NCBI RefSeq assembly: GCF_000003815.2
Contig: NC_049981.1
Span: forward strand, 31,222,777-31,286,776
Reading direction: 5' to 3'
DNA: 64,000 nucleotides
DNA from: Branchiostoma floridae
Taxonomy: Eukaryota > Chordata > Leptocardii > Amphioxiformes > Branchiostomatidae
This document shows positions 1 to 64,000 of this stretch, in pieces. Position 1 is the first letter of the stretch, and each line of letters opens with the position of its first letter. Under the pieces are notes generated by a model. That model did not search any database, was not told where the DNA came from, and saw only the letters and a list, made by a program, of their open reading frames with translations. The position numbers and the translations under genes were made by a program.

Positions 1-18
1 CCCCCCCCCCCCCCCCCC
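1..18. repeat. Poly-C run at window start
   Basis: The window opens with 18 consecutive C residues followed by ordinary sequence. This may be the end of a longer homopolymer or an assembly edge. No function is implied. Confidence 0.8.
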
Positions 19-2315
19 AGTAATTACACGTGGGTCGTTACGTCCTAGCTTGTAGGTAAGCAGGGCGCCCAGGACCCGCGATTCTGTGACGTCACCTGGA
101 AATCTTGACAGCTAGCACTAGCTTGAGATCTGGCGTCTTGGAATTTAGGGAGGAGTCCAATTGCGAATAACAAATTCATGATTCGCCTATGTTAAAACAT
201 GTCAGATGTCTTCAGAATTGAGTTACAATTACATTAATGTCGAAAAGTGAGAAACATCGTCTTCCACTGCTTCCACAAAAAGAAATGTAACTACTTGTTC
301 CAATTGTCACAATATTGCTACTTCGCTCTGCCTGTATACTTTTCCTCTATACTGGTACATGTTGCAATATCAAAGGAAGTTGTAAACAAAACGTTATGTT
401 TTTGAACGCAATGCGGGTTGGAATATAAATGGTTCCACTGCACGAATCGTGCAGGCGGAAAGCCATACCTACGTCACAAGTCACCTCTTCCGCCGGCCCC
501 AATCTTTCTTCGGTCATTAAAATAAGATGAACGCTTGAAACACTCACAGACGACAGTGGACGTTGCCAAGGCAACGGCGGCGCTAGAAAAGCGCGCGAGG
601 CACGTCAAACAAATGGCGTCCCCCATGTGATGACGTAGTTTGTTGGGAGGGCCATTTTATGCCCCCCGAAGGACGGAGGAAGGGCGGCAAGGTCGTCAGG
701 GTGGTTCCCACGCCAAAATTGGAGTTTGACGTATTCTCTGTCGTTATTGTGATCGTCAAGTCGGGAGTGCAAGGTATGGGACTCTGTAGGAATGTAGAAT
801 TTTAGATCTCTGCCGTTGGGAGTGAACATAGATGGTGTAGAGCAACGTTTTTTGGCTAAGGAATGTCGATTTCTTTGTTGACATGTTCGAACCCCACTTA
901 AGCTATATTAGAGCGTATCTGGGTCAAAGTGCGGACAAGGGGGTCACACGGAATACCTGCTCATTTCGATTTTACCAAGCAGGCGCATATCAATAATTCA
1001 GAACCCGTCGCCTTATATGATCTAAGTGGAGGCAAAACTTACCAATTTCGTACTATTGATGTCGGAACTCTGTAATCAGTTAGCTGTCGGGTGAAGAATC
1101 TCGTGAAGTACATTGAGAAATATTCAAACTGTTCTTGTAAAATGCATATCGGGAGAGTTGGGGGAAGATATGCTTCCATAGTCTCGAGCAGACGCCACAT
1201 ATGTCGCTGGAAAAATTGTAGAAATTGGCTATTAAATAAATTTACAATCTGCTCTCCTCTGGCTGACTAGCTCCTCTGGCATATCATTCCGTCAATTTGG
1301 CCAATTTTCTTAATATTTTTTTCAGAGAACTATGGAGTCTAATAGAGGCAAAATCTATATAGAAAAGCATTCTTTTATAAAGGATGAGGTTTACTTTGGA
1401 TCCCGTCCAGTAGAAATGTGTGAATTGCTCTCCCCGTTTTGGGGGTTTATGGCTGCACGGGGGGTAGAGTAAATGTGTGCACAGCTAGAAGTGTGGTTCT
1501 TATCTCAAGCGAGCCTCATTCTGCGTCATTGTGGTTTAGGTATTTTGCACTCCTCGTATCTATGTCCACAAGGAGTTCAGAAGGGCCTACTTTTAAACTG
1601 TTTATTGTAGATGTGTTGTCATGTCAACTCGGGGTCATGGAGGGGTACTGATAAGTTGTGCTGAAATCGTACCATGTGGAACATTAGAGGTCATGAAACA
1701 ACAACACTACAGAAAGTGAGAAACATAACTGATTTTGCTATGCTTTTGGCATCACCTAAAAAGCGCTATAGATGCCATAAGTTGCTTGTGCATTTATTCG
1801 TAGATAACTAGTTGTGGGAGTAACATCATATGTGAATAACGTTGGCCCTGGTATTTGTACGCTGAGTTTAATTGCTCTTTGTAAAGTAAAAATTTGAACA
1901 GTATTTTTTAAGACAAATTGAATACGGCATTGCCTCCTGCTGTGGTGGATGACATTGTGCGGAATGTGAGGAGTATAAAACACACGAGATTTACGATACA
2001 TTTTGTTCGGCATGACGTTCAAGTGCGTAATCATTTTACTATCAAAATGCAAGGTCACGGTCGACAAACGACAGGTTTATGGCAACAAACGGGGTGAAGT
2101 CTTGGGACAGTTGTCGGCGTGTGGTACAAAATAAGTTGTCCTTCCACTGCCTTTCACGTCCTCGACCAAAGTCAGGCACCCATTTCAACACCTGGGTGGA
2201 GTGGCGAAAGTCGTGTGATCTTCCTCTTGACTAAACGTTCAAGACACCTTCGAGAATGAAGTCTTATGTTTACATCTTGAAGCAGATGGCTGTCACAAAT
2301 GTGTCTACAATTGCC
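19..2315. other. Intergenic, no gene seen
   Basis: Only short open frames are present, none with a recognisable domain, splice-consistent partner or coding-like composition. One perfect TGACGTCA octamer lies near 88-95. I see no RNA gene and no clear transposon ends. Confidence 0.5.
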
Positions 2316-2860
2316 GGTTGATTAGTCAAATAACGTCAACACCAACTGGTGTCACCCATTGTCGTGATTTATTACCGCAGCTGACGTGGGAGGTGTTTTA
2401 CGTACAGTTCACTGGAGATAACTGTCAATAACAACGCCACATACCTAAAGTTTAGTGTCATAGTAAAGCTTGTTAACAAGCGTTCTGGCACTCTAACCTC
2501 AATCCATTGCGAGTGATTGCTGCAATAGGAATGCATATGCGGTGTCCTGAAGAGTACGAGAGTTGATGTCTTTTAAAACCTCCTTGATAATAATAGAAAA
2601 CATCCCTTGGACAACAACAGAAGGATCCAACTCTTTCATACAGACATTCCTGCCTTTCGCGTGGACAAGAGTCTCGATGACTCTCCTAATCCGTTGATAA
2701 CACGTCTGGTTGATTAGTTAAATAACGTCAACACCAAATGGTGTCACCCATTGTCATGATTTATTACATCAGCTGACGTGGGGGGTGTTTTACTTACAGT
2801 TCACTGGAGATAACTGTCAATAACGACGCCACATACCTAAAGTTTAGTGTCATAGTAAAG
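2316..2860 (+). repeat. Pair of 153-bp direct repeats
   Basis: Segments 2316-2468 and 2708-2860 are near-identical, equal in length and 392 bp apart. Both begin GGTTGATTAGT and end TTAGTGTCATAGTAAAG. The spacer resembles material further right (around 4140-4340), so the pair belongs to a larger diverged repeat field. There are no terminal inverted repeats and no coding potential. Confidence 0.85.
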
Positions 2861-4340
2861 GTTAAACGTATCTGTTTGCAACCGGCCCAGACGCGCAGTA
2901 AAGGTGCAGAGCATCGATCAAGCTCCAGATCTGATGCGGATTCTGTCTAAATCTCTGCGCTACAAGATGCTGTAAGCAATTATATCGTTGTTCAGAATCT
3001 GTAGTTGCTTTCGTCAGGATGTTGATGTTTTTGAATATGAATGAATGAATGAATTGTATCGAATGGGTGTGTTTTTGGGCGTCTGTGAACAGTATGATTC
3101 AATAATGTCTCAGTGGTTTATGTTGATATTTTGCTTGTTGGGACATTGAAATGCATGGTAAGATTTTGGTTCCCCTAGCGGCTTGTTATGGTGCTGTAGC
3201 GGAACTTCCAGATGTATATATTTTTTATCTGAAGATGGTAACGTTACGATCAGCAAGTTAGAGTGGTAGATAGACCTTGGGTGACAAAGAATTGTTGGCC
3301 TCCTAGCAGCTGTGGTGAAAGTCAGGGGCAATTTTGTAAGCACAGATTTGCTACAGTGTCACCAGAAACGATGTCTCGATACCATTAGGCCAAACTGAAT
3401 TAATTTTGTGGATGACATCCTCAGGAGACCCCAAAAATAATACGCGAGGGAGAAAAAAAATCAAAGAAAAGATGCTGTTAAACTCTATACGATCTGTTAA
3501 ACTATGCATCAACGTGACAAATCCGCCTTTTCACATTCTCCTATCATCGCATGTATCTTTGGTTATACAGCACTTATGTTGCACGACAAAGGGAGGGATT
3601 TGATGCTTTCATGCAGACATTCTTGTCTCATGTTGCAATTCTATCTGCCTAACACTAGCCATCTAAACCCTATGCTTGAGGTGCATGCTGTATTTCTACG
3701 TTGTTGAGTCGACAATGTGTATAGAAGATCTTTGATGATAGAAAAGAATCCGCCATACACAAAAAGAAGAGATTCCACTCTTTCAGCATTTTACCCATGT
3801 TGTTGATAAGGGTTCATCGTATTAGCCTTTTAAAATGCTTTGGCGTGAATTTCTGCACTCTGCATTGTCAATTTGACAATACCCGGAGAAAACCTTTCAT
3901 ATGTGTGTAATAGTTACATCTCATGCACTACAGCGGCGGATTAGATGCTTTGGTGGAAACATTCTTGTCTGTCTTGTTAACGAACGTCCCTAGCACTACC
4001 CTAAGTTACTTCTGTGATATATCAGTTTGAGGATATCAAGGACTTGATATTCATTGAGATTTCATCTGGAGAATCGAAATCATCCCTTGCACAAAAAGGA
4101 AGCTATTCCTAACATTTTTTTGAAGACATTCTTGTCCACCTTGTTGTTAACAGGCGTTCCTGGCAGTAGCCTTAATCGATTGGGAATGATTGCTACACAT
4201 CTAATAAGAATGTGCTGTCCTCGAGAGGACGCGTTGATAATAGCACAACAACAGGAGGATTCAGCTCTTTCATGCAGACATTCTTGCCTTTCGTGTGGAC
4301 AAGAGTCCCCATGACTCTCCTAAGTCCGTTGATAACACGT
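2469..4340 (+). repeat. Field of diverged dispersed repeat units
   Basis: Several blocks share a degenerate core: a stretch like CTTTCATGCAGACATTCTTG followed by a clause such as GTGGACAAGAGTC...GACTCTCCTAA..CGTTGATAACACGTCTG. Copies are visible near 2630-2710, 3600-3670, 3950-4010, 4115-4170 and 4265-4345. Spacing is irregular, so this is an eroded tandem or segmental repeat rather than a satellite. At 3385-3420 a TTAGGCCA start followed by GGATGACAT matches the end of the Harbinger-like family seen at 5861 and 53945. Confidence 0.6.
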
Positions 4341-4500
4341 CTGCGTGCTTCACCTTGAAGTGTAAGCCCCCATGTCCGTGTTCTTACTAAGATGACGTCA
4401 CAGCAAAGCTTGTGCTGTTGTGTCGTTGTTGTTGTATTGAAGAGAAAAGCTCACATCTTGGCGGGTATTTAAGGGTGTCAAACAAGGCATGGATCTGGAT

Positions 4501-4600
4501 NNNNNNNNNNNNNNNNNNNNNNNNNNNNNNNNNNNNNNNNNNNNNNNNNNNNNNNNNNNNNNNNNNNNNNNNNNNNNNNNNNNNNNNNNNNNNNNNNNNN
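4501..4600. other. Assembly gap (100 N)
   Basis: One hundred N residues, a length usual for an unsized gap. Unlike the gaps at 32286 and 58856, its flanks are not inverted copies of each other. Confidence 0.98.
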
Positions 4601-5020
4601 AATGAAACCTTTGTCAAATGAAACATTGGTAATCTCCCCTTATCCCAGCTAGCATTCACACACACATATGATGACATACGTGGCCCAGGACAAGTCGTGG
4701 ACATTTTTTTCTGTTCAATCGTAGCACACGATGATGTTGAATTGCCATAATTTGTCAGATGCAACCTTCACAATCACCCCTCATCACAGATAGTATCCAC
4801 ACACAGTGCAATGATAGGGATGAAAATACCAGTGCGGTGAGTTTGCATTCTTTTGTTGTCCCGTATTTTGTTTGACAACAATGCTTGGGCATGCAAAAGC
4901 TTTGGATACTTCCATTTTGTGAATGATTCTCTTCAATAGTAGCCCACGATGGTATCAAGTAAACTGATATAAATTGTCAGATGAATAATCCTTCACAACT
5001 CCCATTATATTACAGCAAAT
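4601..5020 (+). repeat. Three diverged copies of a short unit
   Basis: The theme 'TTCAATNGTAGCNCACGATG' followed by 'TTTGTCAGATG..A..CTTCACAA' and a CACACACA-containing stretch recurs near 4715-4800 and 4930-5035, with a partial copy at 4605-4670. Divergence is high. No ends or reading frame can be defined. Confidence 0.5.
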
Positions 5021-5860
5021 ATACATACACAGTTCTATTGGATGTAAATACCACTCCAATGAGTTGACATCGTTTTTGTGGTCACGAATACTTACCAGTT
5101 GTTACCAGTTGAATGCGGAAGATCAATTGCATAGTCCTAGGGAGGATTTCTGAAGGCACATAACACAAGAATTAAGAATTGCTGGTCATTGATTACTATT
5201 ACAACTGTTGGAATGTACCACAAAGAACTGTCAGTGAAAATTGCAGACTCATACAATGTTGGGAAGTTGAATTTTATTGGCTTTGAAAATGGAAAAAAAC
5301 ACAAAGCCATAGATAGACACCATCCAGTTCTTTCAGAACGTATTCAGTCACAGCGGGTTGGGGTGGGATGAGCATGCCGATTTAATGAGTATGTCTCAAT
5401 TTGTGGTTGCGGGGTTCACAGGTTGTTATTTCGACCAAACAAAAAAATCTTAAACCGCTTCCAGTTCTCACAGGAAACTGTCAAGTAATGTTGAATTCAG
5501 CACGGATGCAGATGCCTATTTGATGAGTAAAACTGATGTTTGAGGTCACAGGTTTTGTCTGAAAACAATGGCTAGATCCTGTCAAGAACATAAAGTTAAA
5601 GTTGCCCGTGCATCTGTAATAGATGTTTAGGGGTGGATGGGAAGTCTGTTATCTGCCAGTTAGTCGCGGTCAAATATGGGAGTCAGAAAACATCACGATT
5701 TTAATGACGCCTTAAGATCTGTAAAATGATGGACTTCGGCACTAATATAGCCAGACGTTTGTTGACAGTTGAACACAAACACTACAATCTTATCTACACT
5801 TAACACAACCAACAAGGAAGACAGTTTTCGAATAGTTGTCTCTCCCAACATTTTGCCCCA

Positions 5861-6250
5861 TTAGGCCGCAGCAAATATATCTTATGGATGACATTCATCC
5901 AAAATTACCAAGTATGTTGTGTTGTAGCCTAACGACTGTATTTGTAGAGGTGACACTAGCGAAGTACCTAGGGCTGTAGTTGTAGAAGTGAAACTTGCTG
6001 GATAGTTGTAAAAGTTGCATCAAACATGGAAGCCATGAGTGTAGTTGCCTACTTTTCTAGTGATACTAATATACTTTACTAGTGTCCCTTTTACTACACC
6101 AGTACATGTCTTGTATACAGGAATGAATGCCTTGTTGGCTGTGATGCCAAGTTTTGTCCCTTTAGTTCTTGTTACAACATTTATGGTGTCTATTTTGAAA
6201 ATGTAGCCATCTTGTTTTTTTGGTACCCATCTTTTTTTACCATATCTCAC
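5861..6250 (+). mobile_element. Diverged Harbinger-like element copy
   Basis: The left end is TTA-GGCCGCAGCAAATATATC. Interior phrases (CTGTAGTTGTAGAAGTGAA; ACAACATTTATGGTGT.. ATTTTGAAAATG..GCCATCTTGTTTTT) recur in the same order at 53170-53860. The 53945 end (GGCC then TTA) gives the right terminus of the family. TTA target duplications and GGCC-starting termini fit PIF/Harbinger-type non-autonomous elements. The right end of this copy is too diverged to place. Confidence 0.55.
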
Positions 6251-6759
6251 TAGTTTTGCAATCTGCTGAGGATGTAATCTATAAAACTTACATGCTGTGT
6301 CCTCATATACTGACCAGAGCAGGTTTTAATCACCTGAGAGTTCTTGAGACGTCGTTTCACGGTGCCTGACCACAGAAGTTTAGGTTCTTACTCTTCCATC
6401 TCTACTTGCGTGAGAATGGATGTTTACTCAGCAAAGGTCCTCGCACATATCTTCAAGTCTGAGTCGGCGCTTTGAAGTGAGAGTTCACATTGTCGAGCTG
6501 GTCTCAACGAGGCCCCATTCCTCCAAATTGGGGCCTGTTGAGCACCAATGTTGGATTTATCGATGAAGTTTGAGAGGTCTTTCTATAACTGTGTTGTTGC
6601 CAGACTCATTTCCTTGTTTTGGCTAACGAAGAATGCATTTGTATATCTACAGTACTTCTTCGTCCTTGTCCCTTTATCTGTCTTGAGTGGGACAAATTTT
6701 GTTCTTTTGATTAAAGACTAGCAGACCTAACGTTTCTGGTGAGGAAGCTTAAGACAGCT

Positions 6760-6838
6760 CATATCATATATAACATCATATATCATATCATATATATCTT
6801 ATCATATCATATATTGTATATCATACATCATATCATAG
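6760..6838. repeat. AT-rich ATATC/ATCAT microsatellite
   Basis: Irregular repeats of CATATC, ATATAT and CATCATAT span about 80 bp. Simple-sequence DNA; nothing else is seen in the flanking 6250-7620, where I find no gene. Confidence 0.8.
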
Positions 6839-7627
6839 TCTTCAGATAAGAGCCAGGATATTGCCTGTGAGATCCGCTTCTTCAGCTGCATATAGTGTCC
6901 AGAGTGTATATTGAAGGTTTATCTCGGGTTAGGCGTGTATGCCATCCCCCGCTAATAGCTGCCCAGCTTTGACTGGACGTTTTTGACAGTTTTGTCTGCA
7001 ATAGTTATGCTAAAGTAATATGTCATGTATGGAATTTGTCCTCCTTTGAAACTCAAATGGGAAACTGAGGATTTCCCCTTTCATTAACGTGGTTCTGAGT
7101 GAAGAAGCCATCCTGTTGCCTGGGTATCTATGTGCGTAGCAGTTGTTTGTTCTACCATCTTTCCTGCGCTGCTGCCTGATGTATCCCGATGGGAACTAGA
7201 GCACGACAGGTTTGAGGGGAGATTACCAGATGAAGTCTAGTTAGCAGACTGTTTCCTGCGGGCCTTCACAGGCGACCTCCTCGGCTTCAGGGCTAACATG
7301 CTCCCGAGAAAGTCTTGCCGCAGCCCCTTGATTCAGAGTCTACACCAGGGGGAATGCAGTCTAAGTAAATATCCTTGGAGGAATGTTGGCCCTAGAGTCG
7401 CGGGTCTTGCCAATGTAGGCCCTGGAAACGGCACGTATCTATGATGAAATGATACACATACGGTACATAGCCTGGTGTTATAGGGCCCTTTCACACTTTA
7501 TGCGTATGGTTTGCGATCTGATATTTTTATATAAGAGCTAGATTAAGTTTGCGGCTGAGTTTTTCTGTTAGATAACCAAGTATCATTATGGTTAACAGCA
7601 TAGTTAGTGACTTTTCTCAACTGTACC

Positions 7628-7735
7628 TTATTGGGTTTAACTTCTTTTTCTGAGACAGTAGAAGATGGAGGATTTCACATTTTCTGTCATGTGTGGGTTT
7701 TGTGACGTTAAGAGGAAAGCGGTTTTTCTTTCTGT
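7628..7735 (-). pseudogene. LINE C-terminal fragment (minus strand)
   Basis: Read on the minus strand, this encodes a decayed version of the peptide tail seen intact at 8760-8859: ACSQNPH-like residues ('CHKTHT/QNPHMT'), then 'FYCLRK', then the AACCCAATAA that ends the coding part of that family. It is therefore a short 3' piece of the same non-LTR retrotransposon, inserted in the opposite orientation. Confidence 0.6.
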
Positions 7736-7887
7736 ATACAAGACAAGTTTTACTGACACGACAAAAAGTACAGTGACTCTTGCATGGTCAAGTATAAACT
7801 ACAAAACAAAGGTGAATACAGAATAAATCTTAAAGCTCTCTAACTGAACAATACAGGATACTAACAAAACCTCTATACAATCAGGGC

Positions 7888-8530
7888 ATGGGGCTAAACA
7901 GGAGTGTCACTATCTTTTCTAATTACAAAGCAATATTAAATGTATTTACCTATCTTAGCATTTCTAGAGGTCTGTTGGATATACATGAGCACGGCATTTA
8001 CTCTCTAATGACGAGCTCCTTGAGACGGTCTGGGCTCCAGGCTAGCAGATTACAGGACACAGCCCGAACAGACTCGCCCAGCTTTGCCAGAAGAATCCTC
8101 TATGTTTAGACATTCCTTTCCCGCTTGACGACTCCCGGTGTCACACCTGCGCGAGTGCCGCGCTCCTCGTCCTTTGTTGGCGGCGCGCCCGCCTTCTTCA
8201 GGCCGTCACGGCGCGAGCATCCTCCCGTTCCGCCTGCTGACGGCCAGGAACTCGCGGTTTACACGTTCAGAACGGGATTACTCCGTAACCATTGAGAACG
8301 CAGGTAGAACCTGAAAAAGTATCTCTTCTGCTACATGTGATAGTTGTCCCCAGAACTGTGGCGGTTGTTGATATAACACGTCTCAGTATGTGCGGCTGGC
8401 ATCTTTAAGTACTGTATATACTGTGCAGGTGAGTCCTTTTCAGTTACGTGCGTTTCAGGATTCCTTTCTCTCGTGTATGCTTCGTTTCCTCGCTTCGCTA
8501 AATGTTCGAACATGACTCACTACTACACAA
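7888..8530. other. Unassigned sequence with a GC-rich island
   Basis: About 8110-8280 is distinctly GC- and CpG-rich compared with its surroundings, with several GGCGCG/GCGCGC stretches. A 73-codon open frame at 7888-8109 has no recognisable features. The region could be a small CpG-rich promoter or a repeat fragment; the sequence does not decide. Confidence 0.3.
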
Positions 8531-8550
8531 ATCACCTGCTATAGAATTTC

Positions 8551-8859
8551 GTGGCTTTACGTATACAGATGTCAGGTAGATATGTGAAGAAGCTATCCGT
8601 GTGTGAAAGAACGTGCAAACAATGTACCTCAAACGTGGTAGAAGACGAAACACATTTTATGTCAAACTGTTCTTTCTACGATCACGAAACAAAAGGGCTG
8701 TTTGAAGAGGCCACCAAATTCCACCCAAACTTCCTCACATTCACTGACAAAAAGGAAACAGTTCTCCTTCTAACATCACAAAACCCACACATAATAGAAT
8801 TAGAAAAGGTGGGATCCTTCGTCTTCCACTGTCTTCGAAACAGGAGTCGAACCCAATAA
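8551..8859 (+). pseudogene. Non-LTR retrotransposon C-terminal fragment
   Basis: A 102-aa open frame carries a zinc-knuckle-like tail, C-x2-C-x(7-8)-E-x-E-T-H-F-x2-x-C, followed by a helical stretch and QNPHIIELEKV. The same arrangement (C-x2-C...DEYHFLMTC) closes the reverse-transcriptase protein at 23940-24010, and it is a common C-terminal signature of animal LINEs. The endonuclease and reverse transcriptase parts are absent, so this is a 5'-truncated copy. Its stop codon lies in the AATAA where the element at 8860 has inserted, and its 3' UTR resumes at 9744. Confidence 0.75.
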
Positions 8860-9743
8860 AGGGGCATTCCACTCCAGAAGCGAGTGTTATTTTCTGATAG
8901 ATGATATTTTTTGGGATACAAATGCACTCGACTTTTCGCAAAGTGACCTGATTTGTCTTTTAGACAATATTCTTTTCTAAATTAGAGCACCCCCATGTGG
9001 ACCCGCTTCTAATGTACTGCACCGTATATGAGTTCGCGACTTCCGTTACACCTTCTCGCTAACGGTAGTCGGGATAAGCTTGACAAAGCAGTCAAGTGAT
9101 AATCACAAATGTAGGGAAATACAAAAAAGTTTGAAGACTATATCATCTTGGGATGGGGATATTTGGCCACTTAACTATAAGGAGTTGAAAGTCGGTCAAC
9201 GTAAAATGGCGGCGCCAAAACTGCTTGTGTGGCCGACGTTGGGCACAATTTCTCGCTAACGGTAGGACCGCTGAGCAAACGAAAGTGGTAGGGTGGCTAT
9301 CGGACACTTAGGAAGGAACACACAAAGTTTGAAGCTCAGCGGTTCTTGGAATCCAGAGATGTGGTCACTTTTGTGGATCATTCTTCTCTAAAAAGGCTAC
9401 TTTTATACATTAACAAATTACTACAGAATGACCCACAAACGTTCTAATGACGTTTGTGCACACACATACAGTCTGCTCAAAAAGTGATCCTAAAACATCA
9501 TAGTATCGAAATCTATACTAGTACTAACCGGTACCTGTTGCCATAGTCAAAGCCACGTCCTCCCTCAGCAGCGCACAATGCATTGGAAGGGTCCTCAAGG
9601 GAAATCAAGAACTCGTTTGCTACAAGGTTCCCTCTGAGTTTAAGCTTAAAATTGTGGTAAATTTGACCAAACGAACTTGATTCAAACGTAATTATTTATT
9701 CTCTGAGGAATAATAATACTCGTTTCTGGAGTGGAATGCCCCT
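8860..9743. mobile_element. 884-bp inverted-repeat DNA element with ATAA TSD
   Basis: The ends are inverted copies of about 32 bp: left AGGGGCATTCCACTCCAGAA..., right the complement with two mismatches. ATAA flanks both sides (8856-8859 and 9744-9747). The insertion is confirmed within the window: the minus-strand LINE 3' end at 17811-17949 carries the uninterrupted site AACCCAATAACCCAGG, exactly this locus minus the element and one ATAA. There is no transposase frame, so the element is non-autonomous. The superfamily is uncertain; a 4-bp duplication does not fix it. Confidence 0.85.
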
Positions 9744-9900
9744 ATAACCCAGGATCTAGAGTTAGACTAGAATAGACACTTGTGATATTGTTTTACACTG
9801 TTTGAATATCTTATGTTACCTGCAATTAGCCCACAGGCAAGAATTTGCAATAAACTTTACATTATGTCACTACAAACTCCAGTGTTTAGGATTCAGGTAT
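9744..9900 (+). repeat. LINE 3' UTR continuing after the inserted element
   Basis: ATAACCCAGGATCTAGAGTTAG... GATATTG... CTGCAATTAGCCCACAGGCA...AATAAACTT matches, on the opposite strand, the segment at 17811-17949. This is the untranslated 3' end of the retrotransposon whose coding tail lies at 8551-8859. AATAAA near 9849 is a possible polyadenylation signal. Confidence 0.75.
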
Positions 9901-10102
9901 CTATAGTGAGCTCCCTTTGTGAGTCAGCGACGCGGTAAGTTTTAAACATGATGACAATTCATTACTTTTTGTTTTATCACTGCTATTGCGTGGAATGCTA
10001 TGTGGTATCTTCTTAGGCCAGGGTTTTGGGTTTGTAAGAACTGGTATTGAAATGTACAAAATGAGCATAAGGACAGGACAGGTAATGTTTACGTCGTGTT
10101 CA

Positions 10103-10480
10103 GTTTGTTTGTTTGTTTGTTTGAACCTTTCTTTATTCACGAAAGCTCAAATCGGCCTGCAGGCTGCTTTTCATTGAGGTCATGAGGGAAGAGGCAAGGG
10201 TCGGACAAAGTGTATAACAGAGATACAGTTTACATCATTCCTAAGTCCTAATGAGTCTACATACACAATTTACATACATAGTACAAAATGCAGATTACGC
10301 TTGGGAGTGGTTCCATTCCTTCACGCAGACCTAGCATTTATCATAGGAAAGTTGTGAAAGTACAATGATGACAAATGTATGAGAGTGGGCGTCGCCGGGG
10401 AGCTGAAACCTACGTCTGTAGCTACCTTCCTCTCTAACAATGTGAGAAATGTCGCCAGGTTAGGCCAGGCTTGGACAGCC
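10103..10480 (-). mobile_element. Probable retroelement 3' end with (AAAC)n tail
   Basis: On the minus strand the segment ends ...CGATTTGAGCTTTCGTGAATAAAGAAAGG, then a run of (AAAC)n at 10122-10103. An AATAAA signal close to a simple-repeat tail is typical of a retroposed 3' end. A related phrase (TTTCTTAATGAAAGCTCAAATC) occurs near 28287. The 5' boundary is not visible and no protein can be read. Confidence 0.5.
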
Positions 10481-12960
10481 GCCAGTTCAAACTAAGGAAG
10501 CAAACAGCAGCCTTGCATCAGGTATGGGGAGCGTGTGAGGAATGGTCTGTGGTATCGGCACAGGCTTGTGCAGAACAAAGCATATTCCTGGGTAATATGT
10601 CCAGAACCACCCTAACTCAATACGCACACTGGTGGTCTAGTTCAGCATTGTTCTCAATACGTCAGACAAGGGACAGCTGTAAATATGGTAAGTTGAGTTT
10701 ACTCTTGTGTGTGTTGAAAATGAGGTTAACTAATGTACAATTTTAGAATATTATTCGAGATGGTGGTTGCACATTCGTTGGATGGAAGAAAGTTTCTTAA
10801 TAATGACCCTGCTACCTGTACCATGTAGTGTGAGAAGAAATAAACCATTATGATGATAACGTTGAGTCAGATACAGTACACGAGAACTGTATAGAGGGTG
10901 TATAGAACGAGATATCGAGAAAAATATTCCCATGCAAGGACTAGTTGTATTTCTGGAGGTTACCTGAGTTTATTCATGTTCCCCCGTCCTTCGTGGTCGG
11001 TTGGTAATCCTCTATCGATAGAGATAAAGCTTTGGATACAGGCGACGGAGAAATGTTTAGAAAGATAGCTTTAGAAAGATAACTTTATGCAAGTTGAAAG
11101 ATATTACCTCAGGCCAGACGAGTTTATTTGTTTTTCCCTGTCCTTCGCGGTTGGTTTTGGTGCACCCCTTTTGATGAGGGGGAGATAGAGTTCATGGGAA
11201 CTCCCTGAGAGAAAAGCTGAGGACTTGCTTTAAGTGTTTGCAGTTCCGGTGAGATAGGGACGCAGTAGATAACTGTGTGTCAGGTGTAAGGACGTGTGTG
11301 AGCTCCGTCTGCGGAGACGTGATAGCAGAACACCTGCAGACAATGGGTTTAGATTAAAACGGAGGATTGCAGTGTAGGCTATGGTCTCTCTGGCATCAGG
11401 GGGGTTAAAACATAATCAGAAGAAAGTCAGTACTAAACAGTTGTAAGGATAGACTTCGTTTTCTGCCCTGGTCTCTTTTGGAACAGATGGCCAGTTGGAT
11501 GGCAACCACTTGCCCAGACATATACAGTCAATCCTTTTCAAGTGATCACCTCTACACAAGGGCCACCTGGCCAATCTGACTATTTCTTGGTTGATAACTT
11601 TCTTCTGTTGATCGTGTGCACTTGTCTATAGTGGCCACCTGTCCATACACGCCACATTTTATCAGTCCTCTGAGTGGTCGTATTGGGCAGGATGGACTGT
11701 ACCAGGATTTGTCCACAGAATGCTGTGGAGGCCATGGTGTCAGTATCAGTGTCAGTTCGGAGGTTGGTGTGCAGAGACGTATGCTTGTTTAATTCCCAAT
11801 CAGAAAAGCATCAAAATAAATAAACAACTACAAAACAAGGTATACCCGTCTATATTGAGACCCATACAATAGGATCTGAACCCACAAAGGAAGGTTGAAA
11901 GGTCATCGTTTGCCCAGACGAAGTTTTCTCGTTTGTCTTGCACCTCTCACAGCATCAATGGATAGGGCAGAGGTCAATGTTCGTCCACAATGGCGATGTG
12001 AATGAGCCGATAGAATGGCTAACAGTGCACACCGGTACCCACTTTGTCCTGGGTCAGCAGAGGGACTATTGGGTTTCCACCTGTGCTACCCGCCGGTATG
12101 CTGATAGACTGTGGTTTAAACAGCCGGGTTCAGGGATCAACTGCTGGGTAGAAACTAAAGATGTGGAACAGTCCAGTCAATTTTGTGCCTTGTCAATATG
12201 TGAAATGGTGAGATGGAATGATGGTGTTTCAGTATAATTGGCTTACACTCCCCGTCAAGGTGTGTTGTGCATATCCGGAACTTTCTCAAATGTCCAGTTT
12301 TAAGGCTGATCCTTAAATCTGGAAATATGTCTGATATGAGAAATTCCGCGATATGTGCAGATTCAAGGATCAGCTTCTAGGTAACAGTCAGTGTCAAATA
12401 GAATTGGCTTAGATTGTCTATGAGTTCTAGTGCATCAATGAATCAAATTATGCATTAATAATGTCAGCAAAGGAGCTTGAAACCTTCCCGCCAATGTCGT
12501 CATGAATACTGTACATGTGCCTTTTCAGCCGTTCCGAATGTTCACATTCCAGACTCAGTTTCCAGGTGAGAAGAAATCATAGGCTTAGATAATTTATTCC
12601 CTCTGTTTGACAATAACAATGAGGAACGTGGTTTATCTGAGCAGGTAACTTCCTGTGAGTTAATCCTTGTTTCCTTCCTTAAACGCCGAACATTGACTTC
12701 ATCAACGTCTGTACTCGCTGGAACAGCAGCGTAGCACGCCCCTAGGCTGGCAACACCGACTCTCCAACTAAATTTAGATATTGGAAGGGGGGTGGGGGGA
12801 TATGTTTGCTCCGATTTATGACTCCAAATTAAAGGCACGGAGGAGATTAGATCTTTGGGTCCAGTCAGAAACCATCTGCTCTTGAAGAAAATCAAATCAC
12901 TCAGTATAATGCAAAATGCCCCTTCGATTGACCTTTATCTTGGCCATCGGAACATTGAGG
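10481..12960. other. No gene identified
   Basis: Two weakly similar blocks (10960-11080 and 11100-11220) share 'GAGTTTATT.GT...CCTGTCCTTCG.GGTTGG', suggesting an old local duplication. A 99-codon frame at 11938-12237 has many tryptophans and charged residues but no recognisable domain and no good splice partners. I do not call it a gene. Confidence 0.4.
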
Positions 12961-12971
12961 TCCACCTAAAA

Positions 12972-13175
12972 GTTTCTATTATTTGAATAGAACCAGCATG
13001 GGTGTACTGAAAGTACTTCACTATGATCATGACTTTATTCCCAGAAGGACGGTCAGCGTTCTGAAAACATGTTCGTGTACCTTGCCCGTCGGAACTTTTT
13101 TGTTTTTCCAAAGAGTTTCTACTATTTGAATAGAACCGCCATGGGTGTACTTAAAGTAATTCAGTGTGATCATTT
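12972..13175 (+). repeat. Two diverged direct repeats
   Basis: The phrase TTTCTA.TATTTGAATAGAACC.GC.ATGGGTGTACT..AAGTA.TTCA occurs at 12972-13024 and 13101-13165, about 128 bp apart. No coding capacity is seen. Confidence 0.65.
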
Positions 13176-13398
13176 CCCCTTGCACTTGGCCCCCAATCAG
13201 GGTATGTAAGCCGGTGACGTCGTTCCCAGAAGGGCTATGGAAAAAGACATTAGCGGAGAGGAATGTGGTATTTTTCCGGCGCTGGTTCCATAACATGAGA
13301 AACACCTGTGTGATTTCACACAAACATGGCCGTGTCGTTACTACAAACAGTGGAACATGTAGCCTCAATAGCAGGCTCTCTGAGCCTTTTTCGTCTTT

Positions 13399-13525
13399 TG
13401 GGCTCCTGATACACTTTTGATGGCGGTTCATTTTTGTACTGGGTCAATTTTAATTTTCTTCCGGTCCGTAGACCACAAGCGACCCAGTATAAAACGAAAC
13501 GGCCAGCAAAAGTGTATTAGGAGCC
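13399..13525. repeat. 127-bp foldback (inverted repeat)
   Basis: The left arm GGCTCCTGATACACTTTTG..GGC...TACTGGGTC is matched by the inverted right arm ending GACCCAGTATAAAACG...CAAAAGTGTATTAGGAGCC. The arms of about 45 bp enclose a short loop, giving a strong hairpin. It is probably a miniature inverted-repeat element; the flanks show no obvious target duplication. An (ATTAC)n microsatellite follows at 13534-13552. Confidence 0.75.
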
Positions 13526-13559
13526 TGAATAAAACATTACATTACATTACATTGAAAAT

Positions 13560-16500
13560 CGATACTTAAAATTTTTGAAATATGATTACGATGTTAAACG
13601 TCTGCTATCTCCTTACAAAATTAGATATTATAAGGATATTCAAACCTGGTGTTACAACTATGTGCAAAAGACGAAAAAAGGCCCCAAGAGCCTGCTATGG
13701 AGGCTATAATACATCGCAGCACATCGCCGTGCGCAATGCAGGCTTTTCTGTGTTGTCAGCTGAGCGTATAGCGACAAGGCATTTGTGAGATCTGATTTCA
13801 CGTCATTGTGCCCGGGGGTTACCGCTGAACGTGACGGTCAAGGTTGTTTTTTTTTCTTCTCTTCCTGTTGTTGAGATTCATCCGCAAAATGTTCAACAAC
13901 AAAGACCTGGAGCTTGCGTTTTTGCAATTATACTCTAATCTTGTGCTCAATGAAAACAGATCTGAGAGGTCTCAATCTTCTAAACCCCGATACAGTGGTG
14001 CGGATGGATCTGTATAATCGGTGAGACAATTCGGTCTTACATAGTTTCCTTCCAATGAACTTCAAAAAACGACGGACTGATTGGCAAATAGTTCAGACTC
14101 ACGGCCTTGACGAAGTGGTTTGAAACACATCAATGTAAAATTTTCGTTCAGGGGATTTCTGCCTCCCCTGAAATTCTGGGGATATTCCACGTAACCCCTT
14201 CCGGTGTTCATTGAAAGATAAGCCTCTTGTAGTTGTTGCGCAATCTCGTGTGCTGAAGTCCCCATTGTGCGAGGCATGTGATAAGTGAGATGCCCTCCGG
14301 GCAATGTGAGAAGATCGGAATGTGCAGGCAGGCTGGCCGGTACATGTCAGGACACTGAGAGACTGCTGTTACCTTTTCCCTACGTTCGTCACTCTTCGGC
14401 ACCTTTACCTCTACATCTGCACATACACAGCTGTAGTATGGCATGTACCTCCCGGACCAGCTTGTGGATTCGGAGCTGAAAACGTCCGGTTGGTTTTGGT
14501 GGGCTTGACACAGGGCGCACGGGTAGCCGACATCTCAACACAGGTGACGCGTTCTTGTTCCGACTGTTTTTACTTTAATCCATGCACAACAGCTTGTGCT
14601 TAACGTACGTCAGAAACATTAAGGTTTTTGTGAAGGCTTTTGGCTGCATGCGTCCAGTGGTGAACACTTCGTGCCAGTACAATACTTTCCCCGCCATTTC
14701 TGTCCATTTTCTGTGGCAGGTGGTGCGAGATCTGTATCGCTCCTGGACATGTGGACGCGCGTGTTTCAGGCGGGGATCGATGTGAAGTGTTGTTTATATG
14801 TCCATTCATGGCAATGCTGTCGGTCTGTATTGTCTGTCATCAATACATACAACAGCTTACCTGCTGCAGTTGTAAAGAGGATAAAGACAACATAAGTTAG
14901 TCTCCAAATAGACGTGTCAGCTGGATAAAACAATTTGGCCAAATACGGACAAATAAGTTGCCATGGTCAGTCTTTTGCAGTATATTCAGCTATCCGCAGG
15001 CCGGTCAGTTCACTACTAGTCCAATTAACTCCTACTGGACTTTTATTCCTAACTTGGCCAAAGTCCCCTATTACTATTTGGTCACACAGGAGTCTGGTAG
15101 AGACTGACCATAAGTACAGTTTCTGCAACAACTATAATGTATATGGATTTGATTTTGAATGTAGATATATCACAGGCGTGCTTCCTCACGAAAGTACCAT
15201 AGAGCGTCTTTAGCTGTTATTATATAGTTACATGACCTGTAATATATTTGATAAAAGGACCCCTTTTAAGTATTTGGAAAATGCAAATGTATAAATCAGA
15301 TACGCATCAGGCGAGGACTAGTTCCACAGTGTGAACTTTTACCTTCAAGTATTCGGAGTTGATAGGTTAATGTAAGCTAAAGATTGTTTTATCTGGTATG
15401 ATCAAAACTGTCTTACTTCGCGATTCCTAATCAAGTCAAACCTGCCTAAGAAGACCACTCAGGGTACTGATGAAATCTGGTCTATGTAGACAGGTGGTCA
15501 TTACAGAAAGGATTCTGGCTGTGGACAAAATATCTTGGGCACCACCAGAAAGTATTTACAATGTTCAGGTTCGTCTGTATGTAGCGGTGATCGCTTGTAC
15601 TGGTTTTGACTAGTATGAATGATAGCCTCATGGCACTGTTGCAGATAGGAATTGGTGTCATTTTGCCTGTGAATCGCCTGTTGCCATCTTTTGCTCTTCG
15701 ATTATCATCATAGTCTTCGCTGTTTAACTTTAAGCGCCCCCCTCCCCAATAATGCACATCTGTCTCTGATGACCGTGTTTACCACAAGAGGCACTGTTTA
15801 ACCAACACAACCCTCTCTCAAGTACTAAACGTTCCCTGACATGCTGATAACAATGTAGAATAGAGTTGTCTACGAATGTGTTACCATACTACCCCTCTCC
15901 ACCTATCTTCTATATACGTATGATGTTGTTTATTGCAACCTAGAGTTTTCCCTTTTACTTGAAGCCTTTTAGATATTTACATGTACATTGAAAGCGACAT
16001 GTAAGTGGCCATTAAATCCTTTACTACCTCTATGTTAATAACTATCCAGTGACAAGGCTATAATTTCACCACCAAACCCTCCCTACTACAACTTGGTACC
16101 CTCTGTACAGGGTAGAACCTGAATATCATCATTCTAGGTAATCATCGTGACCTTTTGATGCTCTTATCTTAAAATATATCAGATTATATCAACAAGAATA
16201 AGCTTGATGCATAAAAGCGATTTCACATGAGAAACTGGCTGCTAAAAGAGATGTTAATCTGGTAAGAGTTAATCGGAAGAGCGCAGTTGTCTCTAAATTG
16301 GGCAATTAAAAATCCAGCCGCGGAGGCAACAATAGCGTGCCTGTCCGTGTGTAATAGTCCGGACCTTTAGCCGGATAACAGCGGTCGGACCTGTGGTAAC
16401 AGCGCGTAAAACTGCGCTGTGAAGGTTAGCAAGATTACTTCGACCATGTTTCAGCTAAGTTTTTACATGTTATTAGCCTGGTCCTGAATGGTTTACTTCA

Positions 16501-17600
16501 GATGGGCTTGTCGTCAGTGAATCGGAGGATTAATATATTACATTCAGTCTTTTCACATGTATCTTTATCTTTAAATGTGCAAGATTGGTAACCAAAACGT
16601 AGCTCAGAATCTCTTTTTGTCTAGAACTGTGCAAAAGCATACAACACCAAATGTATCATCGAACGTACGTGGGATAATGAAATTACCCTATAAAATATGA
16701 AAATAATTTAAAACGTTTTCTCCAACATGCTATGCTATACATGTACATCTCACAGTGCAAAAACTAGTCATTCGTGATTGAAAGACTTTATGGAAGTATA
16801 TGTACCGTAGGATGCGCACTATAACATCATACATGCAGTTCAAGCGTGTGGGTTTTCTTGATACGAATTGCTTTAAATGTCATATTATTTGAAGACTACA
16901 TATTAGTGCAAAAATGTAAAACTTCTTTTGAAAGACTTTTCCTACTCTACACACTTTCCAAATCTCTCCTATGAAAGCCTTCAGTGTTTTTAAGCTATTG
17001 TGTATAATTACACATGATCTGCTCGCAACAGTAGATCAGCGACCCCTGAGTAACATGGCGCGGTGATTTTACCGTCCGATGATCTCAGCCTGGGGGCCGC
17101 CATGTTGGAATAGAACACGTCGGACCGGTCCGGCGACTTCTGACCTCGCTGGCAAAACGCATGCGCCAATTAGAGATTTTGCTCCAGTCGTTAAGCAAAG
17201 AATTTCTTTTTGTATTCTCAACAAAATTACTTATCAAATTTGAAAACATAATATAAACATGCTGATTTAAAAAAATAGTCAAATGCGAGCACACAACAGT
17301 GTTATGCCAGAAGTGAAATGATAATATCATGCAAAGCATATTCTTTCAAATGTCACGCAACTCAACAACTACACACTCATTAACCTAATTTTATATGTAG
17401 GACTTTCTTCTGATAATGATGTTAAAGGGTAATGCTTCACACATCCACGCGCTTGTCTCCCCCAGTCCCAAGCATGTCCAAAAGAATTTGTCCCTTACGC
17501 ACTCTTAAATTTCCAACGTATGTACAATTGTACCTATATATGATAAAGTTAGTGGTTCAATCGGTCATGACATTGACACATGTTTCTGTGACGCTGCAGA
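13560..17600. other. Intergenic / 5' flank of gene 1, no gene identified
   Basis: Many short frames overlap on both strands without domain signatures or coherent splice structure. The region is AT-rich towards 15900-17000. The true first (5' UTR) exon and promoter of the gene starting at 17625 may lie here but cannot be located. The sequence just before 17598 (TTTCTGTGACGCTGCAG) could be a splice acceptor into the exon carrying the start codon. Confidence 0.4.
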
Positions 17601-17624
17601 TGCTGAGCACCACGTCATCATAAG

Positions 17625-20600
17625 ATGCTGCGACGTGTGAGGTCTTCGCTGTCCTTCAAGTTGAAGGACAAGCTGCCGATCCGGCGGACCCGCTCCCACG
17701 TGTACGCCGTGAAGGACTCGGAGCCGGACGGGCTGCCAGAACCCGCCACAAGGGTGGAGAAGATAGAGAGGTCAGGATCTAGTCATTGCTATAATTGATA
17801 AAGTTTTTTTCAAATTCCTGCCCGTGGGCTAATTGCAGGAAACACGAGATCAAATATCACAAGTGTCTACTCTAATTTAAAACTAGTAAATAAAGCTAAC
17901 TCTAGATCCTGGGTTATTGGGTTCAACTCCTTTTTCGAAGACAGCTATTATATATGTGTGAGATCATCGGAAAAAAACTTGAGAAAATTGTTATTAATCA
18001 GGAATCCCAAATGTCTGTATTACCATATGTATTAAATTATATCTCTAAAATATTACACTATGATGAACTAATAATTGTATGGCGGGATGTATTGTTCTTC
18101 AAAGTACATAGTACATAACTTTACTAAGTTGTCTAAAAGAAGATAACTTTCATGCCTAATGATGCCTTTCAATGTGGCGCCTTTGAAGTCTGTTTATATG
18201 TTACGTGTACTTTTGTAGTGATATAGACGCCTTTAATACTAGCACAGCACGAAAACGAATATTTAAGCCTACTTTCCGAAATACTTAAATGTAGCCTAAA
18301 GGTGTGAAAATATTTCCGCAGAGTTTACGGTATCGTAAAGACCACGGAAACCATGGTTTTACATTTCCGTAACCTTTCCGTAATCGTTAAGGCAAATTAA
18401 ATACATGTGATATCTTTACATAACCTTTAAGCATCCTTATATGTGCCGTATAGATGAAACGGGTATTGCTTATGTACAAGAAACATCTACAGGCTTTGAA
18501 CCGACAATATGTTCACATACAATCAGCTAAACTTCGCCTTTTTTATTTTCGTAGTTGTCGACTAAAAGTGGAAATTACATATAGGAGATAATATCTTTTC
18601 ATTGCCTTTCCGTTACATTTCATCTCATTTTTCATACTCCTATTAGTATAGGTCTATGGAGACGTCCCCCATCTTATGTATAGGTGCAAAAAATATCAGA
18701 ATGGTAGCGTTTATCTTTATTTTTAGAAGAGGCATTGCTTATGCCAAATTAAGAGTATTTTCCGCTCAATATACCACATGCGCCTTTCACTAAAGCAGCG
18801 GCTTTAAACCATGAATAGCTCCTTCTGTGTTAGCGTGTACATGTTTAGTAACTAAGAAAAGAAAATCTCAGGGCCTCCCGTGTGAAACCTACATATAACA
18901 GATACAACCTTTCCGACGTCATTCCGTTACATTTGAGCTGACTTTACATACAAGGGGGGTTTATGTATAGGTGGAAAAAAGATGTCGGAAAGGTAGCGTT
19001 TATCATTATTCTAAGAAGAGGCTTTGCTTTTCCCAAATGACGAGTATTTTCTGCTCAATATACCACATGCGCCTTTCACTAAAATAGTGACTTCAAATGA
19101 GCGCTCCTGCTGTGTTATTTTAGCGTGTTTAGTTTAACTAAGAAAAGAAAATCTCCTCCCATGTGAAACCTACATATAACAGATACAATCTTTCCGATGT
19201 CATTCCGTTACATTTGAGCTGACTTTACATACAAGGGGGGAGGTTTAAGCAAACCTCCCCCCTTTTATGTATAGGTGGAAAAAAGATGTCGGAAAGGTAG
19301 CGTTTATCATTATTCTAAGAAGAGGCATTGCTTTTCCCAAATGACGAGTATTTTCTGCTCAATATATACCACATGCGCCTTTCACTAAAATAGTGGCTTC
19401 AATTGAGCGCTCCTGCTGTGTTATTTTAGCGTGTTTAGTTTAACTAAGAAAAGAAAATCTCCTCCCGTGTGAAACCTACATATAACAGATACAATCTTTC
19501 CGATGTCATTCCGTTACATTTGAGCTGACTTTACATACAAGGGGGGAGGTTTAAGCAAACCTCCCCCCTTTTATGTATAGGTGGAAAAAAGATGTCGGAA
19601 AGGTAGCGTTTAGTATTTTTCTAAGAAGAGGCATTGCTTTTCCCAAATGACGAGTATTTTCTGCTCAATATATACCACATGCGCCTTTCACTAAAATAGT
19701 GGCTTCAAATGAGCGCTCCTGCTGTGTTATTTTAGCGTGTTTAGTTTAACTAAGAAAAGAAAATCTCCTCCCGTGTGAAACCTACATATAACAGATACAA
19801 TCTTTCCGACGTCATTCCGTTACATTTGAGCTGACTTTACATACAAGGGGGGAGGTTTAAGCAAACCTCCCCCTTTTATGTATAGGTGGAAAAAAGATGT
19901 CGGAAAGATAGCGTTTATCATAATTCTAAGAAGAGGCATTGCTTTTCCCAAAATGACGAGTATTTTCTGCTCAATATATACCACATGCGCCTTTCACTAA
20001 AATAGTGGCTTCAAATGAGCGCTCCTGCTGTGTTATTTTAGCGTGTTTAGTTTAACTAAGAAAAGAAAATCTCCTCCCGTGTGAAACCTACATATAACAG
20101 ATACAATCTTTCCGACGTCATTCCGTTACATTTGAGCTGACTTTACATACAAGGGGGGAGGTTTAAGCAAGCCTCCCCCCTTTTATGTATAGGTGGAAAA
20201 AAGATGTCGGAAAGGTAGCGTTTATCATAATTCTAAGAAGAGGCATTGCTTTTCCCAAATTTCGAGTATTTTCTGCTCAATCAAAATATTCTCATAGGTG
20301 AAATCATGAATAATAGTATAACAGATGGTATCTTTCCAATGCTTTCCGTTATCATTGAGCTCACTTTACATAAAAAGGGTCTATGTACGGGTGCAAGAAA
20401 GATGTCGGAAGGGTAGCGTTTATTTTTTCCAGTAGTATCGTATGTTACCGATATCGTTCCGTTACCTTTGAGCTTACTTTACAGACAACTCTCTGAACTT
20501 ACTTTACAGAAGTGGAGATTGATAGTTACAGAAAAAAGATGTCGAAAAGGTAGCGTTGAAAGCAAGGAGGTTAAATTTTAAACCTCCTTGCTGAAAAAAA

Positions 20601-23600
20601 GGAAGCAACAGTCGCCGGGAGCACTGCGTACATGCCCCCGAGGATTTGTGGTCATAATTACGGTGTGTTCCCGTTCAGGGTAAGAGGACTAGTACTGGGC
20701 GACCTGTCCAGTATGTCGCTCGCTGTGCCGTGAAGCCAGTTGGCATCCCGACGACATAGCGTCCTCACTACTCGGTAACGTATGCAGGGGAATACAGCGA
20801 TGGTCGGGTTTGCTTTTCTCAGTTCATATAATTTTGTCGTGTCAATAAAGATTGTATTGTATAATTGCAAAAAAAAACTTTCCTATCATCTAGAAGAACA
20901 TTTATTATCTCATGTTCTCCCAGAAAGGCTGGTATTTTCTATAATCTTGAAAACCAAACGGGAAACCCCTTAGATTTCGAAATCACCGAAGAGGAAGTAA
21001 AGAATGGCTTACGAAATCTGAAAAACAACAAAGCATGTGGTATTGATTCGATTCTCAATGAGATGCTGAAATATGGAGACACAAAACTTATCCCACCACT
21101 AAAAAAACTATTCAATGTCATCCTTCAGTCCGGCAATTTCCCACAAGTATGGAGTAAAAGCATTTTAGTCCCAATATTTAAAAGCGGCGTCACTTCAAAC
21201 CCATCAAATTACAGAGGGATAGCTATTTCCAGCTGCGTTGGAAAACTATTCACATTTATACTAAACAGACGATTGCAGCACTTTCTTGAAAACGAAAACA
21301 TATTATCTCCTTTTCAGTCCGGCTTCCGAAAAGACTTCAGGACAAGTGATAACATATTTGTTCTAAAAACTTTAATAGATCAACAGATATCTGTACCTGG
21401 AGGAAAATTATATGCCTGTTTTGTGGATTTCAGGATGGCTTTTGATTCAGTCTGGAGAAATGGGTTATTTTACAAACTTTTATCTTCTGGCATTGGTGGA
21501 AAGTTCTTTAGTATGATAAAATCCATGTATTCCAATGTAGAATTCTGTGTTAAAACATAAAAAGGTTTGTCAAATTACTTTAAATCAACACGTGGAGTAC
21601 GCCAAGGTTGTAACCTAAGTCCGCTTCTTTTTAATCTTTTTGTAAATGATCTCCCAACTTTATTAACCTCACCATCATCCGATCCCGTATTTCTAAAAGA
21701 TACCCCCATAAGCAGCCTGCTCTGGGCAGACGATCTTGTGCTCCTGTCCAGATCAGAAGCAGGACTAAAGGAGTGTCTCAAAGGACTAGATAAGTACTGC
21801 TCCCTGTGGAAACTATCCATCAACAGGGATAAAACCAAAGTCATGGTTTTCTCTAAAAATGGACGAGCATACAAAAATCAGCGCTCCCCTTTCCAAATAC
21901 AGGGACAGACCATAAACATCACAGCCTCTTATACATATCTTGGAATAGACATAACCCCATCGGGATCTTTCAATCGTGCTACGAAACAAATCAGATTAAA
22001 AGCCCTTCGCGCATCGTTTAAACTTAAATCTCTATTGGCATCTAACTACAATCCGTCTATCTCCCTCTCCCTAGATTTGTTTAACAGCCTAGTCAAGCCT
22101 ATTTTACTTTATTGTAGTGAGGTAATAGGGACCAATATTCGATGCAGAGACTTTATTCTAAATGGTATAGTAGAGTTACCAAATGAAAATATTAGGGAGA
22201 AAGTCTGCAACATGTTGTCTCCGATTTTGGGATCTAATGTACATGATCTAGTTCTTAAGGTTGCCCGTACTGGGAAGAAATCTGATACAGTAGCATGTCG
22301 CCCTGTTCTAGTGCGTTTTAAGAAGTACAAAGATAAGTTGAATGTCTTATATAATTCAAAAACCCTAGCTAATCAAAATGTTTTATTAGAACAGCCTACA
22401 ACGTCCTATGAGATACCTGACTTGGAATATGTTCTTCTTAACTATTGCAAAATGCTTCTCTGTGTCCCAAGAGGCTCTGTAAACGCTGCCATCAGAGGCG
22501 AATTAGGAATGTTTCCATTATACGTTGACATGCAAACACAACTTATTAAATACTGGCTTAGACTACGTACCCTACCCAATGATAGAAATGTAAAGAAGGC
22601 ATATGACTTTGTTCAGTAGTACGTGCACGCCGTGGCTGCGATTTACTTAATTTACATTTCTTACTAGATTTCTACAAGTTATGAATGAAGCAAAAATTAA
22701 AACTGAGTAGTACTCGTCTTTACAAATACAAGAAAAGCTATGGAATTACAGCAGTTNNNNNNNNNNNNNNNNNNNNNNNNNNNNNNNNNNNNNNNNNNNN
22801 NNNNNNNNNNNNNNNNNNNNNNNNNNNNNNNNNNNNNNNNNNNNNNNNNNNNNNNNNNNNNNNNNNNNNNNNNNNNNNNNNNNNNNNNNNNNNNNNNNNN
22901 NNNNNNNNNNNNNNNNNNNNNNNNNNNNNNNNNNNNNNNNNNNNNNNNNNNNNNNNNNNNNNNNNNNNNNNNNNNNNNNNNNNNNNNNNNNNNNNNNNNN
23001 NNNNNNNNNNNNNNNNNNNNNNNNNNNNNNNNNNNNNNNNNNNNNNNNNATTAGCCCTGTTGCTCTCCCCAGATTTGTTTGCCACGCCTAGTCGAGCCTA
23101 TTTTACTTTATTGTAGTGCGGCAATAGGGACCCATATTCGATGCCGAGACTTTATATCTAATGGCATAGTATCAGTTACCAACATGAAAATATAAGGGAG
23201 AAAGTCTGCTACATGTTGTCTCCGATTTTGGGATCTAATGTACATGATCCAGCTCCTAAGGTTGCCCGTACTGAGAAGAAATCTGATACAGTAGCATGTC
23301 GCCCTGTTCTAGTGCGTTTTATGAAGTACAGAGATAAGTTGAATGTCTTATATAATTCAAAAACCCTAGCTAATCAAAATGTTTTATTAGAACAGCCTAC
23401 AACGTCCTATGAGATACCTGACTTGGAATATGTTCTTCTTAACTATTGCAAAATGCTTCTCTGTGTCCCAAGAGGCTCTGTAAACGCTGCCATCAGAGGC
23501 GAATTAGGAATGTTTCCATTATACGTTGACATGCAAACACAACTTATTAAATACTGGCTTAGACTACGTACCCTACCCAATGATAGAATTGTAAAGAAGG

Positions 23601-26600
23601 CATATGACACAGCAGTTGAACATGAACTAGAATGGACTGTCCATGTTCAAGATATTTTGTGCAGGCATGGTTTCCAAAGTGTTTGGCTAAGCCCTGCGGT
23701 TGATGCCAAACACTTTGGTAACATATTCAAAGAACGTTTAAAAGACACATTTCTCTCTGGCTGGCGACGAGAAATAAACAGTTGCAACAAACTAAAAACC
23801 TATTCCCAAATCAAAAGTCACTTTATACTTGAAAATTACCTCTCGTCAGTTCGTAATAAAGCCTTTGCTGTCAACATAACCAAATTAAGAATCAGTTCAC
23901 ACTGCTTGGAAATAGAAAAAGGTCGGTACCGTAATATACCAGCCAACCAGAGGCAATGTCCTTCATGTAAAGATGGTATTGAAGATGAGTACCATTTTCT
24001 AATGACATGCCCCACATATAGCGTAGATAGACAAAAATTAATGGATACAATCACATGTAAATCTAGCACACCTTTACCAAAGACAAACAAATGTACTTTC
24101 AATCTACTTATGTCATGTCCAGACAACATATCTTCGTATTTAGGCCAATACATATGTAATGCTCTAAAAAAGAGAGAATCTATTGTACAGTAACAGTTCG
24201 ACTTGTTTATATATAAACTTGCATATTACATTATGTCAATACGCCATTTATGTTCATATTCCTGTACTATACATGTATGTAGTTATAGACCTTAGACGAA
24301 TATCATTGTATTAATTGACTTATCACTGTTGCCTTACAATTGTACCATGTGCAAATGTCGTGCAATAAAGTTCATTCATTCATTAACAGTTGTTGTGTTT
24401 AGCTAAACCTAGGCGTAACAGCGTACAAAGGGGATGGTGTTTTTTTCAAATTCAAATTTATTCGCCGTCAACTATGAATAACGAACAACGTGACATTGAA
24501 TTTCTAATTAGCAGCTCCCAGAAGAGGTTCACGTGTGTCATGTGATGGGACGTTATCCAATGACAGACAAGAGTGGGTTTTTTAAACCTAACGAATATGC
24601 AGAATTTATAGAAGAAACCAGTTTGCAGGGCGTCTGTTTCGGGACAAGTCACGAAGGAACCTTGGACCCGTTTCAACACACGGATTATCGGTGTGGTTTT
24701 GCCGCATATGGATTCCGACGGAACTACAAGACGGAACGAATACTAGGACACTCACGGCTTTCCGGAAATGGAGTATGTTGGAGAGTCTTCAACGGGGCAC
24801 AACTCAGGGTGAATTCAATATTGTGTCGTATTGACCAGCATCCGCTGGAGGAGACTACATGGAGAGCACGGCCATCACGAAACAGTGCCCATCCTCGGAA
24901 ATCTCAGCGAATTTTTCTACTGTGATGACAAGATGGAACTAAATGGTGCTTGAAATGACGTCTTTTCAGTCGTATCGCCCGACACTGGACTCCAAATTGT
25001 GGACTTGAATGTAGCGGAGATTCGTGTATGGATATTGTACACCGATTGTTCCCTTGGTCGACCAAACCAAGTCCACAATAAGAATTAAAATATAGTTTAG
25101 ACGAAGGAGCCTCAGCTACCTAGTCGCTATGATTCGAACCAAATGAGACACGCATACCCAATGCACATGGTGCGGAAACTTTTAAGCCACACAAAACACA
25201 TAAAGCCAACCTAAAGATGCGGAAAGGTTTAAACTTACGCAGCCTTTACTAAAAATAAACGACAACTATAGTCCAAGAAAAGATCACGGAAAGCGTTCGG
25301 ATAGGTACGTTTCTGCACTTCTTTACGTACCTTTCAGGCTGTGTGAACGACACATAAACGTGGGGGAAATCATGACGGAAATCGAGTGTAAAGGTGGTCA
25401 AAAGATCACGGAAAAGTCTTATGAAACGCACGCTTTCCGCCCGAAATATTGTTATTAACGACGCCTTTAAGCGTCTAATAGTTGCGGAAAGGTCTGCGGA
25501 AAGGTCTGCGGAAAGGCACGTGAGGAGTGCCGAAACGTACATATAAGTGCCAACGTAAAGGTAACATTAAAGGGAATCTTTACGTTCACGGAAAGAAGTC
25601 GTTAAGTTGCGGAAAGGGTGCAGAAACGTCGCGTTTACGTTGAGTTTAAGCTTGCTTAAATACCAGATTTCGTGCTGTGTAGTATCGACTAATTATACCA
25701 CATGTATGGAAAAGGTAATAGTTTGGTAAAGAACAGGCTTTACACTAAGGTATTTGTATCATGGACTACCCAAGATAACATTTCAACAAAGACCTACATG
25801 AAGATGACATTACCCGTTGTCTTGCCAGACTGTCCGTGAGCCAGGAGCTGGGCCTACAGAATGGACCTGAGATGGAGTACTGCGGACCGCCCTCCCATCT
25901 GGAGAGGATAGACGAGGGGGTCACAGCACGGCCCAAGGTGGGTTCTAATGGCACTATATTGTTCTGCAGTTGCACTCTTTGATTAACTGATAGAGTTGCA
26001 GGCACAGCACGACGGCTGTCACTTTGTTATAACCAACTAGTCTACCTTTACACAGTGTCCCAAGAAAGGCGCATCCCATTTCAGTGTCACTTTGGTCTAC
26101 TGCACCAAAAGCGAAAACATTAACATTTCGAATCTAGTTGCACAGCACTTAGGACTCTAATACGATGCTAAACTTTTTCCAAAACAAAGGTATACACGGA
26201 TCAAATTTTCAATGACCACTGTTGCCTTCTTCAGGATCAATACTAGAGATTGTATAGCAGCCGGTTCTGTGTTCCGGGCGGAAAAAGCAACGTAAACGTT
26301 GGTCAGATTGTTGAAAGGAACTGTCAAGTACTTAAATCCAATATCTGAGTGCAATGTTTAATTTTTGTTTCTGTTTCTCCTCCCCCAGGGCATAGGCTAC
26401 ACCGTGTACCTGGCCAGTAACAAGTCCCAGCCGGCCCGGGTGGACAGCGACAGCGACTTCTGGTCCGGCAAGTCTTCCTCCGAGTCTAAGGAGAGCGTGT
26501 CGACCGTGTCTCAGGCCTCGGACAACGAGGGGAAGGAGGCAGCAACGGAGAGCAAACAGGTGAAGACTTCAGTTATATCTCAATGGTAGAATAATGCTTA

Positions 26601-29486
26601 TTGAAAGGTACGTAAGACAAACATGCCCGTTGGACGTTGGTACAACATCGCCCCAGTCTGTCTTTGGTCATATCTTTAAAGTTAAGAGGTAAACTCCTCG
26701 GCGATGTCTTAATAGTACTAAGATAAGTAGAATAATGCTTGGTGAAAGGTGGTAAACATACCCAGTAACTAGAACATCATATCAGAACTCAGCCATATCT
26801 TTAAAGTAGAATAAGTAGAAAAACAATAAAAATAAACTCTATTGGTAGGCAGCGATAAGTGTTGTGGGCTAGAAGACTCTGTGGCTATGGAGGGGATCGG
26901 TCAAAATGGTGAAAACACGGCCGGTACGACAAAACATCATATCGTTTTACTTCCTCTACATCTTGTCTTTGAAATCTAAATGGAATGTTTTCCTCAGGCG
27001 AAGGATGAACCCGACGCCTCCACAGCAAACGTGGTGAGAAGACGCAAGCCGAGACGTAAGGACGACAAGGGCCTGAGTCACCTGTCCAAGGAGGAGAGGG
27101 AGTCCATCCTTCTCCTGGAGGAGGTAAGTGTTCATCATACTGATTAATTTCTTATTTCGCATCACATTTTTTGGGGTCCATTTTGTGTTTTTGTTGCTTT
27201 TCGCTCCCCAAAATTGCCCGGTCGGGCCCACCTTGTGGAAATGTGACGTTAGCCTTAACTGAGAGCATACTTTTGTGCCACCAGGTACTGACAGACTTCG
27301 GAGGCTGGGAGAGCGTCCGGAGCAAGGCGCCCCCGCCTGCAGAGTCCGACAGCGATGTTGACACAGACGAGGAGACAAGCACCATCCTGGGAGAGGTGGA
27401 GTCGAGCCGCGCTTCGGGGCCACCGTCGCGACGGAGCACCCCGTCCTCCAGGAGTCGAGACGACGGTTCGCCCGTCGGGGCGCGGGGCGGCGACCGCTCG
27501 AGGACAAACCGCGCCGAGCGGGACAAGAAAGTCGCCAGCATGATCGACGACAACTGGGTTCTACGGAAACCCGACCAGGGCACCGACGACTTCACTATAG
27601 TGTCCAGCGTGATTCCGCGGCAGCCCCGTAAGGACTCCCCCGCCAAGGCAGAGCGCCCCTCCAGCATGTACCAGTTCGGGCGGCAGCCCATGTACTTCCC
27701 GGAGGGCGGCCATGACGACACCGACGATGTCGGCAGGAGGCCGAGTTGGGTGAAGAAGAATCAGGCTTGGTACTCGCGCAACGGCCACGCGTCTAACGGC
27801 GTCGACGCCGAAAGGTCGCCATCTGTGAAGCCGTCCCCAGCGCAGAAGGAGAGCAGAGAACAGCAGGGATCGGACAGGAACGGTCTTAAGGAGGTACATG
27901 ACGTCACGAATTCCGTGGTGACGTCATCCGGGCAGTCGGAAAAGATCACGTTGGAATACAACAACGGCGGGGTGACGTCACGGCCCAAACACGAGGAAGT
28001 GCAGCGGCTGTCCATGAAGGTGATGACGTCACACCACAAGGTCGCGTCACGCGCGTCGTCACGAGGAATGACGTCAGAGGACGAGTACTCCACGGACTCC
28101 TTGTCGGACCTGACCCCTGACACGGACTCCAGGTCAGTGACACAAAATTGACAATGATTATAACCTGTGCGGTAAATTTTCGATACCTAAAATGTATGGT
28201 TTTAGAACACTGTCTAAAGTTTGGGAACTCACAACGATAAGTTGCTCCCATATGTATACTTTGTTTGGTTGTTTGCGCCTTTGTTTCTTAATGAAAGCTC
28301 AAATCTTAATCCTAGATCCTAAATTAGCTTTTGACAACACTGGCGGCGGCGTTATTGAGACACTATGCCTTGTGTAAATATAAACGCACTACTAATTTTT
28401 AGTACTATGTCCTTAAATTGACAACTTGCATAATGCATCATTACCTTTGACTTTTCCAGCCACGGGTCCTGGAGACGAGGCGGCCCGGACTCCCTGGTCA
28501 GCAGCCCGCGGACACCGGACAGCTCCGTCCCCAACAGCCCCGCGAACACTTACGGCGCCAACCCGAACGGTTCCGACAACACGCGAACCGACCCCGAGAC
28601 CAGCCGAATGTACCCGACGAATTCCGACGTTCTGGAGGAGTCGCCCATGAAGCCTTCCATGATACGCAAAATGTCGACGGAAAATCAGCTGGCGGCCTTT
28701 GCGCGTCCTGTCGTCACGAATTCTGAAACGCGTCCGGTACCGAAACCACTCAAAGGTCTTCCCTCTAAGTCTCAGACCAGTGTGAAACCGCGTGCTCCGG
28801 AACCCCCAAAGAAAGAACCTGCTCCTGAACCGCCAAGGAAAGCGCCTGCTCCCGAAGCTCCTAAGAAATTGCGCGCTCCAGAGCCACCGAGGATATCCCT
28901 GTACCAAACAAACAACTCCTTTGGCAGTGGAGAGGCGACGCTGGACTTTGGGAGACAAAAGAACATCACCTCCCGCGAGGAATATGCCACAAGCAGACCT
29001 AAACAGGCAAGCGAACCTCTAAAACCACCAGCGTCACCGAGCGTAGTGGTTGTCAGAAATACAAGTCCAGATGTGACGCAGCAAAATAGAAGGCCGACTA
29101 AGGAGAAACAGCCAGAACACAATCCACCGAAGAACAAAACATCTTCTGGCCACCGACACAAAGCATCGAACTCTGAGATGAGAACTCTGAAACCTTCCCA
29201 AAAAGGCGCGTTTGTGACCCTGAAACACAAGGCTCCCAAAAAAAGAGCGGGCGGTAGCAAACGCGGCTTACCAAAGTCCCAAACCAAAGCAGGAAGCGAC
29301 CACAGCAAAGCACAGGGACGGGCAGACAGACCACATGACAGGTACCACGACAGGACACAGTATGTTCCCGTGTCGCCTGAGAGGCGAGACCAGACAGGCA
29401 GCTCCATAGTGTTACTGTCAGAGGACCCGGACTCTAGGAGGGCAGGCGCCTTTGTGATTCGGCCCGCCAGTGCCTTGTACCGCTGA
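17625..29486 (+). CDS. Disordered protein with PROSER2/SARG-like LLLEE motif
   Basis: Six coding exons join with matching phases: 17625-17770, 25829-25937, 26389-26559, 26998-27123, 27285-28132 and 28460-29486, giving about 808 aa. The start ATG has A at -3; a short upstream ATG frame stops before it. Most of the protein is low complexity: a basic N-terminus (residues 1-30), Ser/Glu-rich 105-140, basic RRRKPRRK near 155, acidic DSDVDTDEE near 210, and PEPPKK-type repeats near 577-612. The only recognisable piece is LSKEERESILLLEE at about 171-184, resembling the short motif shared by vertebrate PROSER2 and C1orf116 (SARG); that match rests on memory and is weak. There is no signal peptide, membrane segment or enzyme domain. 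Intron 1 (about 8 kb) contains the 18243-25679 transposon. Function unknown. Confidence 0.75.
17811..17949 (-). mobile_element. LINE 3' end on minus strand (empty-site copy)
   Basis: Read on the minus strand, the sequence runs from ...CTTCGAAAAAGGAGTTGAACC through CCAATAACCCAGGATCTAGA to CTGCAATTAGCCCACGGGC. This is the same 3' end found split at 8820-9900. It supplies the uninterrupted pre-insertion site for the 884-bp element there. It lies just inside intron 1 of gene 1. Confidence 0.8.
18560..20420 (+). repeat. 306-bp tandem satellite; each unit a nested hairpin
   Basis: The phrase GATACAATCTTTCCGAYGTC starts units at 18901, 19182, 19488, 19794 and 20100, giving periods of 281, 306, 306 and 306 bp. 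Degenerate partial units precede (about 18580) and follow (about 20323). In full units CTTTCCGACGTC pairs with the downstream GATGTCGGAAAG, and between them GGGGGGAGGTTT and AAACCTCCCCCC form a 12-bp stem with a 4-nt loop. The sequence between hairpins (GCATTGCTTTTCCCAAATGA...) is conserved too. The outer units lack the G-rich stem, so the stem was gained or amplified in the core units. The array is internal to the CACTA-like element. Confidence 0.9.
20562..20591. repeat. Short perfect hairpin GCAAGGAGGTT
   Basis: GCAAGGAGGTT and AACCTCCTTGC form an 11-bp stem around an AT-rich loop. The stem echoes the GGAGGTTT stem of the adjacent satellite units, so it is probably a diverged unit end. Confidence 0.8.
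20592..20878 (+). mobile_element. Possible retroposed 3' end with poly-A
   Basis: CpG-richer than the satellite beside it, this stretch ends GTCAATAAAGATTGTATTGTAT, then AATTGC and nine A residues. A polyadenylation signal about 20 bp before an A-run indicates a retroposed transcript end on the plus strand. It abuts the LINE fragment beginning at about 20879. The parent is unknown. Confidence 0.5.
20879..22619 (+). pseudogene. LINE reverse transcriptase, copy A (broken)
   Basis: 5'-truncated non-LTR reverse transcriptase in one frame with an in-frame stop at 21558-21560. Before the stop are RT blocks including NYRGIAIS, the LQ...FRKDFRTSDN region, and CFVDFRMAFDSV carrying the first catalytic Asp. 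After it come RGVRQGCNLSPLLFN and LLWADDLVLLS, which supplies the two catalytic Asp residues (the usual F/Y-ADD is here W-ADD). YLGI and a long C-terminal region follow. Homology to copy B stops abruptly after 'KKAYD' near 22609. No endonuclease domain is present. It belongs broadly to the CR1/L2/Jockey side of LINEs; the exact clade is not determinable by eye. Inactive. Confidence 0.9.
22757..23049. other. Assembly gap (293 N)
   Basis: This 293-N gap lies between two near-identical LINE segments (about 22060-22609 and 23060-23610). It is not the default 100 N, so it was probably sized from read pairs. The flanking duplication may be a real pair of LINE insertions or an unresolved haplotype join. 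Confidence 0.95.
23050..24384 (+). pseudogene. LINE C-terminal part and 3' end, copy B
   Basis: The first 150 bp align to copy A at 22060-22220 but carry frame-breaking differences. From 23213 a 326-aa open frame runs to 24193, nearly identical to copy A over its first 130 aa and then continuing through the C-terminal zinc-knuckle-like CPSC...DEYHFLMTC. The 3' UTR ends GTGCAATAAAG then TTCATTCATTCATT, a short tandem tail typical of LINE 3' ends. The 5' portion is lost in the gap. Confidence 0.88.
24385..25080. other. Right interior of the CACTA-like element; anonymous ORF
   Basis: A 130-codon frame at 24533-24925 (+) has no domain I recognise and shows no similarity to transposase motifs. 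On the minus strand an AATAAATTTG followed by an A-rich run near 24446-24465 resembles a transcript end pointing left. The segment may be captured host sequence or internal transposon sequence. Confidence 0.35.
27899..28076. promoter_or_regulatory. Cluster of five TGACGTCA octamers inside exon 5
   Basis: Perfect CRE palindromes lie at 27899, 27919, 27973, 28024 and 28069, all within the coding exon of gene 1. Four share one reading frame (V/M-T-S); the first sits in another (H-D-V-T). The octamer is the consensus for CREB/ATF dimers. Whether it acts as an exonic enhancer or reflects a repeated peptide and codon pattern cannot be told from sequence. Confidence 0.6.
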
Positions 29487-30760
29487 GATTGGCAAGGAAC
29501 GACTGCGTCTAAAATTAAAGTATTATACAACTTCGCATGTGGCTTGAGTGCCATGTAGGGAGGATCGAGGTCGTCCCAGTTGCCGGTTGATTTTGTGAAC
29601 AGGCTGGTTTGAAACACGACCCACAAGCAAAGTCGTTAGGTACAGACTCCTGCGTATAAACTGCAAAAGAGATCGCCAAACATACATGCTCAAGAGTTGT
29701 CCGAACAATACTGCAACGAATAGCAGAGACTGATTTGGTGAATTCACGCATGTATTGGCGTCTATGACTAGGATGTCTTCAAAATCGTGCACATGTGCTT
29801 CAACGCACTTTTGTAAAAAGAGAACAACGCTAAGATATATTTTCTCTACATGTGTCCATCTTGCCAGTAGTTATCTTAAAACATTATGTACCTTGTTGTT
29901 ATACTATTTTCATATGTTATCACCGTAAATATAGTTTGGTACAATATGGAAACTTGTCGCTATAAGATGGGATGTTTTTACCGGGTGCAGTTTAGAGACA
30001 CGGTGCAGTGTTCCTCCACTGCTCCTGATTTTATACGCGGTGCATGTGCAAATGCAAACATTGTAAACAGAGTTTATACATATATGTGCAGTCTGTGGCC
30101 AAATATTGTATACCTGTAGGCAGAACGTTTTGAGAGATTTTGCACTTTTTATATCTAGCCGAAATGTCTACCTCCATATGTTTTATATTATAAACACACC
30201 AAACACCTAGGTAACAAATACGGTGGTTTTAGATTATCCCTTTTTTAAAGGGCGACTAGCTTCTAAATGATGATATGGTACATATCAGTTACTTCTTGTA
30301 ACGTAATATTTTAGTCTTAGATTTAACTCAAGTTAACCTTAACTACCAGGTATCTAGGTTATAAAGGTGCACGGTAAAGATTTCGGTGATCTTTGTGTTG
30401 AATCCTACTTTTGTATAAAGGCTATTTTATTTTGCCTTGATTTTATCCGGGTTCTACACCAAGTTTGTCATGTTAACGGAAATATTTTAAGACAAGCTTG
30501 CTTCCAGAACTAAACGTTTTAACACCAAAATTAACCTAACAATATTGATATTGTAATTAAAAGAACCTCCGTTATTTAATTTACATAATATAAACACAAT
30601 CACAGTACCTTTGTTATGTCAATTGTCATGTTCGCTATCGGAAATACACAGTGGGTAATAGCGACAGAGTTAACGATACGAGGGACCATTTGCAGAAGTG
30701 CTGTCACATTTTATCTATTCAACGAAGTTTTAATAAAGATTATTATTACCTGTTTGGATT
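29487..30760 (+). other. 3' UTR of gene 1 with poly-A signal
   Basis: AT-rich sequence with no competing frame follows the TGA stop at 29484-29486. AATAAA at 30732-30737 followed by AT-rich and GT-containing sequence is the best polyadenylation signal. The end point is inferred. Confidence 0.55.
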
Positions 30761-31269
30761 GTCTTCTTTCGGAAAAGGTGATATTGTAGCCAATTTCAAG
30801 TTATTCTTATGACTTTTGATCCAACACATTGAAAAAAACGTATTGCTGTAAAGGGAAGAAAGAGTTTGGTGTTGGCCGAGTAAATGTAGGAGGACGATTG
30901 TTGAAAATCAATCGCCTAGTATCAAAATACAAGGAAGACAAATATATGTATGTGCGTGTGTGTGTGTCGGGTGCTACTAGCTGGAGAGTCGTCTTACCCC
31001 GCCCGCCAGGGACGACAGATGATGATGAAATTTTTTTATAAATCATGTGTTGACGGTTTGTGTTTGAGCTTCCATTACTTGAGTAATTTGCATTTGGCGT
31101 ATCGTATTACCTTGATGTCTAACTTTCATCGACGCGCCTGCAACCTAGCCTGTTAGTTAGTGTTACTTGGGACGTCAACCTAGAGTATTCCGTCCAACAG
31201 TACTCTAGACCTGAGAGAGTCCACGTATGGTATCTACTTCAGCCCCGACCCCTCTAGCCATTTCGTAGC

Positions 31270-31440
31270 AGAAAAGGCTGCTATATTAATATAATAATAG
31301 ATATTCTTACGTCCCAAGAACAGTTCAGGAGGATTGGAACTCCCTTGCTAGTGAGACATTACAACCGTGGCACCACACCAGACCCGGCCAAGTTCAGGGA
31401 GGAGGCCACCCAACAGAGCGGCAATATAACTGTACAGTAC
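31270..31440 (+). pseudogene. Possible LINE C-terminal scrap (PRT.xxDWNSL)
   Basis: One frame reads VPRTVQEDWNSL and continues about 25 residues. 'PRT..DWN.LP' is a recurrent C-terminal phrase of CR1-like LINE proteins. The fragment is very short, so the call is weak. It abuts the next retroelement fragment. Confidence 0.4.
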
Positions 31441-31446
31441 CACCTC

Positions 31447-31820
31447 CCATCACATCTCGTACTATGAACACGTCACGAACGAGTATGTACGGGAACAGGT
31501 ACGCAGCCTCGTTGGCCCGCAGGAAACACTTCTAGCAACAGTTAAAAGACGTAAACTGAAATGGTTCGGGCACGTCACCCGACACAACAACCTGGCCAAG
31601 ACGATCCTACCTGAAGGAACGGTGGAAGGTGGACGTCGCCGAGGACGGCAGCAAAAAGCTTGGCAGGATAACATCGCTGACTGGACTGGCCTCAGCCTAC
31701 AGGAGAGGATAACCCTGGCTAGGGATAGACGAACCTGGAGGCAACTCTCGATCTTCATGTCTACCTTGTCCCCCCCAACGACCTGGAGGTCAAGGGACTA
31801 GGTAGGTAGGTAGGTAGGTA
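31447..31820 (+). pseudogene. RTE/L1-type LINE C-terminal fragment with (GGTA)n tail
   Basis: A plus-strand frame ending at TAG 31799-31801 reads ...VKRRKLKWFGHVTRH...GRRRGRQQKAWQDNI... This is the familiar C-terminal 'RR.L.WFGHV.R...G.R.RGR....W.DNI' signature of RTE and related LINE reverse transcriptases. It is followed at once by GGTA repeats (31801-31820), a simple-sequence 3' tail. The catalytic part is absent. Confidence 0.85.
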
Positions 31821-31936
31821 CCACCTCCCAGACGTTTTGTGGGCGTTCCCTCGTATTCAATCAGAATCAGAGCCGGAAGATCTTCTGTATCTTCTGTCCT
31901 TTTGAACAACAACCATCTTCTCCTGACCTTGAAGTT

Positions 31937-32241
31937 TAGCCTGGAATCCAGCCGTGTTGTGCTTTGGTCGCTCTGCTTCCTTGCGAACACGTCTGGCATT
32001 CGTTAGCATTGGAACGATCGGTCCTTACGTCACTAATGCGGGAAAGATAGAAGTAGTGTTCCGTTCGATTACGAACTGTAAACATGATTCTGTGTGTTTG
32101 ATTTGGGCTTGGAGCCAACAGCCAATCAGAAATCGCGCACATAATGTGTGCGAATATTCAAATGCCGATCGTTCCAATGCTAACGAATGCCAGACGTACT
32201 GGCAGGAGCAGAGCGACCAACGCACAGTACGGCTGGATTCC
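31937..32241. mobile_element. Foldback element, TAGCCTGGAATCCAGCC termini
   Basis: The arms are about 80 bp and inverted: TAGCCTGGAATCCAGCCG... at left and CGGCTGGATTCCTAGCC at right, with TCGCTCTGC and CATTCGTTAGCATTGGAACG shared further in. The middle is about 150 bp. A related terminus bounds the foldback at 58823. No coding sequence; non-autonomous. Confidence 0.8.
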
Positions 32242-32531
32242 TAGCCTCCTTCACCGGCCTCTCTGGGAAGCTTGACAATTTTTTTNNNNNNNNNNNNNNN
32301 NNNNNNNNNNNNNNNNNNNNNNNNNNNNNNNNNNNNNNNNNNNNNNNNNNNNNNNNNNNNNNNNNNNNNNNNNNNNNNNNNNNNNTTCCGGTGTATATTC
32401 CTTTCCCGGCATATATTCTTTTCCCGGCATATTCCCGGTTAAAAATCGCGAATCGCCCCCCCCCCCCCCAAAAAAAAAATTGCCAAGCTTCCCAGAGAGG
32501 CCGGTGAAGGAGGCTACTGGATTCCAGGCTA
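32235..32531. mobile_element. Second foldback with central assembly gap
   Basis: Left arm GGATTCCTAGCCTCCTTCAC...GGGAAGCTTGACAATTTTTT and right arm AATTGCCAAGCTTCCC...GTGAAGGAGGCTACTGG are inverted copies of about 50 bp. The right arm is preceded by C and A homopolymers. The 100-N gap at 32286-32385 sits in the loop, so the assembly probably broke on the hairpin. It overlaps the right end of the previous foldback by a few bases. Confidence 0.75.
32286..32385. other. Assembly gap (100 N)
   Basis: Default-length gap inside a foldback element; the true missing length is unknown. Confidence 0.98.
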
Positions 32532-32619
32532 CTTGAAGTTGCCATGTCGGTCAATGGAACACACTATGGGATCGAGAAGCCTAGAAGACTTGCTTTGGGA
32601 ACGAGGCGTCTAATCGGCA

Positions 32620-32758
32620 GCAGTGATTGGTCACTTTGTACCAATCAGGACACCGCATGTAGGGCGCATGCGCTTTGATCAGGCGCCATTTTGAAAAACG
32701 GATTTTTGCCGTCAGGATTATTTTGTAAGCGTTTCTGGCGCAAAACTTGACAAAAAAG
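32620..32758 (+). promoter_or_regulatory. NCAPG: NCAPG promoter and probable non-coding exon 1
   Basis: TATA-less housekeeping-type promoter: inverted CCAAT (ATTGG, 32626), forward CCAAT (32641), the NRF1 palindrome GCGCATGCGC (32664-32673), and GGCGCCATTTTG (32682-32693), a good YY1 site. CAAAAAAG|GTAAGAAA at 32758/32759 is a strong splice donor, so a 5' UTR exon probably ends there and splices to the acceptor at 33430. Paired CCAAT boxes are usual in cell-cycle promoters, which suits a condensin gene. The transcription start is not fixed by the sequence. Confidence 0.6.
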
Positions 32759-33159
32759 GTAAGAAATCAGCACCATATGTGTACTCTCGGCGATAAAACG
32801 AATAGATACACTAGTTGAGGCGTAGAAAAGTTTACGTGTTTCGTAGAACGGGTCTGGAGAACCGTGCAAAGTGCGGATTTAGGTTGTGGGAGGGGGGCGT
32901 TATGGGTTCTTGCTTTCTGAGCAGATAGTAAGGGAGACATAAAACTTTTACAGTTCTTTGGCTCTACAACTTATTTGCATGAATAAAAAAGAAATTATCA
33001 AACCATCTACACAAGTAGACATAGAACTTGGGAGTGCTATAGACAAAAGATATGCTATGTGCCGCTGTGTGATAAAAGAAAGTAAGTTGAATCCAGACCC
33101 CCACACCAAACAGCCCAAAATTATATATCTAATAATAATCTATGTATTTATTATGTATT

Positions 33160-33420
33160 TATCAGGGTCTAGCTCAGTTGGCCCTGGAAACAGTCTGGAG
33201 ACTGTATCGTATATGGTGGACATTTCTGCTTCTATTTTTCCGTTGAGGATACATAGTTGTAGAAGGCTTACTGCCTTCTAATATTTTAGTTTACATAATT
33301 TGTCCACCTATATTAGTATATAGACATGTAAAAAATAGAAACAGAAACATATACCCATACACAGTCTCCAGGGCTAGAAAAATATATCTAGACCAAAGTT
33401 TATAAGCTATATTCTGCACC
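33160..33420. repeat. Loose inverted repeat in intron 1 of NCAPG
   Basis: GGTCTAG...CCCTGG...AGTCTGGAGACTG near 33172-33211 is mirrored by ACAGTCTCCAGGGCTAGA...TCTAGACC near 33361-33399. The left part contains a TAGCTCAGTTGG string that looks like a tRNA A box, but no B box follows. Probably an old miniature element. Confidence 0.5.
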
Positions 33421-33430
33421 CTCCCCCCAG

Positions 33431-36400
33431 ATGCGAGGCCAGCGCCCCACCACCCTGTGTGCCGTGTTCAAGGAGTGTCAGAAGGGACATCAGAACACCA
33501 CCAAGCTGCTGGCAGCACTCAAGAACATCCATGCTACAGTCAGTTCCTTAAACCATAAATAATCTTTCTTTGGTTCCAAGATGAGTTGTTGTTGTCTTGT
33601 TAACAGCTTCAGTTCGTCGTTTTTTTGTCTCGTGCTTTTCTTCTTCTTTTCCTTCGTGCCGTACTTCCTCCTCGTGTGATCCCTCACTACACAATGATTC
33701 TATTCACTTATGTACACCTCATCCTCTTCTCTTACTAGTAGTTATTCCAATCGGCTCGTTCTTATACTGTATACTAGTATGTACTGTAGGGGTGTTACGG
33801 ATACGACCTACTGATACAAAACCGTTTTATTGTCTTGTTGGACTGGACAAAAAGGAAATGATGGACCTGAAAGAAATCAGTGAGTACACAGGATTTCGGA
33901 CTGATTAAAAATTATATTAGCAGGAGTTTACACCTTTTGGCGCTTACAGGAGCCGAAAAAGTACAAGAGCAAAGTACAGTAGAGTAGAGGATGATTTCTA
34001 CAAAGTTTCTACAGTACAGTCAAACTTACAAAGTTCCTATTTACTAGTACTAATACTGCGTATGTGTGTGTTGTCACCAGCACCCCGACCCAGCCCAGTT
34101 CCAGGCAGAGTTTATCCACTACCTCAAGCACTCCCTGGTGGTGTTCCGGCGGGAACCTGCGGTGGAGCGGACTCTGGAGTTTGTCGCCAAGTTCGCGGGA
34201 TCCTTCGCGGCCGAGGCGGGAAGCGGCAGCGATGAGGAGAAGGAGAATGCGGGAGGGAACAGGAAGTTCCACATGGACCTGTTCGACTTCCTCCTCAAGG
34301 TACAACAGGGTTAGAAATACCAACTGCATATGCAGGTTAGTGCAGGTAAAATTGGAGCTGTGCAGGTATTTCTGGTGTCTACCTGTACTTAACCTGCACT
34401 GGTCCATGTACTGGGTTTTATACATAAATGTCCTATGATGTAGGTGTATATAGATTGTTATTAGCTGCATTGACTGTTACTGCCTATAAAGTATAAATGA
34501 AAAAATAGCAATGGTTCCTGAACAATTTCAGTATGATCCATACTTCCTAAATCCAGAGCGGTGCAGGTGAAATTTGTCTGGTGCAGGTAATCTTTAATAT
34601 TACCTACACCAGTGCAGGTAGGCAGGAAAAAGTATTTCAAGCCCTGTGTACCAATACTTTCTTCTTGCCTCCCCCTTCCAGTCCCACAATGCCAACAGCC
34701 AGGCGGTGCGGTTCCGCGCCTGCCAGCTCATCAACAAGATGCTGAACGCGCTCGGCGAGGATGCGGAGGTTGATGACGATCTTTATGATCGGATCTTCGA
34801 GTGCATGCTGATGCGCCTGCGGGACAAGATTCCTGCCATCCGTGTTCAGGCCGTACTGGCACTGACACGACTACAGGACCCTTCTGACCAGAGCTGTGCA
34901 GTTATTACAGGTAGGTAGTGTTGTATATAACCTGTAACATTGTCGAGTGCATGCTGATGCGCCTGCGAGACAAGATCTCCGCCATCCGCGTGCAGGCGGT
35001 CCTGGCACTGACCCGACTACAGGACCCATCAGACCAGAGCTGTGCTGTTATTACAGGTAGGTAGTGTTGTATATAACCTGTAACATTGTCGAGTGCTTGC
35101 TGATGCGGCTGCGGGACGAGATTCCCGCCATCCGTGTGCAGGCTGTCCTGGCACTGACCCGACTACAGGGCCCGTCCGACCAGAGCTGCGCTGTTATTAC
35201 AGGTGGGTAGTAATCATTGTACATGTAGTATTGTTGGTCAGTCAGTTCAAAATGTTCTGACAAAGAGTTAAAAATGACTTCTAGTGCCGAGTAGTGGTGT
35301 AGTAGCTCAAGTAAATTTTGCAAGCTGACCAGAGGACCCGTCTAAACAGAGCTGTGCTGTTATTACAGGTAGGTAGCATTGTTGGTCAGTCAGAACAAAA
35401 TGTTCCGACAAAGAGTTCAATATGACTTCTAGTGGCTCAAGTAAATTTTATAAGCAGGATGTCACTGACCAGACTACAGGACCCATCTGATCAGAGCTGT
35501 GCTGTGATTACAGGTAGGTAGACTAGCAGGCTTTCAGCCAGGCATATGTCCATGCATCTTTGAACGGGACCTTGATTTAATGTCCTATCTGAGGGATGGT
35601 GATCCATTGCCTCCAATCCATCGCAGTGCTCACCCTTGCAATTTTTCTAGATTTTGTTGTGTATCCCCTCTCCAAAGTGGTGTTCAACAGAGAGTAGTTG
35701 TAAATGGTGTTGTAATGTTGTATGAGTGGTGTACTACAGAGAGTCCATGTAGTTGTAACTCGTGTTATAATGTTGTATCCCTCCAGCGTACCAGTACCTG
35801 TTAGGTTGTGATCCCAACCCTGATGTGAGACATGCCTCCCTGACTGAGTGGTGTACTACAGAGAGTAGTTGTAAATGGTGTTGTAATGTTGTATGATTGG
35901 TGTACTACAGAGAGTAGTTGTAAATGGTGTTGTAATGTTGTATGAGTGGTGTACTACAGAGAGTAGTTATAAATGGTGTTATAATGTTATATCCCCCCAG
36001 CGTACCAGTACCTGTTAGGTTGTGATCTTAACCCTGATGTGAGACGTGCCATCATACTAGTATCTTGCATTGCCCTGAGTGGTGTACTACAAAGAGTCCA
36101 TGTAGTTGTAACTCGTGTTATAATGTTGTATCCCTCCAGCGTACCAGTACCTGTTAGGTTGTGATCCCAACCCTGATGTGAGACATGCCTCCCTGACTGA
36201 GTGGTGTACTACAGAGAGTAGTTGTAAATGGTGTTAATAATGTTGTATCCCCCCAGCGTACCAGTACCTGTTAGGCTGTGATCCCAACCCTGATGTGAGG
36301 CGAGCCATCCTGTCCTGCATTGCCCCCTCCACCCACACCTTGAGTGGTGTTCTGCAGAGGATTCGGGATGTCAACCAGTCTGTACGGGTTATGGCGTTCA

Positions 36401-39400
36401 AGGTAACTATATCTCTGTCTAAGCTCTAGTTTGAAAGGAAACAAGTTAATTGATCTACAATTGCTTTGAGTTGATTAAAGAAAGTCTTAGATGGCAAGAG
36501 AATGAAGAATGTATGTACTTAGGTTACAGTTACAGTTACAGTTGCAAAAAAATATAAAAGTGTCTGTATGACATATTCCAGAAGAGGGAAAAAAGTTATT
36601 TTGAGCTCTCTTCTTCAGTTTACCCTGGAAGCCAAACTTTTACTTTAACCAGGACTGGCAGAGAATTTGTTCGGCAGCCAAGGCAGGTCTCCCCGAGGGC
36701 CTTAGATTAGCATTCCGGGGAGGAGTCATGCAGAGCATTTGCCAGCCTAGGTAGGCTTCAAGCTAGGACCGGCCAGGTCCCAAGCCAGGCCAGCAAACTC
36801 TGATCCTGCATGACTCCTCTCCAGAGTGCTTATCTAGAAAACCTGCCTTGGCTGCCAAACAAATCCTCTGCTGGTACTGATTAAAAGTCTGGCTTTCAGA
36901 GTAACTTCAGTTCATTTTAAACCTGTTCCTCCAAATAGATCTCTTTTGCTAGGATGTAAAAACGCTCTCCAAGTCCAACAAAATCTCTAAAGTGTCACTG
37001 ACAAAAGACACCGGATGGTTGTATGGAATGTCTGACTGTTTCCACAATCATATCCAGTTACTTGAGTGACTGCTTTTTAAATTTTGGCATAACTTGAGTT
37101 CATCTTGATGTGTTCTCCTGTATGTATAATTTAGGTCCTAGCCGAGAAGTTCCACATCCGTGCCCTGACCATCGCCCAGCGTCTCCAGGTCCTGCAGCAG
37201 GGACTGAACGACAGATCAGAAGCTGTGCGTGAGGTGTGCGGGACCAAGCTGCTGCAGTCCTGGCTCAGGCTGTTTGAGGGGAACATCCTGGACCTGCTGG
37301 GCTGTCTGGATGTGGAGACCACCTGTGGGACAGGTACGGTAAAACAGGGCTAGCTCTAGCAAATTTTGTCTGTCCCACTCATTGTTTTGTTAGTCCATAT
37401 TGTTGATTTTCCTTGTATCATTGACTATTGTCATGTCTGGATGTGGAGACAACCTGTGGGACAGGTACTCGAAAACAGGGCTGTCCAGGGTTGGACAAGT
37501 TTTCTAAAATTGACTTTTTTTTGTTACAAGTACACAAAAGATTTATTTGCTCAAACCAACTTTTCACTTGCCCGAGATTTAAATGACATTTGTCTAATGA
37601 GTATGTATTTTCACTTCAAGCAGAGGAAGTCCTTTTATTATTGGCTTTTTTTCTGTGTTGACCAATGCTAAAGTTGACTGTGAAAAGTCACAATTATGTC
37701 AAAATCTCACTCATGGAAAAAAGTCTTAGTTGCCTTATCAGACAAGTGGGGTAGGACATGCACTTGCCCGATCAGCACTTTCACTTGCCCTGGACAATCA
37801 GGCTAGTGGACTTGTTCAACCCTGTGGGGCAGGTAATGTAAAACAGGGCTAGCTCTAGCAAATTTTGTCTGTCCCACTCATTGTTTGGGAGCCCATGCAG
37901 GGTTGGACATTTCCACTAGCCCGATTGTCCAGGGCAAGCGAAAGTGCTGATCGGGTAAGTGCAGGACCTACCCGACTCAAAGTAAGGTTTTCCCTTTGAC
38001 TTGTTTGAGTGAGATTTTGAGATCCTTGTCACTTTTTACAGTCATGACATAAAGCAATCATCAACATAGAAAAATAGAGGGAATGATAAGAATTCCATTG
38101 CTGGAAGTGGAAATGCATATAAAAGGGACATTTGAATTTTGGGCAAATGAAAAAATCAATGGGGCAAGTAAATCTTTTATGTGCTTACCCAAAAGGACAA
38201 GTCAATTTAAGAAAACTTGTCCATCCCTGCCATGTTGTTCCTTGTATGATCTGTTATTTTAAACTTGTAAAAAACACAATTTATCAATTTTATGTACTGA
38301 CGTTCAGATTTTCTGGGACAGATGGGGTGAACATTTTTTCCATCCCATCAGGCAAATTTCTGTCCCAGGATGGAATGACGGGTCTCGGAGACGGCAGGAA
38401 AAATTATGGCAGGGTTTTATCTAGCGGTAGGGAGAACATGGAATATTTGCGGTGATTTTAATTTTGCAGTGGAAACAAGGGAGTGGACATTCAGGAAATG
38501 GAAGAAAAAGTTATGCAGTGGTTTTATAAGCTTGCAGTTTTTGCAGTGTTCTATTCTCCACAAACGTAAAACGGCAGTGAAAATTTGTGTTCTTCTCCCC
38601 TTTTTACAGTATGTGTGGTCCCTTCTGTTGGAACTTACGGAGTGTAGCCAAAGGTTTTCCAGACTTCATATGGTAAACTAAAACTCCCAAAAAAGTAAAA
38701 AGAAGAGATGACGAAAAAAACATGAGAACATGTCGTTGTTTTCCAGATGAGGAAGTGACGACAGGCCAGCCCACAGGAGAGGAGACCATCGAGGCTGCCG
38801 TCATGTGGATAACTTGTTTTAGTGTAGTGATTTTGTTGTGTTTTAGTGTAGTGATTTTGTTGTTGTTTTCCAGATGAGGAAGTGACGACAGGCCAGCCCA
38901 CAGGGGAGGAGACCATCGAGGCTGCTGTCATGTGGATAACTTGTTTTAGTGTAGTGATCATGTGGATAACTTGTTTTAGTGTAGTGATCATGTGGATAAC
39001 TTGTTTTAGTGTAGTGATTTTGTGGTGTTTTCCAGATGAGGAAGTGACGACAGGCCAGCCTACAGGAGAGGAGACCATCGAGGCTGCCGTCATGTGGATA
39101 ACTTGTTTTAGTGTAGTGATTTTGTTGTTGTTTTAGTGTAGTGATTTTGTGGTGTTTTCCAGATGAGGAAGTGACGACAGGCCAGCCCACAGGGGAGGAG
39201 ACCATCGAGGCTGCCGTCATGTGGATGTTCAAACAGACTCCCACGGACGAACTCATCATGAACTTTGACCTGCTGGGGGAAAGGTCAGGATTTACTTTGA
39301 ATATCATATGAAAATTTTAAATATGTCTAATATTCTAGATCTTGATTTTTATGCTTTATGTTGTGCTTTGATTTTGCGATATGAAAGTTGATTTTTTTAT

Positions 39401-42400
39401 ATTTCTTAATGTAAATCTATGAATTTAGAGCATTTTAACTTGCAAGGGCACCCTTTCTGATGGGTACATTTTAACTTGTTTCTGGATGTAGATTGCTCCA
39501 CAAAAAAATGTCCCGAAAAAGAACAAGCTTTCTTTTATATCATAATGTCATCTTTATTTCTGTTATAACAAATACAGTTAAAAAATATTTTACACTTTGA
39601 AATTTTTTATGTTTTACACCTTCTAGGTTTTCCTTCCAAGTTCATCTTCTAAGTGTCATCCATCTTCAAGTTAGCTCAAGTTCTTTTCTTCCCTCCCAGC
39701 CATGTGATTCCATTGGCGAGCCTGACGTGTGAGTCTGCCCTGTACTGGCGCTGTCTGTGTCAGTATGTCAAGTCTCTGGGTACGGAGGGAGAGGAGTATC
39801 AGGACAGACTGTTACCTACTTTGACTGCCCTGTGTGACTATGTACAGAGGTGAGTTCTAATGTCAGTATGTCTGGGTACAGAGGTGAGTTCTAATGTCAG
39901 TATGTCTGGGTACAGAGGTGAGTTCTAATGTCAGTATGTCTGGGTACAGAGGTGAGTTCTAATGTCAGTATGTCTGGGTACAGAGGTGAGTTCTAATGTC
40001 AGTATGTCTGGGTACAGAGGTGAGTTCTAATGTCAGTATGTCTCGGTACAGAGGTGAGTTCTAATGTCAGTATGTCTGGGTACAGAGGTGAGTTCTAATG
40101 TCAGTATGTCTGGGTACAGAGGTGAGTTCTAATGTCAGTATGTCTGGGTACAGAGGTGAGTTCTAATGTCAGTATGTCTGGGTACAGAGGTGAGTTCTAA
40201 TGTCAGTATGTCTGGGTACAGAGGTGAGTTCTAATGTCAGTATGTCTCGGTACAGAGGTGAGTTCTAATGTCAGTATGTGTGGGTACAGAGGTGAGTTCT
40301 AATGTCAGTATGTCTGGGTACAGAGGTGAGTTCTAATGTCAGTATGTCTGGGTACAGAGGAGTATCAGGATAGACTGTTACCCACCCTGACTGCCCTGTG
40401 TGACTATGTACAGAGGTGGGTATTCTAAGAAAATTGGTCTGTGTGTGTATGTTGTTTGTGTGTGTGTACTGTAGTTCTTTAGAAAGTTACTCGGGGGCAC
40501 ACATCTAACCAAAATGTTTATTTTTTATCCTCAGTCACCTGGAGACCCTGCCGAGTGTAGAGGGAGGGTTGGACATGACTTCTGCTGTACTGTAGTTCCT
40601 TAGACAGTCACTAGGGGGCACACATCTAACCAAAATGTTACATGTCCCCAGCCACCTGGAGACCCTGCCCAGTATAGAGGGAGGGTTGGACATGACGTCA
40701 GCTGTACTGTAGTTCTTTAGAAAGTCACTAGGGGGCTCATATCTAACCAGAAAATTATGTTATGTCCCCAGCCATCTGGAGACCCTACCCAGTGTAGAGG
40801 GAGGGTTGGACATGACATCAGCTGTTGACGACCACCTGAGGAAGGAGTTTGTTGCCCAGCAGCTGGTGATGATACTGGGCATCCCTGACCTCACCGATGA
40901 GGTGGGAAGGTAAGGGGCAAACCTGGATGGATTGTGAAATGTTTGTGTGAAAGAAAGGTTTTGAATTTGTTATAGATCAATAGTTGTTTGCATGCCTTTT
41001 TCTTTTAGCCCAATTGTTTTCTGTCGAACGTGTCTTTTTTTTCTTCACATTTTCTTCTCATTCTCTTATGGTACCACAGTTGAGTTTAAGGGGGCACACC
41101 CCAGTTTATTTGGGGTTTCAAATGGAGGCGGCACACCCTCAAGTCTAGCGACCATCTCTTCCAGGGAATTATCCTGAAGCAAAATAACTGGTTATGGGGT
41201 GAGAGGATATACCTTCAGCTACAAGACCAACTGAGTTCTGATCCTTCAACTTCTCTAATTTTGAAAAATTATAGGGAAAAACCATTATTTTTATGTCAAA
41301 AATGATGCACAAAATCAGCCATTTTCGCATTGGATAAAACAGATGAAGAAGATTTTTCCGGCAAGCATGACTGATACTGCCAGAAAGAGGAAAGTCTAAA
41401 GAGTAATCCAGCCAATTATGAAAAAAATTCTAGTACTACAGTTTTTTTTAATCATCCAAGATGCGCGGCATTGCAACGTGGCTTAACACAGCGCTTCAGA
41501 GGTCAATCTAGGTCATCGGCCTGTTTACATTCAGGCGTAGGAATATCCTGGAAGTAAGGCGCGGACCAAAACACAATTTGCACCCAAACCACACTATTTC
41601 CTACGCTTTTCAGCCATGTAACCGTTTAATGTCATTTCGCAGGAAATAATGAGAAATCTCAACTCAAACATAGACCCTCGGAAGCCTTTCGTCACTTTTT
41701 TGTCGCGCACTACCTCGGACCCCTGCCGCGGAAGAACTGGGGTGTGCACCGTTAAAGTAGTTTAAGTACCTCCAAACAAGGATAACGTAACATTGACATA
41801 TTTCGGGAAGTCTGTCAAAATCCATAACCTGCCCCCTACCACAGTTGCTGGTACTGCAGTGTACAGAAGGACTAGAATGGTCACAAACTGACCAGTTTGT
41901 TTGTTTGTTTTTTATTTATTCAGGAAGCGTCTCCGCAGCCTGATACACGACATGCTCCTGTCGGACAACATGACGCGCCCCCTACCAAAGCGGCTGGTAC
42001 TGCAGTGTACAGAAGGACTAAAATGTGCACCAACTGACCTGTTTGTTTGTTTGTTTGTTTTTTAATGTATTCAGGAAGCGTCTCCGTGGCCTTATACACG
42101 ATATGCTCCTGTCGGACAACATGACGCGCCCCCTACTCAAGCTGCTGATCGTGCGGTACTGCAGCGTGCAGACCGACCAGGAGGCGCGGATCCGCGACCT
42201 TGTGGAGGTCATTGCGGACATCCGTGAGCCGATCACGGTCCTGGAGACCTCGCTGAGCCAGGAACAGATGAGGCAGAAGGAGCTCAAGGTGGGTTGGGTT
42301 GGACAAATGTGTAAATAGGAGCATTGCTTTGGTAGGAAAAAGGAAATGAAGCTAAGATGACCCAGACATTTTTTTTAAAGGAAATGAGTGAGTGAAAGCA

Positions 42401-45400
42401 AGCTGACCAGACAAATTCTTCATACAGAAGGAAAAAACGGAACTAAATTTTTGTGCAAATGTTATAAATAATCCTTCTTGGGTTGCAAATCAACTACCAC
42501 ACCCTGCATTTCAGCTTCTAATTTTCTTTCAAGTCCATCTGATTATGAGCATCTGCATCTACTAGTAAGTTATGGCAACATGTTCCCTGTATCCCAGCTT
42601 GCGTCCATCCATGTGCAGCTAAACGAGGCCCGAGAGGAGATGGACCAACTCACGACTGCTCAGTTTCAGAACTCACAGATTGTTATTTTAGACTATAGAT
42701 ATGAAGTATAACACTGTAAGTTAATCCCTGTATTCCAGCTTGCGTGGATCCGTGTCCAGCTGATCAAAGCCAGAGAGGAGATGGACCAACTCTTCGCTGC
42801 TCTGGAGTTCCAGAACTCTTTGATTGTTATAGTAACACTGTAAATATAACACTGTAAGATAAACACGTTTCCTGTTCAGGAGTTCTAGGACTCTTTGATT
42901 GTTAATGTTTAAGTCCATAGATACAGTATAACATTGTGAGTTCCTGTATTCCAGCTTGCGTCCATCCGTGTCCAGCTGAACGAGGCCCGTGAGGAGATGG
43001 ACCAACTGGTGGCAGCTCAGGAGTTCCAGAAGGCAGCGGAGATGAAGGGGCGAGTCGACGAGCTGGAGCTGAGCAAGTCTGATCTCACAGAGGAGATGCA
43101 GCCTCAAACCCAGGAGGTCAGGACCGAGAAGGTGCGGAGTGTTTGTTATTTCTTCATCCAGTGTTCTACTAGCCAGCCTGGATTTTGATTAGAATCCTGT
43201 CGAAGGTGGGATGGTCCTAGGCGGGGCATGCTCCCCTGGGAAAATTTTGAAATCTAGACCCTCTGAAATGCAATTTCTTCTATTTTGGGGGGCTAATTTT
43301 GTTGGTAGACCCAGCTTGGTTATCATGCCATTTTTTGTCTCTCACAAAATTTTTGTCCCTCCTCAGCGTCAATTCGTTAGCTAGTACCCTAACTTCATCA
43401 CTAGAATTTTTTTATTAGAGATTTTTTTAGGGACAGGAAAAGCAGAACTTCAGACTAAGATTAAGTTGCAGAAAAGTGTACTTTCTCTATCTGTTATAAT
43501 AATTGTAGGTACATGTATTATACTTTGTTAACACCCTTTGTATATTTGTTTGTTAAGAATGACCCCTTGACACTGCTTCAGTGCCTGACCTGTTTGTTTA
43601 TTTGTTTATTTATTCAGAACGACCCCCTGACCCTCCTGCGTTGCCTGACCATTGCTGCGGAAATGTTGCAGACCCTGACACTGAAGGGACTCAGCCCCAC
43701 CCTCCGCACGCTCGTCGACTCTCTGGTACAAACTGCTCAGCAGACAACTCCACCATTTCGTCAAATTTCTCTTAAATATAACAGTCTGCAGATCAACTCT
43801 TTTGCATGGCTCAAAATACTTTTTTCTGCATACCTGCACTGGTGCAGGTAACATTGAAAATTACCTGCACCAGACAAATTTTACCTGTACCACTCTGAAT
43901 TCAAGAAGTATTGATAACACTAAAATTGTTCAGAAACCATTGCTATTTTTTGGTGATAACAGTCAATGCAGCTAATAACAATCCATAAACACCTACATCA
44001 TAGGACGTACAGTACATGGACCAGTGCAGTTTAGATGCAGGTAGACACCAGAAATACCCGCACAGCTCCAATTTTACCTGCACTAACCTGCATATGCAGG
44101 TGGTATTTCGAGCCCTGTTTTGTCACCATGCATTTGGTACAGCTGTCTCAAAGACAGTTGTCACCAATCTCTCTTATGTATGATATCAGAAATGTATTGC
44201 ATAAGTGTCCGTACCAAATGGTAGTCTTGTCTAGGACAGGTACAGGAACATACATAGACCCAAAGGTGCAATCATTACCAGAACTGACAGATGGCGCTAG
44301 TGCACTGCATGCATGCACCTGCTGACTATGCTGTTTAAAGACCATTTACTAATTTTGTCAGCCTTCAACAAAATCAATCTAGATTCATTCATATTTCCTG
44401 CATCAATCATTGCTAGACATTGATACAATAAATCAATGTTCTAGCCAGCCTGAGATTTTCTTCTGTCCCCTGGATTTTCAATGGAAATCCTCTTTAATGT
44501 GCAACAATCCTAGGGGGGTCAGGGGGTATGCTCCACAGGAAAATTTTGATATCAAGACCCTCTGAAATGCTATTTCCTTTATTTTGAGGGGCAAATTTTG
44601 TTAGTAGACTCAATTGGTTCAATTAATATCTTTACATGCCAATTTTTGTCTGTCTCAGAGGACGGAATTGGAAAAATTCTCAGCAGACAGAAGGGAAGAT
44701 GCTTGCCAGAACCCTGCAATAAATGATTTTGTACTTAGTTGTGCTGTTACCAATACAAGTGCGATGCCCTTAATAGTCAGCAGGTTAACCCCTGTTGTTG
44801 TTGCTGTCTCCCCTTAGATGCTGACGGGTATCCAGAGCGCGGACCCTGCTGTGCGTAACATGGCTGTCCGCTGTCTGGGGCTGACAGCTGTTCTGTGTAA
44901 GGACACAGCAGTGCAGTACCTGCCTCTCTTCCTACAGGTGAGGGTTGTCTTAATACTGGGCCTTAACTCTTACTCTTGGTGCCAGGTACTGTAACTCTAA
45001 CTCAGGATCACCCTAACCTTAAGACTGGGCCTGGCAGCTGTTCTATGTAAGGACACGGCAGTGCAGTACCTGCCTCTCTTCTTACAGGTGAGCTTTGTCT
45101 TCTTGTCTTAATGTTGGCTGTAACAACTCTAACACAAGGTACCAGATAACTCTAACTGTCTTCATGTTGGCAACAAGAACACCAGGTACCAAGTAACTCT
45201 AACACAAGATCACCCTAACCTTAACACTTGGCCTAACAGCTGTGCTGTGTAAGGACACAGCAGTGCAGTACCTACCTCTCTTCCTACAAGAGTAAGGGTA
45301 AGGGTTGTCTTAACACTGGGTCTTAAATTTAACACAAGGTAACCCTGACCCAAAGTTGAAGCAGAATTGGTCCTTGTCAGTGAATTGCAAGGTAGTTTTC

Positions 45401-48400
45401 TTTATGATGATGATTTCGTACATCTTGAAATTGTCTGTTAAAAGCCTCGATTGGCAAATTTTTAAAGAAAAATTCCAAGGTACAAGGAAACGCATACATG
45501 AACGTAGTTTGGTTGGCCAAAAAAATAATACCTATACCTAAATACCTAACTCAAAAGGAAAAACTGTTGTTCTCCCTTACAGGCTTCCCAAGTTGACCTT
45601 GACGCTATCCAGGTCACGGCCCTGCGTATTGTGTTCGACCTTCTGCTCATCTTTGGCCTGAAGGCTTTTGGGGCTGAGAACTCGGAACAGCAGAACCAGG
45701 GGGAGGGAGAGGGGGAGACAGAAGAGCCGCAGCAGGCCACGCCTAACAACACAGCCAACAGCCTGCTGTCCATCCTGACAGGCATGCTGGACTCGGAGGT
45801 CAGTGTTCATGATACATCAAGGCTGTCTCAAGTTTTGTTTCTTTTTCTGTCCCATGTTGTTCATTTTCTTTGTTAAACCTATCATTTTAAGCTTCCAAAA
45901 ATGCGTTTTCATCAGTTTCATGCCATGAAGTTCAGATTTTTTTTAGACTAACGGAGTGGAATGTCCATCCTAAAAAGCTAATTTCCATGTGGAAACAAAG
46001 GACATGTCTTTAAGACAACCCTGCTGCAAAACCATGTCAATTTCTGCTCTTTTTTTGTCCCACATCTTTGACTTTGACCTGTCATAGACAGATGACTTGC
46101 AAGTGCACATTTCTCTAGCTTTATATTTCTGCCCCCAGAACACAGATATCCGCACCAACGCGGCAGAAGGCCTGGCTAAGTTGATGATGTCAGGCCGAGT
46201 GCTGAGCTGGAAGCTGCTGTCCAGACTGATGCTTCTGTGGTACAACCCCACCACCGAGGACGACACACATCTGCGACACTGTCTGGGGACATTCTTCCCC
46301 ATGTTCGCCTTCTCTGGGAGGTTTGTACATTCATTTTGTAACTTCTGTTGTTGTTGTCTATACATCAGACTAGTATATTCCTGTATCCTTTGCACTATTT
46401 GAGGTCATTCTTCCCCATGTTCGCTTTCTCGGGCAGGTTGGTAGCTTCTGTTGTTTAAACTATTACTTAAAAAGTGCATGCCTGTATCCCACCACGCCAC
46501 CTACATGTACATCTTTCCCATGTTTGCTTTCCCTGGCAGGTCGGTACTACTACTGCTTCTGGTGTTGTGTATACTCTTACTTCACACAGTCTTTGTTCTA
46601 TTAGATAGATAACCTCCTACCACACACACCCTCCTCTCATTATACAGCCCCAAAGAAAGTAGTAACTTGCTTACATTTTTGTAGTTCAGTGTTTAGTGTG
46701 TCGCTCACCTGACATGCACGCTACCAGAAACGGTTGCAGTCCTTAGGTCGGGACGTTAGTCTGGTCATTGAGCTAGAAGAATTTCCCAGTACAATAAACC
46801 TGTGAAAACTGTACATAGCATCTGCCTTCTCTGCCACAACAGGTGGAAGAGTAGCTCTTCAGTGAGCTGAACTGGATTGATATCACTGTCACTTTAACAG
46901 CTTCATAACAGAACTTCTTTCCTCCCCCTTCCCCAGGTCCGCCCAGGAGTGTGTGGAGGAGGCGTTCCTCCCCACCCTGCAGACATTACTGGACGCTCCC
47001 GACACGTCGCCCCTGGCAACGGTTGACGTGGGCAACGTGGGGAGTCTGCTGACCACGCTGACGAGCCGCGCCAACATGAAGCAGTTCTGTGTGGAGAGGA
47101 CGGGGAAACCTGACCTGCCAAGGGATATGGAGGTGGGCAGGAACATAATGTTGTGACTCACAGTTTTAGAACTCTTAAAGTGAAAACCTCACATTCCCTT
47201 CTACCACGAAGTCCCAGTAACAAAAATGAATTCACAGTACTGGGACAATCCAAGACACTTGCGGACAGTGCTGTCACATGTCCATTGTATTTTAGTATCT
47301 TCACTATGTTACAAGTTTTGTGCGTTGGGTGTCTCAAAAATTAATTTGTCTTTTGGTGGGGTGAGGGGTTGCAAACTGAATTTCTAAACCTGATTGTCCA
47401 TATTTTCTACCAAATCACATGTTCTCCCCAGGACTACTCTGCCCTGAGTCATGGCAACCTTCCCCTGAAGCTGTGTAACAAATGGTTTAAATTTCCTGTC
47501 TCTAAAATTTAGCACATTGTCTATCTATCCCCAGGAGTACTCTGCCTGATATAACTTGGCCCTAAAGCTGTGTAACAAATGGTTTTCTGTCTCTAAAATG
47601 GAGCACATTATTTTTTCTCCCCAAGGGCTACTCAGGCCATGATAACCAGGCCCCGAAGGTGGGTTTTCCTGTTTCAAAACTGACTTCCAACCCTCCAAGA
47701 TCTATTTATTCTGGTGAAAAACTGTCTAGTTGCTACTATGTAGTCAAATTGTTGTCTTTTTCGCCCCAGGACTACTCTGCCCATGACAACCTCGCCCTGA
47801 AGTTGTGTAACGAGATCCTGAAGGACACCTACTCGCCTGACGTCAGGATGTTCTGTAAGATCCTGGGGACCATGGAGCCCACAGCCTCAAGTACTGCACA
47901 CCTCAAGGACCTGTACGTCCTGTCTCAGCAGATCACTCAGGTGAGGGAGTTATACATGTATCTTCATCGACATCCTTGCAAGAAAACTACCAGTCCTGGC
48001 TGTATAACACTGTTCTTCTTGGTAGCTCGAAAACTTAGAGGTTGATTCTATCAACCTTTCAACCTTGCAACTGTTGCTCAACTAGTTAAAATGCAGATAC
48101 ATGTACAAAATGATGTTTTGTTTTCTGTCTTCTCAAGAAGTTAGATGACAGATGAGAATGTTCCTCTGTTCCATGGATACAAATGGTTTACTTTCTTTGT
48201 TTATCAGTTGTTCGAATTGCGTTCCATGGAGGTAAATGTTTTCGTTTTTCCCCAGGAGTTGGATGACAGAATGTCCCTGAAGTACATGGACCAGTTCCAG
48301 AAGACCCTGTGTGAGCTGTGCCCAGGTCTGACAGGGGACGGTCAGGGGGACACCAGTCAGACTGGACAGGAGAACACGAGTCAGACTGGACAGGAGGGGA

Positions 48401-51032
48401 CAACAGGGAACCAGCGGGAGACAGAGGGGAACAAGGAACAGTCTCAGGACAAGGAAGGTACTGAGAAAGAAGACAATCTTTTGTAGTTACTGTTACAGTA
48501 GTAGTAGTATCCAGTAGTTGACAGGGGTTGGTCAGGAGAACACCAGTCAGACAGGACAGGACCAGGGGACAACAGAGACCCAGGGGGAGCCAGAGGGGAA
48601 CAAGGAACGGACTCAGGACAAGGATGGTACTGATGGAGATGCAATCTTTACCAGACAAATTACAATCAAGTTTAAAACATGAAGTTTTTTAATTGTCAGT
48701 GTGGCCTTTGCTTTGTCCCAGCAACGACTGTAAAGATGCCTGCAAACCAAACTAGTTTTTATTATGTTTTATCATTTATATTTGTGAGTATTACTAATTA
48801 GCCAAAAAAGCACATTGCCTATATAAAAGGCCCTCAATTTGCATGTGAAAAGTTGAACCAGACTTGTTTTCATACCATGCTTCATATTATGGCATGTCTT
48901 CCAGAGCTCTGTACTTCTCATGTAGATGGCATTATGAAGTGAGAAACTCATGTATATTACCCTTCCCTGCATTGCCTCAGATACAGGTTGTGAACTGGGA
49001 AGTACTCAGGCTACAGAAAAGCCACAAGAGACGACCGTCCTGACTTCTGTTGAAAATGTGGACCAACTGGAAGACAACGTGTTCGCTACTCCTGCACCTC
49101 CAACCAACAAGAAGGCTCAAAAAGGTTCTCTTTCTTATCATAACTAAGGTCACAGCAAGTAGATTTTATGTATGCCATCAATGCCCACAGTTTCCCTTGC
49201 TTAAATGATTCTTTGCTGTACATTTTTTGGAGATCTCATTAGACTCGCAGTCTGCGGAGGATGTCATCCAGAAAATTTACTTGCCTTGGCTTAATTCTAA
49301 AAGAATCCAAACATTGTAGACTTTCTACACGTACTTGTCTAGCTTTTAAGTTCAGAGTGATGCTGAAAAAGAGTGATGGATGTCCAGAAGTAAATCTCTA
49401 TTCTTTTTTATCCTGTTGTAGATTGAGTTGCCTTTAAACAAAGGTAGAGGTTTGTTTACCTGGATATCTACCCTTCATAAATGTGTTGGTTAGAGTGTGA
49501 ACATGTAATTTAATCAAACCTGTTTATTTCCCCCTCTCCTGTAGGTAAAAGTACAGCTGCCAAGAAGAAAGCAGCCACCAAAACTCCAGGGAAAACTCCG
49601 GCCAGGAGAGGCAAGAAAAAAGCAGACTGGGAGTCAGACAGGTAGATGTTTGGTACCATACCTCTGAATTTGTCTGTAATACTCTATTCTTAAATGCCCC
49701 ATAGGGTAGTGCCAGATCCCAAGTTCCAGATAGTTCCATACGTAGACCCCCCTTCCTGTTAAGTTATTTTGTCATATATAGCCTCTCTGACTCCCCGTTC
49801 GAACCAGCGGGGTTTGAGGACAAACAGTGTTTTTACTTCAATAGGAAGCAGACTGAATAAAAATTCTAACTGGAAGCTATGTGAGTCCACTGCCCATCCC
49901 CCAAAAAAGGCCAGGGTCGCTGCGGGTTTTTCTAGGGTAGGGAAACAGGAATTTTCAACTTTTTTTCCTAGGCCTGACTACTAGCGTTACCTGTTCTCCT
50001 GATGTTTCTAACCGTTTCCCTGATCCCCCAGTGATGCTGATGCAGAAGCCAGCATGTCGGAGAGCCCAGCAGCCACCCTTCCGTGCTTGTTCCAATTCTC
50101 ATGCTCTTGCAGTTATTTTCTAGAAAAGCCCCTGCTAGGCTAGGAACCCCTTCTCCTGATGTTTCTAACCGTTTCCCTGATCCCCCAGTGATGCTGATGC
50201 AGAAGCCAGCGTGTCGGAGAGTGCAGCGCCCTCCGCCCACACTCGTTCCAATTCTCGCTCTCTTGCAATTATTTTCTAGAAAAGCCCCTGCTAGGCTAGG
50301 AACCCATTCTCCTCGTGTTTCTAACCGTTTCCCTGATCACCCAGCGATGCTGATGCGGAAGCCAGCGTGTCGGAGAGTCCAGCGCCCGCCACCCGCGCCC
50401 GATCCACCCGTAAGGCTGCGACGCGCACCCGGGTCAACCTGAAGGATCTGCTGTCCGACTCCGGCAGCGACGCACCTCAGGACGACTCACAAGCAGTGTA
50501 AGGCACAATTACTGTGATATTAGGTTTGCTGTATTCCTACTGCCTTCTACTAGTGCCTAGGTCAGGAGCTTCCCTCCCTTCCTTGTATGTACCTGCATTT
50601 TGCTCTATAGGGCCCTAGATTCTGCTACTTTTAAACTGAATGCTTGCAGCTCTGTTCTGAATCTCAAATTCTGCATAATTTCTAATGTGCTTGTTTCAAT
50701 TTAGATTATGTCTAAGACTTGTAGAGATTGCAGAAAACTAAAAACAACAGCCTCAGTGCTTTGACTCAAATATTGCAGAAATCAAAGTATTTCGAGCCCT
50801 TTGTGGCAATTCTAATGGTGCATCTGCATACAGCTAGTCCTGAGGTGCATCACTGGTGCCTTTTAACTTTGGAGCCAGCTTAAACTATGCAAAAAATTAA
50901 GACCAATATCATAACTCTTTGTTTTCTAACCTCTGAGTTTTCATAGTGTACCATTAACACTTGTTTCATGTTACTTACAGACCCAAAAGGTCAACTCGAA
51001 GAACTCTACGCTCATTAGACAACACGTCTTAG
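33431..51032 (+). CDS. NCAPG: Condensin complex subunit 3 (CAP-G)
   Basis: HEAT-repeat subunit of condensin I; with CAP-D2 and kleisin CAP-H it binds DNA and drives mitotic chromosome compaction. Coding exons: 33431-33538, 34081-34299, 34682-34910, 36257-36402, 37135-37333, 39163-39283, 39700-39849, 40772-40909, 42075-42288, 42955-43131, 43618-43725, 44818-44937, 45583-45798, 46139-46320, 46937-47132, 47770-47940, 48256-48457, 48981-49124, 49545-49641, 50345-50497, 50981-51032. All phases agree, giving about 1113 aa (human about 1015). Conserved blocks include EFIHYLK..VV..REPAVER, RLRDKIPAIRVQAVLAL.RLQDP, LQQGLNDRS, ALYWRCLCQYVKS, EGLAKLM...LLWYNP and CVEEAFLPTLQTL. The C-terminus is basic and Ser/Thr-rich, like the vertebrate tail. 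The start ATG directly follows a splice acceptor, implying a non-coding first exon. Nearly every intron carries partial copies of the adjacent exon edge. Confidence 0.95.
34306..34646 (+). mobile_element. hAT-like MITE at the exon 2 donor of NCAPG
   Basis: Ends are CAGGGTTAGAAATAC at left and GTATTTCAAGCCCTG at right (inverted). Subterminal GTGCAGGTA motifs occur in both orientations. An inverted second copy lies at 43805-44117. CAGGG termini with a GAAA-type follow-on suggest hAT. The flanking 8-mers (AGGTACAA, TGTACCAA) are not identical, so the target duplication is unproven. The element begins only 6 bp after the exon 2 splice junction. Confidence 0.65.
34797..35218 (+). repeat. 146-bp tandem array spanning the exon 3 / intron 3 edge
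   Basis: The last 114 bp of exon 3 plus about 32 bp of intron (GTAGGTAGTGTTGTATATAA...) are repeated at 34797, 34943 and 35089, with an exact 146-bp period. Each copy keeps the GT donor, but only the first is joined to a full exon. Shorter scraps of the exon end (GAGCTGTGCTGTTATTACAG-like) occur near 35350 and 35495. Copies 2 and 3 lack acceptors and look untranslated. Confidence 0.92.
35787..36256 (+). repeat. Partial copies of the exon 4 acceptor edge
   Basis: The intron end plus exon 4 start (CCAG|CGTACCAGTACCTGTTAGG) appears at 35787, 36001 and 36140 before the genuine exon at 36257. The copies keep AG acceptors but drift out of frame after 40-60 bp. GTAGTTGTAAATGGTGT repeats separate them. 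Confidence 0.9.
36617..36911. mobile_element. Foldback element in NCAPG intron 4
   Basis: Inverted arms share CCTGG/CTCTGAAAGCCA, then ..CTTTTA.., then GGCAGCCAAGGCAGGT and GGAGTCATGCAG. The copy is about 295 bp and nearly symmetrical through its length, so the transcript can fold into a long imperfect hairpin. No frame. Confidence 0.75.
37325..38229. mobile_element. Two inverted hAT-like MITEs in exon 5 edge copies
   Basis: 37486-37824 and 37908-38229 are inverted copies of one element with CAGGGTTGGACA termini and internal phrases AGCCCGATTGTCCAGGGCAAG and TTGAGTGAGATTTTGA. The material between and before them (CTGTGGGACAGGTA.....AAACAGGGCTAG at 37325, 37450 and 37822) repeats the exon 5 donor edge. 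The MITEs therefore inserted into an exon-edge duplication. As inverted neighbours they could pair in the pre-mRNA. Confidence 0.7.
38747..39162 (+). repeat. Tandem copies of the exon 6 acceptor edge
   Basis: TTCCAG|ATGAGGAAGTGACGACAGG plus about 60 bp of exon 6 recurs at 38747, 38874 and 39036 before the real exon at 39163. Between copies a 27-bp unit (ATGTGGATAACTTGTTTTAG + TGTAGTG) is itself repeated. Each copy has a usable-looking AG, yet only the last continues through the exon to a donor. Confidence 0.92.
39842..40415 (+). repeat. 34-bp minisatellite, 15 units, built on the exon 7 donor
   Basis: The unit GTACAGAG|GTGAGTTCTAAT then GTCAGTATGTCTGG recurs with an exact 34-bp period; the GTGAGT starts run from 39850 to 40326 (15 copies). 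Each unit begins with the last 8 bases of exon 7 and contains a consensus GTGAGT donor. The array is followed by a longer copy of the exon 7 end (40360-40415). Splicing has one correct donor and at least 15 decoys. Confidence 0.95.
40535..40771 (+). repeat. Two partial copies of the exon 8 acceptor edge
   Basis: CAG|YCACCTGGAGACCCTGCC at 40535 and 40652 precedes the real exon at 40772, with periods of 117 and 120 bp. Each copy diverges or stops (CTGTACTGTAGT) after about 60 bp. Confidence 0.9.
41090..41751. mobile_element. piggyBac-like MITE with TTAA duplication
   Basis: Termini are GGGGGCACACCCCAGTT (left) and the complement of CGGTGCACACCCCAGTT (right). TTAA lies immediately outside both ends (41086-41089, 41752-41755). 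A TTAA target duplication is diagnostic of piggyBac-type insertion. The 662-bp interior has no transposase frame. It sits in NCAPG intron 8. Confidence 0.7.
41934..42074 (+). repeat. Partial copy of the exon 9 acceptor edge
   Basis: CAG|GAAGCGTCTCCGCAGCC and about 65 bp of exon-like sequence lie at 41934, 141 bp before the real exon 9. Both acceptors are preceded by (TTTG)n polypyrimidine-like tracts. The copy's exon homology breaks at ...CGCCCCCTACCAAAGCGG. Confidence 0.9.
42598..42954 (+). repeat. Two partial copies of the exon 10 acceptor edge
   Basis: CCAG|CTTGCGTCCATCC and about 75 bp of exon 10-like sequence occur at 42598 and 42739; the real exon is at 42955. The copies keep the reading frame for GAGGAGATGGACCAACT but then run into intron. 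A (CACTGTAAG) motif separates them. Confidence 0.88.
43558..43617 (+). repeat. Partial copy of the exon 11 acceptor edge
   Basis: AATGACCCCTTGACACTGCT at 43558 copies the exon 11 start (43618) one 60-bp period upstream, with the same TTTGTTTATTTGTT tract before it. Confidence 0.8.
43805..44117 (-). mobile_element. Inverted copy of the intron 2 hAT-like MITE
   Basis: GGCTCAAAATAC...GCACTGGTGCAGGTAA at left and ACCTGCATATGCAGG...GTATTTCGAGCCCTG at right is the reverse complement of the element at 34306-34646, over about 310 bp. Confidence 0.75.
45000..45300 (+). repeat. Partial copies of the exon 12 donor edge
   Basis: The exon 12 end, CTGTGTAAGGACACAGCAGT..CTTCCTACAG|GTGAG, is copied at about 45025-45095 and 45230-45300, separated by CTAAC/GGTACCA-rich spacers. 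The first copy retains a good donor; the second has lost it. Confidence 0.88.
46400..46545 (+). repeat. Short copies of the exon 14 donor edge
   Basis: TTCTTCCCCATGTTCGC.TTCTCGGGCAG at 46407-46437 and a weaker TTTCCCATGTTTGCTTTCCC at 46514-46540 copy the exon 14 end (46290-46320). Confidence 0.8.
47430..47660 (+). repeat. Partial copies of the exon 16 acceptor edge
   Basis: CCCCAG|GACTACTCTGCCC plus AACCT..CCCTGAAGCTGTGTAAC occurs at about 47430, 47532 and (diverged) 47622, before the real exon at 47770. Each ends in a TGTAACAAATGG-type tail instead of the exon's TGTAACGAGATC. Confidence 0.88.
48490..48660 (+). repeat. Copy of the exon 17 repeat-coding end
   Basis: GGGGACAACAGAGACCCAGG...GAACAAGGAACGGACTCAG...AAGGATGGTACTGA duplicates the end of exon 17 (48340-48470) about 150 bp downstream. 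Exon 17 itself encodes a short internal repeat (NTSQTGQE). Confidence 0.85.
50010..50344 (+). repeat. Two copies of the exon 20 acceptor edge
   Basis: CCCCAG|TGATGCTGATGCAGAAGCC lies at 50033 and 50188; the full exon starts at 50345, periods 155 and 157 bp. Each copy includes about 60 bp of exon, then GTTCCAATTCTC...TTTTCTAGAAAAGCCCCTGC. All three acceptors would enter the same frame for DADAEAS.SES. Confidence 0.9.
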
Positions 51033-52707
51033 GTTAATGCAAATGAAAATGACAACCCGGGACTATGATGAATATGTATACTAAAATTTCAATCATTGAA
51101 AAACTAGAGAAGTCAGAAAATGGACTAGAGCACACTGAATGTACCACTGTCCTGTACATGTTTGTTTTCATGTATGCATCTCATCTCTGTTGACACCGAA
51201 GCATTTTTGAGCTAAACAAGTATACAAAAAAATCTGGAGAAACTAGTAGGCATTGATTTGATCATTGTTTGAGAAAATTTGCCAGCTGACAGCCTACTGT
51301 TCACACCACTGACTGTTGGTCAATGAATGGAAAATGTCTAATTCTTTTGAGGAAATTATGTGTAGCAGAAGTTATATTTTAAAGTAAGACTTCCACGGTG
51401 GTGCGTGTAGGTTCTAATTGGTCAATTGTGCACCATCATGATACAAGGAGAGCGTTGTTCACCTAAGCATCCCTACATTTTGTTTATCACAAAAAAGCTA
51501 TGTCCTCTTCATTTCCAGTATATTTGAGTTCTGTGATATCGTGCCAATATCATTCTACTCTTGCAAAACCTTCTGGAGGTTTTATTTCTCTTTGTGTTTT
51601 AGAAAACAGTTTGAAGCATTTCATTGACATACTCGCTTCAACTGACTAGTCTTATTCTTAGGTCTGTATGTTGATCTTGGTGATTAAACTGTCAATTATC
51701 ACCTTCAGCTGGTATGATGTTTCTTGCATGTCCTTCAAGATTGGTTTCTGAGAACTTTATGTTCCACACAATATAGTAGCATTAGCAATGTTTATAGGGG
51801 ATTACTTTAATTTCTAGGCATGATATTAATTGTGGGGATACAAAGTAACTAGTCAACCACCAGTCAATGTCTAAATGAGTTCAAACCTCCCAATGTTTCT
51901 GTGAGCAAAACACTTCCCTTTCAGAGTGTCATAATTAGTAGAGGTACACAATGTACATGTATGTTCTTACATTAATAATTCCTGGAAAAACTCCACTCTT
52001 GACTAGAAACCAAATGTCTCATCCTTAGTGAATCATATTGCTTATTTATGACAAAAATTGCCCTCTAAAATTTAAAATAGGAAGTGCTTAATTTTCAGAC
52101 AACATTCAACTACATGTATCGATGACTACAATTCTAAATGTTTAAAAAGGACATATTAGACATTATGGTTTTGACACATTGTATTTTTACACAGCACAGC
52201 AAACATTCAGTCAGCACAAACTCTATTAGATATGATACATATTGTACTATGGAATACTATAACAAGGATTCTTTGCAGTATGGAGAAAATGGAGTGTTTG
52301 CATCTGCAAAATTGATGAACAAAAAACCACTGCAAACATTTCCTCCTTTACAGCATTCAGCACACTACATTTTGTAGTTTGGTACATCGGTTCACATACA
52401 CTAGGTCCTGTCTCTGTAACACTAACAATATTTTGGCTGCTTGTCACGTTGTCGTAAATCTGAGATCAATAATTAGGGAGTTTTTAGGCTCTATGTACAC
52501 ACACTTGTCTCTGGATCAGTATAATAGCATTTTACACGCAACAAACTCAACTGTTTATGGTAACAATCCCTTCCAAGCTTTCCATCTGTCACATTTCAAA
52601 GGTCAAATGATCAGTTATGATCCTTTGTATTAAGGATCCAGCAAAGGAAGCTGACAGCACACACAGCTCTTTATAGGCATCAAGGAAAGTCTACTATGAC
52701 ATCAAAC
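51033..52707. other. NCAPG 3' flank / probable 3' UTR
   Basis: No coding structure. An ATTAAA at about 51683 is one candidate polyadenylation signal, but several AT-rich alternatives exist. Short frames near 52138-52633 show no domains. Confidence 0.4.
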
Positions 52708-52710
52708 TTA

Positions 52711-52944
52711 GGCCACACCTATTTATTATCTTGGCTCTGTTATTTCTCAGCAAAAATTCAGCAAAAGGACTTTCAAGGTAAAATTCTTAGAGGGTCAGAG
52801 GGAAAACTTTCATCTGAATATTAACTATCTAAAACTTTGTGTATGAAGGTACAGACGTTCCCTCACACCCTGTTTTAAAACTAATGTTAGGTTTTCCTCA
52901 TTATTTTTGAAATCCGAGAACCAACAAATTAAATTGGTGTTGCC
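52711..52944. mobile_element. Harbinger-like MITE, diverged copy
   Basis: Left GGCCACACCTATTTATTATC and right (complement) GGCAACACCAATTTAATTTG are diverged inverted ends with TTA outside each (52708-52710, 52945-52947). It is 234 bp and related to the better-preserved copy at 53264. Confidence 0.7.
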
Positions 52945-53059
52945 TTATCTGGCTAAAAATTTGTACATTAACATTAATGTACAGGCTATAGCAAGTTTTT
53001 ATTTTATGCTTATTACTTTTTGCCTACTTTTGAAAAAAAAATTCCCCTTCAAAGATGGT

Positions 53060-53127
53060 GCAAATGATGACATTTTAATGTCATCATTTGCCCATTTTGG
53101 TACTTAAAAGTACCAAAATGGGCAAAT
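53060..53127. repeat. Two overlapping perfect hairpins
   Basis: GCAAATGATGACATT-TT-AATGTCATCATTTGC (15-bp arms, 53060-53091) runs directly into a second palindrome centred at 53106-53107 with 20-bp arms (53086-53105 / 53108-53127; core CCCATTTTGGTACTT). The shared ATTTGC means only one of the two can form fully at once. Neither has mismatches, which implies recent origin or maintenance. Confidence 0.92.
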
Positions 53128-53944
53128 ACATCATGTGGTATCCTTGATTGTACCTATTGGACACCAGTGAGGAACATGTAGCCATGACCGTAGTTGTAGA
53201 AGTGAAGTTAAGTAAAAATGTGTTGGTTGTCAACTTCGTATGTGATACCAATCTACCACATTAGGCCACACCAATTTAATTTCTTGGTTCACGGACTCGC
53301 TCGCTCCTATTTTTTGGAAAAAAAATAAAAATTACCACTAAGCAAATTTTCACAATTAATGAAACCATTCACCAACTTTCTGGTGTAGCAAATTGGCCTT
53401 TATATTATAAGCTCCTTAAAGTGTGGGTATTATTATTGAAGTTATATTTTTCATTCATGAAGAATGGGACAAACATAAAAACTGACACTACTTTTGTAAT
53501 TTTCAACGAACAGGTGCTGTTACTGTACAGTACAGTAATAGTGTTTTTGTACTTTTTTCAAGCTGAAAACTTTTTATTCTTTATGTTTTGGATTAGCCCT
53601 TACCTTTACCCCAACCATTTTACAATTTCTATTTTTATTTCGCCCTCTCGCTCCATATTTTTTATGAAAAAATCCGTGAACCAAGAAATTAAATTGGTGT
53701 GGCCTTAGGGTCACTTTGTGCACCAGGACCTCTTTAATATTAAAGTAAAATACTTAATGTGGACTGTGATGCCATAATTGTGGTGTAAAACCAAGACTTA
53801 GTCTTGTTTCAACATTTATGGTGTTAATTTTGAAAATCTGGCCATCTTGTTTTTCTACCCATATGCATCTTCAAGCCCTCTCTCAAGAGACATTTGGAGT
53901 CTGTAGAAGATGACATCCATAACAAACATTTACTTCCTGTGGCC
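53128..53944. mobile_element. Host repeat interrupted by the 53264 MITE
   Basis: Phrases at 53165-53200 and 53770-53860 match 5960-6210 in order, and the right end is ...TTCCTGTGGCC followed by TTA. The outer copy is therefore older and was split by the younger TTA-flanked MITE. The left terminus is not clear. Confidence 0.55.
53264..53704. mobile_element. Harbinger-like MITE with 32-bp perfect TIRs
   Basis: Both ends read GGCCACACCAATTTAATTTC then TTGGTTCACGGA inward, without mismatch. TTA lies outside each end (53261-53263, 53705-53707). The 441-bp AT-rich interior is non-coding. TTA target duplication and GGCC termini fit PIF/Harbinger. It has landed inside another copy of the family represented at 5861. 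Confidence 0.82.
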
Positions 53945-53949
53945 TTAAG

Positions 53950-55047
53950 TACAGGCAAATCCTTACTTAGTCTAATAGTTATACTTTTTACACACTAAAC
54001 ACACCGTACACGACAGCACTTGAGCATTATCACTAATCTTTGGTAAAAGTCTTCCCCCTACAACTACATGTACATGTACAGCAGTGGCAAAAACCATCCT
54101 GCTAGTGACATTATTGGAGAGCACACATTAAATGACTTGTCTAGTTCTGATGCTAGATGGTGGCATGTATTTACAAATCAGATTAAAATTTGGCTTCAGC
54201 TTTCTGAGCTTCAAAGTTAAGCTAGGGTCTCAAAGCTGGTACTTTCATTTTCAAGGCACCACATGTACTATTCACTTCAACGGGTATAATGTATATTAAA
54301 GCATCTTTAAAATTCAAGAATGGTGGCTTTTAATAATCAGTCACTGTTTGAAAAGTTATTTAATCTACCAGTATAGCTTACCTTTGAACTTGCTGCACAC
54401 ATAATTAATCTCACAATTTTGTATGCTGAGATAGGTTGTAATTTCTAGTAAAACAATGATCAGATTAATTTTGCTTTTTATGTACATGCACATTGTAGTC
54501 CAGTCTTTGTGTTCAATACCTACTTCAGCTGAATATTATCATCATACCAAGGTGGCAGTTTGCGGAGGGGACCAATGCTGAATTGTTCAAATTGAACTTT
54601 CCAAATGTAAGCAATTATGTTAGCATGAAAGTTCCTCTATCTGTGTTAGATGAACCAGCACTGCAAATAATTGGGGCTTGCCCAAATGTTCAGCTGAATC
54701 TGTCAGCCTTGTTCAAGGAATGGACCAGTCTGCTGCTGCTATTTCCAGGATGTCACGTAGAAGCCACATGACTGCAGCACTGTGTCATAAAGGCCTGATA
54801 AATCCTAGTTTCGGAACCAGATTTCTTTGCAAGAGGAGTGAAGGAGGCTGTGTTCTAGCTCACTGTCCAATATTTACCAGAGACACGCAGGGGGTGGGGG
54901 GTGGTGGTGCACGGCAGACCTGTTGCTGGAGTCTCGTGCCTTCAACTTCACATCCTTGGAATAGCAGGAAACTTTGCTAAAGAAATTTTGTGGTTTCGTG
55001 TCATCATTGCTGTTTTTAAACTTGAGAGTTTAGTGTGAGAAGTCTTC
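53950..55047. other. Intergenic between NCAPG and the pyrin/GTPase gene
   Basis: No gene, RNA or defined repeat is recognised. Frames near 54583-54980 lack any domain signal. The 3' UTR of the minus-strand gene should enter from the right; no convincing AATAAA (TTTATT on this strand) was found close to 55048. Confidence 0.4.
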
Positions 55048-55883
55048 CTAAGCATTGCTTGCATACCTCTTATGATTTTGGATAGCATCTTTGATCCAAT
55101 ATTTCACTCCCTCGGCTCCTGTGAGCCAGGCAGGCTGGTCTGTGGTTTGGAAGTCAGTTAACACTACCTCAGTGAGATTTCTTAGACTCCCGAAGTCCCT
55201 GCTGACTTGGGACTTGTGCCTGTCCAGTATCTGAGTTGCCTCTTGTTGATTCCTCACACCACCACATTTGTTGACACACAGGAGCACAGGAACACTCAGG
55301 TCTTTCACCCTGGCAAGGGCACCAATATCAGTGTAATAACCTTGAAAAATGAAAGGAATGAACCATTACAATATGCTTCTATTAGGAACGTCTTCAAATA
55401 AGCAAATTAAACCTGTTTCATGTTACCATGTTGTTGTTTTTTTTGGGGGGGGGGGTCAGCTTCCCAGGATGACCTAGAGGTGAGTGATCCCACCACCTGG
55501 CACTGTGATGTCTCCCATCAGTGATGACTAAAATTTGTATGACAAAGGTTCCATGTACAAAGTTTAACCTAATTTTGAAAATTGACCTTTGTTCTTATAC
55601 AAATGACACCAATCTTCAGCCTTAGCAGCTGACCTTAAGGATGCTAATGTGGGTCACTGAAGTGGTCGTTGATGCTGGCCTTATTTGCAAATCCTGGTAT
55701 GAATAGTAGCTGAGAGAATACCGATTCAGGAATTGTGGTAGGAACAGGATATTTGTAGATCTTACCTGACACATACTCCACCATACAGATGAAGGCACCG
55801 CACACGCCTGTACACAGCTTGTGAGCTGCATGCACCTCTTCCCCCTGGCCACCAGGAAAGGTGAGGACAGGCAGTGTGAGTTC
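55048..55883 (-). CDS. GTPase C-terminal exons 7-8 (G3 and G4 regions)
   Basis: Exon 7 (55883-55766) encodes ELTLPVLTFPGGQGEEVHAA, where FPGG occupies the place of the DxPG switch motif, followed by a hydrophobic strand (GVCGAFICMVEYVSG). Exon 8 (55340-55048) encodes YYTDIGALARVKD, the strand VPVLLCVNKCGG (G4-like, N-K-x-G instead of N-K-x-D) and VVLTDFQ..DQPAW, where IRGs carry an 'xSNxD...' segment. The stop TAG is at 55048-55050. There is little sequence after the G domain, so the C-terminal helical domain of typical IRG proteins is short or absent. Confidence 0.78.
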
Positions 55884-58800
55884 CTGGAAAAAATTGGAAT
55901 CAGAAACTTAACCTCACTGTTGCATAACAAGCATCGTCTTCAAGCATCACGGAGGGCAACTTGTTTACTGGATGTTCACTGTGCCCTCCCTTTCACTAAA
56001 TCTACTAAATCTATAGGGCTTATTCAGTCACGTGATCCACCCTCTAGCAACTACCCGGACGCCATAGTAACGAGCGAAGTCGGCCATTTTGGGGTCCACT
56101 TTGAGCGCGGCTCACTGTGCATGTGGCTCGCTATGCAACTCCCCGGAAAAGTTGAAAATATTTCTTATGTAACTCACAATTTCCCTTCAAAATGTTTAGG
56201 TTCATAATCACGGTGTTTTGTCTTGTGGTAGGATGCTGGTCTAGCACTGGTAAAGCCTACACACATCGGGTAACAGTAAACTTTGTTTCGCAGTGTCTGT
56301 GAACAGCAACCTAACGTAACCCAGCCCTACAGTCGCGTTCCCATCCCGATCACAACGCACCTTCTGTTAACGGTCAACCCGAACTCTCTTACCATTTACC
56401 AGTACATGTTCAGATAATACATGGTTTTAGGCCTTCTGAAACGTGTACGCTTTGAACTGATTTTATGTGCAAAAAGTCGTACCCACAATCACTATCAAAT
56501 AAGAGATAACTAAAGATTGATGGCAGTCTCCATTGTCACTTTGCCGTGCTCGGGGATGAGGAGTGGGTCAAACTGGTCAAACCTTCCCTAACTGATGAAA
56601 AAAATGGTTAATTTACACCCAATTTCTGTAGTGAAAATAAGACATGAGGTTGTAGGCTCTTTGCATAGTCAAACATCGTTCAACCCAATTCACTTTCTTC
56701 TGATATTTTAGAGACCTTCGGAAACATCGCTGTACAGTAGCGCCAAAAAAAAAGTCATTGGACCCCAAGATGGCGGCGCACAGGTGCAAGGGGTGATGAC
56801 GTCACATGAATTAAAGCCCTATAAACAGCCAAATCTGTGGTGGGGACCACCTCCGTACATAGGGACCACTTGGCCTTTTTGGTAGTCCCTTGATAGAAAG
56901 TTTTTCCCTGGTTTGACTGTAAACAGATATATTGATGTCAGGCTTTGCCTTAGCTTGGTAAGTCTTCTTGCCTTACTCTGATGCATCTTCTATTAGGCAT
57001 CTAATGAAAAAGTTAACCTGAAGTCATACACCTCTTTGAGGTCTTTGAAGAAAAACAACTGACAGATTGAATTGCTCAATGTAGAGTACAGTTAAATATC
57101 CTTTATTAAATTAAAGCCCATGCTACATTCTAACACTCATTGAAAAAAAGGTACAACTTACCTCAAGCTCCTCTGACCCATCATATGATACTTCGTAGGG
57201 ACAGGTTGTGGCGTGATGTGCTTTTTGTTCTGCCTTGGGTAAGACAGACCTCACAAGAGTAGCCTTACCACTGCCTTTATACCCGACAACTCCCAACACG
57301 AACTCTTGCCTAAGCAGACGACGCAGTTCAAAATGGGTGTGTGCAATGATCATGGTGTCATTGACGTTGGTGATGCTGTCATCTGTAAGCCACACCTTTG
57401 CACTGTAGTTGAAGCTAGTTGCGCCAGATGGTACAGTTCCAGGCTTGAGTGAGCTGACGCGATATACAGTGTCCACTCTATCTTTTTCAACATCCCGAAT
57501 GATCTTGTATTCACTTTCAACCTTTACCCCATTCACGATGCGCCCAAGTTTCTCCTCAGTCATTCCTATCTCATTAACTATTTTTGGCAGAAGAATCAGA
57601 GCTTGCAGGTAGTTGAGTTTGAAGACAGCAGTTTTCTTCTCTGATTCATCTAAGACTCGAAAGGCAACTACAAGAAACCGGTTATCTCCAAATATTGCTG
57701 CAGCAGCTATGATTACAGCAACTACCGCGACCAAAGGTGCAGCTGCAGAACAACATTGATAACATGATGAAAAGGGTGATGAATATAATTGCAATATTAG
57801 TTGCTTTTTCATTCTTAATCAGTAATTTTGTTCTGCAGCATCATGAAAATTAGGAAGTTTATTACTTAATGGTCTATGGACACATAAATTAACTACAATG
57901 TACAATGTTCAAGCAAGCAGAATCAACTCACCTATTGCCATAACTGCTTGACCTATAACTGCCACCGCAACTCCAAATGCATGTTTCCACCATGACGTGA
58001 TTTTGATTTCCAGAGGAGCACCAATGACTTCCATGGCTTCAGCCGCAGATGTCACAACTTGGCTGTACTCCTCACTGGAGATGGCAATGGCTTCACTGCC
58101 GAAGGCCACTGATGCTGCAGATGGTGGCACACTCCTACTATCTTTTATAATATTGTGGCTTGCCCATGAATGGTTGAATTTTCCAGAATGAACGAGCTCT
58201 TTGTTCTCTGACCGCCCTGTCAAGAAAGTACAGTCTACTCAGAGGTTTCCAGATTTTAAAAAAAATATCGAAAGTCAATTATGAACGAGCAATGATAAAG
58301 GGTTAATAACCAAGTTAATGATCTGCCCCTCATTGTACAAGTATTTGCTGCCATATCGCCTGGTCCTTTCGTATAACCACCTCATAAAACCAACAAGTAA
58401 CCAAAGTGAATGATGTGGCTTAATGAGGTGGGTAAAAGCACCAGGAAGTATGACACCATATGTACACTGAGGAATAGCTGGGTCATCATATAGCCTATGG
58501 AAATTGGCTCATGCATACAAGAGATACAAATTCTTGTGTGGTGCTATATAATCATGTGTGAAAAATTCAACTGGTAATTTACATTCATTACATCCATAAA
58601 GAAGATTATAGATTTCCTTTTGACAATATTTTGTAAAATTGCAGTCTTGGCAAGTCAAATCTTTTTCCAATCTACTCTACTTCACTTTATTCATTCCTCC
58701 TCTGCAGGGGATATTTATCTCCTGATTTTCAATGTCCTGTGTATCTCTCATTCTGATCGGTTTGGGTCTTTTATAGCATAAATGTATGCTTAGGTCTTTT

Positions 58801-61800
58801 ATAGTATAATGCTACAAAAGACTAGCCTGGTATCCAGCCGTAATATAGTCCCGATNNNNNNNNNNNNNNNNNNNNNNNNNNNNNNNNNNNNNNNNNNNNN
58901 NNNNNNNNNNNNNNNNNNNNNNNNNNNNNNNNNNNNNNNNNNNNNNNNNNNNNNNTCGGGAACTATATTACGGCTGGATACCAGGCTTACAAAAGACCCA
59001 GTTCTTTATACCTTACAATATTTATTTTTATGCTATTAAAAAAACCTGGATATTACCCTGTCCTTCTATGATGTTACAGTGTCATGAAATGGGGACTTCT
59101 GATTGGTTAATGTAACCCGCCCTAAGGAATGTATGGTGGCATAAGAGCACTGTCGGCCCCTGTAATCACCGAGGAACAGCTGAGTAAAGCGAGTTACAGT
59201 TGAATTTGACTCACTTTTGATCACTTCAATCAGTGATTGCAGGTATTCTAGAATAGCATTAGCTGTTAAGTGCTGTCCCAGTAAGGTTAACACCATGCTC
59301 ATCAGGTAGGCTGAGGCCAGGAATGTTGCACGAGTTCCCTCCACCACTCGTTCATACTCGTCATCGCTGTTACCAAATTTCTGAAAAGAGTGCATTTGAG
59401 GTTATTGTAGATGAAATTTTTTCGGTCTGACAATATTGTCATTGCCAGCCTACCAATCTATAGGTCAAAGAAGACCATTGCTATGAGAATCCCATCCTTG
59501 CTACTATGAGTATGAGGCAGAAAAAAAGGTAACTTTTCATCAAGTATTAATCTACATCAAGATTCCTAATTACCCCCATGAACCTCTGGGTGGATTGTAA
59601 TATTTGGTATGTAGGTAGGTATTTGGAAGACTAAGGTCATTATGGGCCCTGTGGTGCATGCATGACCTTGATACTGCAGCAGAACTTCTGAATCTGTTTT
59701 GTATCTTTTGTCCTAGACAAACTACCATGCTATGGTATTGACTTTTTTGTTGTACAGTTGATAGCTTGTGATGTAAGGAAGAAGTGGTGTAGGTTTGGGC
59801 CCCTAAAAGTTTGCTCTGGTACTGCAGGAGCATTTTTGTTAAAATATTTGTAGGATAATTATAGATTAGACCATTTAGAATTATAGATTATGTTCATTCA
59901 TCATCATAGTCATATGGTGTATTACAGCACCGCTGGGGTTATACCGCCCCTTACGGGTGGCATACCCTTTCTTCTAGCTGAATACGAGATGGGGATGCGC
60001 CAGGTCTCCCGTCCGGGTGAATGATGTAAATCACCGTGTGGCTGATACGGTATGGAGGTTCGCCAGGCCTCCAACCGGGTGATTTGAAGTTTAGCACCAT
60101 CTCCAGACAGAAGGGTTTGCTCCATCGCACACCGCACCATTGCACATGTGGGGTGGGGTAGAGATGTTTTCCTAGCCGTTCGAATTTTTCTGTTGGGGTA
60201 GGTGATGTGTTCCATGGCTGTCTTGGATGGTATGGATGCGCCACCTGAAATCGTCCCTTGCGCCGCCGACAGCCATGATAGAGTTTTTGAAGCATCCGGC
60301 TACCATGTACATTTCGGTCTTTTATCACTCTCTTATGACTAGGAGGATATACATAATGTACGCCTCGAGTTTCTCATATTACTTCAATGTGTGCAAGTAC
60401 TGAACTTCTGCAAGATGGGGCAAGTTATCCCGTATAATCTTCAAATGACTTGTGCAGATCAGAGTTTCATTTTAGTTGCATTTTCAGTTGCAACTGAATA
60501 TACTTACATGTATGTCATGTCATGCGAGGAATGCTATACTGGAATATCCAACGAAATAATTAGAAACAACCCCTTTTCCTACACACACAATGTCGATTTT
60601 GCTGTCACTAAGTGTATAGGGGGCAAAATACGTGACAACGTCAAGTCAGCTGCAGTGTGCGCTTCTTCCGCCAGGCGGCCCCCAAAACCAGCCCATTGAC
60701 ACCTGTTCTACATGCACCTGTTACAGGCTAGTGAAAATTTTTTCGGCGATGGATGGACCAGGATGTCTTTAGTTGTTTAAGTCAATTAAGTTACATCAAT
60801 TGATATTACCGGTGCACACACCAATTCTTTTGCAACAGGGGTCCGAGGTAGTCCTATTTATTTTTGAGTAAGGGTTTTTTCAAGGCTTTTGTGTGCCCAG
60901 TGGTTTAGTGTAGGAGACGTGTGGTGGATATAGCTTGCTGTTTTCATGAAGTGCGACTCTTATAGCTTCATTTTGGTTAGGTTTGGCCGGCGAATCTTGG
61001 CTTCCGGGTATCGCTCCGATTCATGTTCACCTGAGTAAAGTGAGGAAAGCTGTGTAAAGTGCCTTTCCCAAGGGCACAAGATCGATAACACACAGCCGGA
61101 TTCGAACTCGAGACCTCTCGGTTCTAAGCCAAACACGCTGCCGCTGCGCCACACTCAATGTTCATTACATCCTTATTTATATGACCAATGAAATTTACAA
61201 ATTAAAGAGCTAAATATTTCAAGGAGGTATGAGTTCTCCAAACTCTATTTTTCCTGCAGTCACACATGTACAAATTTATTCAATTTCTTGAAGAGGCCTG
61301 AATGCAAGAGAACTAACCCGTTGACGTGCTGTATCATCCCTCCTTTGCTGGAGATCGCTGTACAGAACCCTTCCCTTCCCTGCTGGAAACTTGTCTGTGA
61401 ACCACGTCTCTGCCTTGGTGCAGATCTCGGCTCCTGTCATCTGCAGGTCAGGGATGGTGGCTGTCGGTTCCCGTGGCAACAGTGTCCTAGCAACCCACTG
61501 GGTCACCTCAACACGGTCCCAGGTCCTGGGGTCTGTGTTAACAAGACAGGGTTAACGGTTTGTTTATTTGTATTGCATACCCGGTAAACCACCTGGCGGA
61601 GTAACACACTAGGTTTGTACTGCAGAGCTGCATATATGGACAGATTTAATTGGTCCACTCACACCGGGAAGGAGCCCTAATCTTTTTGGAAGGTTCTTTT
61701 GCATGCTCGAGGTGTGGCTGTCCTCAAATGCTGGAGCTCCATTTAACGTCCTATCATGAAAAGGACCTCCCTAAGCTAACAATAATATTAAGCCATGCAC

Positions 61801-63781
61801 TCATTTTTACCTGTTCTACTAACATAAAATAAGATAACCCTGTATATTCGGTGAGATTTTCTTTTCCATCAAATGTGCTGCAAGTTGTTGCCAAAGTTGG
61901 GGTGCATACTTTATTTATTTGAGGATATTGCACAGATGAATGTAAAACAGGATCAGAAAAAGAGTAAGGTGATGCTGAACTTCTCATCCTCCTACGCACG
62001 GTCCCCAATGGCTAGCTAACTCAGCCTATGGGGCCCTGCTATTTCATGCCCTATCAGTGGTTATTATGATTTTCGCCACAAACCAGCTGTCAACCAATCA
62101 GAGAATAGGCTTTTCTTGGGCTTTTTGTTGTCGCAAGCTGTCTCGCAAAGGCCGCTGGAAAGCTATCAGCCAATCATGTTACGTATTACATGGCTCCATC
62201 CTCCTACGCCCGATCCCCAACGGCTGACTGCCCATATAAGGGCAAGCTCATTAATATTCATAAGCAAGGCGCCCTAATAACTGAATTCTGTGGCTGAGTT
62301 GTCAGGGGTGATATCGCTAGGCTTTGCCGCGATTGTCAACCCTGAGTGTGAGGGTGCAACTTCTAAGAAGTACAGAAAATATACAGTCATAACAATGTTT
62401 TTGTGTACAACATTTCTTCTATTCTAAACAACTTTCTTAGATGTGGTAGCTATAGGCAACATAACAATTAGGTTTCCGTACTTACCCTGATGAAGCTCCC
62501 CAGTGAAGAGTGTTGCATCTTCAACTTTCAGGTAGATGACCCCAAGACGACGAAGCTCCTCCTTACACTCTTCAGATGCCATCTTCAGTGCATACTTTAC
62601 TGTGTGGCTCTCTTTTAGCAGGTACTTGGCAAGCACACATTCACGTTGGCTCACTTCGTCTAGGATTTCATTTCCCATTCCTGGTTTGGCTCGGTCAAGG
62701 GCTGCCGCAATGTCTTGACATTTGTCAATGTAGTCTTGTACAGACTCTGCAGAATGCTTTATTTCCAAAACTGCTCTGGCAAATGCTAGGTTGTATTGAA
62801 ACAAGAATATACAACTCAGTTACATGCAGGCAGCACACAACTCATAGTAATGCGTTATTCTGGTGGCAGTTGCATCCTGTCAAAAAGATTTTTTTTCACT
62901 ATTGATAGGATGCTTTGTCAGAGACATGCCAAAATTGGGAGTATCTACTGTAAATGAATATTTTTGTGGAGAAAAAACAATGTCAAATATTTTGTTCTAC
63001 CCCTTATCTAAGCCTAAACATAAGGCATCCTGTCAATAAAAAAATTGTTTCACTATTGATAGGATGTTAAGAATTTACTATGCTATTGACAGGTTTGACA
63101 GAAATATCCTGTCAATAGTATAGAGAATTCCTAACATCCTTATTTCATAAATGGTCAGAAAATGATACTATAACCTTCTTTCTTAAATATGACTGTCAAC
63201 TTCTGTTTGTCAGTGTAGATAAGGGCCTTATTTGCATAATCAATTAGAAACACAATATATCAGTCATTAAGGTGAAAACCATTTAGCGAAGGTATGCGGT
63301 TGTGGAACTCTTACTAGTTCTATTTCTGGTGCCAGCACAACACTTTTTCTTAATACTAGTTATCATTTCACTCACTTCCCGGCTCTGGATCGGTAAACTG
63401 TTGAATCCGCTCGAAAAGCTGCATGTTCGGGAGACGCCGAAGGAGTTCCTTCACCATTTCAAGAGCTTCCTTTCTTAGAAAGTAACGTAGGATTAACTCA
63501 GGCATGCCTTGTCGGCTTGTGCCCATAATCAGACGCCTTGGAATACTCTTATTGCCGCTACTGACAACGCCCTCCAGACGATTTTGGAAACTCGTGTATT
63601 CTTCATCGTCCATGTGTTCGAAGACTCCCAACAACAGTTCCTTGTAAGGTCCATGCAGGTTACTGCGGAGGAGTTCATCCACGGAGTACAACGGTTGATA
63701 TGAACGTGACGCGGGAAGGCTGGGTGGGGAGGAATACCCAGGGCCCCAGCCCTGCCACGAAAAACCGCCACCTGTTGCCAT
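55048..63781 (-). CDS. Pyrin-like / PNT-SAM-like / IRG-like GTPase protein
   Basis: Eight exons on the minus strand, in coding order: 63781-63376, 62785-62486, 61532-61318, 59380-59215, 58216-57932, 57742-57162, 55883-55766, 55340-55048. They total 2364 bp, 788 codons with the stop and all phases consistent; GT/AG at every junction. Domains: 46-129 pyrin-like six-helix death fold; 136-235 charged helical region, unassigned; 237-300 PNT/SAM-like; 309-362 helical; 442-476 strongly hydrophobic, possibly one or two membrane helices; 604-787 GTPase with P-loop GYKGSGKA (611-618) and VNKCGG (713-718). The GTPase most resembles immunity-related GTPases but departs from G1, G3 and G4 consensus. The start ATG has A at -3 and G at +4. 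Role in innate immune signalling is inference from the domains. The weakest join is exon 4 to 5, where an alternative donor exists. Confidence 0.82.
56012..56823. mobile_element. Inverted-repeat element in intron 6
   Basis: Ends TATAGGGCTTATTCA.TCACGTGA and the complement TATAGGGCTTTAATTCATGTGA are imperfect inverted repeats. GGCCATTTTGGGGTCCA near 56083 is mirrored by TGGACCCCAAGATGGCG near 56760. About 810 bp, no transposase frame. A TA or TATA duplication is possible but merges with the ends. Confidence 0.6.
57162..57742 (-). CDS. Exon 6: hydrophobic stretch to P-loop
   Basis: 193 codons. It begins with APLVAVVAVIIAAAAIFG, the second half of the hydrophobic segment started in exon 5 (FGVAVAVIGQAVMAIG). 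Then comes a mixed alpha/beta region (480-600) without a recognised family, and at its end FVLGVVGYKGSGKATLVRSV: a beta strand and P-loop. The residue after the invariant Lys is Ala instead of Ser/Thr, with a Thr one place later. The donor is GAG|GTAAGT. Confidence 0.82.
58823..58988. mobile_element. Foldback with central gap, TAGCCTGGTATCCAGCC termini
   Basis: Left TAGCCTGGTATCCAGCCGTA..ATAGTCCCGA and right TCGGGAACTATATTACGGC...ATACCAGGCTTA are inverted arms of about 32 bp around a 100-N gap (58856-58955). The terminus matches the family of the foldback at 31937. It lies in intron 4 of the pyrin/GTPase gene. Confidence 0.78.
59925..60310. repeat. GC-rich unassigned repeat in intron 3
   Basis: The block is GC-rich against its surroundings and has an internal echo: GGGATGCGCCAGGTCTCCCGTCCGG... 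then GGAGGTTCGCCAGGCCTCCAACCGG..., about 67 bp apart. On the minus strand a frame of about 125 codons spans it without a recognised domain. It looks like a SINE/LINE-derived fragment. Confidence 0.45.
60962..61160 (-). mobile_element. tRNA-derived SINE (minus strand)
   Basis: On the minus strand TGGCGCAGCGG (61151-61141) matches a Pol III A box and GTTCGAATCC (61107-61098) a B box, at tRNA-like spacing. A core phrase, GTGCCCTTGGGAAAGGCACTT, that I recall from deuterostome SINEs follows. The tRNA part could not form a complete functional tRNA (extra bases in the anticodon region). It lies in intron 3. Confidence 0.7.
61318..61532 (-). CDS. Exon 3: PNT/SAM-like domain
   Basis: 71 codons encode PRTWDRVEVTQWVARTLL...IPDLQMTGAEIC......F.DKFPAGKGRVLYSDLQ. 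The spacing W-x4-V-x2-W-V, then hydrophobic-x-M-x-G-x-E-[IL]-C and a G-x-x-LY-x-x-L close matches the Pointed/SAM fold, used in ETS factors and other proteins for homo- or hetero-oligomerisation. The whole domain sits in one exon. Confidence 0.72.
62872..63140. repeat. Three short palindromes around CCTGTCAATA
   Basis: GCATCCTGTCAA...TTGATAGGATGC at 62872-62912 and a similar palindrome at 63024-63066 are followed by a longer one, AGGATGTTAAGAATTTACTA.. to ..TAACATCCT, at 63061-63140. All share CCTGTCAATA/TATTGACAGG. Possibly remnants of one inverted-repeat element with nested copies, in intron 1. Confidence 0.8.
63376..63781 (-). CDS. Exon 1: pyrin-like domain
   Basis: 135 codons. After a Gly/Ser/Pro-rich start, residues 46-129 read as a six-helix death fold: YKELLLGVFEHMDDEEYTSF (helices 1-2), the loop ...NKSIPRRLI, ELILRYFLRKEALEMVKELL (helices 4-5) and NMQLFERIQQF (helix 6). 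The I-P-R after helix 2, and 'EAL.MVKELL..LPNMQL.ERI' aligning to '..ALEVT..VL..INM.DLAERL', are the pyrin-domain pattern; CARD or DED remain possible. Recognition is by eye. Confidence 0.7.
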
Positions 63782-64000
63782 CTTCAGCGATCACCGCGTC
63801 ACTCAAACAAAGGAGATGACGAGATGTGGCCCAAAACCAGGATCCCGTCTACTTCCTTTGACTGACCTGATGACCCTGAAATCAAACGTAAACGTTAACA
63901 GTTACCGTACAGGCGCCATTTTTTTAGCACAGGTTCGACATGACCACATTGGGGTTCAAGTTAAGCAACAACATTACGTTAGATAAATCAGTTATAAGGA
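63782..64000. promoter_or_regulatory. Upstream flank of the pyrin/GTPase gene
   Basis: 5' flank on the minus strand. No TATA box is evident. A GGCGCCATTTTTTT near 63913 is a YY1-like site oriented away from this gene, which could indicate a divergent neighbour outside the window. Confidence 0.35.

What the first reader, a model, noticed from the sequence alone, without database searches (positions are those of the whole stretch)
55048..63781. Unusual fusion: pyrin-like + PNT/SAM-like + hydrophobic segment + IRG-like GTPase
Eight exons splice into one 787-aa frame with no phase conflict, so the fusion is not an artefact of adjacent genes. Pyrin domains nucleate filaments, SAM/PNT domains oligomerise, and IRG-type GTPases act on membranes; having all in one chain suggests a self-contained sensor-effector. 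I know of no described protein with this order of domains.
Basis: partly seen in the sequence, partly recalled or inferred. Interest (0 to 1): 0.92.

Follow-up and report, generated by a model that had tools for sequence, protein, structure and literature searches.

The report
Lancelet pyrin–pointed–P-loop fusion gene
A gene in what is probably a lancelet genome appears to join a pyrin domain, a type of inflammation-signalling module thought to be found only in vertebrates, to a clustering domain, a membrane-like stretch and a worn-down GTPase-like end, so it could show that this signalling module is older than vertebrates.

Summary
The exon chain holds as a gene model. Eight minus-strand exons (63781-55048) join in phase into exactly 787 aa. 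PYRIN and SAM_PNT both pass Pfam's cut-offs. Residues 38-135, folded without an alignment, match solved pyrin domains ahead of DEDs. Of 3 PYRIN matches found in this 513-Mb genome, only this one is over the cut-off. The pointed exon keeps the phase-1 5' boundary seen at all 5 other pointed exons found.

The IRG label is not supported: IIGP lists 15 places in this genome but not this gene, and three G motifs have each lost a key residue. I read the C-terminus as a degenerate P-loop, GTPase-like regulatory domain of unresolved family; an IRG origin is possible.

No transcript evidence was available.

Main interest: two papers, of which I read passages, hold pyrin domains to be vertebrate-specific (PMC11508797, PMC2575513).

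The parts
63376..63781 (-). Exon 1: start codon and pyrin domain (Pfam residues 50-122, about 63416-63634)
   Evidence: fold of residues 38-135:
62486..62785 (-). Exon 2: about 100 aa with no family match; phase 1-1, so skipping it keeps the frame; weak acceptor
61318..61532 (-). Exon 3: SAM/pointed (PNT) domain (Pfam residues 233-299); 5' boundary as at the 5 other pointed exons
59215..59380 (-). Exon 4: no family match (scanned joined to exon 5)
58856..58955 (.). 100-N gap in intron 4, inside a short inverted-repeat (MITE-like) element; TACAAAAGAC lies 0-1 base outside each end (58813-58822, 58988-58997)
   Evidence: (its 82-nt arms count the Ns)
57932..58216 (-). Exon 5: linker and start of the hydrophobic stretch (from 57983 down); phase 1-1
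57162..57742 (-). Exon 6: rest of the hydrophobic stretch (57742-57687), then a region without a match, then the P-loop
57261..57284 (-). G1/P-loop GYKGSGKA, residues 611-618 (Ala where Ser/Thr is expected)
55766..55883 (-). Exon 7: TFPGG at residues 659-663 (55848-55862), in place of DxxG
55048..55340 (-). Exon 8: NKCG at residues 714-717 (55261-55272), in place of NKxD; end of protein with stop

Best explanation
This is one gene, with no second copy found in this genome, coding for a four-part protein: a pyrin domain, a PNT/SAM domain taken from an ETS-type pointed exon, a 36-residue hydrophobic stretch and a C-terminal degenerate P-loop (GTPase-like) domain. Proposed mechanism: the hydrophobic stretch holds the protein on a membrane; the C-terminal domain, which has lost residues expected to contact magnesium and guanine, acts as a non-catalytic docking or regulatory module; PNT contacts and membrane crowding cluster the protein; clustering brings pyrin domains together so that they seed a death-fold assembly (filament or speck) that recruits adaptors and caspases. 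Shown here: exon chain in phase, two Pfam-level domains, pyrin-type predicted fold, hydrophobicity, loss of G-motif residues, no second copy for the 5 of 8 exons tested. Inferred: membrane insertion, absence of GTP hydrolysis, clustering, filament seeding, any role in immunity, and the downstream partners.
Against: No transcript or protein evidence. Acceptor 2 is weak. A 100-N gap lies between exons 4 and 5. An alternative end lies after exon 3. In-frame codon scores are not significant against stop-free stretches in any of the 8 exons (P 0.11-0.35). The G-like region has no significant family match. Exon 6 did not fold without an alignment (pLDDT 39.6). The pyrin match is modest: best solved structure E 0.013 by sequence, 0 of 162 Foldseek matches reach E 0.001, and lower-ranked pyrin rows overlap the DED rows in Z (8.1-10.3). 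No second lancelet genome could be searched.
Confidence: 0.42

Rival explanations
1. Two transcription units or alternative ends: a short pyrin-pointed protein ending just past exon 3, and a separate 3' protein (exons 4-8) with the hydrophobic stretch and P-loop domain.
For: Reading past donor 3 gives a stop at 61278-61276 and an AATAAA at 61280-61275; an in-frame ATG lies just upstream of exon 4; donor 3 is the weakest donor (rank 23 of 545); a gap lies between exons 4 and 5.
Against: 10 AATAAA and 3 ATTAAA occur on this strand of the region, so one there may be chance; acceptor 4 ranks 41 of 636 and is in phase with donor 3; the ATG context is poor (C at -3 and +4, sequence).
Confidence: 0.22
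2. The C-terminus is an active IRG-type GTPase that works on membranes.
For: hhalign prefers the lancelet IRG profile (score 37.1) to the AIG1 profile (27.5); TFPG differs by one residue from the DFPG found in 9 of the 9 IRG-like frames among 12 read; TT follows the P-loop in both.
Against: No IIGP match for this gene; the hhalign match is 37 columns around the P-loop, probability 58; Ser/Thr of G1 and Asp of G3 and G4 are missing; no room for a helical domain after the G-like region.
Confidence: 0.08
3. The N-terminal domain is a divergent DED or other death-fold domain that happens to score as pyrin, so nothing is said about pyrin's age.
For: DED scores 18.6 bits on the domain; papers find DEDs in place of PYDs in amphioxus ASC and NLRs (PMC3196919, PMC2575513, passages); the PYRIN score is less than 2 bits over the cut-off in the full protein; the best DED structure ties in Z with the lower pyrin rows.
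Confidence: 0.2
4. A decaying gene or an assembly chimera at the gap in intron 4.
For: 100-N gap; G motifs eroded; no second copy of the exons tested.
Against: All eight exons are open and in phase with usable splice sites; the gap lies between paired inverted ends with TACAAAAGAC 0-1 base outside both, its only 2 copies in the window; 39 exact copies of the end occur in the genome, and 3 other pairs span 101-146 bases end to end, so probably only the inside of one small element is missing.
Confidence: 0.08

Closest known systems
Pyrin domains of ASC and NLRP proteins
   Same: Pfam PYRIN over cut-off; predicted six-helix fold with a four-residue third helix, TM (query) 0.60-0.80 in the pyrin rows shown
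   Different: No CARD, NACHT or LRR in the protein; found in a genome taken to be a lancelet's; linked to a pointed domain and a P-loop domain
ETS-family pointed (PNT) domains, and Drosophila MAE
   Same: SAM_PNT over cut-off; best solved match MAE, E 6.6e-4; same phase-1 5' boundary at 6 of 6 pointed exons found in the genome
   Different: No ETS DNA-binding domain found in the protein
IRG (IIGP) GTPases and quasi-IRGs (IRGQ)
   Same: P-loop followed by TT and an xFPG motif; quasi-IRGs also lack GTP-binding motifs (PMC1297648, passages)
   Different: No IIGP match; profile similarity confined to 37 columns; no helical domain after the G-like region; pyrin and pointed domains in front
DED exon in front of a GBP exon in the same genome (C167, L030)
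   Same: Death-fold exon in front of an immune GTPase exon
   Different: DED rather than pyrin; GBP P-loop with Ser; no pointed match on that contig; that the two exons are one gene is not shown

Membership tests
Pyrin domain (PYD) | Pfam PYRIN gathering score reached | tested here: met
   24.6 bits full protein, 28.0 exon 1, 29.2 residues 38-135; cut-off 22.9
Pyrin domain (PYD) | Scores better as pyrin than as DED, CARD or death domain | tested here: met
   DED 18.6, below its cut-off 35.9; CARD and Death not listed at E up to 10, with HMMER's filters on
Pyrin domain (PYD) | Six-helix fold like solved pyrin domains | tested here: met
Pyrin domain (PYD) | Self-assembly into filaments | not testable with these tools
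   Needs protein
SAM/pointed domain | Pfam SAM_PNT gathering score reached | tested here: met
   27.8 bits, cut-off 24
ETS transcription factor | ETS DNA-binding domain | tested here: not met
   No Ets match at E up to 10
IRG (IIGP) GTPase | Pfam IIGP match | tested here: not met
   None; this gene not among the 15 places
IRG (IIGP) GTPase | G1 GxxxxGK[ST], G3 DxxG, G4 [NT]KxD (recalled) | tested here: not met
   GYKGSGKA, TFPGG, NKCG
IRG (IIGP) GTPase | Helical domain after the G domain (recalled) | tested here: not met
   Only 70 residues follow NKCG
NLR (NLRP type) | NACHT and leucine-rich repeats | tested here: not met
   Not listed for the full protein
PseudoGTPase | GTPase fold | tested here: inconclusive
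   Motif order and spacing fit; small_GTP E 0.091, below cut-off; exon 6 did not fold
PseudoGTPase | One or more G motifs lost | tested here: met
   Key residues of G1, G3 and G4 lost
Transmembrane protein | Segment hydrophobic enough to span a membrane | tested here: met
   19-residue windows up to 2.85 on the Kyte-Doolittle scale; insertion itself not testable

The most novel reading that the evidence does not exclude
A genuine pyrin domain exists outside vertebrates, built into a membrane-anchored pyrin-pointed-pseudoGTPase protein. Pyrin signalling would then predate vertebrates and have begun outside the NLR-ASC system, with a dead G domain as the regulated switch.
Probability: 0.4. Interest if true: 0.8.

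Novelty: new variant of a known kind. Interest (0 to 1): 0.6.

Why it matters
[quoted passage not shown] A pyrin domain in a lancelet would move the origin of this signalling module back before vertebrates and give a testable gene with no second copy found. The join to a pointed domain and an eroded P-loop domain would be a new way of controlling a death-fold domain.

Tried and rejected
Family of the C-terminal domain: Pfam, NCBIfam, PADLOC, solved structures and profile comparison with lancelet IRG and AIG1 profiles gave only P-loop-level similarity. With the part after the P-loop shuffled, 0 of 60 shuffles reached the observed score for either profile, but the means were close (34.7 against 37.1 for IRG; 24.3 against 27.5 for AIG1), so little similarity lies beyond the P-loop; with everything shuffled 0 of 60 reached it either. 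The first AIG1 profile held only two domains of one locus; one search used 15 loci of the 27 matches. The IRG profile used 8 of the 15 places (L012-L019); the 7 left out were short, AIG1-like or below cut-off. MMR_HSR1 lists 33 places, none at this gene.

Fold of exon 6 alone: pLDDT 39.6, not used for a fold search. VIA-align re-ranks Foldseek's own list, so families absent from it are not excluded. Viral and prokaryote collections: no relative of exon 6 in viral contigs or of the pyrin domain in genome contigs; these scans find close relatives only. Exon 2 has no match among solved structures at E up to 1. Papers: the search for pointed plus pyrin domain listed 10 of 25 papers, none on such a protein by title; amphioxus plus immunity-related GTPase gave 0 papers. 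The library is open-access PMC only and annotated lancelet protein sets were not searched.

Codon usage supports the frame (best of six in 8 of 8, with stops in other frames penalised) but not coding on its own (P 0.11-0.35 against stop-free stretches; for exon 6 the null used 300-base stretches; the null excludes this gene's exons but not its neighbours'). Training codons came from 12 loci of the IRG search, including AIG1-like and below-cut-off ones (L022, L025, L026).

Full report
WHAT IS THERE. On the minus strand, eight exons from 63781 to 55048 join in phase into 2364 bases, 787 residues plus stop. Introns are 590, 953, 1937, 998, 189, 1278 and 425 bases. The codon-usage score is highest in the annotated frame in 8 of 8 exons (stops in the other frames are penalised), although against stop-free non-exon stretches it is not significant in any (P 0.11-0.35). 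All 7 donors rank in the top 23 of 545 GTs and 6 of 7 acceptors in the top 41 of 636 AGs; acceptor 2 ranks only 216 of 636 (the weight matrix is generic and recalled). Exon 2 has phase 1 on both sides, so skipping it would still join the pyrin exon to the pointed exon in frame.

SOURCE. The window lies at C3:31222777-31286776 of a genome of 513,431,437 bases in 431 contigs.

POINTED DOMAIN. SAM_PNT scores 27.8 bits (cut-off 24); the best solved match is Drosophila MAE, E 6.6e-4. The genome search with exon 3 at E up to 10 finds 6 places, 5 of them elsewhere with E 0.005-8.0; all 5 score 34.4-81.6 bits as SAM_PNT. At 6 of 6, an AG falls at the same point, splitting the first Asp codon after its first base (phase 1); use as an acceptor is inferred. 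One of the 5 (L009) has an in-frame TAA at the end of the match. The shared boundary argues that the pointed exon was copied from an ETS-type gene; that the 5 others are ETS genes was not tested. No ETS domain is found in this protein.

HYDROPHOBIC STRETCH AND C-TERMINUS. Residues 441-476 are strongly hydrophobic, up to 2.85 over 19 residues. The P-loop GYKGSGKA begins at 611, TFPGG at 659 and NKCG at 714, spaced 48 and 55 residues; in Ras the spacings are about 47 and 59 (recalled). The Ser/Thr of the P-loop and the Asp of G3 and G4 are replaced by Ala, Thr and Gly. Pfam, NCBIfam, PADLOC and solved-structure searches give no family at its cut-off. The IIGP model lists 15 places in this genome, 13 over cut-off, none of them this gene; some are exons of one gene and at least one is AIG1-like. 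hhalign prefers the lancelet IRG profile (8 sequences; 37.1) to AIG1 (15 sequences; 27.5), but the IRG match is 37 columns at the P-loop, probability 58. TFPG differs by one residue from the DFPG of 9 of 9 IRG-like frames; the 3 other frames read lack DFPG. Descent from an IRG remains possible. Exon 6 alone did not fold (pLDDT 39.6).

COPY NUMBER. Exons 1, 2, 5, 6 and 8 each match only themselves in the genome (E up to 0.001 for and up to 10 for the others). Exons 4 and 7 were not searched; exon 3 finds the pointed exons above. The tool's counts are lower bounds.

CAVEATS ON ONE GENE. A run of 100 N at 58856-58955 lies in intron 4, between the two halves of the fusion. It is flanked by a 26-base inverted repeat, and the 10-mer TACAAAAGAC, found only twice in the window, lies 0-1 base outside both ends (2 of 100 shuffles held 2 copies anywhere). 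The inverted end has 39 exact copies in the genome, the window's 2 included; 3 other pairs span 101-146 bases end to end. The simplest reading is one small inverted-repeat element with its own target duplication and an unsequenced middle, so the halves are probably adjacent. Reading past donor 3 reaches a stop and an AATAAA within 43 bases; 10 AATAAA occur on this strand of the region, so this may be chance, but a short pyrin-pointed form is possible.

MECHANISM. My best reading is a membrane-held scaffold that clusters through its pointed domain and seeds pyrin assembly, with the C-terminus as a non-catalytic regulator. Every functional step is inferred. PMC5593906 (passages) gives the precedent of pseudoGTPase domains that do not bind nucleotide; PMC1297648 (passages) describes quasi-IRG proteins that lack GTP-binding motifs.

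LITERATURE. [quoted passage not shown] PMC2575513 (passages): vertebrate-specific PYRIN, with CARD, DD or DED as connectors in amphioxus NLRs. PMC3196919 (passages): amphioxus ASC and NLRs carry DEDs in place of PYDs. I also saw passages of PMC10155998, PMC6526094, PMC8195603 and PMC12373286, none of which showed a lancelet pyrin domain. By title and start of abstract, the listings (20 of 81 papers; 15 of 15; 15 of 22; 15 of 27; 10 of 25; 8 of 613) showed no paper on one either. Only open-access PMC is held and annotated lancelet protein sets were not available, so a database entry may exist.

VERDICT. Interest 0.6.

Noticed in passing
G000:C1:6512277-6524395, C4:23977967, C5:11979597, C10:12387600, C13:7331015, C276:22050 (L012-L021): Several open IRG-type (IIGP) frames in this genome: 13 of 15 listed matches over the cut-off, some of them exons of one gene or AIG1-like. 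PMC1297648 (2005, passages) held the IRG system to be missing in invertebrates.
   Followed up: partly
L030:8218-9788 (G000:C167): A DED exon lies about 1 kb in front of a GBP N-terminal exon on the same strand; a possible DED-GBP fusion. Splice junction not established.
   Followed up: partly
L028:9269-9694 (G000:C2): A sub-threshold pyrin-like exon (19.1 bits) lies in front of ankyrin- and LRR-like frames on the same strand, as in LRRK-type genes; the ankyrin and LRR labels are by eye.
   Followed up: no
window 61275-61317: Stop and AATAAA just past donor 3: possible short pyrin-pointed form.
   Followed up: partly
window 58824-58987: Short inverted-repeat element with a 100-N middle; 39 exact end copies in the genome.
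   Followed up: yes
window 20865-24193: Reverse-transcriptase frames, RVT_1 46.5 bits for 20865-21560; observed only.
   Followed up: no
window 45550-46402: Plus-strand frames matching condensin subunit domain Cnd3 (31.2 and 71.0 bits), an NCAPG-like neighbour gene (the gene name is recalled).
   Followed up: no
window 61030-61160: A stretch of intron 3 with a GGATTCGAACTC box that looks like a tRNA-derived repeat; by eye only.
   Followed up: no
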